A stretch of DNA of 64,000 nt from Gammaproteobacteria bacterium (GTDB lineage Bacteria > Pseudomonadota > Gammaproteobacteria > JAUZRS01), in assembly GCA_030949385.1 (NCBI GenBank), contig JAUZSP010000004.1:1-64000 (forward strand), written 5' to 3'. The notes below the pieces were generated by a model. It saw nothing but the letters and a program-made list of their open reading frames with translations. It was not told the DNA's origin and made no database searches. How positions within the stretch are numbered: position 1 is the first letter of the stretch; every line of letters begins with the position of its first letter. The position numbers and the translations under genes were made by a program. Positions 1-64,000 of the stretch are shown one piece after another.

Positions 1-1616
1 ACCTTCGCCAGATTTTTCAGTATCCGCTGGTTCAACTCGGTTTCTTCTTTTAACTGCCCCTCAAACTCGGCTTTCAGGCTGTTAAAGCGTTCAGCAAAAT
101 CAAAATCATCATCCACCTCAGCCAGCCCGACATATCGCCCAGGGGTGAGGACATAATCCAGTTCTTTGACCCGCTCGATGGGGGCGGCACAACAAAACCC
201 TTTGATGTCTTGGTATTGATCTACCGTAGGGGCAATCCCTTGTGGTTGCCCTTTTTCTGATCGTTGCCCCATTGGTATTTCGGCATCATTTTGGGCACCC
301 ACAAGGGGAACCCCTACGGAATTACGCCAATTATGGTAGGTGTCGGTGATGGTTTGTATATCGTCTTTGGATAATTCACGGGTACGGCGATTGATCAAAT
401 GCCCCATATTACGGGCATCAATAAACAGGATTTGATTATTTGTTGGGGCGAACGGCTGCTCGCTCCTACGGATAAACCACAAGGATGCAGGGATTTGGGT
501 ATTTAAAAATAATTTGGCAGGCAGGTTGACGATGCAATCAATCAAACCCGCTTCGACCAAGGCTTTTCTAATCTCACCTTCGCCCGATGTTTTCGAGGTC
601 AAGGCTCCTTTTGCCAGCACAAAACCGGCTTGTCCACTGGGGGCAAGGTGATAGATAAAGTGCTGAATCCATGCGTAGTTGGCGTTGCCTGTGGGCGGTG
701 TGCCGTAGTGCCAGCATCCGTCTTTACGCAGTAGATCACCGCTCCAGTCGCTGACGTTGAACGGCGGATTGGCGATAATGTAATCGGCTTTGAGGTCTTT
801 GTGGGCATCGTTTAAAAACGAGCCTTCGTTATTCCATTTCACCTGTGAGCTGTCAATGCCACGAATGGCAAGGTTCATTTTTGCCAACCGCCACGTAGTC
901 TGGTTGCTCTCTTGTCCGTAGATGGAAATATCGTTGATTCTGCCCTGATGGTCAGCCACAAATTTTTCCGATTGCACAAACAGGCCACCCGAACCACAGC
1001 ACGGGTCAAGCACGCGCCCTTTGTAGGGTTCGAGCATTTCAATCAGTAATTCAACGACGCTTCTAGGGGTGTAGAACTGTCCGCCTTTTTTACCTTCTGC
1101 TAAGGCAAATTCACCGAGGAAATACTCGAACACATGCCCTAGCACATCCGCACTGCGAGATTTAGCATCGCCTAGGGCTATATTGCTGATCAGGTCAATC
1201 AGTTCGCCCAAGCTGGTAGGGTCAAGATTTTGTCTTGCGTAGACTTTGGGCAACACGCCTTTTAGAGATGCATTTTCCTTTTCAATTGCATCCATCGCTT
1301 CATCCACCGTTTTGCCAATGGTGGGTTGTTTGGCATGGGCTTGCAGACGTGACCAGCGGGCATCTTGTGGTACAAAAAAGACATTTTCGGCTTGGTATTC
1401 GTCCTTGTCTTCAGGGTCAGCCCCCACATAGTCGCCTTCACCTGTATTTAATGTGGCGTACAGCTCTTCAAAGGCATCGGAGATGTATTTAAGAAAAATC
1501 AGCCCTAAAACCACATGCTTGTATTCGGCAGCATCAATGTTTTTTCTGAGCTTATCAGCCGATTTCCACAGTTGCTTTTCCAGTGATTCTTCTTGTCCTG
1601 CTTTCTTCTTCGCCAT
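1..1616 (-). CDS. hsdM: Type I restriction-modification DNA methyltransferase subunit HsdM (3' end beyond window)
   Basis: Adenine-specific methylase subunit of a type I restriction-modification complex; it works with HsdS (specificity) and HsdR (nuclease), neither of which is in the window. The frame is open from an ATG at 1616 (GGAG ribosome site just upstream) to the left edge, about 538 codons. Visible hallmarks are the N-terminal HsdM helical region, the SAM-binding [10 protein letters not shown] motif (near 965-1005), the catalytic NPPF motif (near 755-775) and the late segment [10 protein letters not shown]. The C-terminal residues at the edge ([17 protein letters not shown]) match the usual family end, so only a few codons are missing. 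Two hairpin repeats lie inside the frame (224-319 and 442-471) without causing a stop. Identity is secure; activity is uncertain because of the inserts. Confidence 0.93.
224..319. repeat. 96-bp hairpin repeat inserted in frame in hsdM
   Basis: An imperfect inverted repeat: the left arm begins CCGTAGGGGCAATCCCTTG (from 224) and the right arm ends with its near-complement (GGGCACCCACAAGGGG then CCCCTACGG, ending 319). It falls inside hsdM between the conserved segment TYHNWR and the conserved DIKGFC segment, where other HsdM proteins have a short loop. All codons through it are open, adding roughly 30 residues. The terminal CGTAGGGG motif resembles small non-autonomous palindromic repeats scattered in many bacterial genomes. 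Confidence 0.75.
442..471. repeat. Short hairpin repeat in hsdM, same CGTAGG-end family
   Basis: The sequence GTTGGGGCGAACGGC...GCTCGCTCCTACGG is an imperfect dyad with the same GGGGCGA/CCTACG ends as the repeats at 224-319 and 55029-55053. It encodes part of the surface segment [12 protein letters not shown] of HsdM just before the conserved ILFIDAR motif, again without breaking the frame. The dyad has several mismatches, so membership in the family is probable rather than certain. Confidence 0.45.
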
Positions 1617-1727
1617 TGTGTCTCCGTTGGTTATTTGTTACTGGCAGGTGGTTATTGTAAGGAGCTAATTGCTGCGGATAACCGATGGACGGCACGCAGC
1701 AACAGCCTAAACATGACCCCCCAAACC

Positions 1728-2126
1728 CTAGCCTTCAGCCACAAACCCAAACGCACGATCATGCACATACACCAACTTACACGCCTCAAGGTATTTGGCA
1801 TCGTGAATCCGACCGGCCTTAACGTAACCGGTATCCCCCTGATTCAAGATCAACGGCTCACCGTCTGCCAGCAACCCCGACTCTGAAGCGGTGTAAAACT
1901 GAATCGCCATTTTACCCTCCACCACCACGGTCATATCATCGCCCGGATGAGAGTGCGGTGGCTCTTCGCTGCCTGCGTCCCATTTTTCCAACATCACCTC
2001 AACCCCATCAGGGTTGGTGGGGTGCGTGGTTCTGAGGGTGAAACCCGCTGGGGTATCGGGAATGCTGATGTGATTCTTCCAAATGGCGCTGCTGTTCCCG
2101 TCTACGTCTTTATCCGTCGTACTCAT
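1728..2126 (-). CDS. Cupin-domain protein
   Basis: A 132-residue single-domain cupin. The metal-binding cupin motif 1 is visible as PPHSHPGDDMTVVVEG (about residues 57-72, two histidines and a downstream acidic residue), and the second motif region follows near GRIHDAKY. No signal peptide or membrane segment is seen, so it is probably cytoplasmic. Cupins of this size bind a metal and can be small enzymes or sensors; the substrate cannot be told from sequence. It lies between hsdM and ffh on the same strand, with 39 bases to the ffh stop, and may be a single gene. The start is an ATG at 2126. Confidence 0.75.
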   Translation of the reverse strand: MSTTDKDVDGNSSAIWKNHISIPDTPAGFTLRTTHPTNPDGVEVMLEKWDAGSEEPPHSHPGDDMTVVVEGKMAIQFYTASESGLLADGEPLILNQGDTGYVKAGRIHDAKYLEACKLVYVHDRAFGFVAEG

Positions 2127-2165
2127 ACTGCTTTCCTTACGGTTTAATTGCTGAAAAATGGATTC

Positions 2166-3539
2166 TTAAAAGCCCATGCCAGGTGGCATACGCCCTTTCA
2201 TACTGCGCATCATCTTAGCCATGCCGCCACCTTTGGAGACCTTTTTCATCATTTTGCTCATCTGCGCGTACTGCTTCATCAACTTGTTCACCTCCTGCAC
2301 CTGCACTCCAGAACCAGCGGCGATGCGACGCTTGCGCGAGCCTTTTATGATGGCCGGATGACGGCGCTCCTGCTGAGTCATGGAGTTGATGATCGCCACC
2401 ATGCGATTGACCTCCTTGCCCGCCGCACCGCCGCTCATCTGCTCGCGCACATTGGCAGGCAATTTACTCATGCCCGGCATTTTATCCATCAACGAAGAGA
2501 TGCCCCCCATCTTCTCCATCTGCAACATCTGCTCACGCAGGTCATCAAGATCAAAACCGCGCCCTTTGCTGATTTTTTTCGCCAGCTTGGCCGCCTGCTT
2601 CTGATCAACGTTCTGCTGCGCCTCCTCCACCAAGCTGAGCACATCGCCCATGCCCAAAATGCGCGAAGCCAACCGGTCGGGGTGAAACGGCTCCAGTGCC
2701 GTCGTCTTCTCACCCACCCCCATAAATTTAATCGGCTTGCCAGTGATCTCACGCACCGACAACGCCGCACCGCCACGGGCATCGCCGTCGGTTTTGGTCA
2801 ACACCACTCCCGTCAAGGGCAACGCTTCATTGAAGGCTTTGGCGGTGTTGGCGGCATCTTGGCCGGTCATGCTGTCCACCACAAACAGGGTTTCCGTCGG
2901 CTGCAAGACCTTATGCAGCTCTTTGATCTCGCCCATCATCTCTGCATCAATGTGCAAACGACCGGCGGTATCGACAATCAACACATCCACCAACTGTTTT
3001 TTCGCCGCTTTTAGCGCCTCTTTGGCGATTTTATGCGGTTTCTGTTTGATCGTGCTGGCGTGAAAACCAACCTCAACTTCAGCGGCGAGGGTTTTGAGCT
3101 GTTCGATGGCCGCTGGACGGTAAACATCACAACTGGTGACCAAGACGCTCTTCTTGTGCCGCTCTTTGAGGTGGCGCGCCAACTTGGCCACGGTGGTGGT
3201 TTTACCCGCCCCCTGCAGACCGGCCATCAAAATCACTACCGGCGGCTGCGCCTGCAAATTCAGCTCTTCACAGCTCTCGCCCATGACGCTGACCAGCTCG
3301 TCATGGACGATTTTGACAAAGGCCTGCCCAGGCGAGAGACTTTTAATCACCTCTTGACCCACGGCACGCTCTTTGACTTTGCCGATAAAGGTTTTCACCA
3401 CCGACAACGCCACATCCGCTTCCAGCAGCGCCATGCGCACATCACGCAGACTCTCTTTGATGTTGTCGTCGGTTAAGCGCCCTTGGCCGCGCAGCCGATC
3501 CAGCGTCCGTCCAAGGCGTTCGGTTAAATTATCAAACAT
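2166..3539 (-). CDS. ffh: Signal recognition particle GTPase Ffh
   Basis: Protein part of the signal recognition particle; with 4.5S RNA it binds signal sequences of nascent inner-membrane proteins and docks on FtsY. The length of 457 residues is typical. The N domain is followed by the G domain with G1 GLQGAGKT (107-114), G3 DTAGRL (190-195) and G4 TKTD (248-251), then a methionine-rich M domain from about residue 330 to the end (for example MSKMMKKVSKGGGMAKMMR), which holds signal peptides and RNA. The neighbouring MBL-fold gene is on the same strand, 79 bases upstream. No 4.5S RNA gene is apparent here. Confidence 0.98.
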   Translation of the reverse strand: MFDNLTERLGRTLDRLRGQGRLTDDNIKESLRDVRMALLEADVALSVVKTFIGKVKERAVGQEVIKSLSPGQAFVKIVHDELVSVMGESCEELNLQAQPPVVILMAGLQGAGKTTTVAKLARHLKERHKKSVLVTSCDVYRPAAIEQLKTLAAEVEVGFHASTIKQKPHKIAKEALKAAKKQLVDVLIVDTAGRLHIDAEMMGEIKELHKVLQPTETLFVVDSMTGQDAANTAKAFNEALPLTGVVLTKTDGDARGGAALSVREITGKPIKFMGVGEKTTALEPFHPDRLASRILGMGDVLSLVEEAQQNVDQKQAAKLAKKISKGRGFDLDDLREQMLQMEKMGGISSLMDKMPGMSKLPANVREQMSGGAAGKEVNRMVAIINSMTQQERRHPAIIKGSRKRRIAAGSGVQVQEVNKLMKQYAQMSKMMKKVSKGGGMAKMMRSMKGRMPPGMGF

Positions 3540-3618
3540 AGCAATATCACTTTAAGAGATGGGGTGGCCAATGCAATCAAGCCAATTCAAAGAGGGTATC
3601 AATATTTTAAGGAGGGGA

Positions 3619-4386
3619 TTATAACTGGAAAGTATCGCCGGTTTTCAGCGGAATCAGATCAAATTCAGGCAGCAGCTCCGCGAGCTCTTGCATGGTCTGC
3701 TGTTCTGCCCCTGGTTTCAGGTGTGAAATGGCAATTTTAGGCCGGTGTTTGAGTTTGCGCAGATCCGCCGCCAACAGACTAGGGCAGTAGTGATGCGCCA
3801 GCAAAGCCAGGTCTAAATTGGCTTCAGGAAAACCACATTCAATCAACAGCAGATCCAGATGGGGTTTTTGATTCAGTGCCACCCAAAGCGTATCGTTGCT
3901 GGTGGTGTCGCCGGAAAAACAGAGCGCATGTTCACCGTCACTGATGTAATAGGCCACCCCAGGAATAACATGATTAACCTCAATCATATCCACTTCACGC
4001 TGACCTAATGCAACCACCTCACCAATGGCTTGCTCTCGATAGCGCATGACCGGTTTCTCTTCCGTTGGTAACAGACTGAAATCAGGCCAGATCAGCCAAT
4101 TGAAAATATGCTGTTTAAGCGTATCAAGCGTGGTCTGTTGGGAATAGACCAGCAGCGATTCGGTCGCCAGATCTTCAAATAAAGTATCCACCAGAGGCGG
4201 CAACGACATGATGTGATCAAGGTGCGAATGAGTAAGAAACACATGCCGTAGCAGACGCATCTCCTCCAGCCGCAGATCACCCACGCCCGTACCGGCATCA
4301 ATCAGAATATCGTCATCTACCAAAAACGATGTGGTCCGAAGTCCCTCTCCAATGCCACCGCTGCAACCTAAAACCCGTAAATTCAT
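3619..4386 (-). CDS. MBL-fold metallohydrolase resembling class II cyclic-nucleotide phosphodiesterases
   Basis: A 255-residue metallo-beta-lactamase-fold enzyme. The metal ligands are visible: HSHLDH (residues 53-58), a histidine at 139, an aspartate at 160 in SGDTTSND, and a histidine at 222 in SHLKPG. The motif HSHLDHIMSLP is close to the signature of class II cAMP phosphodiesterases, and the protein has no long lactonase or RNase insertions. A phosphodiesterase role is therefore likely but unproven; RNase Z-like or other hydrolase roles remain possible. No signal peptide is seen. The next gene (4608) is divergent, so the 221-base gap probably holds both promoters. Confidence 0.7.
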   Translation of the reverse strand: MNLRVLGCSGGIGEGLRTTSFLVDDDILIDAGTGVGDLRLEEMRLLRHVFLTHSHLDHIMSLPPLVDTLFEDLATESLLVYSQQTTLDTLKQHIFNWLIWPDFSLLPTEEKPVMRYREQAIGEVVALGQREVDMIEVNHVIPGVAYYISDGEHALCFSGDTTSNDTLWVALNQKPHLDLLLIECGFPEANLDLALLAHHYCPSLLAADLRKLKHRPKIAISHLKPGAEQQTMQELAELLPEFDLIPLKTGDTFQL

Positions 4387-4607
4387 ACTGTTTTTTTCAC
4401 CAGAGAATCACACCTATAATCAAGGAATGCTAGCATAAATTAACGATTCTCTACCAGCAGAGCCTATTACCGCAATGTGAACCCGTTCACAAAAATAGAG
4501 TCGGACACGGAACTTCTTCAGCTCATAAAATTAAGTTAAGGGCTTCAAGCCCAGCCGCGCCTATGTCATTATGCACCTCTTAGAGATAGACTTAAAAACC
4601 TAACCAA

Positions 4608-5420
4608 TTGAGCAATATCACAATGAATACAGTGGTGGTGGGCGTTTCCACGACATTTTTATACAGCCTCTCCGCTATTTTACTGGCACTGCGCCTCTGG
4701 CAACGGCAACACACCCGCAAATTACCTTTGCTGCTGCCCGCCTTGCTGGCATTGGCACTGCACGCACTGCACCTGTATCAAAACATGATTGGCGCGGCGG
4801 GCTTGCAGCTGAGCTTTTTCAGCGCCCTGTCGCTTTTCAGTTGGATTATCGTCGCCCTGATGCTGATGTTATCCGTACGCCAACCAGTGGAAAATCTCGG
4901 CATTGGACTGCTGCCCCTGACCGCTTTAGCGGTGCTCTCCAGTTTGGCGTTTGACGATCATGGAGCCGCCCTCAAGCAGCTTTCAGAAGGTCTGCAAATC
5001 CATATTTTGGTCTCGGTTTTGGCCTACAGCATGCTCAGTCTGGCCGCCCTGCAAGCGTTGCTGTTTTCGCTGCAAAACCGCAACTTACACAACCATCATC
5101 CAGGCGGTTTTATCCGCGCTCTACCGCCACTCTATTTGATGGAAGTGATTCTGTTTCAGATGATCAACATTGGTTTTATCCTCCTCAGTTTTTCACTGCT
5201 GAGCGGTTTTCTCTATTTAGAGGACATGTTTGCCCAACACATCGTGCATAAAACCATCTTATCCCTGTTTGCTTGGGGCATGTTTGCTACCCTGCTGATC
5301 GGTCGTCGCCTGTCAGGTTGGCGTGGCAAGCTGGCGGTACGCTGGACACTCAGCGCCGCTGCGCTGTTGATGCTGGCCTATTTTGGCAGCAAGTTGGTGC
5401 AAGAACTGATTCTTGCCTAA
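4608..5420 (+). CDS. Inner-membrane protein of the CcsA/YpjD (cytochrome c assembly) family
   Basis: A 270-residue integral membrane protein with about eight hydrophobic segments across its whole length, matching YpjD/HemX-type members of the cytochrome c assembly superfamily. These sit next to ffh and corB-like genes in many gammaproteobacteria, as here. Members of the superfamily handle heme, but the role of YpjD itself is not established and the tryptophan-rich WWD heme loop of CcmC/CcsA is not seen. The start is uncertain: a TTG at 4608 or an in-frame ATG at 4623, neither with a strong ribosome site. The corB-like gene follows 36 bases downstream on the same strand. Confidence 0.8.
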   Translation: MSNITMNTVVVGVSTTFLYSLSAILLALRLWQRQHTRKLPLLLPALLALALHALHLYQNMIGAAGLQLSFFSALSLFSWIIVALMLMLSVRQPVENLGIGLLPLTALAVLSSLAFDDHGAALKQLSEGLQIHILVSVLAYSMLSLAALQALLFSLQNRNLHNHHPGGFIRALPPLYLMEVILFQMINIGFILLSFSLLSGFLYLEDMFAQHIVHKTILSLFAWGMFATLLIGRRLSGWRGKLAVRWTLSAAALLMLAYFGSKLVQELILA

Positions 5421-5456
5421 ATAGCCTCGGTATTTTATTTTGCATAAGGTTGTATT

Positions 5457-6746
5457 GTGAACGACATCCCCCTCGGTGCCCTGTTTGGCATTTTGGCTCT
5501 TCTGATCATTCTCTCCGGTTTTTTCTCCGGTTCTGAAACGGCGCTGATGACCATCAACCGCTACCGCCTACGCCACATGGCCAAAAAAGGCCACAAAGGC
5601 GCACTGCGTGTCGATGCTCTGCTGCAACGCCCCGACCGTCTGATCGGCTTGATTCTGCTCGGCAATAACTTTGTCAACATTCTCGCCTCCATGCTCACAA
5701 CTCTGATCGCGCTGCGCCAATGGGGTGAGTCCAGCATTGCCATTGCGGCGGGCTTATTAACCTTAGTGGTGCTTATTTTTGCCGAAGTGGCACCGAAAAC
5801 CTTGGCTGCGCTGCACCCCGAACGCATCGCCTTTGTTGCCGCCTACGTCTACACCCCGCTGATGCGCATCGCTCACCCTTTGGTCTGGGTGGTCAACATT
5901 TTAGCCAACAACCTGCTCAAACTGATCGGCGTACAGGCGGACAAAAACCGCAATGAAAACCTCAGCCGAGAAGAGCTGCGCACAGTGGTCAACGAAGCGG
6001 GCAGCCTGATTCCCAAACGCCACCGCGCCATGTTGCTCAACATCCTCGACATGGAGAACATTACCGTCAACGACGTCATGGTGCCGCGCAAGGAGATCCT
6101 CGGCATCGACCTTGATGACAGTTGGGACGACATCCTTACTCAAGTAAGCAACAGCCCCCGCAGCCGATTATTGGTCTACCGTGAAAACCTAGAAGGCGTA
6201 GTGGGTTTTCTCAATCTACGCAAATTGGGCGGCCTGCACCTGCGCAACGAGATCAACCGCGACAGCTTAGAGTCCCGCATTCGTGATCCTTTTTACATCC
6301 CCGAAGAAACCCCACTGACCCAACAACTGATCGCCTTTCAGCAGAACAAGCGCCGCATCGGCTTGGTGGTGGACGAATACGGCGATATTTTGGGGCTGGT
6401 GACACTGGAAGACATCTTGGAAGAGATCGTCGGCAAATTCACCACCGACCGTCAAACCCTCAGCCCCCATCTGCACCCCCAAGGGGATGGTAGCTACATT
6501 GCCGACGGCAGCACCCCATTGCGAGAGATCAACCGCCAATTGAACTGGTCACTGCCCACCGACGGCCCCAAAACCCTCAACGGCCTACTGCTGGAGTATC
6601 TGGAGATCATTCCGCAAACGGGAACCACTTTGCTGCTGGAGTCCCACCCAGTGGAGATCATCCAGACCAAAGGCAATGTGGTGCGTTCGGTGCGCATTCA
6701 CCCCAAGATCAAAAACAGACCACCACTCGAAAAGAACGCCGCTTAA
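5457..6746 (+). CDS. corB: CNNM/CBS-domain transporter of the CorB (YfjD) family
   Basis: A 429-residue membrane protein in the usual order: an N-terminal DUF21/CNNM transmembrane domain (roughly residues 1-190, including the FSGSETALM motif), a pair of CBS domains (about 205-330, with VMVPRKEI and VVDEYGDILGLVTLEDILEEIVG), and a C-terminal CorC/HlyC domain (about 345-420). Relatives take part in magnesium and cobalt efflux or sensing; the ion here is inferred only from family. The GTG start at 5457 has a good AAGG ribosome site seven bases upstream. The stop abuts the ATG of radA, which suggests cotranscription. Confidence 0.88.
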   Translation: MNDIPLGALFGILALLIILSGFFSGSETALMTINRYRLRHMAKKGHKGALRVDALLQRPDRLIGLILLGNNFVNILASMLTTLIALRQWGESSIAIAAGLLTLVVLIFAEVAPKTLAALHPERIAFVAAYVYTPLMRIAHPLVWVVNILANNLLKLIGVQADKNRNENLSREELRTVVNEAGSLIPKRHRAMLLNILDMENITVNDVMVPRKEILGIDLDDSWDDILTQVSNSPRSRLLVYRENLEGVVGFLNLRKLGGLHLRNEINRDSLESRIRDPFYIPEETPLTQQLIAFQQNKRRIGLVVDEYGDILGLVTLEDILEEIVGKFTTDRQTLSPHLHPQGDGSYIADGSTPLREINRQLNWSLPTDGPKTLNGLLLEYLEIIPQTGTTLLLESHPVEIIQTKGNVVRSVRIHPKIKNRPPLEKNAA

Positions 6747-8117
6747 ATGGCCAAAACAAAACAACACTACCAGTGCCGAGAATGCGGAGCCATCAGCCCC
6801 AAATGGAACGGCCAGTGTCCCGATTGCAAACAGTGGAACAGCCTAGAGGAAACCCTCGCGCCGCCCCCCAGCTCCAGCAGCACCAAAACCAGCCGCAGCC
6901 GTTTCCAAGGCTACGCAGGGCAATCCCAAATCCTCTCCATGAGCGATGTAGCACTACAAGCGGAACCGCGCACCAGCAGCGGCATCGGTGAATTGGATCG
7001 CGTACTGGGCGGTGGCTTAGTTCACGGCTCCGTGGTGCTGCTCGGCGGCGACCCAGGCATCGGCAAATCCACCCTGCTGCTGCAAGCCTTGGCTGCATTG
7101 AGTCAAAAGCTCAACACCCTCTACATCACTGGCGAAGAATCCTTACAACAAGTCACCCTGCGCGCTCGGCGCTTGGGCTTGCAAGAAGAGGGGCTGCGCC
7201 TGCTGACCGAAACCTGCGTCGAACAGATCATTGCCGCCGCCCAACAGGAAAAACCCCATGTGATGGTGGTGGACTCCATTCAAACCGTCTTCACCGATCA
7301 ACTGCAAAGTGCGCCGGGTTCCGTGGCGCAGATCCGCGAAAGCGCGGCTCGGCTGGTGCGCTTTGCCAAACAAAGTGATACCTCGCTGTTTCTGGTGGGT
7401 CACGTCACCAAAGAGGGCACACTAGCCGGCCCTCGGGTGCTGGAGCACATGGTGGATACGGTGCTCTATTTTGAGGGGGACAGTGGCAGCCGTTACCGTG
7501 TGGTGCGCGCGACCAAAAACCGCTTTGGCGCGGTCAATGAGCTGGGAGTCTTTGCCATGAGCGACAAAGGGCTGAGCGCGGTCAACAACCCCTCTGCCAT
7601 TTTTCTCTCCCGTCACGAGCAACCCGTGGCAGGCAGTGTCATTATGGTGACCCGCGAAGGCACTCGCCCGCTGCTGGTGGAAACCCAAGTATTGGTGGAC
7701 GAAAGCCACGGCAACCCGCGTCGAGTCAGCATCGGTCTGGAACAAAACCGCCTCGCCATGCTGTTGGCCACTCTGCACCGTCATGGCGGCATCGCCATGT
7801 ACGATCAAGATGTGTTTGTTAATGTCGTCGGCGGGGTGCGCATCAGCGAAACCGCCGCCGATCTGCCCGTGCTGCTGGCGGTGCTCTCTTCGTTTCGAGA
7901 TCGCCCCGTTGACCCACATCTGATCGCCTTTGGTGAGGTGGGCTTGGCGGGTGAAATCCGTCCCGTACCCAACGGTGAAGAGCGGCTGCGAGAAGCGGCC
8001 AAACACGGCTTTACCCAAGCCATTGTTCCCAAAGCCAATCAGCCCAGAAAAGCCATTAAAGGCTTGATTGTCCATCCTGTCAGTCGCCTCAGCGACGCCA
8101 TTGAGTTATTAAATTGA
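6747..8117 (+). CDS. radA: DNA repair protein RadA (Sms)
   Basis: RecA-like ATPase that promotes branch migration during recombinational repair. The 456 residues show the expected order: a four-cysteine zinc finger (C10, C13, C24, C27), the Walker A motif GGDPGIGKST (100-109), the RadA-specific KNRFG motif (257-261) and a C-terminal Lon-protease-like domain (about 290-456) without protease function. The ATG follows directly after the corB stop codon, so translation is probably coupled. Length and motifs are typical and nothing appears broken. Confidence 0.97.
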   Translation: MAKTKQHYQCRECGAISPKWNGQCPDCKQWNSLEETLAPPPSSSSTKTSRSRFQGYAGQSQILSMSDVALQAEPRTSSGIGELDRVLGGGLVHGSVVLLGGDPGIGKSTLLLQALAALSQKLNTLYITGEESLQQVTLRARRLGLQEEGLRLLTETCVEQIIAAAQQEKPHVMVVDSIQTVFTDQLQSAPGSVAQIRESAARLVRFAKQSDTSLFLVGHVTKEGTLAGPRVLEHMVDTVLYFEGDSGSRYRVVRATKNRFGAVNELGVFAMSDKGLSAVNNPSAIFLSRHEQPVAGSVIMVTREGTRPLLVETQVLVDESHGNPRRVSIGLEQNRLAMLLATLHRHGGIAMYDQDVFVNVVGGVRISETAADLPVLLAVLSSFRDRPVDPHLIAFGEVGLAGEIRPVPNGEERLREAAKHGFTQAIVPKANQPRKAIKGLIVHPVSRLSDAIELLN

Positions 8118-8187
8118 TCATTAGGCGGCTCTCAGGTACCGTTGCGCCTTTGGCGAACAGCTGACACTGAGCACGGGAGCACGGGCA

Positions 8188-8424
8188 ATGGCAAAAAAAA
8201 CCGCAGCGCGTAATTTTGAACAAGGCTTACAAGAGTTGGAACAGTTGGTGGAACGACTGGAACAAGGTGATCTGAGTCTGGATGACTCCATGGGCGAATT
8301 TGAACGCGGCATTCAACTGGCGCGCCAGTGCCAAACTCAACTGAGTCAAAGCGAGCAAAAAGTGGCTATTTTACTTGAAAAAGACGCACAGGCGGATCTA
8401 CATCCCTTCACTGGCGACGACTGA
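8188..8424 (+). CDS. xseB: Exodeoxyribonuclease VII small subunit
   Basis: A 78-residue helical protein; several copies bind XseA to form exonuclease VII, which degrades single-stranded DNA. The family motif is visible (FEQGLQELEQLVERLEQGDL, then SLDDSMGEFERGIQLARQCQ). It is the first gene of the common xseB-ispA-dxs cluster and is separated by three bases from ispA. xseA is not in the window. Confidence 0.95.
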   Translation: MAKKTAARNFEQGLQELEQLVERLEQGDLSLDDSMGEFERGIQLARQCQTQLSQSEQKVAILLEKDAQADLHPFTGDD

Positions 8425-8427
8425 ACC

Positions 8428-9321
8428 GTGAGTGATTTCAAACAACAACTAAAACGACATCAACAACAGAGCGAACAGGCGCTTCACCGTTTCCTGCCCA
8501 GCATTGAAACTCAACCCCAACGACTGCATGAAGCGATGCACTACGCGGTGATGAGCGGCGGAAAACGCATTCGCCCCACTCTAACTTACGCCACAGGTCT
8601 CGCTCTTGGCGTTAAAACTGACACCCTCGATGCACCCGCCTGCGCACTGGAGCTGATTCACGCCTACTCATTGGTACACGACGACCTACCTGCAATGGAC
8701 GATGACGATCTGCGCCGAGGCCGCCCCACCTGTCACAAACAATTTGATGAAGCCAGCGCCATTTTGGTTGGCGACGCGCTGCAAACCTTGGCCTTTGAGC
8801 TGTTGGCAGATCCAGACAACGCCCCACTCTACGCCGAACAGCGCCTGCGGATGATCCAGAGCCTCAGCCACGCCAGCGGTTCGCTCGGCATGGTGGGCGG
8901 TCAAGCCATTGATCTCGATGCCGTGGGCAATCTACTCAGCCAAGCCGATCTGGAGGCGATGCACCGCAAAAAAACCGGTGCGCTGATTCGAGCTGCCGTT
9001 CGTCTGGGCGCGCTCTGCGCCCCAAACATAGACGACCAGAGCCTCAAACAGTTGGATCACTACGCCGCCGCCATTGGCCTTACCTTTCAAATTGTCGATG
9101 ATATTTTAGATGTCACCAGCGACACCCAAACCCTCGGCAAACCGCAAGGCTCCGACATCGCCAATAACAAACCCACTTACCCCGCGCTGCTGGGCTTGGC
9201 GGGCGCACAACACCACGCCAAGCAGGTGCATCAACAGGCGTTAACGAGTCTGGAAGGTCTTGATGGCGACTTCCAAACCCTACGCTCATTGGCGGACTAC
9301 ATTCTGCAACGGCGCTTTTAA
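8428..9321 (+). CDS. ispA: (2E,6E)-farnesyl diphosphate synthase
   Basis: Condenses IPP with DMAPP and geranyl diphosphate to farnesyl diphosphate in the cytoplasm, feeding quinone, undecaprenyl and other isoprenoid synthesis. The 297 residues contain the first aspartate-rich motif DDLPAMD (85-91) followed by the conserved RRGRPTCH, and the second motif in FQIVDDILD (near 223-228). The start is GTG at 8428, three bases after the xseB stop. Together with dxs downstream it forms the standard isoprenoid-precursor cluster of gammaproteobacteria. Confidence 0.96.
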   Translation: MSDFKQQLKRHQQQSEQALHRFLPSIETQPQRLHEAMHYAVMSGGKRIRPTLTYATGLALGVKTDTLDAPACALELIHAYSLVHDDLPAMDDDDLRRGRPTCHKQFDEASAILVGDALQTLAFELLADPDNAPLYAEQRLRMIQSLSHASGSLGMVGGQAIDLDAVGNLLSQADLEAMHRKKTGALIRAAVRLGALCAPNIDDQSLKQLDHYAAAIGLTFQIVDDILDVTSDTQTLGKPQGSDIANNKPTYPALLGLAGAQHHAKQVHQQALTSLEGLDGDFQTLRSLADYILQRRF

Positions 9322-9430
9322 AACAAATCTGAACATCCCGAACAACCACAGCACCGCCCCAGAATCAGCACTTGCATAGGGTCGAAACGCCCGCCATAAT
9401 CCTTCGATTATTCTCAGTCGCCGTTAATTC

Positions 9431-11296
9431 ATGCCACTAAAAAATCCCTATCCGTTATTAGAACGCACCAACTCTCCCGCAGAGTTACGCACACTCTCGC
9501 CTGCGGAGCTCATAACACTGACCCAAGAGTTGCGCGAGTTTTTAATCGAATCGGTATCAAAAACGGGCGGCCATCTGGCAGCCGGACTTGGCACCATCGA
9601 GTTGACCATCGCTCTGCATAAGGTCTATGACACCCCCCGCGACCGTTTAGTATGGGATGTGGGTCATCAAAGCTACCCGCACAAGGTGCTCACCGGACGA
9701 CGCGAACAGATGTCCACCATACGCAAACAAGGCGGTTTAGCCGGTTTTCCAAAACGTTCAGAGAGCGACTACGACAGTTTTGGCGTTGGTCACTCCAGCA
9801 CCTCCATCAGCGCGGCTTTGGGCATGGCTCTGGCCTCGTCCATCAAAGGCGAAGATCGCAAAAGCATCGCCATTATCGGTGACGGAGCCATGACTGCTGG
9901 AATGGCTTTTGAGGCGCTCAATCACGCCGGCCACCTAAACCACCCCGATCTGCTGGTGATTTTGAACGACAACGAGATGTCGATCTCCAAAAACGTCGGC
10001 GCACTGAGCCAATATTTGGCACGCATTCTCTCCAGCAAAGTCTATTCAGGTGTCAAAGAGGGTGGCAAAAAAGTACTCGCCAAACCGATGGTTCAATTTG
10101 CTCGACGCTGGGAAGAGCATATGAAAGGCATGGTGGTTCCAGGAACTCTATTTGAAGAATTAGGCTTTGATTATTTCGGTCCTGTAGACGGTCATGACCT
10201 ACCCAACCTGATTCACATGTTCGAGAACCTGAAAAAACTCAAGGGACCACGACTGCTGCATCTGGTAACAAAAAAAGGCAAAGGCTACAAAAAAGCGGAA
10301 GAAGATCCTTGTGTCTATCACGGTGTCTCACCCTTCGACCCTCATACCGGCACAAAACCCAGCACGCCCTCACTCACCAACCCCAGTTACACCGCCGTCT
10401 TCAGCCAATGGCTCTGTGATATGGCCGCCATTGACAAAAAATTAGTCGGCATCACCCCTGCCATGAGCGAAGGCTCTGGTTTGGTGGAATTTGCTAAGCA
10501 GTACCCCGAACGCTATTTTGATGTCGCCATTGCCGAGCAACACGCCGTCACACTGTCGGCAGGGCTGGCCTGTGAAGGATTAAAACCCGTGGTGGCCATC
10601 TACTCGACCTTTTTGCAACGCGCTTACGACCAACTGATTCACGACGTGGTGTTGCAAAACCTGTCTGTGCTGTTCGCCATTGACCGAGCCGGTCTAGTGG
10701 GAGCCGATGGCCCCACCCATGCGGGCAGCTTTGACCTCTCCTTTATGCGCTGCCTGCCCAATTTGGTGATTATGGCCGCCAGCGATGCCAACGAATGTCG
10801 GCAAATGCTCTACACCGGCCATCAACACAATGGCCCAGCGGCGGTGCGCTACCCTCGTGGCAGTGGCCCAAAAGTCGAAATTCAGAGTGAAATGGAGCTG
10901 ATCCCCTTAGGCAGAGCCGAACCTCGTCGCCAAGGTAAAAAAATCGCCCTGTTGGCCTTTGGCAGTATGCTCACCCCTGCCTTGCAGGCGGCTGAACGCC
11001 TTGATGCCACGGTGATCAATATGCGTTTTGTTAAACCCTTGGATGAAAACCTGCTGCTTGAGACGGCCAAAGAGCATCAACTGCTGGTGACCCTTGAAGA
11101 GAACGCCATCGCCGGTGGTGCGGGCAGCGGCATCAATGAATATCTGCTCAGCCAGGGCATACAGGTACCCATTTTAAACTTGGGTCTGCCCGATCAATTC
11201 AGCGAACACGGCGTACACAGCGACCTGCTTCGTGATTATGGTCTTGATGCCCAAGGCATTGTGAGCCAAATAAACACCTTCACTGCTTCAACGTAG
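9431..11296 (+). CDS. dxs: 1-deoxy-D-xylulose-5-phosphate synthase
   Basis: First enzyme of the MEP pathway: joins pyruvate and glyceraldehyde 3-phosphate using thiamine diphosphate. The 621-residue length is normal. The thiamine-diphosphate motif begins [18 protein letters not shown] (near residue 150) and ends with NDNEMSIS; the catalytic glutamate lies in [13 protein letters not shown] (near 370), and the C-terminal transketolase domain follows. It lies 109 bases after ispA. Its last 17 bases overlap the 3' end of the convergent protease gene. Confidence 0.97.
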
Positions 11297-12419
11297 CCAC
11301 GGGGCGCTGTACTAACTTCGCCCGTGCCTTGAAGTGTGTTTTACCGCGTAAACCGTGAATCTGAACCTCTTCGCCCGGCGTCAATACCGAGGTGGATTCC
11401 AACAAAGTATACACATCCAGCACCGGCTCACCGTTGAGCTGAATGATAATATCACCGGCCTCCAGACCGGCTCGATAGGCCGGACCGTTGCGGTAAATGC
11501 CGGTCACCAACACCCCACTTTGCACACGCAATTTTTGCTGCACCCGCAGCGAGAGGTCTTGTGCCGCCACCCCCAGCCAGCCCCGCACCACCTCACCACG
11601 TTCAATAAGTTGGGTTAACACCGTCTGCACCAGCGGCGCTGGAATGGCAAAACCGATGCCTTGCGAACCACCAGAACGAGAAAAAATGGCGGTATTAATC
11701 CCCACCAATTCACCACGGGGATTGATCAGCGCACCACCTGAATTGCCTGGGTTGATCGCCGCATCGGTCTGAATAAAATCTTCAAAGGTACTCAAGCCAA
11801 GACGGTCTCGGCCCGTGGCACTGACAATGCCTTGCGTCACGGTCTGACCAACTCCAAAGGGGTTGCCAATGGCCAACACCACATCGCCAACAAACAGGTT
11901 CTCGGCAGCAGAAAACGTAATCGCGGGCAAATCTTCCTGTGGCACTTTCAATAGGGCTAAATCCGTCTCAGGATCACTGCCCACCAGGCTTGCCTTTTGC
12001 GGCGTGCCATCACTGAACATCACCAAAATATCGCTGGCATTTTTAATCACATGGTTGTTGGTGACGATGTAACCCTGTGAACTGACCACCACCCCCGAAC
12101 CCAAACTGCGCTCCAGATGCGATTTTTGCTCTTCGCCAAAAAATTTCTGTAACAGCGGGTTTCGATACTGAGGAGGGTCTTGAATCCGTTTGGTGGTGTA
12201 GATATTAACCACCGACGGCGATGCTTTCTGCACCGCACTTCGGTAAGAATAAGGCTCTAAATTCTCTTGAGTTGGCTCCAGCAGCACGCTGCTCGGCGCT
12301 GCTTGTACAATCTCCACTTGCTGGCGCTGGGGCGGCAGAACTGAAAACAGCACCAGCGCCACCAGCAGTCCCAATGCGGTTGCTTGCAAGATAAAGGTGA
12401 GCAGGGGACGATTTGGCAT
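11280..12419 (-). CDS. degS: Periplasmic serine endoprotease of the DegS/AlgW type
   Basis: Membrane-anchored HtrA-family protease, probably the sensor that cuts an anti-sigma factor (RseA/MucA type) when misfolded outer-membrane proteins bind its PDZ domain. The 379 residues begin with one N-terminal membrane helix (about 8-28), then the trypsin-like domain with the triad H123 (VTNNHV), D153 (ETDLALL) and S227 (NPGNSGGA), then a single PDZ domain (about 265-355). One PDZ plus a retained membrane anchor favours DegS/AlgW over DegP/DegQ. It is convergent with dxs and divergent from the Nif3-like gene. Confidence 0.88.
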
Positions 12420-12521
12420 TGAAATTCCTAAAAAAGCACAAATTAAGGTGTATTATGACCTCTTTTTGGCGTAATGCTAAGAATTAAAATATCCATTCAC
12501 TCTGTTTGAGTTGTGAGAATC

Positions 12522-13280
12522 ATGTTGGAACGCAACACTCTGCTGGCCTATCTGGATGCACTCTTAGCCAAAGATGACTTTCAAGATTACGCCCCCAATG
12601 GCTTACAGGTTGAAGGCCGTTCACAGATCAAAAAAATTGTCACCGGTGTCACCGCCACCCAAGCACTAATTGAAGCGGCCATTGATAACAACGCCGATCT
12701 GCTGTTGGTACACCACGGCTTTTTCTGGAAAGGTGAAGACCCTTGCGTGGTGGGCATGAAACAGCGCCGCCTAAAAGCACTGTTGCAAGCCGATCTTAAT
12801 CTGGTCGCCTACCATCTGCCATTGGACGCTCACCCCACCCTGGGCAACAACGCTCAATTGGCTCAGCGATTGGGCATCAGCGCAACCCAAAGTGTGTCTG
12901 CGGGCGGCACACGGGACTTACTCTGGCTTGGACAATTGCCGCAGGCCATTTCAGCTCAAGACTTTGCTGCACAACTGGAACAGCAACTGCAACGCACTCC
13001 CTTATTAATCGAGAGCTGTGACAAAATGATCAAAACTTTGGCTTGGTGCTCCGGCGCAGCTCAGGGTTTTATTAGCCAAGCAGCGACCCTAGGCGCTGAT
13101 GCTTACCTCAGCGGTGAGATCTCTGAGCAGACGGTACACGTCGCTCATGAGTGCGATATTCACTATTTTTCTGCTGGTCACCACGCCACAGAACGCTTTG
13201 GAGTACAAGCACTGGGGTCACACTTGGCAGAAAAATACGCTCTGGAACATCAATTTATTGATATTGGTAATCCAGTCTAA
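12522..13280 (+). CDS. Nif3-like dinuclear metal-centre protein (YbgI family)
   Basis: A protein of about 252 residues of the Nif3/YbgI family, toroidal hexamers with a two-metal site whose cellular reaction is not firmly known (GTP cyclohydrolase-type annotation is common but weakly supported). The diagnostic motifs are present: DYAPNGLQVEG near the N terminus, LLVHHGFFW (metal-binding histidines), AYHLPLDAH, and the late SAGHHATERFG (metal-binding HxxxE). I place the start at the ATG at 12522 (MLERNTLL); an in-frame GTG at 12513 would add three residues. Confidence 0.88.
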   Translation: MLERNTLLAYLDALLAKDDFQDYAPNGLQVEGRSQIKKIVTGVTATQALIEAAIDNNADLLLVHHGFFWKGEDPCVVGMKQRRLKALLQADLNLVAYHLPLDAHPTLGNNAQLAQRLGISATQSVSAGGTRDLLWLGQLPQAISAQDFAAQLEQQLQRTPLLIESCDKMIKTLAWCSGAAQGFISQAATLGADAYLSGEISEQTVHVAHECDIHYFSAGHHATERFGVQALGSHLAEKYALEHQFIDIGNPV

Positions 13281-13304
13281 GCGTTTACGATGGTTAACTT
13301 TAGC

Positions 13305-13333
13305 TTAATAAGAAATTCTTTATATGCTAAAAT
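13305..13333 (+). promoter_or_regulatory. Candidate sigma70-type promoter for petABC
   Basis: A TTAATA -35-like element (13305-13310) is followed, after 17 bases, by an extended -10 TGC-TAAAAT (13325-13333). It lies about 40 bases before the petA ATG, whose ribosome site GGGAGAG is clear. Read by eye only; no experimental support. Confidence 0.5.
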
Positions 13334-13374
13334 TATTATTTTCTAAATAACTTTTTATTTGTGGGAGAGAGTCC

Positions 13375-13971
13375 ATGTCTACTGAAGTTGTAGATAAAAG
13401 CAGACGCCGCTTTCTTACAGCTGCGACCGGTGTGGTTGGAGCTGTTGGAGCTGCTGCCGTGGCGGTTCCGTTTGTATCCTCCATGTTGCCGAGTGCTCGT
13501 GCTCGTGCCGCTGGAGCACCTGTTGAAGCCGATCTGAGCAAACTGGAACCCGGTCAGCTGTTAACCATTGAGTGGCGCGGCAAACCCGTCTGGATCGTAC
13601 GACGTACCGAAGAAGCACTGCAAACCTTGTCGAGCCTGGACTCCCGTCTGCGTGACCCTGCCTCTGACGTACTCAGTCAACAACCTGAATACGCCCATAA
13701 CGCAGTACGCTCGATCAAACCCGAATTTATGATCATGGTCGGCATTTGTACGCACTTAGGCTGTTCTCCCACCTTCCGCCCTGAAATGGCACCGGCTGAT
13801 TTGGGTCCTGACTGGAAAGGCGGCTTTGCTTGTCCTTGTCACGGTTCACTCTTTGATTTAGCCGGTCGTGTCTATCACAATGTGCCTGCACCAACAAATT
13901 TAGTGGTTCCTCCACACAAATACCTGAGCGATCACTTTATCCTAATTGGTGATGATGGGAGCGTAGCTTAA
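13375..13971 (+). CDS. petA: Ubiquinol-cytochrome c reductase Rieske iron-sulfur subunit
   Basis: Rieske [2Fe-2S] subunit of cytochrome bc1; takes an electron from ubiquinol and passes it to cytochrome c1 on the periplasmic side. The 198 residues begin with a twin-arginine type export signal (RRRF at 10-13 before a hydrophobic stretch that also anchors the protein). The cluster-binding motifs are CTHLGC (125-130) and CPCHGS (153-158). It is the first gene of petABC and its stop overlaps the petB ATG. Confidence 0.97.
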   Translation: MSTEVVDKSRRRFLTAATGVVGAVGAAAVAVPFVSSMLPSARARAAGAPVEADLSKLEPGQLLTIEWRGKPVWIVRRTEEALQTLSSLDSRLRDPASDVLSQQPEYAHNAVRSIKPEFMIMVGICTHLGCSPTFRPEMAPADLGPDWKGGFACPCHGSLFDLAGRVYHNVPAPTNLVVPPHKYLSDHFILIGDDGSVA

Positions 13972-15191
13972 TGAGCAAGATGAACAATTTTATGGGCTGG
14001 ATTGATGCCCGCTTCCCTGCAACCAAGATGTGGGAAGAGCACCTTTCCAAATATTACGCGCCGAAGAACTTTAACTTTTGGTACTTCTTTGGTTCATTGG
14101 CGCTGTTGGTGTTGGTATTGCAATTTGTCACCGGCATCTTCTTGACCATGAACTACAAACCTGACGGCGCATTGGCCTTTGCTTCCGTCGAATACATTAT
14201 GCGCGATGTGGAATGGGGCTGGCTGATTCGTTACATGCATTCCACCGGTGCCTCGATGTTCTTTGTGGTGATTTATCTACACATGTTCCGTGGCATCATG
14301 TACGGTTCCTACAAAAAACCTCGTGAGCTGATCTGGATCTTAGGCATGTTCCTTTATGTCGCTCTGATGGCCGAAGCCTTTATGGGGTACCTGCTGCCTT
14401 GGGGGCAGATGTCCTATTGGGGTGCTCAAGTGATCATCTCCCTGTTCAGCGCCATTCCCTATGTAGGCGAACCCCTGTCTCTTTGGATTCGGGGCGATTA
14501 CGTCATATCCGATGCCACCTTGAACCGGTTCTTTGCTTTCCATGTCATTGCTGTACCGTTGATCTTATTAGGTCTGGTCGTGGCACATATTCTGGCTCTA
14601 CACGAAGTAGGCTCTAACAATCCCGATGGCGTTGAAATCAAAAAACACAAAGATGAAAACGGTGTCCCCTTGGACGGCATCCCCTTCCATCCTTACTACT
14701 CAGTCAAAGATTTGGTGGGTGTTGGGGTGTTTTTGACCCTCTTCAGTGCGGTGATTTTCTGGGCACCGGAAATGGGCGGTTACTTTTTAGAACACGCCAA
14801 TTTTGTCCCCGCAGATCCATTGAAAACCCCTGAGCACATTGCACCCGTGTGGTATTTCACCCCCTTCTACGCCATTTTGCGTGCCGTACCTGACAAGCTG
14901 TTTGGCGTCATTGCGATGGGTGCTTCCATTGTGATTTTGTTTGTTTTGCCCTGGCTGGATCGTAACGGCATACGTTCGATTCGTTTCCGTTCTTTGGCTT
15001 ACAAACTGAATCTGACCGTCTTTGTAATCAGTTTTGTTGTGCTGGGCTGGTTGGGTATGCAACCCTCCACCCCCACCTTGACGCTTTTTTCACAGATTTT
15101 CAGCGCACTCTATTTTAGTTTTTTCTTAGCGCTGTTTTTAATCAGCAAAAATGAAAAAACCAAACCGGTTCCAGAGAGGGTCACAGACTAA
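13971..15191 (+). CDS. petB: Cytochrome b subunit of the bc1 complex
   Basis: Membrane core of the bc1 complex with the two b hemes and both quinone sites. The 406 residues contain about eight transmembrane helices; histidines in RYMHSTGASMFF and in FFAFHVIAVPL fit the heme ligands, and the Qo-site sequence appears in the expected variant PVWYFTPFYAILR. The length fits a full-length fused cytochrome b (b6 plus subunit IV equivalent). Overlap with petA (TAATG) and petC (TAATG) shows a tight operon. Confidence 0.97.
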   Translation: MSKMNNFMGWIDARFPATKMWEEHLSKYYAPKNFNFWYFFGSLALLVLVLQFVTGIFLTMNYKPDGALAFASVEYIMRDVEWGWLIRYMHSTGASMFFVVIYLHMFRGIMYGSYKKPRELIWILGMFLYVALMAEAFMGYLLPWGQMSYWGAQVIISLFSAIPYVGEPLSLWIRGDYVISDATLNRFFAFHVIAVPLILLGLVVAHILALHEVGSNNPDGVEIKKHKDENGVPLDGIPFHPYYSVKDLVGVGVFLTLFSAVIFWAPEMGGYFLEHANFVPADPLKTPEHIAPVWYFTPFYAILRAVPDKLFGVIAMGASIVILFVLPWLDRNGIRSIRFRSLAYKLNLTVFVISFVVLGWLGMQPSTPTLTLFSQIFSALYFSFFLALFLISKNEKTKPVPERVTD

Positions 15192-15940
15192 TGAAAACAC
15201 TCCTTGTAGCATTTTTGATCACGCTCATGCCACTGACCGGTATGGCCTCTGGCAGTGCAGTTCATCTGGATGAAGCCAACATTGATCCCAGCGACAAAGC
15301 ATCCTTGCAACGTGGGGCGAAATATTTCATCAACTATTGCATGGGCTGTCACTCGGTTAAATATCAGCGTTACAGCCGCATGGCCAGTGACTTAGGCTTG
15401 AGTGATGCTCAAGTAGAAGATAACTTGATCTTTACCACCGATGAAGATGGTGCACCGTCTAAGGTTGGCTCGTTAATGACGATTAATATGTCGGACAAAT
15501 ACGCCAAAGCCGCCTTTGGAGTCGTACCACCAGATCTGAGCTTAGTGGCGCGTTCTCGCAGTCCAGACTGGATCTACACCTACCTGCGCAGCTTTTACCT
15601 GGATGATTCACGCCCCATGGGTGTAAATAACTCGCTGTTCAAAAACGTCGGTATGCCCCACGTTTTATGGGAATTGCAAGGCTTGCAAACGGCACGCTAC
15701 GAAGCTCACGAAGAGGGTGCTGAAAAACACATCTCACATCTGGAGTTGACTCAAAAAGGCAGTTTGAATGAGGCGGAATACAATACCGTGGTACGAGATT
15801 TGGTGAATTTCCTCGCTTACGTAGCGGAGCCCACCAAGCAGAAACGTGAAAGCATGGGCATTTGGGTTATTTTGTTCCTGATGTTCTTCACCTTCATCGC
15901 GTATCAGCTGAAGAAGGAATACTGGAAAGACATCCACTAA
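15191..15940 (+). CDS. petC: Cytochrome c1
   Basis: Heme-c subunit that hands electrons from the Rieske protein to a soluble cytochrome c. The 249 residues begin with a Sec signal peptide (about 1-19), carry one covalent heme site CMGCH (50-54), and end in a membrane anchor (GIWVILFLMFFTFIAYQL) followed by a basic tail. A methionine in the region near NVGMPHVLWELQ is a plausible sixth heme ligand. It is the last gene of petABC and is followed by a terminator. Confidence 0.97.
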   Translation: MKTLLVAFLITLMPLTGMASGSAVHLDEANIDPSDKASLQRGAKYFINYCMGCHSVKYQRYSRMASDLGLSDAQVEDNLIFTTDEDGAPSKVGSLMTINMSDKYAKAAFGVVPPDLSLVARSRSPDWIYTYLRSFYLDDSRPMGVNNSLFKNVGMPHVLWELQGLQTARYEAHEEGAEKHISHLELTQKGSLNEAEYNTVVRDLVNFLAYVAEPTKQKRESMGIWVILFLMFFTFIAYQLKKEYWKDIH

Positions 15941-15960
15941 GTTGTTTTTCTGTTAGACTC

Positions 15961-16004
15961 GCGCACCCTTGGAGCCAACTTCCTCGGGTGCGCTGTTGTT
16001 TTTA
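15961..16004 (+). terminator. Rho-independent terminator after petABC
   Basis: A perfect 8-bp stem GCGCACCC (15961-15968) / GGGTGCGC (15986-15993) is followed by the T-rich tract TGTTGTTTTT. It lies 20 bases after the petC stop and separates petABC from sspAB. Confidence 0.8.
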
Positions 16005-16046
16005 TGCTGTTATCTTTATAAAAAATGAAATAAGGGAGTCCTGGCT

Positions 16047-16670
16047 ATGTCGTCAATCGCCAATCGTCGATCTGTGATGATGCTGTTTTCTGTGCCGAAC
16101 TGTTTACACAGTCATCGTGTGCGTATTGTCCTTGCCGAAAAAGACATTACGGTGGACATTCTTGATGTGGATCTAGACAACAAACCGGAAGATCTACTGG
16201 ACATTAACCCCTACAACTCCACCCCTACTTTGGTGGATCGTGAATTGGTATTGTACGATTCACGGGTGATTATTGAATATTTAGACGAGCGTTTTCCTCA
16301 TCCACCACTGATGCCCGTTGACCCCGTCTCTCGGGCGCACACTCGGCTCTCGCTGTTTCGGATCGAAAACGATTGGTACAGTCTGGTAGGCGAATTAGAA
16401 AGCGGTGATGCTGCTCGTGTTGAGACGGCTCGTTTACGTTTGACCGAAGAGTTAATCGCTTCCAACGATATTTTTGCCGTCAAGCCATTTTTCCTCAGCG
16501 ATGACTTCACATTGGTGGATGCCAGCTTGGCACCTCTGCTCTGGCGTTTGCCACTCTACGGCATTGAAATCCCCGACACAGCGCCCGATCTAAAAATTTA
16601 CATGCAACGTATTTTTGCCCGCGAAGGGGTACGAAACAGCCTCAGTGAAGCAGAAAAAGAGTGGCGCTAG
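16047..16670 (+). CDS. sspA: Stringent starvation protein A
   Basis: A 207-residue protein with the glutathione-transferase fold that binds RNA polymerase and alters transcription in stationary phase and stress. The thioredoxin-like half begins MMLFSVPNCLHSHRVRIVLA and continues with NPYNSTPTLVDRELVLYDS; the helical half ends the protein. The ATG at 16047 has a strong AAGGGAG site; an internal start at 16077 (MMLFS) is possible. sspB follows three bases later, the usual pairing. Confidence 0.94.
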   Translation: MSSIANRRSVMMLFSVPNCLHSHRVRIVLAEKDITVDILDVDLDNKPEDLLDINPYNSTPTLVDRELVLYDSRVIIEYLDERFPHPPLMPVDPVSRAHTRLSLFRIENDWYSLVGELESGDAARVETARLRLTEELIASNDIFAVKPFFLSDDFTLVDASLAPLLWRLPLYGIEIPDTAPDLKIYMQRIFAREGVRNSLSEAEKEWR

Positions 16671-16673
16671 CGG

Positions 16674-17093
16674 ATGTCAGATATTATGACCTCCAATCGC
16701 GCCTATCTGGTGCGTGCCTTATTCGACTGGATCATTGATAACAACCTGACCCCGTACTTGTTGGTCGATGCATCTGACCCACAGGTTGTGGTACCGCAGC
16801 AATTTGTCGAAGAGCAGAAAATCGTCCTCAATATCAGCCCCAGCGCCACCAGCAACTTGGTGCTGGGCAATGAGGCCATCGGTTTTAATGCGCGTTTTTC
16901 TGGCCAGCCCATGAACGTCTCTTTTCCGATAGATGCTGTGATGGCCATTTACGCTAAAGAAAACGGCCAAGGGATGATGTTCGCCAAAGAAGAGGCCGCT
17001 GTTTTATTGGACAATGAAACCGACTCTGATCCTGAACCAAAACCACCCACACCGCCTGCCAGCAAACGACCCACGCTGAAGGTCGTCAAATAA
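16674..17093 (+). CDS. sspB: ClpXP protease specificity-enhancing factor SspB
   Basis: Adaptor that tethers ssrA-tagged and other substrates to ClpXP. The 139 residues match the family layout: a substrate-binding core beginning near RAYLVRALFDWIIDN and including VLNISPSATSNL and FNARFSGQP, then an acidic, proline-rich flexible linker, and a short C-terminal ClpX-binding tail (RPTLKVVK). It lies directly after sspA and is probably cotranscribed. Confidence 0.95.
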   Translation: MSDIMTSNRAYLVRALFDWIIDNNLTPYLLVDASDPQVVVPQQFVEEQKIVLNISPSATSNLVLGNEAIGFNARFSGQPMNVSFPIDAVMAIYAKENGQGMMFAKEEAAVLLDNETDSDPEPKPPTPPASKRPTLKVVK

Positions 17094-17129
17094 GCCCCTT
17101 TCTCATCTGCCAACAAGCGCCTTATCGTT

Positions 17130-19178
17130 ATGACATCACCTCGTAAAATATTGGTCACCAGCGCCCTCCCCTACGCCAACGGCTCGATTCATTTAGGCCA
17201 CTTGGTTGAATATTTACAGACCGACATCTGGGTGCGTTTCCAAAAAATGCGCGGTCATAACTGCACCTACCTCTGTGCCGACGACGCCCACGGCACACCG
17301 ATTATGCTGCGCGCCCAGCAAGAAGACATCAATCCAAAGACCCTGATTGACAGAGTTCGCGCCGAACACGAAGCGGATTTTGCCGATTTTCAGATCGAAT
17401 TCGACAACTACCACAGCACCCACTCCGAAGAGAACCAGTTTCTCTCCAACCACATTTACACCCGACTGCGTGACGCAGGCCACATCAGCCGACGCACCAT
17501 CAAACAAGCCTACGACGAAGAAGCGGGCATGTTTCTGCCCGACCGCTTTGTCAAAGGCGACTGCCCCAAATGCGGCGCGCCCGATCAGTACGGCGACTCC
17601 TGCGAAGCCTGTGGCGCAACGTACAGCCCCGCCGAACTGAAAAACGCCGTCTCAGCGATCAGTGGCAGCGCACCGGTGGAACGTGAATCAGAACACTACT
17701 TTTTCAAATTGGCCGATTTTGAGCCAATGCTCAAGCAGTGGACGCAAGGCGAACACATGCAGCCCGAAATCGCCAACAAACTGCAAGAGTGGTTTGAAGC
17801 CGGTCTGCAAGAGTGGGACATCTCTCGTGATGCACCCTACTGGGGGTTTGAGATCCCCGATGCCCCAGGCAAATATTTTTACGTCTGGCTCGATGCGCCC
17901 ATCGGTTACATCGCCAGCTGCAAACACCACTGTGACAACAACGGCCTCGACTACACCGATTTTTGGAAGCCCGACAGCGACGTTGAGCTGTATCACTTCA
18001 TTGGCAAAGACATCGCCTATTTCCACACCCTCTTCTGGCCTGCCATGCTCGAAGGTGCGGGCTTTCGCAAACCCGATGCGGTCTTCTGCCACGGCTTTTT
18101 GACCGTCGATGGCAAAAAGATGTCCAAATCACGGGGCACCTTTATCAAAGCGCGCACCTATCTGGACCACCTCAACCCCGAATATCTGCGCTACTACTTT
18201 GCTGCCAAACTCAGCTCCGGCATCGACGACATCGACCTGAATTTAGAAGATTTTGCTCAGCGAGTGAACTCCGACTTGGTGGGCAAACTGGTCAACATCG
18301 CCAGTCGTTGCGCCGGTTTTATCAAAAAACGCCACCAAAATCAGCTTTGTGAGCGCATCGACAATCCCGAGCTGTTGGCCGACTTTATCGCCGCCGCGCC
18401 CAAATTAGCGCAGCAGTACGAAGCCCGCGAGTTTAGCAAAACCATGCGCGACATCATGGCGCTGGCGGATCGCGCCAACCAATACATCGACGAGAAAAAA
18501 CCGTGGATCATGGCCAAAGATGAGACTCAAGGCCAAGAGGTACACAACGTTTGCAGCATGGGCATCAACCTCTTCCGCATCCTGATGGGCTACCTAAAAC
18601 CGGTGCTGCCGGTTTTAGCACAAAAAGCCGAACTGTTTCTCAACGTCGAACCACTCAGCTGGGAGCACTTAAGCACCCCATTGCTCGATCACCAAATCAA
18701 CAAATTCAAGCCGCTGATGACCCGCATAGACCTCGAAAAAATCGAAGCAATGATGCAACAGACTCAGGTCGAGTTAGAACAAGAACACGCTCTGAAACTC
18801 GCCAACAGCCCGAAAAAAACCACCACCGCACTGGACAAAGAGCCTCTCGCCGCTGAAATCAGTTTTGACGATTTTGCCAAACTGGATCTGCGCATTGCCC
18901 GTATCGACAAAGCCGAGCACGTCAAAGGCGCAGACAAACTGCTGCAACTGACCTTAAATCTGGACGGTGCGACTAAAACCGTTTTTGCCGGAATCAAGTC
19001 CGCTTATCAACCCGAAGAGTTGGAAGGTCGTTTAACGGTCATGGTGGCCAATTTAGCGCCGCGAAAAATGCGTTTTGGCCTCTCAGAGGGCATGGTGCTG
19101 GCCGCCGGTCCTGGTGGAGATGAATTGTTCATTTTGCAACCGGACAGCGGCGCAAAACCCGGCATGAAAGTGAAATAA
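17130..19178 (+). CDS. metG: Methionyl-tRNA synthetase
   Basis: Charges tRNA-Met in the cytoplasm. The 682 residues have the class I HIGH motif as HLGH (21-24), a four-cysteine zinc knuckle (CPKCG...CEACG, about 145-162), the KMSKS loop (about 329-333) and a C-terminal EMAP-II-like tRNA-binding/dimerisation domain (about 570-682). The frame is intact, unlike the cysS and gltX genes later in the window. It is followed by a terminator. Confidence 0.98.
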
Positions 19179-19198
19179 GCGGTTTTATCCACATCTGA

Positions 19199-19226
19199 AA
19201 AAAGCGTGCAAAACCCGCTTTTTCGA
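19199..19226 (+). terminator. Probable terminator after metG
   Basis: An AAAAAGCG (19199-19206) / CGCTTTTT (19216-19223) stem-loop ends in a run of T, 20 bases after the metG stop. Its A-rich left side would also let it act on opposite-strand transcription. Confidence 0.6.
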
Positions 19227-19332
19227 TAAAAACTGCAAAGCAAAGCCCATATCTGCTATCTTTGCTCCAGCGTCACAATAAAACCAAAAAAACACCCAAT
19301 GACTCATCACAACCACTCTGATTACCACACTT

Positions 19333-22300
19333 ATGGATAAATCCATTCAAGTCCACGATTATCAAATATCGACTCGAAAATTAGCCCCTTCGGCAGCCGC
19401 TGTTGTCCGCAGCCTAAAACGCCCCCGCGTGATGGAATATCTCCACGACGGCGGTGCCAATCGACGTATTTTTGCCGTCGAAGGTCAAGCAGGACAAGGC
19501 AAGACCACCCTGATTTCACAGTTTTTGAAAGAGTATCACTGTCCTAATCTCTGGTACCAGCTGGATGAAAATGACACCCAGCCGATTCATCTTTTGGCCG
19601 GTCTGCTGTCGCTCTGTTACCACAATTTTTCAGATTTTGAATCACCCTTTTTAGAGCGTCTGGTGGAGTGGGGCGAAACCACCGACGACAAATTAGAGAC
19701 CGCCGTTAACAGTTTGGTCTCCACTTTGGAACGCTACATTGGCAATGAACGTTATCTGGTATTAGACAACTTTCAAATTCTGGAAGGGCATAAAAAATCA
19801 ATTAAAATCGTACAGATGTTGCTGGATCAAGCACCCAAACAGCTCAAATTCATCTTGATCTCTCGCCTACCAGTCACCCTGCTACTGGGTAAACGCAACT
19901 CACCTCAGGAATGGCTGACCCTTGGCAACCAACGATTGGCCTTTAACCACGACGAAATGCATCGTCTCTCCAGCGAAATCTTTGGCAATACCCTCACCGA
20001 AGAAGCGTACCAAGAGCTGTATAAAAACACCCAGGGCTGGCCTGTCGGGCTGATCTCCATGGGTCACAATCAAGACGACACCCTGCCCTCACCCAGCGGC
20101 ATTATCACCGATGCCAAAAGCGCACTGTTGCTCAGTGACATCGGCTCCTACTTTAAATACGAACTGCTGGAAAAACTGCCCCCGGAACAGCGCAGCTTTC
20201 TCTCCCAAATAGCCCTACTGGAAGAGATCAGCACACCACTGGCCAGCGCGGTCACTCAGCGTGAAGACACACAAAAACTGTTGTGGTTGCTGCTGGAACG
20301 CCACGGTTTTCTCTACCGCCTCTCGCGCACCACCTACACATTGCATCCGCTGTTGCGCACCTACCTGCGCGAAGAGTCACAAAAGCAACTCAGCAAAGAG
20401 GCGCTGAACCAATACCTACGGCGCATTGGCAACCACTTCCAAGAGGAAGATAAAACCCACAAAGCAGTTTATTATTTTCTCAAAGCCGGTGATTACCAAC
20501 ATACCGAATCACTGCTGCAACAGATGAACGCCCGTCTGCTAAAAATTCCTCAGCACACCAGCGATCTGGAAGAGTTACAGCAACTTCTGCCGAAAAAAAT
20601 CAGCGAAAATTCAGGCTGGTTATCTCTGCTGCTGGCCGCCATCCAGATGGAAACGGCTCCGCTGGAAGCCAGCCGCCACTTTGAACGAGCCAGAACCCTG
20701 TTCAACCAAAGTGACGATAAAAAAGGCTTGTTATTACTGATCACTCAAGAGCTGCTGTTCCACGCCCTGATTGACGGTCGCCATGAACGCTGTGCCGGTC
20801 TGCTCTCAGAGGCAGAGCCGCTCTATCAAAGCCTGCATCAGCAAATTGATCCCTACTCCACCATTTACATCAACAGCTCCTTGAGTGCTGCCAGCCTATT
20901 TGTCCATCAACAACAAGGCCCACGCGCCCTGAACGACACTTTGCGTATTGCCGAGCAGGGAAAATACCGTGACTTGATGATTCACATCCATCTATTGCAG
21001 GCCTTTCACCGGGTGCTCACCGGCCAGCTCAATGCAGCCAAAGAAGATCTCGAGGTACTACATCAAGCACTGCATCAAAACCAACTCAACCAGCTGGAAC
21101 GCTGCCTCGCCTTTACCGTCGTCAGTTATTGGCTCTATAAATCAGCCAATTTTAGCGCCCTGAAACGTCATCTCACCCAGAAAAAAGAGCTGCTCAACGA
21201 AACATTACTTAACCAGACCCTACTTGCTTCGGTGATCCAAGTACTGCAAGTACAGATGTCCATTGCCGAAGGTCACTACGCCCAGGCTCGCAGCTTAGTG
21301 CGACGCACCCGCAGCATGGCCTACATCAATGATCATCGCCCGCTGCACAACCGCTTGATGCTCTATCAAGGCCTATTGGAAGCGATGAGCGGCGAATCCA
21401 CTCAAGCTGCGCAAATTCTGAACGAATTGGAACAGCGCATCACCTCTGAAGGCCCCTTGGCGATCCACGACCACACCCTGATCGGCACCATTTACATGAT
21501 GCTCGCCAATTGGGAACACGCCAAACGGCACTTAGACAAGGCCATTCAGTGGGGGCAAGTCTATGGCAATCAACAAGCCATCGCCGGAGCACTGCTGCAC
21601 CGTATCTTTGTCCAGATTCAGCGTGATGAAACCGCCACCGCCAGCGCCGACATCAATCACTTCGTCTCCTTGATGAAGCAGATCCAATACCCCCATTTTG
21701 ACCTCTGGTTACCGCGCATCAGCGAAGAGGTCTTCCGCTACGCGGTGACAAACAACATCGATGCCGAATACATGCGTGAAATCTCCGCCTCACGGCTCGA
21801 CATCGGCATGGATGCCAAGGGCAACTCCATTCCTATCCTGCACATTGAGTGTCTAGGCCGTTTGGACTTTTTGCTGCACACTGAAACACGGCTCTCACAA
21901 GCCGATTTAACCCCCGCTCAGCGTGCCTTAATTGCTCTGTTGCTGACCACCCCTGAACTGCACATGGATCAAGCCGACATTCAACAAGCCCTGTGGCCAA
22001 ACAGCCCACTGGAAAAAGCCCGTGCCACCTTTGATGCCCTATTGTCACGCCTGCGCAGCACCTTTAATAAGTCACTGACACCGCACTCAGCAAAATCTTA
22101 CTTGCTGCTCAAGCGAGGTGAACTGTATTTGATTAATTGCCAAGCGGATCTGCTGTTGTTTGCTCAAGAAGGGCAAAAAGGGCTGAAGCTGTCCAAAAGT
22201 GGTAAATTCTGGGAGGCCAGCCTGTCACTTTATGCCGCGCTGGAAAAATGGCAAGGGGAATTCTGTATTGGCGTTGATCTGACCTACTCGGTACGCGATT

Positions 22301-22614
22301 TACGCGATCACTTGGGCAGCCAATACGTTCAATGCTGTAAAACACTGGCCAACATCGCTGCCACTGCCAACCGCCCTCATGAAGCCATTCAGCTGCTTAC
22401 AGAACCGTTCCGTGCCGACCCCAGTGATGAAAATTTGGTCAGTACCCTCTATCTGCTGCACCGCAAAATTGATCAACGCGAAAAAAGCATCAAAATTTTA
22501 CGCATGTACCGCAGCGCCCTAATTGAAGAGGGCATGGGAAGTACAGAGGCCAACGAAATCGTAGTGGAACTCTACAACAATCTCAAACAGCAACTGCTCA
22601 ACAGCGAGCCATAA
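19333..22614 (+). CDS. Giant STAND-type ATPase regulator with C-terminal SARP-like DNA-binding and BTAD domains
   Basis: A 1093-residue cytoplasmic protein built like a MalT-class STAND ATPase. Walker A is EGQAGQGKTT (50-59) and Walker B lies in YLVLDNF (141-147). A long helical repeat region (about 380-820, TPR-like) follows; the C terminus holds a winged-helix-like segment (about 836-930, including ADLTPAQRALIALLL and ALWPNSPLEKARATFDALL) and a BTAD-type domain (about 935-1085). STAND proteins usually switch on ligand or protein binding, so this is probably a signal-dependent transcriptional activator, but the placement of a SARP-type module at the C terminus differs from AfsR-type proteins. 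The ligand and targets are unknown. Its paralog lies tail-to-tail 15 bases away. Confidence 0.75.
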   Translation: MDKSIQVHDYQISTRKLAPSAAAVVRSLKRPRVMEYLHDGGANRRIFAVEGQAGQGKTTLISQFLKEYHCPNLWYQLDENDTQPIHLLAGLLSLCYHNFSDFESPFLERLVEWGETTDDKLETAVNSLVSTLERYIGNERYLVLDNFQILEGHKKSIKIVQMLLDQAPKQLKFILISRLPVTLLLGKRNSPQEWLTLGNQRLAFNHDEMHRLSSEIFGNTLTEEAYQELYKNTQGWPVGLISMGHNQDDTLPSPSGIITDAKSALLLSDIGSYFKYELLEKLPPEQRSFLSQIALLEEISTPLASAVTQREDTQKLLWLLLERHGFLYRLSRTTYTLHPLLRTYLREESQKQLSKEALNQYLRRIGNHFQEEDKTHKAVYYFLKAGDYQHTESLLQQMNARLLKIPQHTSDLEELQQLLPKKISENSGWLSLLLAAIQMETAPLEASRHFERARTLFNQSDDKKGLLLLITQELLFHALIDGRHERCAGLLSEAEPLYQSLHQQIDPYSTIYINSSLSAASLFVHQQQGPRALNDTLRIAEQGKYRDLMIHIHLLQAFHRVLTGQLNAAKEDLEVLHQALHQNQLNQLERCLAFTVVSYWLYKSANFSALKRHLTQKKELLNETLLNQTLLASVIQVLQVQMSIAEGHYAQARSLVRRTRSMAYINDHRPLHNRLMLYQGLLEAMSGESTQAAQILNELEQRITSEGPLAIHDHTLIGTIYMMLANWEHAKRHLDKAIQWGQVYGNQQAIAGALLHRIFVQIQRDETATASADINHFVSLMKQIQYPHFDLWLPRISEEVFRYAVTNNIDAEYMREISASRLDIGMDAKGNSIPILHIECLGRLDFLLHTETRLSQADLTPAQRALIALLLTTPELHMDQADIQQALWPNSPLEKARATFDALLSRLRSTFNKSLTPHSAKSYLLLKRGELYLINCQADLLLFAQEGQKGLKLSKSGKFWEASLSLYAALEKWQGEFCIGVDLTYSVRDLRDHLGSQYVQCCKTLANIAATANRPHEAIQLLTEPFRADPSDENLVSTLYLLHRKIDQREKSIKILRMYRSALIEEGMGSTEANEIVVELYNNLKQQLLNSEP

Positions 22615-22629
22615 ACCCGCACTGCGGAT

Positions 22630-25600
22630 TTAAAAGGTGAAGGGTTTGCTGCCGTTGTGAGTTTTCACCACCATCGCAATGGTGTCTTCCAACGAGGTAC
22701 CCGCCTCAATCAGTGCATTATGGTAGGCGGTCAAAACCAACGCCGCTTGATCTCGTTGCCCCAGCTGTTTATAAAGACTGTAAAGCCGACGTACCAGACT
22801 TTCATCGCTGGGATCCCGCTGGAAAAAGAGCTTCAATAGATCAACGGCCTCCTGATGCTCCCCCTCTCGTTCCACCAACTGCGCCAAAGCACGGCTGCAC
22901 TGAGCGTGCTGTTCATTGAGCTGTTCGCGCAGATCATCAATCACCAGCAAATTCTGCTCTTCAGGGCAGAGCGGACCTTGCCAATAGTTGACTGCCTTGC
23001 GCAAACAGAATCCCGCCTCCCAATGTTTACCCTCCTTGTAGAGGCGCAAACCCTCCTCGCTTTGGCGACGGAAATGGTGCAGATCCACCTCACAATTACT
23101 CAAACAGAGCACGCCCCGCTTCAAGACAAAATACGACTTTGCCTTCCACGGTTTCAGCGCTTTATTCAAGGTGCTTCTGACCCGAGACAAAAGGGCATCA
23201 AAATTAGCCCGCGCCTTTTCTTGCGGACTGTCAGGCCACAACATCAGCTGCACCGAAGCTTGATCCAAACAGAGATCTGGAGCGGTAATCAACAGCGACA
23301 ACAGAGAACGTTGAGCGGGGGTTAAATCCGACTGTTGCAAACGAGACTCACCAGATAACGTAAAAGAGATGTCGCCCAAACTCTGCACATGCACCATCGG
23401 CAAGACTTGACCTTTATCATCCACTCCCACATCCAAACATTGCACCGCCAATTGACGTAAAAAACGCGACTCAACGCCGTTTTTTATGCCCGTCAAATAG
23501 AACTGCATCGCCACATCGGGTATCCACACATCACTGTAACGGCCATTGTGTTGAGGCATCACGGTGACGAATTCTTGGGTATCTTGTTTGGCCAGATCTT
23601 CTTGCCCCAAGGCGTGGAACAGAGTCGCTCGCTGCAACAACACCGCCGACTGAGTAAAATAATCTTTACGCAGTTCGGCGCGTTTGTGCGCTTCATCCAA
23701 AAACAGTTTGGCTTCGCCGTGATCGCCCAACTGCAGATAAGCGGCTCCCAAAACCAGCAGAGCATGCAAACTGTGCATATCGCCTTTGGCCACTAAGGCC
23801 AACTGTGCCAGCGCTTTTTTGTGTGGTGCACTGAAGTTATCCAGCAACAGATCCAACAGAGGATGATAAGGCCGTAAATACTGACTTATGGCCAAATGCC
23901 GATCACACGCTGGCAAACCCAAATTTTGCTGTAAAAGGTGTTTGGCGGTTAAAAAATCACCCTCCGCCAACGCCGCCTGCATCTCCCAAACGAGCAACAA
24001 TGCCCCGGCCAAATTCTGCTCCAAAATAGGCCGCGACAGATAGAGTTTGGAAAGCCTCAGATGACGTTTCAGCTCTTGCAGTTCACCTGAGCGATAGAGC
24101 CAATAAGCCATTGCAGCATAAATATAACCCTGCTCCAGTGCATCACACCAAGTCTCACCAATGACCCCGTGCAACGCCTCCATATCGCCTTTTGCTTCCA
24201 ACAACTGACCCGAGGATATAAGGTCAAACAGGCGCATAAGGCGAATGCGCAGCGCCAAACGTTCAAAACGGTGTTCACTGGCCAGACGCAAAGCGTACTC
24301 CAGCGAGTTACGCCCCAACTCGGCATTATCATGAATCACCAGTTGAGCTGCGCCCAGACAGGCGCTGATGTACGCCTTAGCGTAATGGTTCAAACTGTGT
24401 TGCAACTCGCTGTACAGCACTGAAGCACGCTGATAAAGGTTCTGCACCTCTTCAATTTGGCCACTGACTAAGGTATGAAACAGAATTGAAAGTGACAACG
24501 CCAACAGCTCGCCTTGTTGATCTTCCTCCGCTTTCAACTTATTCAGGGCAAGATGCAGCGGCTCACGAGCCGCAGCAGGATCACATTCCATCGCAGCCGT
24601 CGCTTGCAATAACAGCAACCATGCCGAATTTGACTCCTTACGAGCCAGCAGTTGCAGCACATCTTTTGGCTCAATATGGCAAACGATCTCCAATAACGTC
24701 GGCCCCATCAAACGCAACAGCTGCTCCACACTGCGCAAATCCCCTGCCCTCAAGGCATAAACCACCGCTTGACGAGGCTGTTTTTGCGAGACCAGACGCT
24801 CCATAACCCGCTGTAGAATTTCTTTAAGGTTATTGCGTCCCAAGTACGCACTCGCCTGTTGGCGCAAAATAGTACGCAATAACGGATGCATCTCAAACAC
24901 CGCTTGTCCAGGACGCTGATAGATAAAACCGTGCTGTTCCACCATCTGTTGCAGCAGTGCCGCAGCGTCTTCACGTCCGCTGACCGTCAACACCAGCGAC
25001 AACGAAATCGACTCCAACAACGCCACTCGCATCAGAAAATCACGCACATCATTGGAGAGGCCATCCAGCAACTCCCGTTGAAAATAATCACTCAGAGCGG
25101 CAGCACTGTTGACGGCTCTTGACTCAGGCAACAGATGCGTCAAACCCACAGGCCAGCCTAAAGAACGACGAAACAGCTCTGCCGCACGGCTTTGAGAAAC
25201 CCCTTTAGAGATTTGAGCCAATAGAGAAATCACTTCATCACGACTGAAGGCCAATTGGGCGTTGTCGATGATGCACCACAACTGCGTGGCGTGAATGTCA
25301 CTCAGTAAAATCGCCACTGGGGTGCGTGAGGTGATCAAAAAAGTGACGTCCATCGGTGTCATCTCAATCAAGCGCTGCAACAGAACCAGAGCCGAGCTGC
25401 TCTCCTCCAAGACCTGCAGACCATCTAAAACGATATGAACACTTTTTTGCGATTTATGATTTAATTTAACGCAGACATTCAAAGACTGCTGAAAGGCTTC
25501 CAGTAACGCCGTCTCATTTTCTAAATCAACAGACGATAACGATTCCAACGGCGGACAAGAGAAACCCAATAACGTCGCCTGACAGGCCTGTACCAAGGAG

Positions 25601-25851
25601 ATCAACAACGTCGCTGGATCACAATCCTTTTCATCCAGCCGACACCACGCATAGGCACAGTCCAGATGTTCCAGATATTGAGAAACAAGTACCGACTTGC
25701 CTTGCCCTGCTTGGCCTTCAAACACCGCCACTTGACGATGGGTGGCACGTTTTGTCAAACGCTCAATCAGACGGGGGCGAAACAAAAATCGCTGTGATTC
25801 AACAGCAAGGCGTTCAAACTTACCTAGGGGGGTGATTTTATCGTCGTTCAT
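22630..25851 (-). CDS. Giant STAND-type ATPase regulator, paralog of the convergent neighbour
   Basis: A 1073-residue protein with the same domain order as the gene at 19333: Walker A EGQAGQGKS (45-53), Walker B in VHIVLDGLQVL, a long TPR-like helical region, a winged-helix-like segment with DLTPAQRSLLSLLITAPD and MLWPDSPQEKARANFDALL, and a C-terminal BTAD-type domain. The two proteins align along their length but are clearly diverged, so the duplication is not recent. The start ATG at 25851 is divergent from the rnf operon across a 281-base gap, making rnf a possible but unproven target. Function is inferred from architecture only. Confidence 0.75.
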   Translation of the reverse strand: MNDDKITPLGKFERLAVESQRFLFRPRLIERLTKRATHRQVAVFEGQAGQGKSVLVSQYLEHLDCAYAWCRLDEKDCDPATLLISLVQACQATLLGFSCPPLESLSSVDLENETALLEAFQQSLNVCVKLNHKSQKSVHIVLDGLQVLEESSSALVLLQRLIEMTPMDVTFLITSRTPVAILLSDIHATQLWCIIDNAQLAFSRDEVISLLAQISKGVSQSRAAELFRRSLGWPVGLTHLLPESRAVNSAAALSDYFQRELLDGLSNDVRDFLMRVALLESISLSLVLTVSGREDAAALLQQMVEQHGFIYQRPGQAVFEMHPLLRTILRQQASAYLGRNNLKEILQRVMERLVSQKQPRQAVVYALRAGDLRSVEQLLRLMGPTLLEIVCHIEPKDVLQLLARKESNSAWLLLLQATAAMECDPAAAREPLHLALNKLKAEEDQQGELLALSLSILFHTLVSGQIEEVQNLYQRASVLYSELQHSLNHYAKAYISACLGAAQLVIHDNAELGRNSLEYALRLASEHRFERLALRIRLMRLFDLISSGQLLEAKGDMEALHGVIGETWCDALEQGYIYAAMAYWLYRSGELQELKRHLRLSKLYLSRPILEQNLAGALLLVWEMQAALAEGDFLTAKHLLQQNLGLPACDRHLAISQYLRPYHPLLDLLLDNFSAPHKKALAQLALVAKGDMHSLHALLVLGAAYLQLGDHGEAKLFLDEAHKRAELRKDYFTQSAVLLQRATLFHALGQEDLAKQDTQEFVTVMPQHNGRYSDVWIPDVAMQFYLTGIKNGVESRFLRQLAVQCLDVGVDDKGQVLPMVHVQSLGDISFTLSGESRLQQSDLTPAQRSLLSLLITAPDLCLDQASVQLMLWPDSPQEKARANFDALLSRVRSTLNKALKPWKAKSYFVLKRGVLCLSNCEVDLHHFRRQSEEGLRLYKEGKHWEAGFCLRKAVNYWQGPLCPEEQNLLVIDDLREQLNEQHAQCSRALAQLVEREGEHQEAVDLLKLFFQRDPSDESLVRRLYSLYKQLGQRDQAALVLTAYHNALIEAGTSLEDTIAMVVKTHNGSKPFTF

Positions 25852-26046
25852 CGATCAACCGTTCTCATTTAACTGAATGTTCTAAAAATGATCGTCTTTC
25901 ATGACATAAATGAAAAACGCCCCGCTTTCTACCATGCCTGAACTCATTTTCCCAGTTTAAAGCGAACAAACCCACTTTTTAGACGCTAAAACGTCACAGC
26001 ATGCAAACCTGCTACAAAATATCTCTGCCAAGACTGGAGAGTCAAT

Positions 26047-26136
26047 ATGACCAAAGCACCGCCCAAAGAGGATAAGAATTTGTTAAACTCCTGCTCCAAT
26101 ATCACTTTAAACCACAGCAGCCACAGAACGACATGA
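26047..26136 (+). CDS. Possible 29-residue leader ORF overlapping the rnfA start
   Basis: An ATG at 26047 preceded by GGAGAGTCAAT opens a 29-codon frame whose TGA (26134-26136) overlaps the rnfA ATG (26133-26135) as ATGA, the arrangement used for translational coupling. The peptide ([17 protein letters not shown]..., ending HRTT) has no recognisable domain, signal or attenuator-like run of one amino acid. rnfA itself has no clear ribosome site of its own. It may be a real leader peptide or chance. Confidence 0.4.
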
Positions 26137-26714
26137 GCGAATACGCACTAATCCTCATCAGCACCATTTTAGTCAACAACTTCGTTCTAGTGAAGTTTCT
26201 CGGCCTATGTCCCTTTATGGGCGTCTCCCGCAAGCTGGAAACTGCGGTGGGAATGGGCTTGGCCACCACCTTTGTGCTGACCTTGTCCTCAGTTTGCAGC
26301 TACTTGGCCAATCAATATTTGCTGATCCCCTTCGAGCTGGAATTCCTACGCACCATCACCTTTATCCTTATCATCGCCGTGGTGGTGCAGTTTACCGAGA
26401 TGGTGGTGCATAAAACCAGCCCGCTGCTCTACAATATTTTAGGCATTTTTCTGCCCCTGATCACCACCAACTGCGCCGTCTTAGGCGTTGCTTTGCTTAA
26501 CATTCAAGAAGATCACACCTTTATCGAATCGGCACTCTACGGTTTTGGTGCCGCCATCGGCTTTTCTATGGTTTTAGTGCTGTTTGCTGCGGTACGCGAA
26601 CGAGTCGATGTGGCCGATGTGCCCACCCCCTTTAAAGGCAACGCCATCGCTCTGATTACCGCCGGTCTGATGTCCTTGGCGTTTATGGGCTTTTCAGGCC
26701 TAATCAAGGTATAA
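26133..26714 (+). CDS. rnfA: Electron transport complex subunit RnfA/RsxA
   Basis: Integral membrane subunit (193 residues, six predicted helices) of the Rnf complex, which couples electron flow between NAD(H) and ferredoxin to ion movement; in E. coli the Rsx version reduces SoxR. The opening [20 protein letters not shown] and the central [20 protein letters not shown], with its conserved cysteine that helps hold an iron-sulfur centre with RnfE, are typical. It is the first of six rnf genes in the gammaproteobacterial order ABCDGE. Confidence 0.97.
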
Positions 26715-26717
26715 CCC

Positions 26718-27287
26718 ATGCTCAGTGCTCTGATTGTTCTCACCTTGCTGAGTCTGGCTTTTGGCCTACTGCTCGGTTTTTCTGCGATTCGGTTTAAAGT
26801 CGAGGGCGATCCGGTCGTAGACCAGATTGATGCCCTGCTGCCGCAAACCCAGTGCGGTCAATGTGGTTACCCTGGTTGTCGCCCCTACGCCACGGCGCTT
26901 GCCGAAGGCAACGAAGAGATCAACCGCTGCCCACCAGGTGGCGAAGCAGGCATACAAGCGTTGGCGGATCTGCTCGGACGAGAAGTGATCCCCCTTGATC
27001 CAGAAGCGGGTGAAGAGAGTGAACCTGAATTGGCCATCATTGACGAACACGCCTGCATCGGCTGCACCCTCTGCATTCAAGCCTGTCCTGTGGATGCCAT
27101 CTTGGGTGCCGCCAAACAGATGCATACGGTGATTGAGAGCGAATGCACCGGCTGCAAACTCTGTCTTGATCCCTGCCCAGTGGATTGCATTCTTATGGTG
27201 CCAAACCAAGAGAGCCTGAACAGTTGGAAATGGCCTTATCCAGCCTCAAAACAGCCAACGGCTGCGCAACATAAGACGGCCTCCTAA
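26718..27287 (+). CDS. rnfB: Electron transport complex subunit RnfB
   Basis: Iron-sulfur subunit (189 residues) that receives or donates electrons at the ferredoxin side. It has an N-terminal membrane helix (about 4-26), a four-cysteine cluster site CGQCGYPGC plus C71 (C46, C49, C54, C71), and two 4Fe-4S ferredoxin motifs, [12 protein letters not shown] and [12 protein letters not shown], in the C-terminal half. It starts four bases after rnfA and overlaps the rnfC start. Confidence 0.97.
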
Positions 27288-28867
27288 TGCCCATCGAACA
27301 ACTCTCCCATTTCCACGGTGGCCTTAAACTCTCGGGCTTTAAAGCACTCTCCGCCAACAGCCCCATTCAAAAAATGGCGCTGTTGGCGGAATATCGGCTG
27401 CCTCTGCAACAGCACATCGGCGAACCTGCTGAGGCCATCGTCAGCGTCGGTGAACGGGTACTCAAAGGGCAGATGATCGCCCAAGCACAAGGCTCCATCA
27501 GTGCGCCCATTCATGCGCCCACCTCCGGCACCATCAGCGCCATCGACAAACAGGCGGTGGCGCACATTTCCAGACTGCCCGCCACCTGCATCACCCTCAC
27601 CAGCGACGGCCTTGATGAAGCATCGCCTGCGCAGCCCCTTGGCGAAGAGTACCGCCAACTGGGTAAACAAACGTTATACGAGCATCTGCGCCAAGCGGGC
27701 ATTGTTGGTTTGGGTGGCGCAACGTTTCCCACCGCCACCAAACTCGCCCTCGCTTCGAGACGACCTTTAAAAACCTTGATCATCAACGGTGCCGAGTGCG
27801 AACCCTACATCACCTGTGATCAAAAGCTGATGGAAGAGCGCGCCGATGAGGTGTTAAAAGGCATTCATGTTCTGATTCACAGCCTGCGTCCGCGCCAATG
27901 CCTCATCGGTGTCGAAGACAACAAACCCGCTGCCATCACAGCCTTAAACGAAGCACTCAAAAACGACCCTACACCCTCATCCGTGTCGATAAAAATTGTC
28001 GCCGTTGCCAGCCTTTACCCAACGGGCGGGGAAAAACAGCTGATCAAAGTGCTCACCGATCAAGAGGTGCCCAGCGGCGGTTTTCCCGGTGATTTGGGCA
28101 TTGTCTGCCAAAACATCGGCAGTGCCTACGCCATCTACCGCGCCATCTACGAAGCTGAACCGCTGATCTCACGCATCGTCACCCTCACCGGCGCGGGCAT
28201 CCAAAATCCGGGCAACTGGGAAGTGCTGATTGGCACCCCCATTGAGCAGTTAAGTCGAGCCGGTGGGGGTTACACGAATGACGTACAACGTCTGATCATG
28301 GGCGGGCCGATGATGGGCTTGGCGCTGCACAGCGATGAGCTGCCGATCAGCAAAGCCAGCAACTGCATTTTGGCGCTCAGCAGCAATGAACTGCCCAAAA
28401 CCGAAACCGTCAGCCCCTGCATTCGCTGCGGAGCCTGTGTGGAGGTCTGTCCCGCCAACCTGTTGCCGCAACAACTTTACTGGCACAGTCGCGCCAAAGA
28501 CTTTGACAAAGCGCAAGACAACAACCTGTTTGACTGCATCGAGTGCGGCTGCTGTGATTACGTCTGCCCCAGCCACATTCCTTTGGTCAGTTTTTATCGT
28601 TACGCCAAAACCCAAATCTGGAACGCCGAACGAGAGCGACAAAAAGCCGATCAAGCCCGAGAGCGACACCAATTCCGCGAACAGCGCATCGAATTGGCAA
28701 AACAGGAAAAAGAAGCCAAAATGGCCAAACGCCGTGCCGCCCTCAAAGCTAAAAAAGCCGGTGACAGCAGCAGCTCCGCCAAACAAGACGCCATCAAAGC
28801 CGCTCTGGCACGAGTACAGGCGAAAAAAAGCAACAAAGCCTCTAACTCCGAAGGCACACAAGGTTAA
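27287..28867 (+). CDS. rnfC: Electron transport complex subunit RnfC
   Basis: Peripheral subunit (526 residues) that binds NADH and FMN. The nucleotide-binding part resembles NuoF (for example GLGGATFPTATKLAL and INGAECEPYITCD); two 4Fe-4S sites follow, CIRCGACVEVCP (near 378) and CIECGCCDYVCP (near 417). The tail from about 445 is a highly charged Lys/Arg/Glu/Ala-rich helix, shorter than the repeat-rich tail of E. coli RsxC. Confidence 0.97.
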   Translation: MPIEQLSHFHGGLKLSGFKALSANSPIQKMALLAEYRLPLQQHIGEPAEAIVSVGERVLKGQMIAQAQGSISAPIHAPTSGTISAIDKQAVAHISRLPATCITLTSDGLDEASPAQPLGEEYRQLGKQTLYEHLRQAGIVGLGGATFPTATKLALASRRPLKTLIINGAECEPYITCDQKLMEERADEVLKGIHVLIHSLRPRQCLIGVEDNKPAAITALNEALKNDPTPSSVSIKIVAVASLYPTGGEKQLIKVLTDQEVPSGGFPGDLGIVCQNIGSAYAIYRAIYEAEPLISRIVTLTGAGIQNPGNWEVLIGTPIEQLSRAGGGYTNDVQRLIMGGPMMGLALHSDELPISKASNCILALSSNELPKTETVSPCIRCGACVEVCPANLLPQQLYWHSRAKDFDKAQDNNLFDCIECGCCDYVCPSHIPLVSFYRYAKTQIWNAERERQKADQARERHQFREQRIELAKQEKEAKMAKRRAALKAKKAGDSSSSAKQDAIKAALARVQAKKSNKASNSEGTQG

Positions 28868-28872
28868 TCCTC

Positions 28873-29910
28873 ATGCAGTTTAAAACATCCGCCTCCCCAC
28901 ACAACAACGACGTCAACAACGTTGCTCGCGTTATGCGCCATGTGATCTACGCCCTGATTCCCGGCACATTGGCGTATGCGTGGTTTTTTGGCCCTGGTGT
29001 GCTCATCAATCTGGCGCTGGCCATTGCTCTGGCTCTGGGCGCTGAAGCGCTGGTACTCAAACTGCGTAAACAAGCCATCAAACCGGTACTCAGCGACGGC
29101 AGCGCCCTTGTCACCGCTTGGTTGCTGGTCTTAGCACTGCCGCCCCTCACCCCGTGGTGGATGATCGCCATCGGCATCGGTTTTGCCATCATCGTTGCCA
29201 AACAGCTTTACGGCGGCCTCGGCTACAACCCTTTCAACCCCGCCATGGTGGGTTACGTGGTGCTGATCATCTCTTTTCCTCGTGAGATGACCCTCTGGCC
29301 CGCCCCGCAGGAATTAGCCCAACAGAGTTTTGGTCTCTGGCAAAGCGCACAGATCATCTTCAGCGGCTCCTTACCCAATGCCCTCAGTTGGGACGCCATC
29401 ACCATGGCCACTCCGCTGGACATCACCCGCACTCAACTGGGGCAGAACATGATGCTCTCAGAGATCCAAGACAGCCCGCTGTTTGGCACTTTTGGTGGCG
29501 TAGGCTGGGAATGGATCGGCAACTGGTTTTTTCTCGGCGGCCTCTACCTTCTCAAAGTTAAAATAATCGATTGGCGCATCCCTTTCAGCCTCATTGCCAC
29601 GTTGTTGATTGCCACCACCCTGACCTACGCCTCAGCTCCCGATGCTCAGGCCGGCCCCATGTTTCACCTCTTTAGCGGTGGTGTGATACTGGCGGCCTTT
29701 TTTATTGCCACCGACCCCGTCAGTGCTCCGGCCAGTAATCGAGGACGCCTCATCTACGGCTGTGGCATTGCCCTGTTTATTGTCATTATCCGTCAGTGGG
29801 GCGGTTATCCTGATGGCATCGCCTTTGCGGTTCTGTTAATGAACATGGTGGTGCCTACCCTTGACCACTACATTAAACCGGCTGTCTTTGGCCAGGGCAG
29901 CAAGGAGTAA
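28873..29910 (+). CDS. rnfD: Electron transport complex subunit RnfD
   Basis: Membrane flavoprotein subunit (345 residues, about nine helices). The covalent-FMN threonine is expected in the segment DAITMATPLD (around residue 176-185), matching the family SxATPLD-type site. Other typical segments are GGLGYNPFNPAMVGYV and the late FIATDPVSAP. It lies between rnfC and rnfG with spacings of only a few bases. Confidence 0.97.
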   Translation: MQFKTSASPHNNDVNNVARVMRHVIYALIPGTLAYAWFFGPGVLINLALAIALALGAEALVLKLRKQAIKPVLSDGSALVTAWLLVLALPPLTPWWMIAIGIGFAIIVAKQLYGGLGYNPFNPAMVGYVVLIISFPREMTLWPAPQELAQQSFGLWQSAQIIFSGSLPNALSWDAITMATPLDITRTQLGQNMMLSEIQDSPLFGTFGGVGWEWIGNWFFLGGLYLLKVKIIDWRIPFSLIATLLIATTLTYASAPDAQAGPMFHLFSGGVILAAFFIATDPVSAPASNRGRLIYGCGIALFIVIIRQWGGYPDGIAFAVLLMNMVVPTLDHYIKPAVFGQGSKE

Positions 29911-29912
29911 AT

Positions 29913-30560
29913 ATGAAACGTGCTCTGCGTCAGATCTCTTGGACATCGTTGGTTTTGGCCAGCTTTGGGTTTATCGGTACTTTGTTGATCGCCGGTACCG
30001 AAGCCATCACCCATGAGCGGATTGCCGAAAACCACCGCCAATTGTTACTTAAAAGCCTGCATACCTTGGTACCCGCTGAAAAAATGGACAACGACCCCTA
30101 TCGGGATCAAATTCTGATTCACAGCGCTGCCCTGAGCAAGCAGGCCATTCCTGTTTATCGAGTACGCAAAGCGGGCAAACCCGTCGCCGTGATTCTCACC
30201 ACCACCGCCCCTGATGGTTACAGCGGCAGCATCACACTGCTGGTGGGAATCTATCTGGACGGTACTTTGGCTGGAGTGCGAGTCAGCTCCCATCGCGAGA
30301 CCCCCGGCCTTGGCGATGGCATTGAATCCCAACGTAGCGACTGGATTCTCGGTTTTAACGGCAAATCGCTGCAAAATACCAGCAGCAAAGAGTGGGCGGT
30401 AAAACGCGACAAAGGCCAATTTGATCAATTTACTGGCGCAACCATCACCCCAAGAGCGGTGGTAAAAGCGGTTTATAAAACCCTACTCTATTTTCAAACA
30501 CATCAAGAGATGCTGTTTAACACCCCCACACACACCGCCGCAGGTAACGATCATGAATGA
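29913..30560 (+). CDS. rnfG: Electron transport complex subunit RnfG
   Basis: Membrane-anchored periplasmic flavoprotein subunit (215 residues). It has one N-terminal helix (about 12-32) and an FMN-binding domain whose covalent attachment threonine lies in [12 protein letters not shown] (near 172-183). The motif HRETPGLGD is also typical. It overlaps rnfE by eight bases. Confidence 0.97.
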
Positions 30561-31257
30561 CAACGCCAAAATTTTCCGCGAAGGTCTGTGGAACAACAAC
30601 GCCGGATTGGTTCAACTGCTGGGGCTTTGCCCACTGTTGGCCGTCACCTCCACGGTGATTAACGGCCTCGGTTTAGGTCTGGCAACAATGGCCACCCTGA
30701 TCCTCTCCAACAGCGTCGTCTCCATGATTCGCCATGTGGTACGCCCTGAAATCCGCATTCCCGTTTTTGTTTTGGTCATCGCCGCCATCGTCACCAGCAT
30801 CGAGCTGGCCATGAGCGCTTGGATGCACGGCCTTTACACCATTCTAGGTATTTTTATTCCCCTAATTGTCACCAACTGCGCCATTATTGGTCGTGCCGAA
30901 GCCTTTGCCTCAAAAAACAACGTCAAACAAGCGGCTCTGGATGGCTTTGCCATGGGGCTAGGCTTTACCCTGTTGTTGGTGGTTTTGGGTGGAATGCGTG
31001 AGTTGATTGGCATGGGTACGCTCTTTTCACAGGCGCACTTGATGTTTGGTGAAGCGGCTCGCGGCATGACTTTGCACATCATGGGTGAAGATTATCGCGG
31101 TTTTCTGCTCGCCATTTTGCCACCAGGTGCCTTTTTTGGCATGGGCATTTTGATTGTGGTCAAAAACCTCATTGATCAACGCCGCAAAAACAAGCTCTCC
31201 AGTCTGGCAACAATCAATGTCATCGTTGAACCCATCCAGCCACCTGCCACCTCCTAA
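30553..31257 (+). CDS. rnfE: Electron transport complex subunit RnfE
   Basis: Membrane subunit (234 residues, about six helices) homologous to RnfA, with which it forms the core. The opening [20 protein letters not shown] and the central [20 protein letters not shown], containing the conserved cysteine, are diagnostic. The stop overlaps the start of nth as TAATG, a linkage also seen in E. coli (rsxE-nth). Confidence 0.97.
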
Positions 31258-31892
31258 TGAACAGCACAAAACGCGCTGAAATTTTCAGCCGCTTACGGGC
31301 AGCCAATCCACACCCGAAAACCGAACTCAACTACCAAAGCCCTTTTGAGCTACTGATCGCCGTCATTCTCAGCGCCCAAGCCACGGACATAGGGGTCAAC
31401 AAAGCCACCGCTAAACTCTACCCCATCGCCAACACCCCACAACAGATTCTTGATCTCGGTGAAGAGGGATTAAAGCTGTACATCAAAACCATCGGTCTGT
31501 TCAACGGCAAAGCGCGCAACATCATCAAAACCTGCGCTCTGCTGCTGGAAAATCATCAAGGCGAAGTTCCACAGGGACAAAAAGAGTTGGAAGCGCTGCC
31601 GGGCGTGGGGCGAAAAACAGCCAATGTGGTACGCAACACCGCCTTTGGTGTCGCCACCATCGCTGTGGATACCCACATTTTTCGGGTCTCCAACCGGATA
31701 AAGCTGGCTCCAGGGAAAAACGTCGTCGAAGTGGAAGAAAAATTGATGCGCTGGGTGCCAACGGAGTTCAAACAAGACGCGCATCACTGGCTGATTCTGC
31801 ACGGTCGTTACGTCTGTGTGGCGCGTAAACCGCGCTGCGGAGCGTGCGGCTTAGAAGATCTGTGTGAATTCAAACAAAAAAATCTCGACTAA
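31257..31892 (+). CDS. nth: Endonuclease III
   Basis: Base-excision DNA glycosylase/AP lyase for oxidised pyrimidines. The 211 residues contain the helix-hairpin-helix LPGVGRKTANVV with catalytic K120, the catalytic D138 in AVDTHIFRVSNR, and the 4Fe-4S site spaced C-x6-C-x2-C-x5-C near the C terminus (CVARKPRCGACGLEDLC). Catalytic residue numbering is the same as in E. coli Nth. It is translationally coupled to rnfE. Confidence 0.98.
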   Translation: MNSTKRAEIFSRLRAANPHPKTELNYQSPFELLIAVILSAQATDIGVNKATAKLYPIANTPQQILDLGEEGLKLYIKTIGLFNGKARNIIKTCALLLENHQGEVPQGQKELEALPGVGRKTANVVRNTAFGVATIAVDTHIFRVSNRIKLAPGKNVVEVEEKLMRWVPTEFKQDAHHWLILHGRYVCVARKPRCGACGLEDLCEFKQKNLD

Positions 31893-31921
31893 CGTATTTA
31901 GCCCACAACAAGATTCCTTTT

Positions 31922-32368
31922 ATGTTTTTTAGCAAAGAGCGTCACTCCCTACGCAAAACCTACCTGCACGCGTGGCAAAAAATGCAACAAGGCCAGCCCC
32001 TGCAAGCAATGGAAGAGATCATTGCCAACGTGATCGCCGAACACCCCGAGTACCACAAGCAGTTACAGCAGTTGGAAAAGGAGTATCTGCCCGAGAACGG
32101 CGAAAGCAACCCCTTCTTGCACATGGGATTGCACATTGCGCTGCGCGAGCAATTGAGCACCAACCGACCCGCAGGCATCGCCACCCTGACCCGCCAGTTG
32201 CTGGCCAAACTCAAAGATGGCCATGAAGTGGAACATCAAATGCTGGAATGCCTAGCAGAATCCCTCTGGCACGCGCAACGCTACCAGCAAGCCGCTGACG
32301 AACAGAAATACTTAGCCTGCGTGCGTCAGTTGGTGATCAAAATTTGCCAAGAAGAGCCACAAGCTTAA
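31922..32368 (+). CDS. DUF1841-family protein
   Basis: A 148-residue soluble helical protein matching the DUF1841 family by its start (MFFSKERHSLRKTYLHAW), the central EHPEYHKQLQQLEKEYLPE and the late VEHQMLECLAESLWHAQR. The family occurs in beta- and gammaproteobacteria, often near nth; its function is unknown. The stop overlaps the stop of the convergent yfaZ-like gene by three bases (32365-32367). Confidence 0.8.
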   Translation: MFFSKERHSLRKTYLHAWQKMQQGQPLQAMEEIIANVIAEHPEYHKQLQQLEKEYLPENGESNPFLHMGLHIALREQLSTNRPAGIATLTRQLLAKLKDGHEVEHQMLECLAESLWHAQRYQQAADEQKYLACVRQLVIKICQEEPQA

Positions 32369-32946
32369 AAATTCAGACGGATGCCCACATGCAGGCGATC
32401 ATCCAACGTCACATCTCCGCTCAGCTTAAGGCGCGTGTTTAAATAGCGATAACCCAAATAGGCACGCGCAGAAGGCATAACATTAACCTCCACTCGCGCT
32501 TCGACTTGAATCACCTCTTCCGTGTCCGAAAAACTGGTGATGGGTGGGGCGTAATACGCTTCCAAGGTCAAACCGACGGGAATGTCTGCGGGCACAATGT
32601 AACGTGCAATGCCGCCCAAACCCACCGCTGCCACACTCTCATCGGTACCATCCAAACTGGCAACATAGGCCTTAGCCCCCACACCCAACTGCATTGGCAG
32701 TGATTCGCTGGCCGGATGCCCCACCACCAAGATATTGGCATTGGCCATGTAATTACTGGAATCATCGTAAAACACACCCACGCCGATATCAGCACCACCG
32801 CTGCCCAAGGCACTGGCATCACTCAAAAATTGAAAATTGGCGGTTTTACTGCTCAAGCTAATGTCCAAACTGGAAGCATTAACCACAGCACTGCCCAGCA
32901 GACAGACGCTCAACAAAAGGGGTTTAAACACGGCACTACTCCTCAA
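32365..32946 (-). CDS. YfaZ-family outer-membrane protein
   Basis: A 193-residue predicted outer-membrane beta-barrel. A Sec signal peptide (about 1-24, ending VVNA) is followed by alternating amphipathic strands rich in Gly, Ala, Tyr and Val, and a terminal strand ending LHVGIRLNF with the C-terminal phenylalanine typical of barrel proteins. The sequence pattern (GADIGVGVFYDDS, ARAYLGYRYLNT) fits the YfaZ family, whose role is not known. Confidence 0.75.
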   Translation of the reverse strand: MRSSAVFKPLLLSVCLLGSAVVNASSLDISLSSKTANFQFLSDASALGSGGADIGVGVFYDDSSNYMANANILVVGHPASESLPMQLGVGAKAYVASLDGTDESVAAVGLGGIARYIVPADIPVGLTLEAYYAPPITSFSDTEEVIQVEARVEVNVMPSARAYLGYRYLNTRLKLSGDVTLDDRLHVGIRLNF

Positions 32947-33084
32947 AGGGAAAAATTGCTGGCAAGCTTAGACCCAGCCTAAGGGGGTATGCAAGCCGTA
33001 AACCTTGGATTTTTTGCGACAGACCGCTACTATTCCGCATTCGCTGTGGAAAGCCACAGCCCTTTTTCAGCAAAGAAGAGACCT

Positions 33085-34079
33085 ATGCCAACCGACAGCC
33101 GCCTACAACAACTGCAACAATGGATCAGCGAAGTTAAACCCGAGCAACAAGGCACTCTGCAACCCGCCTCCAGCGACGCCAGTTTTCGGCGCTATTTTCG
33201 CCTACAAACGGGTTCTGGCAGCCTCATTGCGATGGATGCACCACCGGAAAAAGAGCACAGCCAGCCCTTTGTGGAAATCGCCCAACTGCTGGAAAGTGAA
33301 GGCCTACACGTCCCTCACATTGAAGCGCATGATCTCAAACAAGGGTTTATGCTGCTCAGTGACTTAGGTTCAGAACCTTACTTGAACAAACTGGATGAGA
33401 GCAACGTAGATCGTCTCTATGGCGACGCAATGGAAGCACTGCAAGTGTTGCAAATCTGCACCCCACACGAAACACTGCCCGCCTACGATGCTCCCCTGCT
33501 GCATCGAGAGATGCAGCTGTTTGTCGATTGGTTCTTAGAAAAAAGAGTTGGCGCTTGAATTAGATCAAGGCGCTAAAACCCTCATCCAACAAACCTTTGA
33601 ACAACTCAGCGAAAGCGCCCTACAACAACCGCGCTGTTTTGTTCACCGCGATTTTCACTCCCGCAACTTGATGTTCAATAAAAAACACAACCCTGGCATC
33701 ATCGACTTTCAAGATGCGGTCAGTGGCCCCGATCACCTACGATCTGGTTTCACTGTTAAAAGATTGTTACGTCCGCTGGCCACGAGATCAGGTCATTGAT
33801 TGGGTGAAAAATTTCCAAAAACAGTGGTTTCACAGCAGCGGCATTGAACTGCCCCGCGAACAGTATCTGCGCTGGTTTGACCTGATGGGAATGCAGCGCC
33901 ACCTAAAAGCCATTGGCATATTTGCCCGTCTCAAGCAACGCGACGGCAAACCGAGCTACCTTCAGGATATTCCGCGTACCTTTGCTTACATTATCGAGGT
34001 CTGCGAGATCTATCCCGAATTACAGAGTTTTGCCCAATTGATGCACGAGCTGAACGTTGCAGAAAAACTCGCCCAATGA
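33085..34079 (+). CDS. amgK: N-acetylmuramate/N-acetylglucosamine kinase AmgK, interrupted by two frameshifts
   Basis: Sugar kinase with the aminoglycoside-phosphotransferase fold that phosphorylates cell-wall amino sugars at C1 so MurU can make UDP-MurNAc (the recycling route that bypasses de novo synthesis). The start is the ATG at 33085 after GAAGAG. The first part ends prematurely at 33558; the reading then continues in a second frame with the catalytic FVHRDFHSRNLMF and metal-binding IIDFQDAVSGP, and in a third frame from about 33731 (ITYDLVSLLKDCYVRWP) to 34079. One extra A in the A6 run at 33539-33544 and one extra C in the C4 run at 33727-33730 would explain both breaks and restore a protein of about 330 residues. 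Real decay or sequence error cannot be told apart here. Confidence 0.85.
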
Positions 34080-34750
34080 GAGCGATGATTCTGGCCGCCG
34101 GACGAGGGGAGCGAATGCGCCCGCTCACCAACCACACACCAAAACCGCTGCTCAAAGTGGGCGGCAAAACCCTGATCGAATACCATCTACTCGCGCTAAA
34201 ACAGGCCGCTGTCCAACAGGTCGTGATCAATCTGGCACATCTCGGCAGCCAAATCCAAACCGCCCTTGGTGACGGCTCTGCTTACGGTTTAGAGATTCAC
34301 TACAGCGACGAAGGCAGCGCCGCACTGGAGACCGCAGGCGGGATTAAAAAAGCCCTACCACTGCTGGGTGACACACCCTTTTTGGTCATTAATGGCGACA
34401 TCTGGTGCAATGCCCCACTGCACGATTTACAGCTCCCCTCTGGAAAATTAGCCCACCTACTGATGGTCAATAACCCCAAACACAACCCCAAGGGTGATTT
34501 TTATTTGCACGACGGTTTGCTGCACAACGAACAACGGGGCGGTGAAAAACTCACCTTCAGCGGCATCGGTCTCTACCACCCCAGACTATTCCAAAATCTG
34601 CCAGCGGGTGCCGCTCCCTTGGCACCACTGTTACGAGAAGCAATGAAAATAGAACAGGTCAGCGCTGAACACCATCGTGGCGAGTGGCTCGACATCGGCA
34701 CTCCTGCCCGCCTGCATGAGTTAGATCAACGCCTGCAACAACAGCGCTGA
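34076..34750 (+). CDS. murU: N-acetylmuramate alpha-1-phosphate uridylyltransferase MurU
   Basis: A 224-residue nucleotidyltransferase that converts MurNAc-1-phosphate and UTP to UDP-MurNAc in peptidoglycan recycling. The N-terminal nucleotide-binding signature is MILAAGRGERMRPLTNHTPK with the following KPLLKVGGKTLIEY; FLVINGDIWCN supplies the metal-binding aspartate. It overlaps the end of amgK by an ATGA, as expected for an amgK-murU pair. The frame is intact. Confidence 0.9.
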   Translation: MRAMILAAGRGERMRPLTNHTPKPLLKVGGKTLIEYHLLALKQAAVQQVVINLAHLGSQIQTALGDGSAYGLEIHYSDEGSAALETAGGIKKALPLLGDTPFLVINGDIWCNAPLHDLQLPSGKLAHLLMVNNPKHNPKGDFYLHDGLLHNEQRGGEKLTFSGIGLYHPRLFQNLPAGAAPLAPLLREAMKIEQVSAEHHRGEWLDIGTPARLHELDQRLQQQR

Positions 34751-36474
34751 TGCCTGCTTCCAAACCCAAATCCCTGCTGCTGTACGATCTGGCCATCTTC
34801 TCCATTATGATGGTGCTGGCGGGATGCGGCCTGATCTACGAATACCTACTTTCCCACTACGCAGGGCGCGTACTGGGCAGCGTTGAAAGCGCCATCTACG
34901 CCATCATCGGCATTATGATCGTCTCTATGGGTCTCGGTGCGTTTGCGGCGCGTTTGGTAAAAAACCCCTTCAGCGGTTTTGCTTGGCTGGAGCTGATCGT
35001 AGCCCTGCTCGGCTCTTCAGCGGTGCTGATCATCGCCCTGCTGTTTGCCTTTAGCACCCGCCTGCCACAAATTTTATCTGAGACTTTTGCTCTGCCACCG
35101 GATCTGCTCCTAGATGGAGGGCTGATGCAGTTCAGCGAACAGGTCGCCGCCATCAGCCCCTATTTGATGGCCGCTCTGTTGGGCTTTTTGATCGGCATGG
35201 AAATTCCACTGATGGCGCGGGTGCGCCAAGCCCTCTACAGCCAACACCTGACCCACAACACCGGCTCCATCTACGGTATGGATTACCTTGGTGCGGGCAT
35301 CGGTGCTGCGCTCTGGGTCGGTTTGATGCTAACGATGGAGATCTCCTACGCTGCGGCTCTGACCGCCAGTGCCAACTTGATCATGGGTCTGCTGTTTCTG
35401 TTTATCTTCCGCCAACACATCGCCTCACGCCTGCCCCTGCTGCTGGCACACGGCTTAACCGCCCTGCTGGTGTTGAGCATCGCTCTGTTTGGCGATCAAT
35501 GGAACGCTCAAATGGAGGAGATGCTCTATCGGGACAAAGTGGTCTATCGCCTCAACACCCATCATCAACGCCTCACCATTACCGAACGCCACATCGGTGC
35601 CAATCAACCTGCGGTACTGACCTTCTACATCAACGGTCGTACCCAGTTTGCCAGCAACGACGAGCACCTCTACCACGCCCTGCTCACCGCACCGGCACTG
35701 GCGGCATCAGCACGTCAGGAGCGCATCCTGATCATCGGTGGCGGCGACGGTTTGGCGCTGCGAGACGTGCTGCGCTGGCAGCCTCAACACGTAACGCTGC
35801 TGGATCTCGACCCCACTCTGGTGCGGCTCTTCTCCGCACCTTTGATCATTCAAGGCAAACAGGTCAATCAACGCCTACTGGCAATGAACCACAACGCCTT
35901 TGCCGATCCACGCGTGACTGTACAGTTCGGTGATGCCTTTTTAAACGTCGATGATCTGATCCAGCAGCAGCGCACGTTTGACAGCATCATTGTGGATCTG
36001 CCCGACCCCAGCCACCCCGATCTGAACAAACTCTACTCCAGCCGCTTTTATCACAAACTCAACTTGCTGCTGGCGGGAGACGGTGCAATGGTGGTGCAAT
36101 CCACCTCACCCTACCACGCACGCAAGACTTTTTTGAGCATTGGCAAGACCATTAAACACGCCGGTTTCAAACACGTTCAAGCCTATCACCACAACATTCC
36201 CTCCTTTGGTGAGTGGGGTTGGCACATTGCCAGCAAAGAGGGCAGCTCCGCCAAGCGCCGCTTGCAACAACTCAAACAACTGCCTATTGATGACGGCTGG
36301 AGCAGCCGGGCAGCACTGCTGGCCACCTTTGAGTTTGGGCGTTATTTCTTCGATGACTTAGAGCAGATCAAAATTAATCGTCTTGGCTCAATGCAAGCCT
36401 ATCAATACCATCAACAGGACTGGCAGCAAGAACAGGGCGTTTATCACCTCAATAAAGGGCGCTCATATCCTTAA
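34750..36474 (+). CDS. Membrane-anchored polyamine aminopropyltransferase (spermidine synthase-like)
   Basis: A 574-residue protein with two parts: about seven transmembrane helices in residues 1-245, then a spermidine-synthase-like methyltransferase-fold domain. The latter shows ILIIGGGDGLALRDVLRW (binding loop for decarboxylated SAM), VTLLDLDPTLV, and DSIIVDLPDPSHPDLNKLYS with the catalytic-loop aspartates. Membrane-fused versions are common in proteobacteria, but the substrate is not well established, so a true spermidine-forming role is inferred. It overlaps the murU stop by one base. Confidence 0.85.
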   Translation: MPASKPKSLLLYDLAIFSIMMVLAGCGLIYEYLLSHYAGRVLGSVESAIYAIIGIMIVSMGLGAFAARLVKNPFSGFAWLELIVALLGSSAVLIIALLFAFSTRLPQILSETFALPPDLLLDGGLMQFSEQVAAISPYLMAALLGFLIGMEIPLMARVRQALYSQHLTHNTGSIYGMDYLGAGIGAALWVGLMLTMEISYAAALTASANLIMGLLFLFIFRQHIASRLPLLLAHGLTALLVLSIALFGDQWNAQMEEMLYRDKVVYRLNTHHQRLTITERHIGANQPAVLTFYINGRTQFASNDEHLYHALLTAPALAASARQERILIIGGGDGLALRDVLRWQPQHVTLLDLDPTLVRLFSAPLIIQGKQVNQRLLAMNHNAFADPRVTVQFGDAFLNVDDLIQQQRTFDSIIVDLPDPSHPDLNKLYSSRFYHKLNLLLAGDGAMVVQSTSPYHARKTFLSIGKTIKHAGFKHVQAYHHNIPSFGEWGWHIASKEGSSAKRRLQQLKQLPIDDGWSSRAALLATFEFGRYFFDDLEQIKINRLGSMQAYQYHQQDWQQEQGVYHLNKGRSYP

Positions 36475-36528
36475 AAATTCTTAAAAATAGGCTCAAAAAC
36501 TGGACTTTCAACCAGATTTTTCGATATA

Positions 36529-36557
36529 TTGACAAAGGATTTAGCGCCTTTTATCCA
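36529..36557 (+). promoter_or_regulatory. Candidate sigma70-type promoter upstream of the beta-barrel gene
   Basis: A perfect TTGACA -35 (36529-36534) is followed after 17 bases by TATCCA (36552-36557), a weak -10. It lies about 43 bases before the ATG at 36600. The rest of the gap holds only A+T-rich sequence with no other clear signal. Confidence 0.35.
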
Positions 36558-36599
36558 CGTAAGTCCCGCCCCTGTCGCAACAATTATTGGAATTTTTAG

Positions 36600-37185
36600 A
36601 TGAAAAAAACAGACTGCTCTCGCCCTCGGCCTACTTTTAGCCTCTACAGCTGCCTCAGCTGATGCTCCCTTTTTCACTGCATCTTTTGAGGTCGGTGGAG
36701 ATACCCTAGCCGAACTGACTGATGGCACCGAACTCACCGCTGGCGGCGATTTTTATCTTGCACTGGGTTACGAAGTATCCATTCCTAACTCAGAGAGCCT
36801 CTCCGTTCTAAGCAGTATCGGTTGGAAATACGGCAGTTTGGTCGCCTCTGACGGCGATGCCGACCTCACCCGTTTTCCGCTGGAACTCATTATTCAGAGC
36901 AGCGTCAGCGATAAAGTCAAACTGGGCGCCGGTCTCAGCTACCACCTCTCACCAAATTACAATGAAACCAGCCCAGGCATTGCTGCTCTAACCGTTGACT
37001 TCGATAACGCCCTTGGTTTTGTGCTGCAAGGCGGTTACAGCTTATCCAAACAAGCCTCCATCGGTGCTCGTTTTACTGCCATTGACTACACAATCAACAC
37101 CGTTTCCATCAATGGCAGTAACTTCAATATCAACGACAGCATTGATGCGAGCAGCTTTGGCCTGTTTTACCATCAGAGCTTCTAG
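36600..37185 (+). CDS. Small outer-membrane beta-barrel-like protein, frameshifted in an A7 tract
   Basis: An exported protein of about 194 residues if one A is removed from the run of seven at 36603-36609. That gives ATG-AAA-AAA-CAG and a signal peptide MKKQTALALGLLLASTAASA, followed by a mature chain of alternating strands (TASFEVGGDTL, FYLALGYEV, GFVLQGGYSLSKQASIGARF) and a C-terminal aromatic end FYHQSF. As given, the ATG frame stops after about 20 codons; without the first part only residues from a GTG or ATG near 36838 would be made. The family is not recognised beyond a porin-like barrel. Slippage at the A7 run (phase variation or transcriptional) is possible, as is sequence error. Confidence 0.7.
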
Positions 37186-37311
37186 CGCCTCGCTCCCTCG
37201 CCAAGGCTTTTTTCTGAATATCGGCACTTTATTCTTGAAATGCAGGTCATACCCCCCATATCGTTTACAGTACCTGCTTTTTTTCAGGGTCTTTTCAATC
37301 AGGAGTTATTA

Positions 37312-37731
37312 ATGAGCAACGATGCACTGGCTAATTTCGCCGCAGAATTGGACGGTCATTTGACCGAAGAAGGGATGAAACTCTCCGCGAACATGAGGGA
37401 TCACGACGGAGCGCATGTGATCCAAGTGGAGATTGAAGATCGGGAAGAATTCCCCATTTTTATCAGCCTCGACAGCGAACAACTGCTCTGCACCTGCTAC
37501 CTCTGGCACGACAATGAGGTCAACAACGAGCGGCGTTGCGACATGCTCGATGCCATGACCACCCTCAACCTGCCCATGCCCCTCTCCTCCTTTGGCAAAG
37601 TGGGTGATCAATATTTAATCTTTGGTGCCATGAGCGCCAAACCAACGCTGGACGATCTGATTCATGAAATCTGCGTGCTGAGCGACAACAGCCTAAACGC
37701 CATCGAAACCTTGCAAGATTACCTGAACTAG
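37312..37731 (+). CDS. yjfI: YjfI family protein (DUF2170)
   Basis: A 139-residue soluble protein matching DUF2170, starting at the ATG at 37312 after a strong AGGAG. Characteristic segments are GMKLSANMRDHDGAHVIQVE, FPIFISLDSEQLLCTCYLW and FGKVGDQYLIFGAMS. It is the first gene of a yjfI-yjfJ-yjfK trio (9 bases to yjfJ), the same order as in E. coli, where the cluster encodes a PspA-like protein and partners of unknown function. Confidence 0.88.
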   Translation: MSNDALANFAAELDGHLTEEGMKLSANMRDHDGAHVIQVEIEDREEFPIFISLDSEQLLCTCYLWHDNEVNNERRCDMLDAMTTLNLPMPLSSFGKVGDQYLIFGAMSAKPTLDDLIHEICVLSDNSLNAIETLQDYLN

Positions 37732-37740
37732 GAGTTCACC

Positions 37741-38439
37741 ATGAGCATTTGGAACAAGCTGATTACCGCTGTACGCGGCGGTGCAACGGAAGTGGGTGAA
37801 GCGATTGTGGACACCCAAGCCCTGCGTATTTTGGATCAAGAGATGCGTGATGCACGCAAACATCTGGATCAAGCCAAACAGAGTCTGACCGGCGTGATGG
37901 CAGAAAAAATGGGCGTGGATCGCAAGGTCAAACAGCTCGCCGCCTCGGTGACCGAACACGAAGGGTACGCCATCAAAGCGATGGAGAGCGGCAACGATGC
38001 CTTGGCGCTGGAAGTGGCCGAAAAAATCGCTGAAATCAGTGAAGAGCTGGATGCTCAACAAAAATTGCTCGACGGTTACAACAGCAACGTCAGCCAACTG
38101 AAAAAAACCATCGCCGAAACCGAGCGCAACGTGCGCGCGATGGAACGAGAAGTCTCCATCGTCAAAACCACCGAAGCGGTCAACAAAGCCAACTCAGCAG
38201 CAGCGGCCAAATTCTCCGGCAGCAACTCCTCCATGCGTTCGGCCACCGATTCACTGGAACGCATCAAAGCCAAACAGCAAAAACGCCAAGACCAAATGCA
38301 GGCGGCGATGGAGCTGCAAAACGAAGGCAGCGGTGCCGATTTGAGCGCCAAACTGAAAGAAGCGGGCATTGTCAGTGGCGCAGCTTCCGGCAACTCCATT
38401 TTGGAACGCCTAAAAGCCAAGCAACAAGCCGGTGGCTAA
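37741..38439 (+). CDS. yjfJ: PspA/IM30-family protein YjfJ
   Basis: A 232-residue, almost entirely helical coiled-coil protein of the PspA/IM30 (ESCRT-III-like) superfamily, which assembles on stressed inner membranes. The start MSIWNKLITAVRGGATEVGEAI gives the amphipathic membrane-binding helix; long heptads follow through about 190, and the C-terminal end (SILERLKAKQQ) is family-specific. It sits between yjfI and yjfK. Role in envelope stress is inferred from the family. Confidence 0.9.
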   Translation: MSIWNKLITAVRGGATEVGEAIVDTQALRILDQEMRDARKHLDQAKQSLTGVMAEKMGVDRKVKQLAASVTEHEGYAIKAMESGNDALALEVAEKIAEISEELDAQQKLLDGYNSNVSQLKKTIAETERNVRAMEREVSIVKTTEAVNKANSAAAAKFSGSNSSMRSATDSLERIKAKQQKRQDQMQAAMELQNEGSGADLSAKLKEAGIVSGAASGNSILERLKAKQQAGG

Positions 38440-38442
38440 TCC

Positions 38443-39105
38443 ATGAGTTTTTTTAAAAACATCTTCAACTCCGAGCCGGATCCCGTTCCGGCTCGCCGTC
38501 TAGAAGATCCAAAGAATCTGCAAGTCGGCGACATTGCTAAATTCGGTTTTGCCGCCCAAGCTGCGATCAGCAATCAATCGTTTGTCATTGAAGACGTTCA
38601 CAGCTACGACTTGGGCGGCGAGCAGAAACGCAAAACCGTCTTCACCACCGAAAACAGCGACGGCGTTTTGCTGCGTTTGGCGGTGATTCATGAACGCCAT
38701 CAAGAGCGACTGGAAATCGCCATTCCTCTGCTGCCCGACGATGTGCAGCAGGTATTTAATATTGATGCTTTTGTGGATTTATTGGATCCCGACAGCGGCA
38801 CTCATCACGTTCTGGAACGCATCGCCGACGTGGCGGATCTAGAGGGCTGGACAGCGCCGGTTTATCGCCAAGAACAGGGACACAACGCCTATTTTTACGA
38901 CCGAGATTATCGCGGCCTGTCACTGCCCGAAGACGCTGACGAAGGCACCGCTTTTAGTTACTACTTGCTGGTAAGTGACAACCGCGAGTACGCGCTGGAG
39001 GTACAGGTGTTTGATGGCGGTCAAACGGAGGTCTATCTGCTGGTCTATTTGGCCGTAGAAAAAATCGAGGAGTTGTGGCCTGCTAAAGTGGAGGTTAAGG
39101 TTTAA
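38443..39105 (+). CDS. yjfK: YjfK family protein (DUF2491)
   Basis: A 220-residue soluble protein of the DUF2491 family, starting four bases after yjfJ. Recognisable segments are the opening [30 protein letters not shown] and the aromatic/acidic [20 protein letters not shown]. It probably works with the PspA-like YjfJ, but no activity is known. Its stop overlaps the stop of the convergent MCP gene. Confidence 0.85.
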
Positions 39106-40847
39106 AACAGCTCAATCGCCGGTAACTCTGGGGCGGCAGGTTTATTCACGTTTTGGCCATTGGCTTTATCATGGATCAAACGTTGATCCGCCATGTAATA
39201 GCCTTCATACAATTCATCTAAGTTCAGCGTATCCAGCTCATAAAACGCCTCTCTGTCCAAAATGGCTTTGGGCACAGCGGCAATGTGCTTATCAATCAAC
39301 TCGTGTGCCGCTTTAATCTGTTCCAAACGTTGGCGAGTGATGTCTTGAAACTGCACCCGCGCAAAGGCTTCCACGGTCAAGTTGGTAATCTGATCCACAC
39401 TCTCTGAAGTGCTGCGAAACACCGCTTGATTCAACTGCTCCAACTCATCGTACATGCTGGCCATGCTGCTCAAATCCGTCACAAAACCGTTCAACTGCTG
39501 CCGCTCGGCTTCGATTCGAGCGGGGTCTAAAATCTGTTTCATCTGCTGGTCGGCAATCTGGATCACTTTTTCAATGCCCACATCAATGTGGCTCGCCGCC
39601 TCTTCCGACTGCTCTGAGAGACGGCGCACTTCACCGGCCACCACGGCAAACCCTTTGCCTGCCTGTCCTGCTCGTGCCGCTTCAATGGAGGCGTTCAGCG
39701 CCAAGATATTGGTCTGAAACGCGATGTCTTTTACCATGCCGGTTAAGTTGCTGAGCTTGGCAATCTCTTTTAATACCGCCTCAATCTGCTGCGAATGGCT
39801 CACGTTTTCCTCTTTTCGTTGCGCCACGTACGCTGTTAACTCACGTACATTGTTGTGAATGCTCTCCACCCGATTCTGATCATTACCTGCCAGCGTGGCT
39901 GAATGTGAGATGGCCTGTTGCACTTCGCTTACTGAATTATCCGCTGCGGTTTCAATGGCCTGAATCTTCTCCATCAGATCCAACGCCGCCTCTTCGGTCA
40001 ACTGCGCCACACCGTCCAACTGCGAATCAAGAATGTGATGAAACTCCTCCACCTGTTTGTGCGTACCCAGCATCTGCGCCACCACATCGAGCGCGTAATC
40101 CAACCCTTGCGCCTGCACCGCCTCAATTTGCACCGCCATATCCAGCGACACCTTCGGCTCCTCTTCTGGCTGCATGACCCGCACAAAGGCCAACAACGCC
40201 TGCTGACTGGCATCTACGTTTTGCAGAGCAAATTGGGTGATTTTAGCCCATGCTTGATTCTGTTTGACCTGCATGTCTGCCGATGCCACCGTTTCGCTAT
40301 CAAGAGACGCTTCTAACCCCTTCTTGGATTCCTGCTCTAATTCGATCCCAATGGCCTCTGCTTGCACTTCACACCATGTGATCACATCATTCACATCTTG
40401 TTGTTGAGTGGCAGACCAAACAAACGCTTCTCCCGCTGCCACCTGATTCAACTTCTGCTGCAACTGAGCCTGAAATTGACCCACTTTTTGCTGACAAAAA
40501 GCCAAATGAGCCAATAATAAAGTTGAACCACGCACACTTTTTTGACACACTTTTTTCACCTGCTGAGAGACTCGATTCTGATACACATCCGCCGCCATTC
40601 GGTTCTGTATTTGCGATTTTTTTAATTCAAATAAAAACAGACACCCAAGCACCAAAACCGCACTCAATGAGGCCAACAGGGGCTGATAATAAGTGTCTTT
40701 AAATGCAGGCAGCAGCGCGGAGAGCAATAAAAACAGCACAAATACCGCAACAAAAGAAAACAGACCCACAAAAAAATAATATCTCTTCGGACAATCCATT
40801 GCCTTGCGTGATAACGCAGGCAAAATCAACTCCGTTCGATCTCGCAT
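39102..40847 (-). CDS. Methyl-accepting chemotaxis protein with a short membrane hairpin
   Basis: A 581-residue chemoreceptor and last gene of the chemosensory operon. Two closely spaced transmembrane helices near the N terminus (about 23-48 and 55-75) leave almost no periplasmic sensor domain, so input is probably cytoplasmic, through the region at about 90-290. The kinase-control tip is clear: [20 protein letters not shown] then [18 protein letters not shown]. Ligand unknown. It starts one base after the cheY stop. Confidence 0.93.
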
Positions 40848-40848
40848 A

Positions 40849-41217
40849 TCACGCTCCTGGTAACACCTGCTTAACCACCTGAGTCAACTGTTCCGGTGCC
40901 ACGGGTTTGACCAACCAACCCATCGCACCCGCCTGCTTGGCCTCGTCTCTTTTTGACTGCTGCGACTCCGTGGTCAACATCAAAATCGGCTTAAAACGCA
41001 TTGCCGCCGTTTTTTTCGACGCTTTGATAAACGTAATGCCGTCCATACCCGGCATATTCAGATCAGTAATCACCAAATCCGGTTTAAAACCCTCTATTTT
41101 TTCCAGCGCCTGTTGGCCACTGCTGGCCGTCAAAACCTCAAATCCCGCACGGCTTAAAATGCCTTTCATGCTCATCAATAACGTTGTTGAATCGTCCACC
41201 AGCATAATTTTTTTCAT
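40849..41217 (-). CDS. CheY-like response regulator (first copy)
   Basis: A single receiver domain of 122 residues with no output domain. The acid pair is VDDS near the N terminus, the phosphoacceptor aspartate lies in [13 protein letters not shown] and the conserved lysine in [11 protein letters not shown] choose the ATG at 41217 (MKKIMLVDD), preceded by GAGGTGAAAACG; an upstream GTG at 41226 overlaps that ribosome site. It probably carries CheA phosphate to an effector or acts as a phosphate sink. Confidence 0.9.
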
Positions 41218-41238
41218 CGTTTTCACCTCACATTAGGC

Positions 41239-42006
41239 CTAAAAAAGAATCTCCAACTCCTCCACCATCAAACCATAATCCATCGCGCCTGAACTGCGCG
41301 GCGCGTAAGAAAAAATCGGTTCACCTGCTTCAAACGCCTCTGCTAATTTAATGTTATTGCGAATGCCCCGCAAAATCCGTTCACGGCCAAACTGCTGCCC
41401 CAGATCCGCCAACACCCGCTGCTGCAATTTCAACTTACGATCCAACATAATCGGCAGCAGACCCAACAATCTCAAGTCAGGGTTGTGCAGTGTGGCCACC
41501 TTATAAAACAGCTTCGCCAATTGACGCACCCCCACCGCCGACAAATGATGCGGCACAAAAGGCACTAAAACCCCCTGCGCTGCCACCAACGCACTGATTA
41601 AAAGCGAATCCATCGTCGGTGGCGTATCTAGCACAATGCGATCAAAGGCCACCGCCACCGCCTCACTGTTCAAGGCCTGCTTCAACAGCGATACCGGCAA
41701 CTCCTGCGCGCAAAAATCCGTATTCGCCGGAGCCAAACAGAGGTTGCGAATCGGCGTTAACTGCACCACATCCATCAAGGCCAACTCCGGTTGGTGCAGC
41801 AACTGATGCACATGCTCCTCCGCTCGCCGCGCCGCCCGACACCCCACCCCAATCGCCGCATGGCCTTGGCTGTCAAGATCAATCAGCAACACCCGATGCC
41901 CTTGTCGGCTCCACTCAGCAGCCAAATTGACCGCCGTGGTGGTTTTACCCGAACCGCCTTTGCGGTTGCTCACCGCCAAAGTAAAGGGCTGTTGCCACTC
42001 AGCCAT
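41239..42006 (-). CDS. ParA-family ATPase of the chemosensory cluster
   Basis: A 255-residue deviant-Walker ATPase (SNRKGGSGKTTTAVNLA at about 10-26, LLIDLDSQGH near 40) of the ParA/MinD superfamily. Embedded in a che operon, it most resembles ParC-type proteins that place chemosensory arrays at poles or mid-cell so that daughters inherit them. No ParB-like or ParP gene is seen beside it. Positioning of the array is inferred from context. Confidence 0.85.
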   Translation of the reverse strand: MAEWQQPFTLAVSNRKGGSGKTTTAVNLAAEWSRQGHRVLLIDLDSQGHAAIGVGCRAARRAEEHVHQLLHQPELALMDVVQLTPIRNLCLAPANTDFCAQELPVSLLKQALNSEAVAVAFDRIVLDTPPTMDSLLISALVAAQGVLVPFVPHHLSAVGVRQLAKLFYKVATLHNPDLRLLGLLPIMLDRKLKLQQRVLADLGQQFGRERILRGIRNNIKLAEAFEAGEPIFSYAPRSSGAMDYGLMVEELEILF

Positions 42007-42238
42007 CCAAAACCGCCGCTTGCAGCCATTGAGTCAACTTCGCGTCATCAGGCCACACCGACACCGAAATTCGATTCGCCATCATCACCTGCAACACCGC
42101 GCTGTGTGGGTGCTGCAAGGTTTTTAAATTCAATTTGCCATTGGGGTTGGCCAACAGCCACTCCCACAAGGGTTCAGCCTCTTCAATACTGCAAAAATCA
42201 CTCAGTTTCGCCACGGTTTTTTTATAACTTATCGACAT
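41999..42238 (-). CDS. Small STAS-like protein in the che operon
   Basis: A 79-residue soluble protein. The middle (LNLKTLQHPHSAVLQVMMA) fits the beta-strand/turn/helix of a STAS domain, where a Ser/Thr would normally precede the helix; here the serine of HPHSAV is in that place. The gene overlaps both cheA (10 bases) and the parA-like gene (8 bases), so it is translationally coupled. A regulatory or scaffold role is likely, but the family call is tentative. Confidence 0.5.
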   Translation of the reverse strand: MSISYKKTVAKLSDFCSIEEAEPLWEWLLANPNGKLNLKTLQHPHSAVLQVMMANRISVSVWPDDAKLTQWLQAAVLDG

Positions 42239-44904
42239 GCCAACAGCTCCGGTGTGTTCAAAACCAACAGCACCCGCCCATCGCCCAGCAACGTCGCACC
42301 CGAGTAGCAGGGGTAATGCGCCATCACCCCCTCCAAGGATTTTTGGATAATATCAATGCCTTCATGAAATTCATCGATCACCAGCGCCACCTCCTCTTTT
42401 CCCAACATCATCACCAATACGGCAATCTCCTCAGGAGGCTGTGCCCGTGCGGGCAACTGCAACAACGCCCGCAGTGAAAAGAGCGGAATCAAACGCTCTC
42501 GCAACACCAACGCCTCGCTCTGTTTGATCCGTTGCACCGCTTCACGCGGCACCCGCACCGTCTCCACGATGTTCTCCATTGAGATGCCATAACTTTGCCC
42601 CGCCACCTCGATCATCATCACCCGCGTGACCGCCATCGACAGCGGCAGACTCAAGCGCACCGTGCTGCCCTGCCCCAATTCGCTGCTCACCTCAACGCTG
42701 CCACCGGCAGCCTGAATTACCGAGCGCACCACATCCATACCGACACCGCGCCCAGAAAGATCCGACACCGCCTCCGCCGTGGACAGCCCCGCCGAAAAAA
42801 TCAGCTGCAACGCCTCATGGTCGCTGATGTTGTCCAAACTCTGCTCATCCAGCAGACCGTTTTGGTAGGCTTTTTTCTTGATCTTTTCTGGATCAATACC
42901 CCGCCCGTCATCACTGATTTCAATCACCACCTGATCATCTTGACCCAGCGCACGCAAGATGATCGTACCGCTGGCAGGCTTGCCCGCCGCTCGGCGCTCC
43001 TCTGCACTCTCCAGTCCGTGATCCAGGCTGTTACGCACCAGATGAATCAGCGGATCGGCCAGATTTTCCACCACGTTTTTATCCGCTTCGGTCTCTTCGC
43101 CCTCCACCTTCAGCTCCACCTGTTTGCCCAACTTGCGCGACAGATCGCGTACCAGCCGTGGAAACCGCTGAAACACGGTGGAGATCGGCACCATGCGAAT
43201 TTGCATCATCGCCCCTTGCAATTCCTCAGAGAGACGATTGATCACCGTATATTGACTCTTAATCTCTTTTGCCAGCTGACGCACACCAAAATGCTCTTCG
43301 GCGCGCTTGGCCAAAAACGGCAGCGCATTTTTAGCCACCACCAGCTCGCCCACCAGATCCATCAACGCATCAATGCGCTGCTGATCCACCTTCAAGGTTT
43401 TGCTCACCACCTCCTTCTCATGACGACGCTCTGCCTGACGCCGATCCGCTTTGCGCTGTTCCACAGGCGCTGGCAACACAGACAACGAGGGCGATGATTT
43501 CGCTGGAGCGGCCTTCGCTGGCCTATTTTCAAGCTCATCTTCAGGCTCATCAGCCGATAAATTTAGCCCTTGTAAAAAACCCAACAACGGTTTGAGAGAT
43601 CGCTCAGCTTGGGCTTGATCACGCACCCGACAGACCGGCTCCACAGGCAGTGACAACAGCCGCATAACGTTACCCACCACCGTAGACACCGACGCAATGC
43701 GTCCCAGCAACGCTTCATCAGAACAAGGCAAAGCCAAAATATGCTGCTGCGTCTGCAACGCCTGCTCGGAGGCTTTTTTCTGTGCCACCGATATTTTCGA
43801 TACTTCTTCATCCCACTGCGTTGAAGGTGCTACAACAGCCACCGCTTCCGGCCACGTCAACTCCTGTTGAGTCATTGAGACCAACAAAAAACGGAACAGC
43901 TCCACCGTCTGACACCCCTGATTCAGCAACAAGCGCAACCAACGCAACACCGACGTTTGGCGTAACTCCGCTCCGCTCAACTCCAACAGAGGCCGAATCA
44001 ATTCAGCCAGACGCGACCAATCTTCCGCCATTACCACCGCTGGAGCCTGTTGCAAAAACAGCTCAAACGGCTCTTCATCACCCCACTCACCGCTAACAAA
44101 AACCAACTCTGACAGCGCCAAGACGCTCACATTCACCTGCTCAAGTTGGTAGCGAAAATAATCTTTCAGCTCATCCTCAGTTGCCACACTGAGCGCATAA
44201 AAACTCAAGTTGCATTGATACAGATCACGCTCTTTAAGCGGCAACCAAGGGGCTTGCGTTGTCACGCCAAACCAGAGCAGATGCGGTGCATTTTGCACCG
44301 TGTGCAGCGGGTCTTCTCCAGAAAAAAAAGCATCCTCTGCCGGAACATATTCAAGCGCAAGCAAGGTTGTATCAGCCGCGTAGTAGCGCCCGAAGAGATC
44401 CGCACGCTGCTTTTCTTCAAGCGCAGACAACCACGAAGGCGACTCGCTCGGCAGCGATAAAAGAGGCTCTGGCTCTGCAAGATCCAGAGCCGAGCTTAAC
44501 GCTTCATCAGCCTCAGTGCTGGGGGGTGAGATCAAGCTTAACTCTTGACTCAGATTCTGGCTGATGGCCATCGCATCCCCCCCCAAGCTGCCCTCATCCT
44601 CCAATTCATCCAACCAGATAGCAACCTGATCCATCACCTCCAAAAACAGGTCGATGTGTTCCGCTCTCAAGCTCACCTCACCCGCACGCACCCGATCCAA
44701 AAGATCCTCCGCCACATGCACCACCTTGGTAAAATACGGCATCTCAAACAGACCCGACGAACCTTTAATGGTGTGAACGGCACGAAACAGATCGTCTAAC
44801 AACGCACGGTTATCGGGGTTTTTCTCCAGCTCCAAAAAACAGCGGCCTGCGGTCTCCAAATTCTCCCGCGACTCCGACAAAAAACAGGCCAGCAAAGAAT
44901 CCAT
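42229..44904 (-). CDS. cheA: Chemotaxis histidine kinase CheA
   Basis: An 891-residue hybrid-free CheA. The single Hpt domain (1-110) has the phosphorylated H44 in RAVHTIKGSSG. An unusually long middle region (about 130-480) follows, with a conserved-looking section AFFSGEDPLHTVQNAPHLLW but no clear CheY-binding P2 domain. Then come the dimerisation helix (RIDALMDLVGELVVAKNAL), the ATPase (HLVRNSLDHGLE, ISDDGRGID, DLSGRGVGMDVV) and the C-terminal CheW-like domain. It is the kinase of the operon and should phosphorylate one or both CheY proteins and CheB. Confidence 0.96.
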   Translation of the reverse strand: MDSLLACFLSESRENLETAGRCFLELEKNPDNRALLDDLFRAVHTIKGSSGLFEMPYFTKVVHVAEDLLDRVRAGEVSLRAEHIDLFLEVMDQVAIWLDELEDEGSLGGDAMAISQNLSQELSLISPPSTEADEALSSALDLAEPEPLLSLPSESPSWLSALEEKQRADLFGRYYAADTTLLALEYVPAEDAFFSGEDPLHTVQNAPHLLWFGVTTQAPWLPLKERDLYQCNLSFYALSVATEDELKDYFRYQLEQVNVSVLALSELVFVSGEWGDEEPFELFLQQAPAVVMAEDWSRLAELIRPLLELSGAELRQTSVLRWLRLLLNQGCQTVELFRFLLVSMTQQELTWPEAVAVVAPSTQWDEEVSKISVAQKKASEQALQTQQHILALPCSDEALLGRIASVSTVVGNVMRLLSLPVEPVCRVRDQAQAERSLKPLLGFLQGLNLSADEPEDELENRPAKAAPAKSSPSLSVLPAPVEQRKADRRQAERRHEKEVVSKTLKVDQQRIDALMDLVGELVVAKNALPFLAKRAEEHFGVRQLAKEIKSQYTVINRLSEELQGAMMQIRMVPISTVFQRFPRLVRDLSRKLGKQVELKVEGEETEADKNVVENLADPLIHLVRNSLDHGLESAEERRAAGKPASGTIILRALGQDDQVVIEISDDGRGIDPEKIKKKAYQNGLLDEQSLDNISDHEALQLIFSAGLSTAEAVSDLSGRGVGMDVVRSVIQAAGGSVEVSSELGQGSTVRLSLPLSMAVTRVMMIEVAGQSYGISMENIVETVRVPREAVQRIKQSEALVLRERLIPLFSLRALLQLPARAQPPEEIAVLVMMLGKEEVALVIDEFHEGIDIIQKSLEGVMAHYPCYSGATLLGDGRVLLVLNTPELLACR

Positions 44905-44906
44905 GC

Positions 44907-45275
44907 TTACGCTCCTCCCGCCAGCAAGGTGGCGTAGGTCTGCAACTCAGCCACATCCGCCGGTTTCACCACATAAAAATTAGCGCCACTCAAATACGCT
45001 TTTTCCCGATCCTGCTCCGACTCTTCGGTGCTGATCATAATCACCGGTGTGGCGGCCAAACTTGGCTCTTGGCGCATCGCCTCCACCAAGCGATAGCCGT
45101 CCATCTTGGGCATATTTACATCCACCAAAAAGAGATCAAAATGCTCGCTCAAACCTCGCTCCAGCGCCTCAATGCCGTTTTCGGCCTCCCCCACCTCAAA
45201 CCCCAAGGTCTCCATCAACTGGCGGTGATAAAGGCGCACCGTCAGCGCATCGTCCACAATTAGAATTTTTTTCAT
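44907..45275 (-). CDS. CheY-like response regulator (second copy)
   Basis: A single receiver domain of about 122 residues: VDDALTV with the acid pair, the phosphoacceptor in LFLVDVNMPKMDG, and the lysine in YVVKPADVAEL. The start is taken as the ATG at 45275 (MKKILIVDD); TTG at 45281 has a better-spaced GGGAG and GTG at 45287 is also in frame. It lies two bases from cheA and 15 from cheR. Confidence 0.9.
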   Translation of the reverse strand: MKKILIVDDALTVRLYHRQLMETLGFEVGEAENGIEALERGLSEHFDLFLVDVNMPKMDGYRLVEAMRQEPSLAATPVIMISTEESEQDREKAYLSGANFYVVKPADVAELQTYATLLAGGA

Positions 45276-45290
45276 GCTCAATGACACTCC

Positions 45291-46151
45291 CTAGCAAAGC
45301 GGTTTTTGGTAGGCCAACGCCTTGGAAAATTTACGCACCGAAAACAGCGATGAGATGCGGCTCATGGATTCCGAATGCCCCAAAAAAATAAACCCACCCG
45401 GATTCAAAGCGTCATAAAACAGCTCTGCCGCCTGCCGACGTGAAGCATCATCAAAATAGATCAGCAAATTTCGACAGAAAATCAGATCAAAGTTTCGATA
45501 GCGGCGCATCTGACTGGCGTCGTTCAGATTCGCTTGGGTAAATTGAATCGACTCTCGCAGTTCACGATCAATCTGAAAACGATCCCCTGGCAACGGTTTA
45601 AAATGCCGTTTTAACAGCGCCTTTGGCAGTTGTTTCACCGACCGCTGGCTATAAATTCCTTTACGACAACTTTGCAATATTTTGCTGTCGATGTCCGAGG
45701 AACAGATCTCCACATCCACCTTCGCCAACAGAGGCCAATGCTCCAACAGATACAGCGCAATGGAATAAGGCTCCTCCCCACTGCTGGAGGGCAGAGACCA
45801 AATACGGATACTCTCACCAGGCGATTTGTGGCGCACCACCTCGTTCAGCAGCTCATCCACCATGCACTTAAACTGATACTCTTCACGAAAAAAGTAAGTC
45901 TCGTTCACCGTCATGCTGTTGATCAGCTCTTGCAGCTCATCCCGTGAAGCCTGAAAACGCATAAAAGTAAAATAGCTGCGAAAGCTCTCATGCCCCGTCT
46001 GCTGCATCCGCTCCAACAGCCGCTTATCGACAAAATAACGTTTGTTATTTTCAAACCGAATGCCCGTTTTACGATAAAAAAAATCCCGAAAACGCTCAAA
46101 CTCCACATCGCTAATGGTGCCGTCACGCTCTGCCACCGACGCTGCCAACAT
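45291..46151 (-). CDS. cheR: Chemoreceptor methyltransferase CheR
   Basis: SAM-dependent methyltransferase that methylates glutamates in the MCPs for adaptation. The 286 residues begin with the helical CheR N-terminal domain (about 18-75), then the SAM-binding domain, with the family hallmarks SMTVNETYFFRE, SLPSSSGEEPYSIA, FDLIFCRNLLIYFD and GGFIFLGHSESM. No C-terminal pentapeptide-binding extra domains are present. Confidence 0.95.
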   Translation of the reverse strand: MLAASVAERDGTISDVEFERFRDFFYRKTGIRFENNKRYFVDKRLLERMQQTGHESFRSYFTFMRFQASRDELQELINSMTVNETYFFREEYQFKCMVDELLNEVVRHKSPGESIRIWSLPSSSGEEPYSIALYLLEHWPLLAKVDVEICSSDIDSKILQSCRKGIYSQRSVKQLPKALLKRHFKPLPGDRFQIDRELRESIQFTQANLNDASQMRRYRNFDLIFCRNLLIYFDDASRRQAAELFYDALNPGGFIFLGHSESMSRISSLFSVRKFSKALAYQKPLC

Positions 46152-46153
46152 AA

Positions 46154-46771
46154 CTAAACCTCCTCGATTCGACGACAGGCCAGATCCACTGCAAAGGCCA
46201 AATACGCCTCCTTCGGGAAACGCTGCTTAATCGCCATCAGCTCCGGCACCATCTCCGCCCGCCCCACCTCAGCCAAACGATCCACCGCCGTGCTCACCAC
46301 ATTGATGTGGGTCTCATCTTTAAGCACCGACAACAGCCATTCGGGCGCTTGTGGGTGCGCCAACTGCTGCAAAATATCAATGGCAAAAATACGCACATCC
46401 GAATACCGATCATTGAGCAGCTCCAACATGTGCAACGCCACCCCTTCGGGCATGGTCTGCAACACCTCAATGGCACCGTTACGCAACACCGCATCCTCCG
46501 AACGCAGCAAGGTAATCAAGCCCGCCACTACCGGCTCACCGCCAATCTGTTGTAACGCTCCCAACAACGCCTCACGCACCGCGTGTTCAGGCTCACTCGT
46601 CAAGGCATTCAACAAGTCCGTCACCGCCTGCGGATACGCCGACAGCTCCCGCACCGCGTCGCGGCGCTTAAGGGCCGACTCCGAAGCCAACGCCAGCAGC
46701 AGCGTTTCGTAACCGCGCTCCAAAACCACGGTTTCCTGCTCATCTTCTACCGCTCTTTTTCTCAGTCCCAT
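46154..46771 (-). CDS. HEAT-repeat protein in the che operon
   Basis: A 205-residue protein made of five or six HEAT/PBS-lyase-type helical repeats (for example VREALLGALQQIGGEPVVAGL, LRNGAIEVLQTMPEGVALHML, VRIFAIDILQQLAHPQAPEWL shown in part). Such repeats bind other proteins and have no enzyme function of their own. It lies three bases upstream of the cheR start, between cheB and cheR, so it probably serves the chemosensory complex as a scaffold or regulator. Confidence 0.8.
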   Translation of the reverse strand: MGLRKRAVEDEQETVVLERGYETLLLALASESALKRRDAVRELSAYPQAVTDLLNALTSEPEHAVREALLGALQQIGGEPVVAGLITLLRSEDAVLRNGAIEVLQTMPEGVALHMLELLNDRYSDVRIFAIDILQQLAHPQAPEWLLSVLKDETHINVVSTAVDRLAEVGRAEMVPELMAIKQRFPKEAYLAFAVDLACRRIEEV

Positions 46772-46788
46772 CGCCTCATCTCCTTCAG

Positions 46789-47880
46789 CTACGCCATTCG
46801 ACGCTGTTTTTGCTCACTGGGCATTTCCTCTGCCCAACGAATCAACTGCGCGGCAATTTTATCGCAGGGCAAAACCAACTCCGCTCCGCCACGCTCGACC
46901 AATTCACGAGGCATACCGTAAACCACCGCCGTCTGCTCCGACTCTGCAATGGTGCGCGCACCCTGTTTATGCAACTGAGTCATCGCCTCCGCTCCATCGC
47001 TGCCCATACCGGTCAACTGCACCGCAATCACCTGTTTGGGATCACAGGTCTGTTGCAGAGATTGAGCCAGATACTCCACACTGGGGTGCCAAAGAAACTC
47101 CGCCCGCTCCGGTGTCAGGCACGCCATCAAACGCCCTGAACGCCGAATCACTTTCATATCGGCATTGCCCTTAGCGATCAGTACCGTACCCGCTTGCAGT
47201 GGGGTGGGTTTATCCAGCTCCTGTATTTGCAGGGGCGATAATTTATTCAAACGCTCGGCAAACAGGCGGGTGAAACTGGCAGGCATGTGTTGCGCCACCA
47301 AAATGGGCAACGGAAAATCCGCCGGTAACGCGCAGATCACCTCTTCCAAGGTGCGCGGCCCTCCCGTTGACACACCGATCAACACCACCCCTTCGGCAGC
47401 CTGCCCAGCCACAGGTGGTGGACGTTGCAAAACAGGACGACTCTTAACAGGCATAGAGGGGCGTTTCTGCACCGAACGAGGCCTTGAAAGTCGCGCCATA
47501 GAGGCCGCTTTCACCTTGCTCAACAGCTCTTTTTTCACCTCTCGCAGATTGACCGACACCGTGCCGCCTGGTTTGGCCAGATAATCCACCGCCCCCAGTT
47601 CCAAGGCCTCAAAAGTAGCCAGCGCGCCTTTTTCCGTCAAAGAGGAGACCATCACCACCGGTCTGGGACACTGCTGCATAATCAAACTCAAGCAGGTCAT
47701 GCCGTCCATCACCGGCATATTCAGGTCCAACGTCACCACGGCAGGGTCAAAGGTCTCAATTTTGCTCAAACCCTCTTCTCCGTTGCGAGCGATCTGCACC
47801 TCGTAACCGCCCTGTTGCAACATTTCGCTTAACTGGCGACGCATCAATGCGGAATCATCAATCACCAAGACTCGTTTCAT
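46789..47880 (-). CDS. cheB: Chemotaxis protein-glutamate methylesterase CheB
   Basis: Response-regulator methylesterase that removes receptor methyl groups. The 363 residues have an N-terminal receiver domain with phosphoacceptor D52 (VVTLDLNMPVMDG), a proline/basic linker and the esterase domain with catalytic serine in GVSTGGPRTL (near 172), histidine in AQHMPASF and aspartate in LTGMGSDGAEAM. Together with CheR it provides methylation-based adaptation; no cheD is seen. Confidence 0.96.
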   Translation of the reverse strand: MKRVLVIDDSALMRRQLSEMLQQGGYEVQIARNGEEGLSKIETFDPAVVTLDLNMPVMDGMTCLSLIMQQCPRPVVMVSSLTEKGALATFEALELGAVDYLAKPGGTVSVNLREVKKELLSKVKAASMARLSRPRSVQKRPSMPVKSRPVLQRPPPVAGQAAEGVVLIGVSTGGPRTLEEVICALPADFPLPILVAQHMPASFTRLFAERLNKLSPLQIQELDKPTPLQAGTVLIAKGNADMKVIRRSGRLMACLTPERAEFLWHPSVEYLAQSLQQTCDPKQVIAVQLTGMGSDGAEAMTQLHKQGARTIAESEQTAVVYGMPRELVERGGAELVLPCDKIAAQLIRWAEEMPSEQKQRRMA

Positions 47881-47907
47881 CTCATTGCTCCTTTGTCAGC
47901 CAGAAGA

Positions 47908-49476
47908 TCAACACAATTCAACCTCCTCATCGCTCAATAATTCAGCGGCAGACAACACCTGAATCATGCGCTGCTCTTTTTTCAAGTTAATCACCCGTCC
48001 CATAATGCGCGCCTGATCCTCCGACAGCGGCGGAGCCGTCTCAATCTGAGAGCGAGGCAGGCGCAACACCTCTGCCACCGAATCCACAATAAAGCCCGTG
48101 CGACTGCCCTTGAGGCTAAAAACGATGATGCGCTGCCGTTCACTGCGCTCCATCTTCGTCATCTCAAACCGGCTGCGCATGTCCAGTACGGGCAACACTG
48201 TGCCGCGCAGATTCACCATGCCCTCAATGGCCGCTGCCGTTTTCGGCACTTTATCCAGCGTCTCTGGCACACGGGTGATCTCTTGAATGTCATCAATGGT
48301 CACGCCGTACTCCTGCTTACCGAGCAGAAACACCACCAACTGCTCTATGTCATCGTCATTTTCAAGCACCGCTTCCTCCTCATTTTCAAGCGTCTCTTGT
48401 GCCTCATCACCGGCACTCTCTTCGAGGGCCGCCTGCACGCTGGGCAGAGCAAAAAGAGACTCCGCTCGCAACACCGATACCAGACGTTTACCCCCATCAA
48501 GCCGACAGATAGAGGCGATTTCCGCCCCTTCTGCATCGTCATTTAACAGAGCGGGCATTGCGTCTTGCAGCGATTTTTCCACCCGCAGAACTTCTTTCAC
48601 ATCGTCCACCACCAAACCGACAGAGGCTTTTTTGCCCTGTGCGTTTTTCAAGCTGATCACCAAAATGCGGCTCTCATCGTTGCTGCCTTCCACTTCGGAA
48701 AAGTCCAGCAAACAGCGTAAGCTCACCAAGGGCAACAGCCGACCGCGCAGATCCATCAAACCCACCACATGGCTATCGCTGCGCGGCACACTGGAAATCT
48801 GCTCTGGCAGACGCACAATCTCCTCCACCTCCAGCAAATTGAAGGCGTACTCTTGATCCTCCAAGGTAAAACTCACCAATTGATCGGTCTCTTCTTCCGC
48901 CTCACGAGCAACGGCAATGGCGGCCTCCCGTTCGCTCTCATCGGACTCCGCCAAGGCCAATACGGCGCTGAACTCTTGCTCGATCAACTGCGCCACATTC
49001 AGCAACTGGATCAAGGCATCGCCGCTGTCGCCTTTGATCACCCCCGCCAACAGATCCGCACCGATGTTCTGCTGCATCTGCTCGTTGAGATCAATGGTGT
49101 CGGCTTCCACCTGCATCACCCGCGCAACTTTATCCACCACCAACCCCACGGGCGCACCCAGATCCGTGACAATCACTCGGCTGGCATCGTTGTATTCCCG
49201 CGTCGGCAAATCCAACATCTGGCGTAGATCTAAAATTGGCAGCACGCTGCCGCGCAAATTGGCCAGCCCCAACAACGCTTTGGGGGTCAGTGGCACCGCC
49301 ACCGTCTCGGGCAACCGAATGATCTCCAAGACCGTGTTCATCGGAAAGGCAAACACCTCCTCCCCCACCTGAAAACTGACGTATTGATTTCTCTCTTCTA
49401 ATGCCTCGTCTTCAGCTTCAGATTGACGCTCTGCCAGCGCCTCTGGGTCATTTTCTACTGCCAATGCCATCGCCAT
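47908..49476 (-). CDS. Coupling protein with three tandem CheW domains
   Basis: A protein of about 522 residues with three CheW domains joined by acidic linkers. Their repeated signature is easy to follow: LLGLANLRGSVLPILDLR, VVGLMDLRGRLLPLVSLR and IEGMVNLRGTVLPVLDMR. Single-domain CheW proteins link receptors to CheA; a triple version could bridge several partners or shape a non-standard array. I take the ATG at 49476 after GAGGGCAAAGGT, which removes the overlap with the MCP gene; the frame extends upstream to 49530. Confidence 0.9.
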   Translation of the reverse strand: MAMALAVENDPEALAERQSEAEDEALEERNQYVSFQVGEEVFAFPMNTVLEIIRLPETVAVPLTPKALLGLANLRGSVLPILDLRQMLDLPTREYNDASRVIVTDLGAPVGLVVDKVARVMQVEADTIDLNEQMQQNIGADLLAGVIKGDSGDALIQLLNVAQLIEQEFSAVLALAESDESEREAAIAVAREAEEETDQLVSFTLEDQEYAFNLLEVEEIVRLPEQISSVPRSDSHVVGLMDLRGRLLPLVSLRCLLDFSEVEGSNDESRILVISLKNAQGKKASVGLVVDDVKEVLRVEKSLQDAMPALLNDDAEGAEIASICRLDGGKRLVSVLRAESLFALPSVQAALEESAGDEAQETLENEEEAVLENDDDIEQLVVFLLGKQEYGVTIDDIQEITRVPETLDKVPKTAAAIEGMVNLRGTVLPVLDMRSRFEMTKMERSERQRIIVFSLKGSRTGFIVDSVAEVLRLPRSQIETAPPLSEDQARIMGRVINLKKEQRMIQVLSAAELLSDEEVELC

Positions 49477-49504
49477 ACCTTTGCCCTCGCTTGAATCAAA
49501 TGCA

Positions 49505-51415
49505 CTACGAACTTTGCAACTCATCGGCAATCGAGGCGATCTCTTCGGTGGCTACCGCCAATTCTGTGGCACCTTGGGATTGTTGACGCGCTGCCGTAGA
49601 CGCTTCTTCCGCGTTGCTGCTGGCTTGTTCGGCTGCGGCTGCGATCTGCTCCATATCCCTCTTAATTTCACCAACGGCTTTAAAAACATTCTCTGAAACC
49701 GCTTTCAACTGGCTGCTAACAGTCAAAATCTGTCCCACCCCTTCTTCTGTCGTCACTAAATCAGCAACCGTCTGAGTAGCACGCTCCACATCCTTCACCG
49801 TATTGTTTGCCACTTCGGTTAAATCCAAGCGCACCTTAGATGCTTGCTCCTGAATTGCCTTCACCTGATCTTTAATCTGATCCACATTATCGGAAGCATC
49901 GTCGGCCAAGCTCTGAATATCCGAAGAGACTACGGCAAAGCCTTTGCCGTATTCGCCTGCGCGCGCCGCTTCCACCGCGCCATTAACCGCCAACATGCCG
50001 GTTTTAATCGAGACCGTGGCAATGGCATCGGTAACCTTGTCGATCAAACGCGCCAACTGCCCCACCTCTTCGATACTCTGCAAATTTTTACTGCCCGATT
50101 GCATCGACTGGTTTAACCCCTCCGTCATATCTACAATGCTCTCTTTATTTACCTTTAAGAGTTCTTGAATAATTTCACATCGGCGCAGCGTCTCATCACT
50201 GCTGGCATTCGCCCCCTCCATGCCTTGTTCGATTTCAGCAATGCCCGACACCGCTTGCTCGATGGCGCTGGCGCTCTGTTCTGCACCCTGACTGATCTGA
50301 TCAATGGCGGTGCCAATTTGGGTTGCAGAGCGATTGATCTCCTCAATGGAAGAGGAAAGCTCTTCGGCACTGGCGGCCACCTCTTCGGCACTTTTAGCAA
50401 TATCAGTGCTGTTTTTTAACTCATCGGAAATCACCTCCAGTCCTTGTGCTGCCTGCTCTGATTCACCCAGCGCCTGCGCCTGCTGCTCCAGTGAAACCAC
50501 CACCTCTTCCGCCGCACTGGCCTGCTCTTGAGCGGCGGTGGCAATGGTGTCGGAGGATTTTTGCACGACTAAAGAAGATCGATTCACATCACTGGCCAGT
50601 GATTCCAAGGTTTGCGACCCCTTATAGATTCCCTCCACCTCCGATTTTATCTCCCCCAGCTGAACCGTGATCACCTCACCTTTTGCCACTTCTTCCAGTG
50701 CCGTTTTGCTCGCCTGCGTAACCGAATCCCCCACACTGCGCGCCCGTTCTTTAATCACCTCAATCTGCTTAGAAATTCCCAAGGCATTTTTTTCCGCCGT
50801 CTCGGCCAGAGTGCGTACCGTGTCCGCCACCACCGCAAAACCTTTGCCGTGTTTGCCCGCCCGCCCCGCTTCAATGGCGGCATTGAGCGCCAACAAATTG
50901 GTCTGATCTGCAATTCGCATCACCTGACGCACCGACTCATTGATGCTAACCACTTGTTTTTCCATCTCGGCCACAGCGGCCACAGAACTTTTTTGTCGTT
51001 CTGATGAGGTGCGGACGTTCTCCACCAAATTAATCACCGATGCAGCGGTACGTTTCACCAATGCCTGTATTGCCACCGTGCGATTGGCCATCGCTTCTGC
51101 CAAGGCGGTCTGCTCCTTAATTTTCGTGCTAATTTTAGTGATCGAAAACAGGCTCTGCTCACAGGCACCACTGGCCTGTTCCGCTCCAGCGGAAATTTCA
51201 CCCACCGCAATCGACAACTGATCTCGCGCACTGGCCGCTTGCGTCACCCCACTGGCCAACTCCGTGGCAGCGGCAGAGATGCGCTCCGCCGCCTGCTGCT
51301 GCTTGGCCATCGTCCGTGCGTGGCGACGCTGCTCATCCGCACCGCGTTTCACGCGCAGATCCACAGCACCGCCCTCATCACCACCGTGTTGCCGAGCCAT
51401 ATTTTTTAAAGCCAT
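49505..51415 (-). CDS. Soluble MCP with two signalling modules
   Basis: A 636-residue chemoreceptor-like protein with no transmembrane helix or recognisable sensor domain. The kinase-control hairpin appears twice: the first (about 172-215) reads [17 protein letters not shown] and [16 protein letters not shown]; the second (about 455-510) reads [20 protein letters not shown] and [16 protein letters not shown]. The rest is continuous coiled coil. The ATG at 51415 follows a good AGGAG. It is the first gene of the operon, so it is probably the main input or a cytoplasmic array core. Confidence 0.85.
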
Positions 51416-51432
51416 TTCACTCTCCTGACGAA

Positions 51433-51496
51433 ATTAGGAACCACCTAATAGCCTCTCCGCAATATGCAAGCCACCTTAGATTAAAAATGAATCTAA
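51433..51496. promoter_or_regulatory. Two inverted repeats upstream of the che operon
   Basis: ATTAGG-N5-CCTAAT (51433-51449) and TTAGATT-N7-AATCTAA (51476-51496) lie in the 145-base gap between the divergent che operon and folD. Both are perfect dyads of operator size; no known regulator can be assigned. They could control either direction. Confidence 0.4.
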
Positions 51497-51560
51497 TTAC
51501 GCTTGTCACCATTAAAGCGCGCATGAGAGAATCCCGCCCCACTGAGAAAGGGGTCAACAG

Positions 51561-52412
51561 ATGGCAGCACAGATTATCGACGGCAAACAGATTGCCCAAG
51601 AGGTTCGTCACGGGGTCAAAGAACAGGTCAGCCACCGCTTAGCCGCTGGAATGCGCGCGCCCGGTTTGGCGGTGGTGCTGGTGGGCAGCGACCCCGCCTC
51701 TGAGGTTTATGTCAAACACAAACGCCGTGACTGCGAAGAAGTGGGCTTCAACTCCTACGCCCACGATCTGCCCCACAGCACCAGCCAACGGGAACTGCTG
51801 GAGCTGATCCAAACCCTCAATAACGACAACAACGTTGACGGTATTTTGGTGCAACTGCCCCTACCCGAACACATCGACGGCAACCGCGTTATTGGACAGA
51901 TCAACCCCAATAAAGACGTGGATGGCTTTCATCCCCACAACATCGGCCTGCTGGCCTTACGAATGCCACAGCTGCGCCCCTGCACCCCGTGGGGCATCAT
52001 CAAGCTGCTCAACAGCGTAGGAGAGACTTACAAAGGCCGTCATGCGGTGGTCGTCGGTGCCTCCAATATCGTTGGTCGCCCGATGGTGATGGAACTGCTG
52101 ATTGCCGGCGCCACCGTCACCGTCTGTCACCGTTTTAGCCACGACACCGCCAACCACATCAAACGCGCCGACATCGTCATTGCCGCTGCGGGCAAACCGG
52201 GCTTGGTCAAAGGCGATTGGATCAAAGAGGGCGCAACGGTGATTGATGTGGGTATCAACCGCACCGACGAGGGTCGTTTAGTGGGGGATGTAGAGTATGA
52301 AATCGCCGCACAACGTGCCGCTTACATCACCCCTGTTCCCGGCGGAGTCGGCCCTATGACCCGTGCCATGCTGCTGGAAAACACCCTGCAAGCCGCTGTG
52401 ATGCGCGAGTGA
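51561..52412 (+). CDS. folD: Bifunctional methylenetetrahydrofolate dehydrogenase/cyclohydrolase FolD
   Basis: Interconverts 5,10-methylene- and 10-formyl-tetrahydrofolate, supplying formate units for purines and initiator tRNA. The 283 residues show [20 protein letters not shown] with the catalytic lysine, [12 protein letters not shown], the NADP loop [10 protein letters not shown] and the terminal [14 protein letters not shown]. Length and frame are normal. The PAP2 gene overlaps its stop. Confidence 0.97.
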
Positions 52413-53092
52413 AGCCGCGCTTGCTGCTGAAAACGCAGTGGCCAATTATCGCCCTGCTGTTTGTCAGTGCGCTGTTTGTGCTGTTTCCTCAGCTGGATTT
52501 GATCAGCGGTGGCTGGTTTTATGACCCTGAAACGAAACGTTTTCCCCTTCTCGGCCAGCCTGTCGTAGAGATCCCTTATGATTGGGTTCCCCTTATCGGA
52601 CGCGGCATTCTCATCCTGCTGCTGCTCACCTTTGCCCTCAGTTTTCGACCCATTTGGCGACATTGGCGTAAAACGACTCTGTTTCTCTTCTTCTGTCTGC
52701 TGGTGGGGCCGGGTCTGATCGTCAACGCACTGTTTAAAGAAAACTGGGCGCGAGCACGCCCCTATGAAGTAACTCAATTCAATGGCGCGATGCAGTTCAC
52801 TCGTGCGTGGCAGATCACCGACCAATGCCCCTACAACTGTTCCTTTGTCAGCGGTCACGCCTCGGCTGCGTTTGTGCTGATGGCTCCGGCGTTTCTGTTT
52901 GTTGGCTGGCGGCGCAAAACTTGGTTTGCCATTGGCTTGGGGATGGGCGCGTACATCGGCTGGGTGCGTATGGCACAGGGAGGGCATTTTCTCAGCGATG
53001 TGATTCTGGCCGGTTTTGCGGTTTATTTTGGCTGTAAGTTGGTTTATTGGTTGATGTATCAAATGCCTTGGCGACGGGATAAATCTAATTAA
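52409..53092 (+). CDS. PAP2-family membrane phosphatase
   Basis: A 227-residue integral membrane phosphatase (about six helices) of the PAP2/lipid A 4'-phosphatase type. The three catalytic motifs are present: [16 protein letters not shown] and [12 protein letters not shown]. Substrates of such enzymes include undecaprenyl diphosphate, phosphatidic acid and lipid A; which applies here is unknown. The GTG start at 52409 overlaps the folD stop (GTGA), so it is translationally coupled. Confidence 0.85.
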
Positions 53093-53136
53093 CTGATGTT
53101 ACGCAGTGAGTGAGAAACTAAGAGAATTTCAACCCA

Positions 53137-53213
53137 CGTCATTCTCGCGTAGGCGAGAATCCACATGAATCTATGACAAGACCCTATGGATTCCCGCCTT
53201 CTCGGGAATGACG
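53137..53213. repeat. 77-bp MITE-like hairpin repeat
   Basis: Two 27-base arms, CGTCATTCTCGCGTAGGCGA... (53137-53163) and its near-complement ending CTCGGGAATGACG (53187-53213), flank a 23-base loop. The GTCATTC...GAATGAC ends and the GGATTCCCGCC core are typical of small palindromic repeats found in many copies in proteobacterial genomes. It lies in the 240-base gap between the PAP2 gene and the AAA-ATPase remnant; the rest of that gap shows nothing clear. Confidence 0.75.
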
Positions 53214-53332
53214 AGCGAAAAATAAACCTCCCCTAACCCAGAACCTCTCTTCCACTGAAGAAGGAAAATTAGGTCGTGTTGTTTGAATAACCTTTAAGGT
53301 AGATACCATCGGTTCTTATTCAGCGCGCAACA

Positions 53333-53847
53333 TCAGTGATTCAATAAATCGAGCAAACCCTGTTTTGCCTGCTGCTGCTTTTCTGGCGAGGCGTGATCTA
53401 ACTTGATTCGATTCAGGTCAATCCCAAACGCATCTTTCAGCACATCCACCATTGCCGCTTTGTTTGGTGCTGAAATCAATTGACTGCGAACCACGCCATC
53501 GGCATCCCGTTTCAGTTGATACGCCTCACCCTCTTCCAGTTGAGAGATCACAATGGGTGAATGAGTCGTGATATAAAACGTGGTATTGGGGAACAGTTTT
53601 TTCAGCAAAGGAATAATGTTTGCCTGCCACGTCAGATGCAAATGGCTTTCAATCTCATCAATTAAGACTATGCCCTTCACATTTTGCAACTGAGTTTCAA
53701 CAGAGTCTGAAACAGAGACTCCAAGGTTTTGGTTTTACCAATACCATTGCTGCCAATCAACGTGTAAACACGCTGCTCCGGCTGAAAATCCAGCTCAACA
53801 TCGCCCACCCCTTTCACCGCCTCAAACCTAATCTTTGCTCCCAGCAT
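53333..53847 (-). pseudogene. Remnant of an OLD/SMC-type AAA ATPase, collapsed by internal deletion
   Basis: From an ATG at 53847 the frame gives a standard N terminus with a P-loop (LIGSNGIGKTKTLES) and stops near 53680. In another frame the sequence continues with the Walker B region GIVLIDEIESHLH, the D-loop/H-loop segment FYITTHSPIVISQLEEG and a normal C terminus to 53333. In intact relatives of the AAA_15/AAA_21 type, many residues separate Walker A and Walker B; here they are only about 15-20 codons apart and out of frame. So the middle was deleted and the gene is dead. The C-terminal part alone could be read from an ATG at 53689, but would lack the P-loop. Confidence 0.75.
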
Positions 53848-53967
53848 CACTCATTCCCCAATCATCACAGATGAAATGCAGCCTAGCCCAAAACCCAGAG
53901 GATAAAAAGGCTTGAACCCAACGCCATTGCTCGGCATAGTAGCCCCACTTTTAAAAAGGGCTTTGAT

Positions 53968-55001
53968 ATGACTCGCACCTACGCCACCTCCTCCAGCGCA
54001 GATCATGCACTCGCACTGGTTACCGCACTGCAACAACGCTTCGTCACTGGGCTGGAAGCCCTCACCTGTGGGGGCAAACAACAGACCTTTAACGCCGTCG
54101 AATGGCTGCGCGAAGACGGACAATTTGGCGGCGGTGAACGTTATGAAAGCGCCGATGGCGCGCTGTTTGGCCGAGGTTCGGTTAATGTCTCGCAGATTCA
54201 TTACGATGATCTCCCCGAGAAAAAACTCGCCTCCGCCACCGCCCTCTCCACCATCATTCATCCCCAGCACCCATTGGCTCCTTCGGTACACATTCACCTC
54301 AGCTGGACAGAAATGAAAGACGGTCACGGTTACTGGCGTTTGATGGCTGATTTGAACCCCTCCAACCCCATCGAAGCAGATAAGATCGCCTTCCTCGCCG
54401 CACTCAAAACCGCTGCACCCGAGCAGTACGATTCGGCACTGACGCAAGGCGACGGCTATTTTGAGATTCCGGTGTTAAAACGGCATCGCGGCGTAGCGCA
54501 TTTTTATCTGGAGAACCACAACAGCGGCGATGCGACAGCGGATCTTGCCTTGGCCATGCGCGTGGGTGAAGCCGCCATTGACGGCTATCTGGCTATTTTG
54601 AAGCCGCATTTTGAGCACCCCATGCCAGCCAGCGCCGAACAAAAAGCAGCACAATTGGCCTATCACAGCCTCTACTTTTTTCAGGTCTTGACCTTGGATC
54701 GTGGCACCACCACCGGCCTGTTGATCCACAATCAAAACGACGTCGGCATTATGGGTTCGCTGCCCGCTTACGTTGATCGTCAGCTTTTGAGTTCATGGGT
54801 CAGCCGCATGACCTCGCCACAAGATGAGTTATTAACGGGGTTAATTGACGTGTTGCCAGAAACCTCGCCCAGTTTGGTCGATGAGGCGGTTAAGGAAAAA
54901 TTAGCCGAGGTGGTACGCAGACACTACAAAACCACCCTGAGGCGATTGCCATGCAGGCGGCGGGGGCGGTGATTCCGGCCACGGTTAAGAATCACGGTTA
55001 A
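53968..55001 (+). CDS. Coproporphyrinogen III oxidase-like protein (HemF type), frameshifted near its 3' end
   Basis: Aerobic heme-synthesis enzyme that oxidatively decarboxylates coproporphyrinogen III, or a divergent relative of it. The first 310 or so residues show VEWLREDGQFGGGERY, FGRGSVNVSQIHY, PSVHIHLSWTEMKDG and YWRLMADLNP, in the style of HemF proteins, but differ from the E. coli enzyme. As given, the frame ends at 54972 in a basic nonsense tail (LRRLPCRRRGR). One base missing in the CC of AAAACCACC (about 54932) would restore a natural end (HYKTHPEAIAMQAAGAVIP...) stopping at 55001. I annotate the corrected span. Start ATG 53968 follows AAGGGC. Confidence 0.7.
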
Positions 55002-55028
55002 ACAATCAATCTGTCTGGAAAGAAACAA

Positions 55029-55053
55029 GGGCGGAAAATGTTCCGCCCCTACG
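55029..55053. repeat. Short hairpin repeat at the cysS 3' end
   Basis: A perfect 8-bp stem GGGCGGAA (55029-55036) / TTCCGCCC (55041-55048) with a 4-base loop, followed by CTACG. The CGTAGGGGCGG end matches the repeats inside hsdM. The cysS stop codon (TAG, 55051-55049) is formed by this element. It may also act as a terminator for the cysS transcript. Confidence 0.65.
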
Positions 55054-56438
55054 CCCGTCGCCAATGGGTTTTACCCGCTGCGTCTTCCAAAACAATATGA
55101 GCCTCTTTAAGCTGATCCCGAATGCGATCCGCTTCCGCCCAATTTTTATCCGCTCGTGCTTGGTAACGGGCTTCAATCAATTGATCCACTTCGCCATCAC
55201 TCAAACCCTCGTCACTGCCCGCCGCTTGTTTGAAAAACTCATCAGGGTCGTTTTGCAAAATGCCCAATACGCCCGCCAATGCTTTTAAGCTTGCCGCCAA
55301 CGGAGCCGCTTCTGCCAAGGATTTCTCCTTCAGACGATTCACCTCACGCGCCATCTCAAACAGCACCGCCAACGCCTCAGGGGTGTTGAAATCATCATCC
55401 ATCGCCGCATTAAAACGACCTTCGTAATCGCTTTCGCTCTGCACGGCTTCAGCCACAGGCAGATCACGCAAGGTGGTGTAAAAGCGCGTCAAAGCCGCAC
55501 GGGCGTTTAACAGATGCTCTTCATCGTAATTCAGTGGGCTGCGGTATTGACTGGTGAGAATAAAATAGCGCACCTCTTCGGCTCGGTAACGCTCTAAAAT
55601 GTCACGCACAGTGAAAAAATTACCCAAGGATTTGGACATCTTCTCATCGTTGATGCGCACAAAACCGTTGTGCAACCAGTAATTAACCGTCTTGTGGCCG
55701 TGACAGCCTTCCGACTGGGCGATCTCGTTTTCATGATGAGGAAATTGCAGATCTTGGCCGCCACCGTGAATATCAAAATGTTCACCCAACAGATCCGTGG
55801 ACATGGCGGAACATTCAATGTGCCAACCGGGACGACCTTTGCCCCAAGGGGAATCCCAAAACGGTTCATCGGCTTTGGCCATTTTCCAGAGCACAAAATC
55901 GAGCGGATCGCGTTTCTGCTCGCCGATCTCCACCCGTGCGCCTGCGCGCAGATCCTCCACTTGCCGCCCCGACAATTTGCCATACTCAGCGAAAGATTTG
56001 ACGCTGTAATAGACATCGCCGTTCTCCGCTTGATAGGCAAACTCTTTTTCGATCAGTTCTGCGATCATCTTCAAAATGGAGGGCATCGACTGAGTGGCGC
56101 GTGGCTCGGCATCTGGGGGTAGCACCCCCAGCGCATCGGAATCGTCGTGCATCGCCTGAATAAAACGCTCGGTCAGAGTCAAGAAAATCTTCGCCGTTTT
56201 CATTCGCTCGGGCAATGATTTTATCGTCAATATCGGTGATGTTACGCACATAATTGACCTTAAAACCGCGATGACGAAAATGACGCACCATGACATCAAA
56301 CGCCACCATCACCCGAGCATGACCTAAATGGCAGTAGTCGTAGACGGTCATGCCGCAGACGTACAGACCCACTTCACCGGCTTTGATCGGTACAAAAGGT
56401 TCTTTTTTATTCGTCAGAGTGTTGTAAAGAGAGATCAT
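55049..56438 (-). CDS. cysS: Cysteinyl-tRNA synthetase, interrupted by one frameshift
   Basis: Charges tRNA-Cys. From the ATG at 56438 the N-terminal part contains the zinc/active-site start [20 protein letters not shown] (HIGH as HLGH) and [19 protein letters not shown]. The frame then breaks; the remainder ([14 protein letters not shown] onward, with KMSKS in [11 protein letters not shown] and zinc-site histidine and cysteine nearby) continues in the next frame to 55049. Removing one base from the A4 run at 56184-56187 gives a single protein of about 462 residues, normal length. Since CysS is normally essential, a sequence error or a second intact copy is more likely than true loss. The start overlaps the gltX stop. 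Confidence 0.9.
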
Positions 56439-57890
56439 GGGGCTACTCCTGTGTTCGTCAAGCTCAACGCCCGCTGTAAACGCTGTTCAACTCGCGTCTG
56501 ACCCAGCAGCGGGAAAATATGCCCCATCTCAGGGCCGTGAACCTCACCGCTCAAAGCCGCTCTCAGCGGCATAAAGAGGCCTTTTCCCTTCACTCCAGCG
56601 GCTTTGCCCACCGCTTTGGCAAAACTGCGAAAATCATCGGCCTCCGGCAGCAACGCCAAGGCGTTCTCAAACAGAACGGCGGGGCTGTTTTGCAGCACTT
56701 CTGTTGCCGCCTCACTCAACACGGGAGACGCAGAAAAGAACTGCTCTGCCCAGTGGTAGGCTTCCGCCGGTTGCGTAATGTTGGCACGCACGGCACGAAC
56801 AAAGTTGGCCAACAATTCCGCTGGCACACGCTCACGCAAAGAAACACCCTCTGGTTCATGAGACTCTAACCACACCAACACCGCCTCATCATCGGCAGCC
56901 GCCAAAGCTAATTTTTGCCAATGATTAAGCTGAAACTCATCGTGACGCGCCGGGGCTTTGCCCAAGCTACTGAGCTGAAAACCGTCACTGAGCTGTTGCA
57001 AGCTCATTAGACTCTCATCGCGGTAGTGATGCCCGAGACGCGCCAGATGGTTCAAAATGGCAATGGGGAAATAACCCATTTTGCGCAGTTCTTTAAGACT
57101 GCGTGAACCGTTACGCTTGGAGAGCGGTTGACCGTCTTGCCCCAAAATCAGCGAGGTGTGGCCGTACTGCGCTTGTGGCAAACCCAAAGCGTTCAAAATC
57201 ATCAACTGCCGTGGGGTGTTGGTGATGTGATCCTCGCCACGCAAAACACAATTGACCTGCATCAGCGCATCATCCAAGCGCATTGGCGAAGAAAAAGGCC
57301 GGAGAACCATCGGCACGACGAATGATAAAATCACCAATGTCTTTACCCGAATACGCCTGTGAGCCGCGCACCAAATCCTCAAATTCGGTTACAGAATCAT
57401 TGGCAACCCGAAACCGCAAGGTGGGTTGACGACCGTCATCCAAGCGCTGCTGACGGTCGCTGGCAGAGAGATGGGCGCATTTGCCCGAATAACGCGGCGG
57501 CAATCCCGCCGAACGCTGCGCTTTGCGGCTCAGTGCCAACTCTTCAGGGGAGCAAAAACAGGGGTAGGCGTGATCCGCCTCTTCCAGTTGTTGGTAATAG
57601 GTGTCGTAGGTGTCGCTGCGCTCCGATTGACGATAGGGTCCCAACTCACCGCCGACCTCGGGGCCCTCTTGCCAATCCATCCCCAACCAACGCAGATCCG
57701 CCATCAAGGCCTGTAAAAAGGCTTCTTTGCTGCGTTCGGGATCGGTGTCCTCACAGCGCAGCAGAAAAACCCCTTGCTGCTGGCGTGCATAGAGAACATT
57801 AAAAAGAGCGGTACGCAAGTTACCGATGTGCAGTAGCCCCGTTGGACTGGGGGCAAAACGAGTTTTAGTGAGTGATTTCATGGGGCGCAT
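56435..57890 (-). CDS. gltX: Glutamyl-tRNA synthetase, interrupted by one frameshift
   Basis: Class I synthetase for tRNA-Glu. The N-terminal half (from ATG near 57890/57881) has the HIGH region [20 protein letters not shown] and ends in [11 protein letters not shown]. The frame breaks there, and the second half continues with [20 protein letters not shown], the KMSKS-like PLSKRNGS and the anticodon-binding domain to 56435. Removing one T/A at 57276-57277 joins them into about 484 residues. The second half is rather divergent from common GltX (for example [19 protein letters not shown]), so it may belong to a variant subgroup. It overlaps cysS by four bases. Confidence 0.9.
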
Positions 57891-57959
57891 GGTAACGGAA
57901 ATGGGGACAGAACTGAACTGTGGGAACAGACAAAATCACACCATCACACCGCTTAAAGG

Positions 57960-58676
57960 TTAACGCGACAACACCAACAACAAATTTTTGCAGTCCCATA
58001 ACATTCTTTCCGCAACTCTTGTCCACCCTGCCAACATCAGTTTTGAAATCTCTTCACTGGCAAGAATGGCCTCTATTTTAAGCAACACCTCATGAATAAT
58101 CTCTGCATTATTCAACACACCTTGCTGCCACTCCTCACCCGCCTGCATCAACCAGATAAAGTCAGATAACGCCTCTTTGTGTATTAAAAAATCCGCGTCA
58201 TTTTTTGCTAACAACAACGGTATTAACAGCAAATGATGGTTTTTTTTACCCCAAGTAGCGGGGGCAGCTCCATCGGTTTCTTCCTCAACCGCCACCACCG
58301 TCTCGGTAATCAGCTCTGAGCAATGCGACCATCGTTCTGAATAATCACCAGCCAAAGCCCCCAGCGCAGCCCAAAATTGAGGTTGGTAACGCAATAAATT
58401 TAAGCGATGGACGGGGAGATTTTCATCTATGGCATCGTCTAAAATTCGAGCATACAGATGAATTCGAGCGCAATGAAATAAAAAATCATTCACATTGTCA
58501 TTGTCGTTCTGCCACGGTTCGGCCAACCAGATCAACATCAACGGTGATTTATCAGCAACACGCTGCAAACGCCGCCGTGCAAGAATTTGAGTGCCGCTCT
58601 TCACCGACTGCGCGGGCATCAAGCATTCGATATCAGCGGCTATCTTTTCTGCTAGCTGGTCTTTTAAAGTACTCAT
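57960..58676 (-). CDS. Unknown protein with a DDxxD motif resembling the isoprenoid-synthase fold
   Basis: A 238-residue, almost wholly helical soluble protein, last gene of the dynamin-like cluster and 12 bases from the coiled-coil gene before it. The segment CARIHLYARILDDAIDE holds a perfect DDxxD (D80, D81, D84), in a helix context like the first aspartate-rich motif of class I isoprenoid synthases. A canonical second motif (NSE/DTE or DDxxD) is not seen; IWLMQAGEEWQQGV is the nearest acidic stretch. It could be an enzyme acting on prenyl diphosphates, or a fold reused for binding. The ribosome site is AAGGGAT. No firm family assignment. Confidence 0.5.
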   Translation of the reverse strand: MSTLKDQLAEKIAADIECLMPAQSVKSGTQILARRRLQRVADKSPLMLIWLAEPWQNDNDNVNDFLFHCARIHLYARILDDAIDENLPVHRLNLLRYQPQFWAALGALAGDYSERWSHCSELITETVVAVEEETDGAAPATWGKKNHHLLLIPLLLAKNDADFLIHKEALSDFIWLMQAGEEWQQGVLNNAEIIHEVLLKIEAILASEEISKLMLAGWTRVAERMLWDCKNLLLVLSR

Positions 58677-58688
58677 TTATCCCTTTTT

Positions 58689-59048
58689 TTAGGTGCAGAT
58701 ACTCTTTTTAGACGCACTCTCTTTTTTTGAGAAAAATTTACTAGCCCATTTACCCTCATGATTTAGAGACTTTTCTCTTGTAGAAAGATGCTTTTCTTTA
58801 TCCGTTAAAAACGCTTCTTTTTTCACCAACTCTTGGTGTTTATTTTTAATTTTTTCAATTCTCTCTGAATCAAAATTTTTTCTATCTTTCAGCAACGCCT
58901 TATTTTCAAGCATAAGTTCTGCATTTTGTATCTGCAATTCAGTCAAAAAACGATCACTCTCCTCTATTCGTTTTGTCGAACGTGCTAATAACAACAAATA
59001 ATCACTCAAAACCGCTGACACAGTCGCTTCATCTAAAAATAGACTCAA
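58689..59048 (-). CDS. Small coiled-coil protein C of the dynamin-like cluster
   Basis: A 119-residue protein read from a TTG at 59048, chosen because AAGGAG lies six bases upstream and because this start aligns its N terminus with the two upstream paralogs. The shared motif is FL-x7-VLSDYLLLLARSTKR (residues 4-27). A charged coiled coil follows (about 35-95), then a basic tail with KWASKFFSKK that could touch a membrane. An open frame extends upstream to a TTG at 59084. Function unknown. Confidence 0.7.
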   Translation of the reverse strand: MSLFLDEATVSAVLSDYLLLLARSTKRIEESDRFLTELQIQNAELMLENKALLKDRKNFDSERIEKIKNKHQELVKKEAFLTDKEKHLSTREKSLNHEGKWASKFFSKKESASKKSICT

Positions 59049-59094
59049 CTTGCTCTCCTTCAAGGCTGCCCTCCCCAGACCCAATAGATTAATA

Positions 59095-59454
59095 TTAATT
59101 ATTAAATAGAGATTTAACCTTAGAAAAACCCGCGATAAAGGGCTTTTTTATCTCTTTAGCCGACTGCGACAATATGTGATTTTTTATGTTTGAATTCAAC
59201 ACATCAATCACATCTTGATCCTCACTTTGAAACACCGCTTCCATAGGCTCCATCTTTTCTTGCAACAACACGTTATAGCGTTGTTTTTCAAGCAACAGCT
59301 CCTCTTTAAGCTCCTCGTTTTCTGCCCTCAGTGCCACTAACGCATGAACACTGTCTGTTTTTTGTGCCGAATAAGCCAACAAACTCAAATAATCATTCAG
59401 CACTTTTGGATCTTGATTTTTATGCAAAAAATCACTTAACACATCAGAACTCAT
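59095..59454 (-). CDS. Small coiled-coil protein B of the dynamin-like cluster
   Basis: A 119-residue protein from an ATG at 59454 (GAGGT upstream). The N-terminal motif is FL-x7-VLNDYLSLLAYSAQK (residues 9-32). A shorter coiled coil follows (about 40-70), then a linker and a basic amphipathic end KKPFIAGFSKVKSLF. It is the most divergent of the three paralogs after the motif. Gaps to its neighbours are 49 and 46 bases. Function unknown. Confidence 0.75.
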   Translation of the reverse strand: MSSDVLSDFLHKNQDPKVLNDYLSLLAYSAQKTDSVHALVALRAENEELKEELLLEKQRYNVLLQEKMEPMEAVFQSEDQDVIDVLNSNIKNHILSQSAKEIKKPFIAGFSKVKSLFNN

Positions 59455-59503
59455 AAACCAACCTCAGAAATAAGAACGCACAGCAAAACCATTAAAAGGG
59501 TAT

Positions 59504-59902
59504 TTAAGCCAATTTTTCTCTATTTGCCAACATTGACTCTACAATATCCAAACGCTTTTCTTTTATGTCCAAACGAGACTCTTTTACATTCAAATAATCC
59601 TCGCGTTTTTTAAGATAGCCTTCCTCAGAATCCAGCTTATTTTTCTTTTTTTGTAACATTCGTTTCCTTCCAGACAACACTCTCTTATCAAAGTTGTTTT
59701 TTTCTCTTCGCAGCTGCTCTTTTTCTTCCGTTAGCTTCTTCTTGTCTAGAGACAGTTGAGACTCTCTCATACGCAAATCAATCAGACTTCGCTCACTCTC
59801 TTTTAATTTTTTTGTCGAAGCTGCCAACAGCACGAGATAGTCATTCAAAACCTCTGCTACAGACGTATCCTGCAAAAAAAATCCAATGTTATTTCGATCC
59901 AA
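59504..59902 (-). CDS. Small coiled-coil protein A of the dynamin-like cluster
   Basis: A 132-residue protein from a TTG at 59902 with GAGGTG five bases upstream. The motif FL-x7-VLNDYLVLLAASTKK (residues 9-32) is followed by a continuous Lys/Glu-rich coiled coil to the C terminus, with a repeated heptad-like pattern (LKKREDYLNVKESRLDIKEK). The gene is conspicuously A+T-rich. It lies 29 bases after the dynamin-like gene, so the two are probably cotranscribed. Function unknown. Confidence 0.75.
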   Translation of the reverse strand: MDRNNIGFFLQDTSVAEVLNDYLVLLAASTKKLKESERSLIDLRMRESQLSLDKKKLTEEKEQLRREKNNFDKRVLSGRKRMLQKKKNKLDSEEGYLKKREDYLNVKESRLDIKEKRLDIVESMLANREKLA

Positions 59903-59931
59903 AGCAACACCTCTTCAAAAAATAAACAGCC

Positions 59932-62130
59932 CTATCCCTCAAGAGAAGCGATAACCTTCTGAACACCTTCGACTCTGTTTTGCAACAGCAGCAACTGCTC
60001 TTGCTGATGCTGTGGTGCCATCTGAATCTTCTCTGCCAAAGAGTCGATAGAGTCAATTTTATCCTGTAACACCACCTTAATCTCCTCTTGCCAATAGGAC
60101 TTACAGTGCTGCGCAATCAACTGCGTCATGGAGCGCGCCTGTTGCCCTAATGAATTCACATTCTGATCAACCACCTGCTGTCGATAATTTTTCTGCACTT
60201 GTTTGCGTTGCTGTTCTGCCTCAGCTTTCGCCTCACGCTCGGCATTCACAGCAGCCGACTCAAGCTGTTTTATTTTCCTCTCCAGTTGCTGCTGCTGTTT
60301 AAGATGCTCTTCTAAGGCAAATTCACTGTAATCACGCTGCTGCCGCAATTGCTCTAAACGCATCAGCTCCCTGCGTTTTTCCGATATTTTCTGCGTGTAC
60401 TCATTCAACACGCGGCGCTGCTCTGCTTCTGCTTCAGGATCAACAACCTCCCTACTTCTTGGTGCTGCATCAAAACTGTTTCCTATGCGTTCCCCCCAAT
60501 AACTGAGAGAGAGCTTCTCGGTAAAATTAATCACCGGATCCAGTGTTGATGCTGTCTCTTTCACTTTTTTTAAAGCGCCACCGACCACTTTTGCTGTTTT
60601 TAACGCCTTCGCTCCTGCACCAACCACCGCCGCTCCTTTGGTCGCCGCTGTTGGCGGTGCTAAAAAGATCAAACCGATGTCCAACAACGTACCCACTGCC
60701 TTGCCTACTTTGCCCGCAGCATTTGAACCTTCGACCTGCTGCAAAACACGCGGCAACTCCTGCTGAGCCACCGTGTGTTGCTCCATTTGCAGCATCTGCA
60801 CATCCTGACAGGCCGCATCCAGATCCACATCGGGAATCTGTTCTATATTCTGCTTTTCATCTTCGACTTTTGCTTGCTTCACCCGACACTCTTCATGCAG
60901 CTGTTCCAAACGCCCCGAGTCAAGAAAATCACTAAAACAGATCTTTTCTGGAGTCGGCAGATGCAGGTCAATTTTTTTCACATCGCCCATCAACGCACCC
61001 ATGTCCCCATACTGATTGGAGCTGCTTTCCAATTCGGTGGCCAAGGTTTTCAAACGATGTTGCAGTTGCTGATAGGCGGCCTCCAAAAAAATCGGCCAAT
61101 CCTTTTCCTGCTCGATGGCAGGCAACGCCTGCAACGCCTGCAACAGTTCTGTTTTCTCTTTTTCCACCACAGACGAGGTGCTTTTTTTCAACTGCGCTTG
61201 ATCAAGATTGCTTTTTTCATAGACACTCTGTTTCAACTCCAACAATCCGGCTCGTTCTGACAACAACGCCTCTTGCAAGCTCTTCTTTTGCTCCGCTGTC
61301 GCTGCGCCCAACACCTGTTTTTCCGTCTCCAGCTCCACCAGACGATTTTGTAAAATAGGGCTTAACTCCGCCTGAAAGCGACGCTCTCGAATAGCAGCAA
61401 CTTCGGCTTTCGATTGAGCTAAAAAGCGCACTATTTTGTCATGCCCATGACCGTATTTACTCACCCCCACCAGATCTAGATCCAAACCGGTTTTTTGCAA
61501 CAACGTCGTGCCCCAATCGCACAGATCCGGCGCTTGCTCACCTTCTTTAATGGAAGACTCGATGCCATCCCACTTTCCCACCACCACCATCACTTTTTTT
61601 CTGTTCTCTTTCACCACCCGCAGCAGATCCAGATCACCTTGCGTAACCCCACGAGAAGAGAGCAGATACACAATGACATCTGAGGCCGAAATTTGCGCGT
61701 TTGTATAGGCACGATGGCGTTGTGAAGTGCTGCCCAACCCAGGCAGATCAACCAAAATCAATTCACGTAACCACTCCGCTGGGTAGAGCAACCGCGAACA
61801 AAAACTGTTTTCAGGGGCTTCGGTTGTGTACTGCACAAACGCCTCGGCGCTGATTGCAGTACGCCCCCCTTGCACATCAAGCAACTCCCGCTGCACCTGA
61901 TCGGCATATTCGATAAACGTAGGCAATGCGGTGGCCTCCTCGGAAGCCGTCGGCAGCAGCGATTCACCCAACAAACTGTTGATCAAGCTGCTTTTTCCCG
62001 TCGAAAATTCCCCCACAAAACAGACGCTGAGCGGCGAATGAGCCAACACGGTTTTATCCGCAATACGGGCTATTTTTTCGCTTAAACACGGCAGTTCGGC
62101 ATGCAGGTTCTGTAGATCCATGTTGCTCAT
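59932..62130 (-). CDS. Bacterial dynamin-like GTPase with a hydrophobic paddle-like segment
   Basis: A 732-residue dynamin-superfamily GTPase. G1 is GEFSTGKSS (40-48), G2 the threonine of EATALPT (66-71), G3 DLPG (128-131) and G4 GKWD (185-188, in place of TKxD). The GTPase head is followed by long coiled-coil regions and, at about 475-530, a glycine/alanine-rich hydrophobic stretch (TLLDIGLIFLAPPTAATKG) placed like a membrane-inserting paddle. A second coiled coil ends the protein. The ATG at 62130 (GGGGGAT upstream) follows the upstream GTPase stop by four bases. Pairs of adjacent bacterial dynamins can form hetero-oligomers that tether or remodel membranes; this is the likely role. Confidence 0.85.
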   Translation of the reverse strand: MSNMDLQNLHAELPCLSEKIARIADKTVLAHSPLSVCFVGEFSTGKSSLINSLLGESLLPTASEEATALPTFIEYADQVQRELLDVQGGRTAISAEAFVQYTTEAPENSFCSRLLYPAEWLRELILVDLPGLGSTSQRHRAYTNAQISASDVIVYLLSSRGVTQGDLDLLRVVKENRKKVMVVVGKWDGIESSIKEGEQAPDLCDWGTTLLQKTGLDLDLVGVSKYGHGHDKIVRFLAQSKAEVAAIRERRFQAELSPILQNRLVELETEKQVLGAATAEQKKSLQEALLSERAGLLELKQSVYEKSNLDQAQLKKSTSSVVEKEKTELLQALQALPAIEQEKDWPIFLEAAYQQLQHRLKTLATELESSSNQYGDMGALMGDVKKIDLHLPTPEKICFSDFLDSGRLEQLHEECRVKQAKVEDEKQNIEQIPDVDLDAACQDVQMLQMEQHTVAQQELPRVLQQVEGSNAAGKVGKAVGTLLDIGLIFLAPPTAATKGAAVVGAGAKALKTAKVVGGALKKVKETASTLDPVINFTEKLSLSYWGERIGNSFDAAPRSREVVDPEAEAEQRRVLNEYTQKISEKRRELMRLEQLRQQRDYSEFALEEHLKQQQQLERKIKQLESAAVNAEREAKAEAEQQRKQVQKNYRQQVVDQNVNSLGQQARSMTQLIAQHCKSYWQEEIKVVLQDKIDSIDSLAEKIQMAPQHQQEQLLLLQNRVEGVQKVIASLEG

Positions 62131-62134
62131 CAAT

Positions 62135-64000
62135 TTATCCCCCGACCATGGCCATTTCAGTCAAATCCATCACGTCGCTTAACTCTTTTTTCGCCGCGCT
62201 TAACGTAGCCTGACAGCGAGCCACCTCTTCTTTGCCCTTTTCCAAAACCGTCTGTATTTTGGCACGATCAGCATGCTTGGCTTTGAGCGGCTGCATAAAT
62301 TCATTTTCCACCAACAACAATAAAGCATCCAACTGATCATCAAAGAGCTGTTTGATTGAACTGTCCATATTCTTTTTCAAAAAGGCAATGCGCTGGCTCA
62401 ACTCACCCAAGGCGCTCTGTTTTAAACTCTCCAGCACCTCAGCGGTTTTTTCAGTCCGCGCCTTGGCCTCTTTCTGCTCTGCCGCTGCTCTTTTTTTCTC
62501 CTCTTTTTCCCAGCGCTTTTCCGCTTTACGCCGCTGCACTTCAAAATTAACTTTTTTCGCGTCGTTGGCAGACGATTCTGCCATCAAACGCTCCATAGCG
62601 TCTTCGCGTGTCTCTAATTTTCCTTTGATTTCAGCACGCTCTTCTTTGTAGGCCGTTACGTTAGAGTCATCGTAAGATGTCCTTTCTCCATATTTAGCAT
62701 CACTGTACATTCCAGCCTCTTCCACTGTATAGGGTTCTCTCATAGAATCTGGACTGGGCTGCGAACCTAAATTTTCCAACTGCCGTGCTTGCCGCTCGTA
62801 GGCCGCTTGTGCTGCACGCACCTGCGCGTCCATATTCGGCACATTGGCCGCTTCTATCTCCAACTCATCCTTTTTAGCTTCGTGCATTTCCAACGCCTTT
62901 TCCAGCTCCAGACGTTTCTGCTGATATTCGATGATTGAACTCAAATTAACCTGCACATCCACTTTAATCTCCGGCAGATCCGGCGCAATGCCCACCAACT
63001 GCTGCTTCAGTTCTCCGGTCTGTTTTTTCATCTGCTCCAGATACTCTACTTTTAGATCCTGCAAATGACGTTCAATTTCGGTCTGCTGTTCACCCCACAC
63101 CGCATCCACCTCTTTCGTTACCTTGATGTAACGATTTTTGGCTGTACTGGGCAGAGAGATTTTCTTCCGCCCCGCCTCAACTTCACGCCGCACATAATCC
63201 TCTGTCAAGGCAATTTCCATCTCGTCTTTCAATGAGATCAAAGGCTGCACCAGTTTTTCCTGCACCGCCGCGATAATCACCTCAGCTGCCAAACGATGCT
63301 CCTCACGATGTTCACTCTCAACCTGTTTCATCTCCAAGGTCTGATTTTTAATATAGGCATCAAGAGACTCCAGTTCTTGCTCCTGCTGCTTCAAGTCCGT
63401 TGCCTCGCTCAACTGCTGCAACTGCGCCTCTAAACCGCTCAATATTTGCCCTTGAATCGTCTTTAATTTTTTCAGTGGTGTGAAAAAAACCTCTTTACTC
63501 GCATCACCTGAGCTGCACAGATTCGAGATACGCCCAATCAACTGCTCCACGCCCGAACGCCTTCTCTGCTCGGCATCCTCACTTAAAGCCCACTTTGCAC
63601 TGACCCCCATCAAATTATTTTTATCTGTAATCTGCTCTAAATCACTGCTGGAGAGATTTGGTAGATGTTTGGCAAAATTATCCTGCACAATGGCGAGTTT
63701 TTCCGCAACCCGCTCTTTTTCTGATTTTTCTCTGTCATGGTCATCCTCTGGCTCCAACACTTTATCCCACATGTTCACCACGGTTAAAAACTTGCGGAAG
63801 GAGTTCTGAATCGTACCGGTAAGAAACTGCCACTCACGGCTGTTGCCACCCAACTGCTCCACACTCTGCACCCAAATCGCAATGTGCGAGCTGGCAATGG
63901 CATCACGTGTGATCTCTTCATGGTGTTCAACCACCGACTCCAGACCAGGGGTATCAATAATCACCAAACCTTTATCCAACAACTCATGCTGCGCAAACAC
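62135..64000 (-). CDS. Bacterial dynamin-like GTPase, partner protein (5' end beyond window)
   Basis: The 3' 621 codons of a second dynamin-like protein; the G1/G2 part lies past the right edge. Visible are G3 in VIIDTPGLES, G4 in VVNMWDK and a helix-rich body with long coiled coils (about 200-420 and 490-600 of the visible part). No hydrophobic paddle is seen, in contrast to its neighbour, which suggests different roles for the two, as in two-component bacterial dynamins. It runs directly into the downstream GTPase gene with a four-base gap. Confidence 0.85.
   Translation of the reverse strand: MFAQHELLDKGLVIIDTPGLESVVEHHEEITRDAIASSHIAIWVQSVEQLGGNSREWQFLTGTIQNSFRKFLTVVNMWDKVLEPEDDHDREKSEKERVAEKLAIVQDNFAKHLPNLSSSDLEQITDKNNLMGVSAKWALSEDAEQRRRSGVEQLIGRISNLCSSGDASKEVFFTPLKKLKTIQGQILSGLEAQLQQLSEATDLKQQEQELESLDAYIKNQTLEMKQVESEHREEHRLAAEVIIAAVQEKLVQPLISLKDEMEIALTEDYVRREVEAGRKKISLPSTAKNRYIKVTKEVDAVWGEQQTEIERHLQDLKVEYLEQMKKQTGELKQQLVGIAPDLPEIKVDVQVNLSSIIEYQQKRLELEKALEMHEAKKDELEIEAANVPNMDAQVRAAQAAYERQARQLENLGSQPSPDSMREPYTVEEAGMYSDAKYGERTSYDDSNVTAYKEERAEIKGKLETREDAMERLMAESSANDAKKVNFEVQRRKAEKRWEKEEKKRAAAEQKEAKARTEKTAEVLESLKQSALGELSQRIAFLKKNMDSSIKQLFDDQLDALLLLVENEFMQPLKAKHADRAKIQTVLEKGKEEVARCQATLSAAKKELSDVMDLTEMAMVGG

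Follow-up and report, generated by a model that had tools for sequence, protein, structure and literature searches.

To our knowledge, bacterial dynamins have usually been studied as pairs, and we know of no cargo or lipid cue for them. The anti-phage system Eleos, as named in the PADLOC models, consists of LeoA and LeoBC. Among the described systems closest to the operon reported here, the LeoABC proteins of ETEC H10407, in which LeoA occurs with a split LeoBC, have been linked to vesicle release (PMC4159319), Cj-DLP1/2 of Campylobacter jejuni form a heterotypic dynamin pair for which membrane repair has been proposed (PMC6104087), and DynA of B. subtilis acts against phages at the membrane, where lysis is delayed (PMC8844932).

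The operon shares with LeoABC/Eleos the presence of tandem dynamin-like GTPases, of which two, DLP1 and DLP2, partially match the LeoA profile and one, DLP2, also the LeoBC profile, but it encodes three GTPases (the third is called GTPase0), none of them split, together with a family of small proteins (s1-s3) having a common N-terminal element (N-element), a protein with a DDxxD motif (DDxxD protein) and, optionally, Lcl_C/Hsp70-like cargo. It resembles the Campylobacter locus in its adjoining dynamins, the structure 5owv being matched by DLP2 (4.3e-12) and by DLP1 (5e-7), and DLP1 and DLP2 likely form a heterotypic complex as in Cj-DLP1/2, whereas the Campylobacter pair comes without adaptors, a third GTPase or a DDxxD protein. 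DynA is likewise a bacterial dynamin, but a single fused two-dynamin protein whose anti-phage effect is shown, whereas that of the operon is proposed; its NCBIfam model is matched only weakly, at about 23-27 bits where the cut-off is 1600.

The PADLOC LeoA model matches DLP1 (3.7e-19, 67.2 bits, best stretch 103-402 of 559 profile positions) and, mainly over the G domain, DLP2 (1.3e-12, 45.6 bits). The LeoBC model matches DLP2 only, again mainly over the G domain (1.3e-6, 25.8 bits, positions 49-186 of 601), and GTPase0 matches neither model. The match to LeoA places the operon within a known class. On the other hand, Eleos is a two-component system, and here seven genes are found, with the adaptors and the DDxxD gene kept in other genomes; the operon is best classed as a variant within bacterial dynamin systems rather than as Eleos. 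The original prediction knew of no described system with this gene set, which holds, within what was searched, for the accessory set but not for the dynamins, which are related to described systems. A literature search combining DUF1566 (Lcl_C), Hsp70 and dynamin found nothing. The number of GTPases above two is not unique, since runs of dynamin genes also occur on plasmids: three in a row on pFN9A of Lysinibacillus capsici (L048:5700-15957) and a run near restriction genes on a P. aeruginosa plasmid. Behind the run on pFN9A lie three genes without a family assignment, encoding 389, 581 and 89 aa.

Organization of the operon

The window, that is, the whole stretch of DNA analysed, comprises the first 64,000 bases of the 66,403-base contig C4 of a gammaproteobacterial genome. 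It contains six ORFs of the operon, all on the minus strand as predicted, with gaps of 1-49 rather than 4-49 bases. Instead of the two GTPases of the original prediction there are three, as GTPase0 lies just past the window end and overlaps DLP1. The features are, in operon order:

C4:64462-66042 (beyond the window end): GTPase0, third GTPase, probably dynamin-like, 506-526 aa, overlapping the start of DLP1 by one base
62135-64000 (cut by the window end), minus strand: DLP1, dynamin-like GTPase with Dynamin_N domain and no obvious paddle; complete gene C4:62135-64462, minus strand, 775 aa, from the contig read past the window
59932-62133, minus strand: DLP2, dynamin-like GTPase with Dynamin_N domain, 733 aa, with a paddle-like stretch from hydropathy
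59504-59902, minus strand: s1, 132 aa, common N-element and coiled-coil-like tail
59095-59454, minus strand: s2, 119 aa, common N-element and a tail of another kind
58689-59084, minus strand: s3, 131 aa as listed, common N-element and coiled-coil-like tail
57960-58676, minus strand: DDxxD protein, 238 aa, isoprenoid-synthase-like predicted fold, from homologs and model

The seven genes are separated by -1, 1, 29, 49, 10 and 12 bases; the true start of s3 is perhaps slightly downstream of the listed one. Upstream of GTPase0 the contig continues for only a few hundred bases, and a deposited relative breaks near the same place. A locus about 98% identical is present in a deposited MAG, Gammaproteobacteria bacterium isolate 12ROV5_HD12-AMOR20_M1286. 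Comparison with a close strain gives dN/dS values of 0.19, 0.30 and 0.10 for GTPase0, DLP1 and DLP2, respectively, and only silent changes in s1. The GC content of s1-s3 (36-37%, compared with 52% elsewhere in the window) fits exchanged cargo. Scanning the window for RNA families and tRNAs gave no hit, and its matches to promoters and terminators were no commoner than those in shuffled sequences.

Between close strains (L014:1581-3908 vs. L003:4636-6963) DLP1 carries 45 non-silent changes, some of them at or near G-domain residues 83-90, compared with 9 in DLP2 and 2 in GTPase0; diversification or local recombination are possible explanations.

Dynamin-like GTPases

The Pfam Dynamin_N family (cut-off 27 bits) is matched by DLP1 (E 3.7e-24, 86.1 bits) and DLP2 (E 5.3e-20, 72.6 bits), whose G1, G3 and G4 motifs read GEFSRGKS, DTPG and NMWD in the former and GEFSTGKS, DLPG and GKWD in the latter. 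Both match the solved bacterial dynamins BDLP1 (2j68/2j69) and Cj-DLP (5owv). GTPase0 scores 21.7 bits, under the Pfam cut-off, but its G domain aligns to the DLP2 profile with 96% probability over 155 columns (hhalign) and contains the motifs GAFSAGKS, DMPG and TRCD; its predicted model is of unusable quality (pLDDT 41.6). The division into a paddle-bearing and a paddle-less dynamin, made in the original prediction, agrees with the hydropathy profiles: residues 479-510 of DLP2 are hydrophobic and located at the expected paddle position, and DLP1 has no comparable stretch there. Neither viral contigs nor plasmids yielded close relatives of DLP1, plasmids yielded none of DLP2, and the phylum-wide search with DLP2 recovered the window's own genome only. 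The same genome holds another Dynamin_N match (G000:C2:75370-76002, 59 bits) in an 810-aa frame.

Small proteins with a common N-terminal element

The proteins s1, s2 and s3 are alike over approximately 45 N-terminal residues with the core VLxDYLxLLA, which bears out the motif predicted for them, and diverge behind it; s3 and s1 are 34% identical over 107 residues. Across genomes, the C-termini behind the N-element include Lcl_C, coiled-coil-like tails and a domain of unknown type. The fusion to Lcl_C is found in two genomes, L015 and G536 (Pfam E 1.2e-16 in the latter), and one C-terminal domain of the unknown type is common to N-element proteins of G536 and G443. The original impression that these proteins look like adaptors is thus matched by one N-terminus placed on differing C-termini.

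In the window's own genome the N-element profile detects only the three window copies, among 340 gammaproteobacterial genomes only its own genus, and in the 237 genomes of the L015 family it has clear matches in four, each time next to genes for dynamins or Hsp70-like proteins that belong to this type of operon. As the element is exclusive to the operon type in the genomes searched and joined to varied C-termini, it looks, at the sequence level, like a dedicated docking element whose ends can be exchanged, the docking itself being putative. Three weaker matches among the 237 genomes (E 0.004-0.01), two of them with internal stop codons, look like chance. Family matches of the small proteins to the RNase Y N-terminus, COG2p and DUF2278 were below cut-offs and resemble coiled-coil noise; the likewise weak PADLOC hints to Cas5b and PDC-M17A were rejected as noise.

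A protein of predicted isoprenoid-synthase-like fold

The DDxxD protein gave an AlphaFold model with a pLDDT of 87.4 and a pTM of 0.84. In a Foldseek search against the PDB all 15 best matches are trans-isoprenyl diphosphate synthases, the top one being a plant GPPS chain (probability 1.00, E 0.033, TM 0.50), and residues D80, D81, D84 and E85 do not vary among three homologs, forming a DDxxDE signature like the first aspartate-rich motif of these enzymes. The isoprenoid-synthase hint originally taken from the DDxxD motif is backed by structure prediction. The predicted all-helical fold (probability up to 1.00, but TM about 0.5 and E no better than 0.033) and the DDxxDE signature resemble those of trans-isoprenyl diphosphate synthases (FPPS, CrtE, plant GPPS small subunit), whereas the second aspartate-rich motif is absent from the homolog alignment. 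Inspected by eye, the candidate position reads MQxG[ED]EW, so that G-[ED]-E-W apparently stands for the second motif, and the Arg-Arg pair is apparently replaced by His-Arg.

No Pfam family, PF00348 included, is matched by the DDxxD protein. Searching its own genome with PF00348 recovered only IspA (window 8428-9321) and IspB, and the presence of both indicates that the DDxxD protein is not the housekeeping enzyme. Aligned directly with these two, it scored near shuffle level, without significant similarity, and sequence homology to them is accordingly not claimed. Searches of plasmids, phages and viral contigs gave no match, and a viral fold search no informative one. A safe statement, based on the model, is that the protein has a predicted isoprenoid-synthase-like fold with one conserved metal motif.

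Conservation in other genomes

The backbone order recurs in two methanotroph-group genomes, L015 and G536, with 45-54% protein identity, and parts of the operon are found in two more:

L015 locus: DLP1, DLP2, N-element/Lcl_C, DDxxD protein
G536 locus: GTPase0, DLP1, DLP2, three N-element proteins, a 204-aa protein, Lcl_C/Hsp70-like protein, DDxxD protein
G443 and G552 loci: parts of the operon, limited by the contigs

DLP1 is about 54% identical to its homologs in L015 and G536, DLP2 44-45% to three homologs, GTPase0 49% to homologs of the Methylococcaceae group and the DDxxD protein 49% to two homologs. The accessory set differs from genome to genome and may include an Lcl_C domain, an Hsp70-like ATPase and a protein of approximately 200 aa. 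The Hsp70-like assignment comes from nucleotide-binding motifs read in the sequence (DFGTSSTVVAYS, FDFGGGTADFDF, LAGNASRSP); for the Lcl_C/Hsp70-like protein Pfam reports the Lcl_C part only, and no match was found in the PDB.

Of 369 gammaproteobacterial genomes one has the DDxxD family, as do 2 of the 237 genomes from the Methylococcaceae family to which L015 belongs, and it always lies inside this operon. The co-occurrence of the gene set, left to be checked by the original prediction, was thus observed for the DDxxD family and the N-element, both confined to this operon type in about 600 genomes, and routine occurrence of the accessory genes away from dynamin genes was not seen in the genomes sampled. 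What is unique to the operon, within what was searched, is the adaptor family together with the DDxxD protein, and the operon has probably moved between lineages. As the gene order is kept elsewhere at 45-54% identity and the dN/dS values of the GTPase genes are 0.10-0.30, the arrangement goes beyond chance, and we are confident that the genes constitute one conserved system.

Genomic context

In G536, the genes directly downstream of the DDxxD gene encode a sacsin/TmtA-like (Tiamat-like) protein, DrmD (1046 bits) and another helicase similar to it, a restriction-modification enzyme of type IIG, PDC-S68 (1397 bits), and DruE-like and UvrD/GajB-like proteins. These anti-phage neighbours suggest that the operon may help cells to survive or contain phage attack. 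The downstream flank in L015 consists, by sequence, of modB/modC and proA, and that in the window of gltX, cysS and then a broken PtuA-like ATPase gene. A search of the neighbourhoods for defence islands, proposed originally, was hence positive for G536, but none was seen in L015 and only the broken PtuA-like gene in the window, so that a defence context is clear in one of the three fuller loci. A homolog of the Lcl_C/Hsp70-like protein is encoded on a plasmid of Acinetobacter piscicola with WYL, HerA/mad8-like, coiled-coil, HEPN, truncated dynamin and integrase genes as neighbours. Taken together, the context favours a defence role, short of proof.

The PtuA-like (Septu) AAA ATPase gene of the window is present in two adjoining pieces (53333-53850, minus strand) encoding 57 N-terminal and 118 C-terminal aa, and seems to be a remnant that has lost its middle part. 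Moreover, cysS and gltX are each split into two overlapping ORFs (window 55049-57890, minus strand); the splits look like frameshifts, by sequencing error or decay.

Possible function of the operon

The best explanation, to which we assign a probability of roughly 0.5, is a heterotypic dynamin scaffold that serves in phage defence and works with exchangeable adaptors and a subunit binding prenyl diphosphates. The three GTPases would form the scaffold, binding the inner membrane via the putative DLP2 paddle, and the N-elements of the small proteins would dock onto it. Their variable C-termini (coiled coil, Lcl_C, unknown type) and the Hsp70-like ATPase, where present, could act as sensors of damage or of invader components or as bridges to partners, and the DDxxD protein might bind, and perhaps cleave or form, a prenyl-diphosphate lipid with a metal ion, which would tie the scaffold to the state of the envelope lipid carriers. 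The most likely use would be anti-phage protection at the membrane by sealing and delay of lysis, like DynA of B. subtilis (PMC8844932), or alternatively shutdown of the infected cell. The defence reading is based on the defence neighbours in G536, the cargo homolog on the Acinetobacter plasmid, the LeoA matches and the low GC content of s1-s3; by itself, a defence function of the operon has in our view an even chance of being correct.

The same genes could instead build an envelope-stress or vesicle machine. Under chemical or lipid stress the scaffold would then repair, tether or bud membrane, with the DDxxD protein as a sensor or supplier of prenyl-diphosphate carriers, and the defence genes of G536 would be incidental. 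The link of LeoABC to vesicle release (PMC4159319), the membrane repair proposed for Cj-DLP1/2 (PMC6104087), the absence of strong defence neighbours at two of the three fuller loci and a prenyl-diphosphate link, which suits envelope biology, are all in line with such a machine; however, the very rare and patchy distribution, the variable low-GC cargo and the defence island of G536 are atypical of a housekeeping or general stress function, and we regard this explanation as possible but doubtful. It is distinctly unlikely that the operon is a divergent Eleos (LeoA and LeoBC) with unrelated passengers, in which the dynamins alone matter and act exactly as Leo proteins. Indeed, the matches of LeoA to DLP1 and DLP2 and of LeoBC to DLP2, which speak for it, are partial and do not extend to GTPase0, and, unlike passengers, the adaptors and the DDxxD gene hold their position in distant genomes and are found nowhere else in the genomes searched. 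Finally, that unrelated genes merely lie side by side would account for the differences in cargo among genomes but is contradicted by the same order in unrelated genomes, the one-base overlap, the gaps of 1-49 bases and the exclusive co-occurrence, and is extremely improbable.

Within the preferred reading of a dynamin scaffold used in phage defence, a more specific proposal would be a modular dynamin immunity in which the docking element loads interchangeable sensors (Lcl_C fold, coiled coils, Hsp70-like ATPase) onto the three-GTPase scaffold and the pseudo-isoprenoid synthase reads prenyl-diphosphate carriers as a signal of envelope attack; we consider it rather unlikely in this full form. 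Rare and compact, the operon encodes dynamins together with apparent adaptors and a subunit resembling a lipid-precursor enzyme, and it makes testable how bacterial dynamins are recruited and which membrane state they read. It also makes testable whether bacterial dynamin-based immunity is modular, in parallel to Mx and other antiviral GTPases of the dynamin family in animals.

Concerning the Acinetobacter piscicola plasmid, pYH12207-1, two adjacent Lcl_C/Hsp70-like proteins are encoded there (L045:17248-23061) in the WYL/HerA/HEPN/dynamin cluster by an integrase gene. PADLOC gave no name to the Hsp70-like proteins of this cluster, which is possibly an undescribed defence locus.
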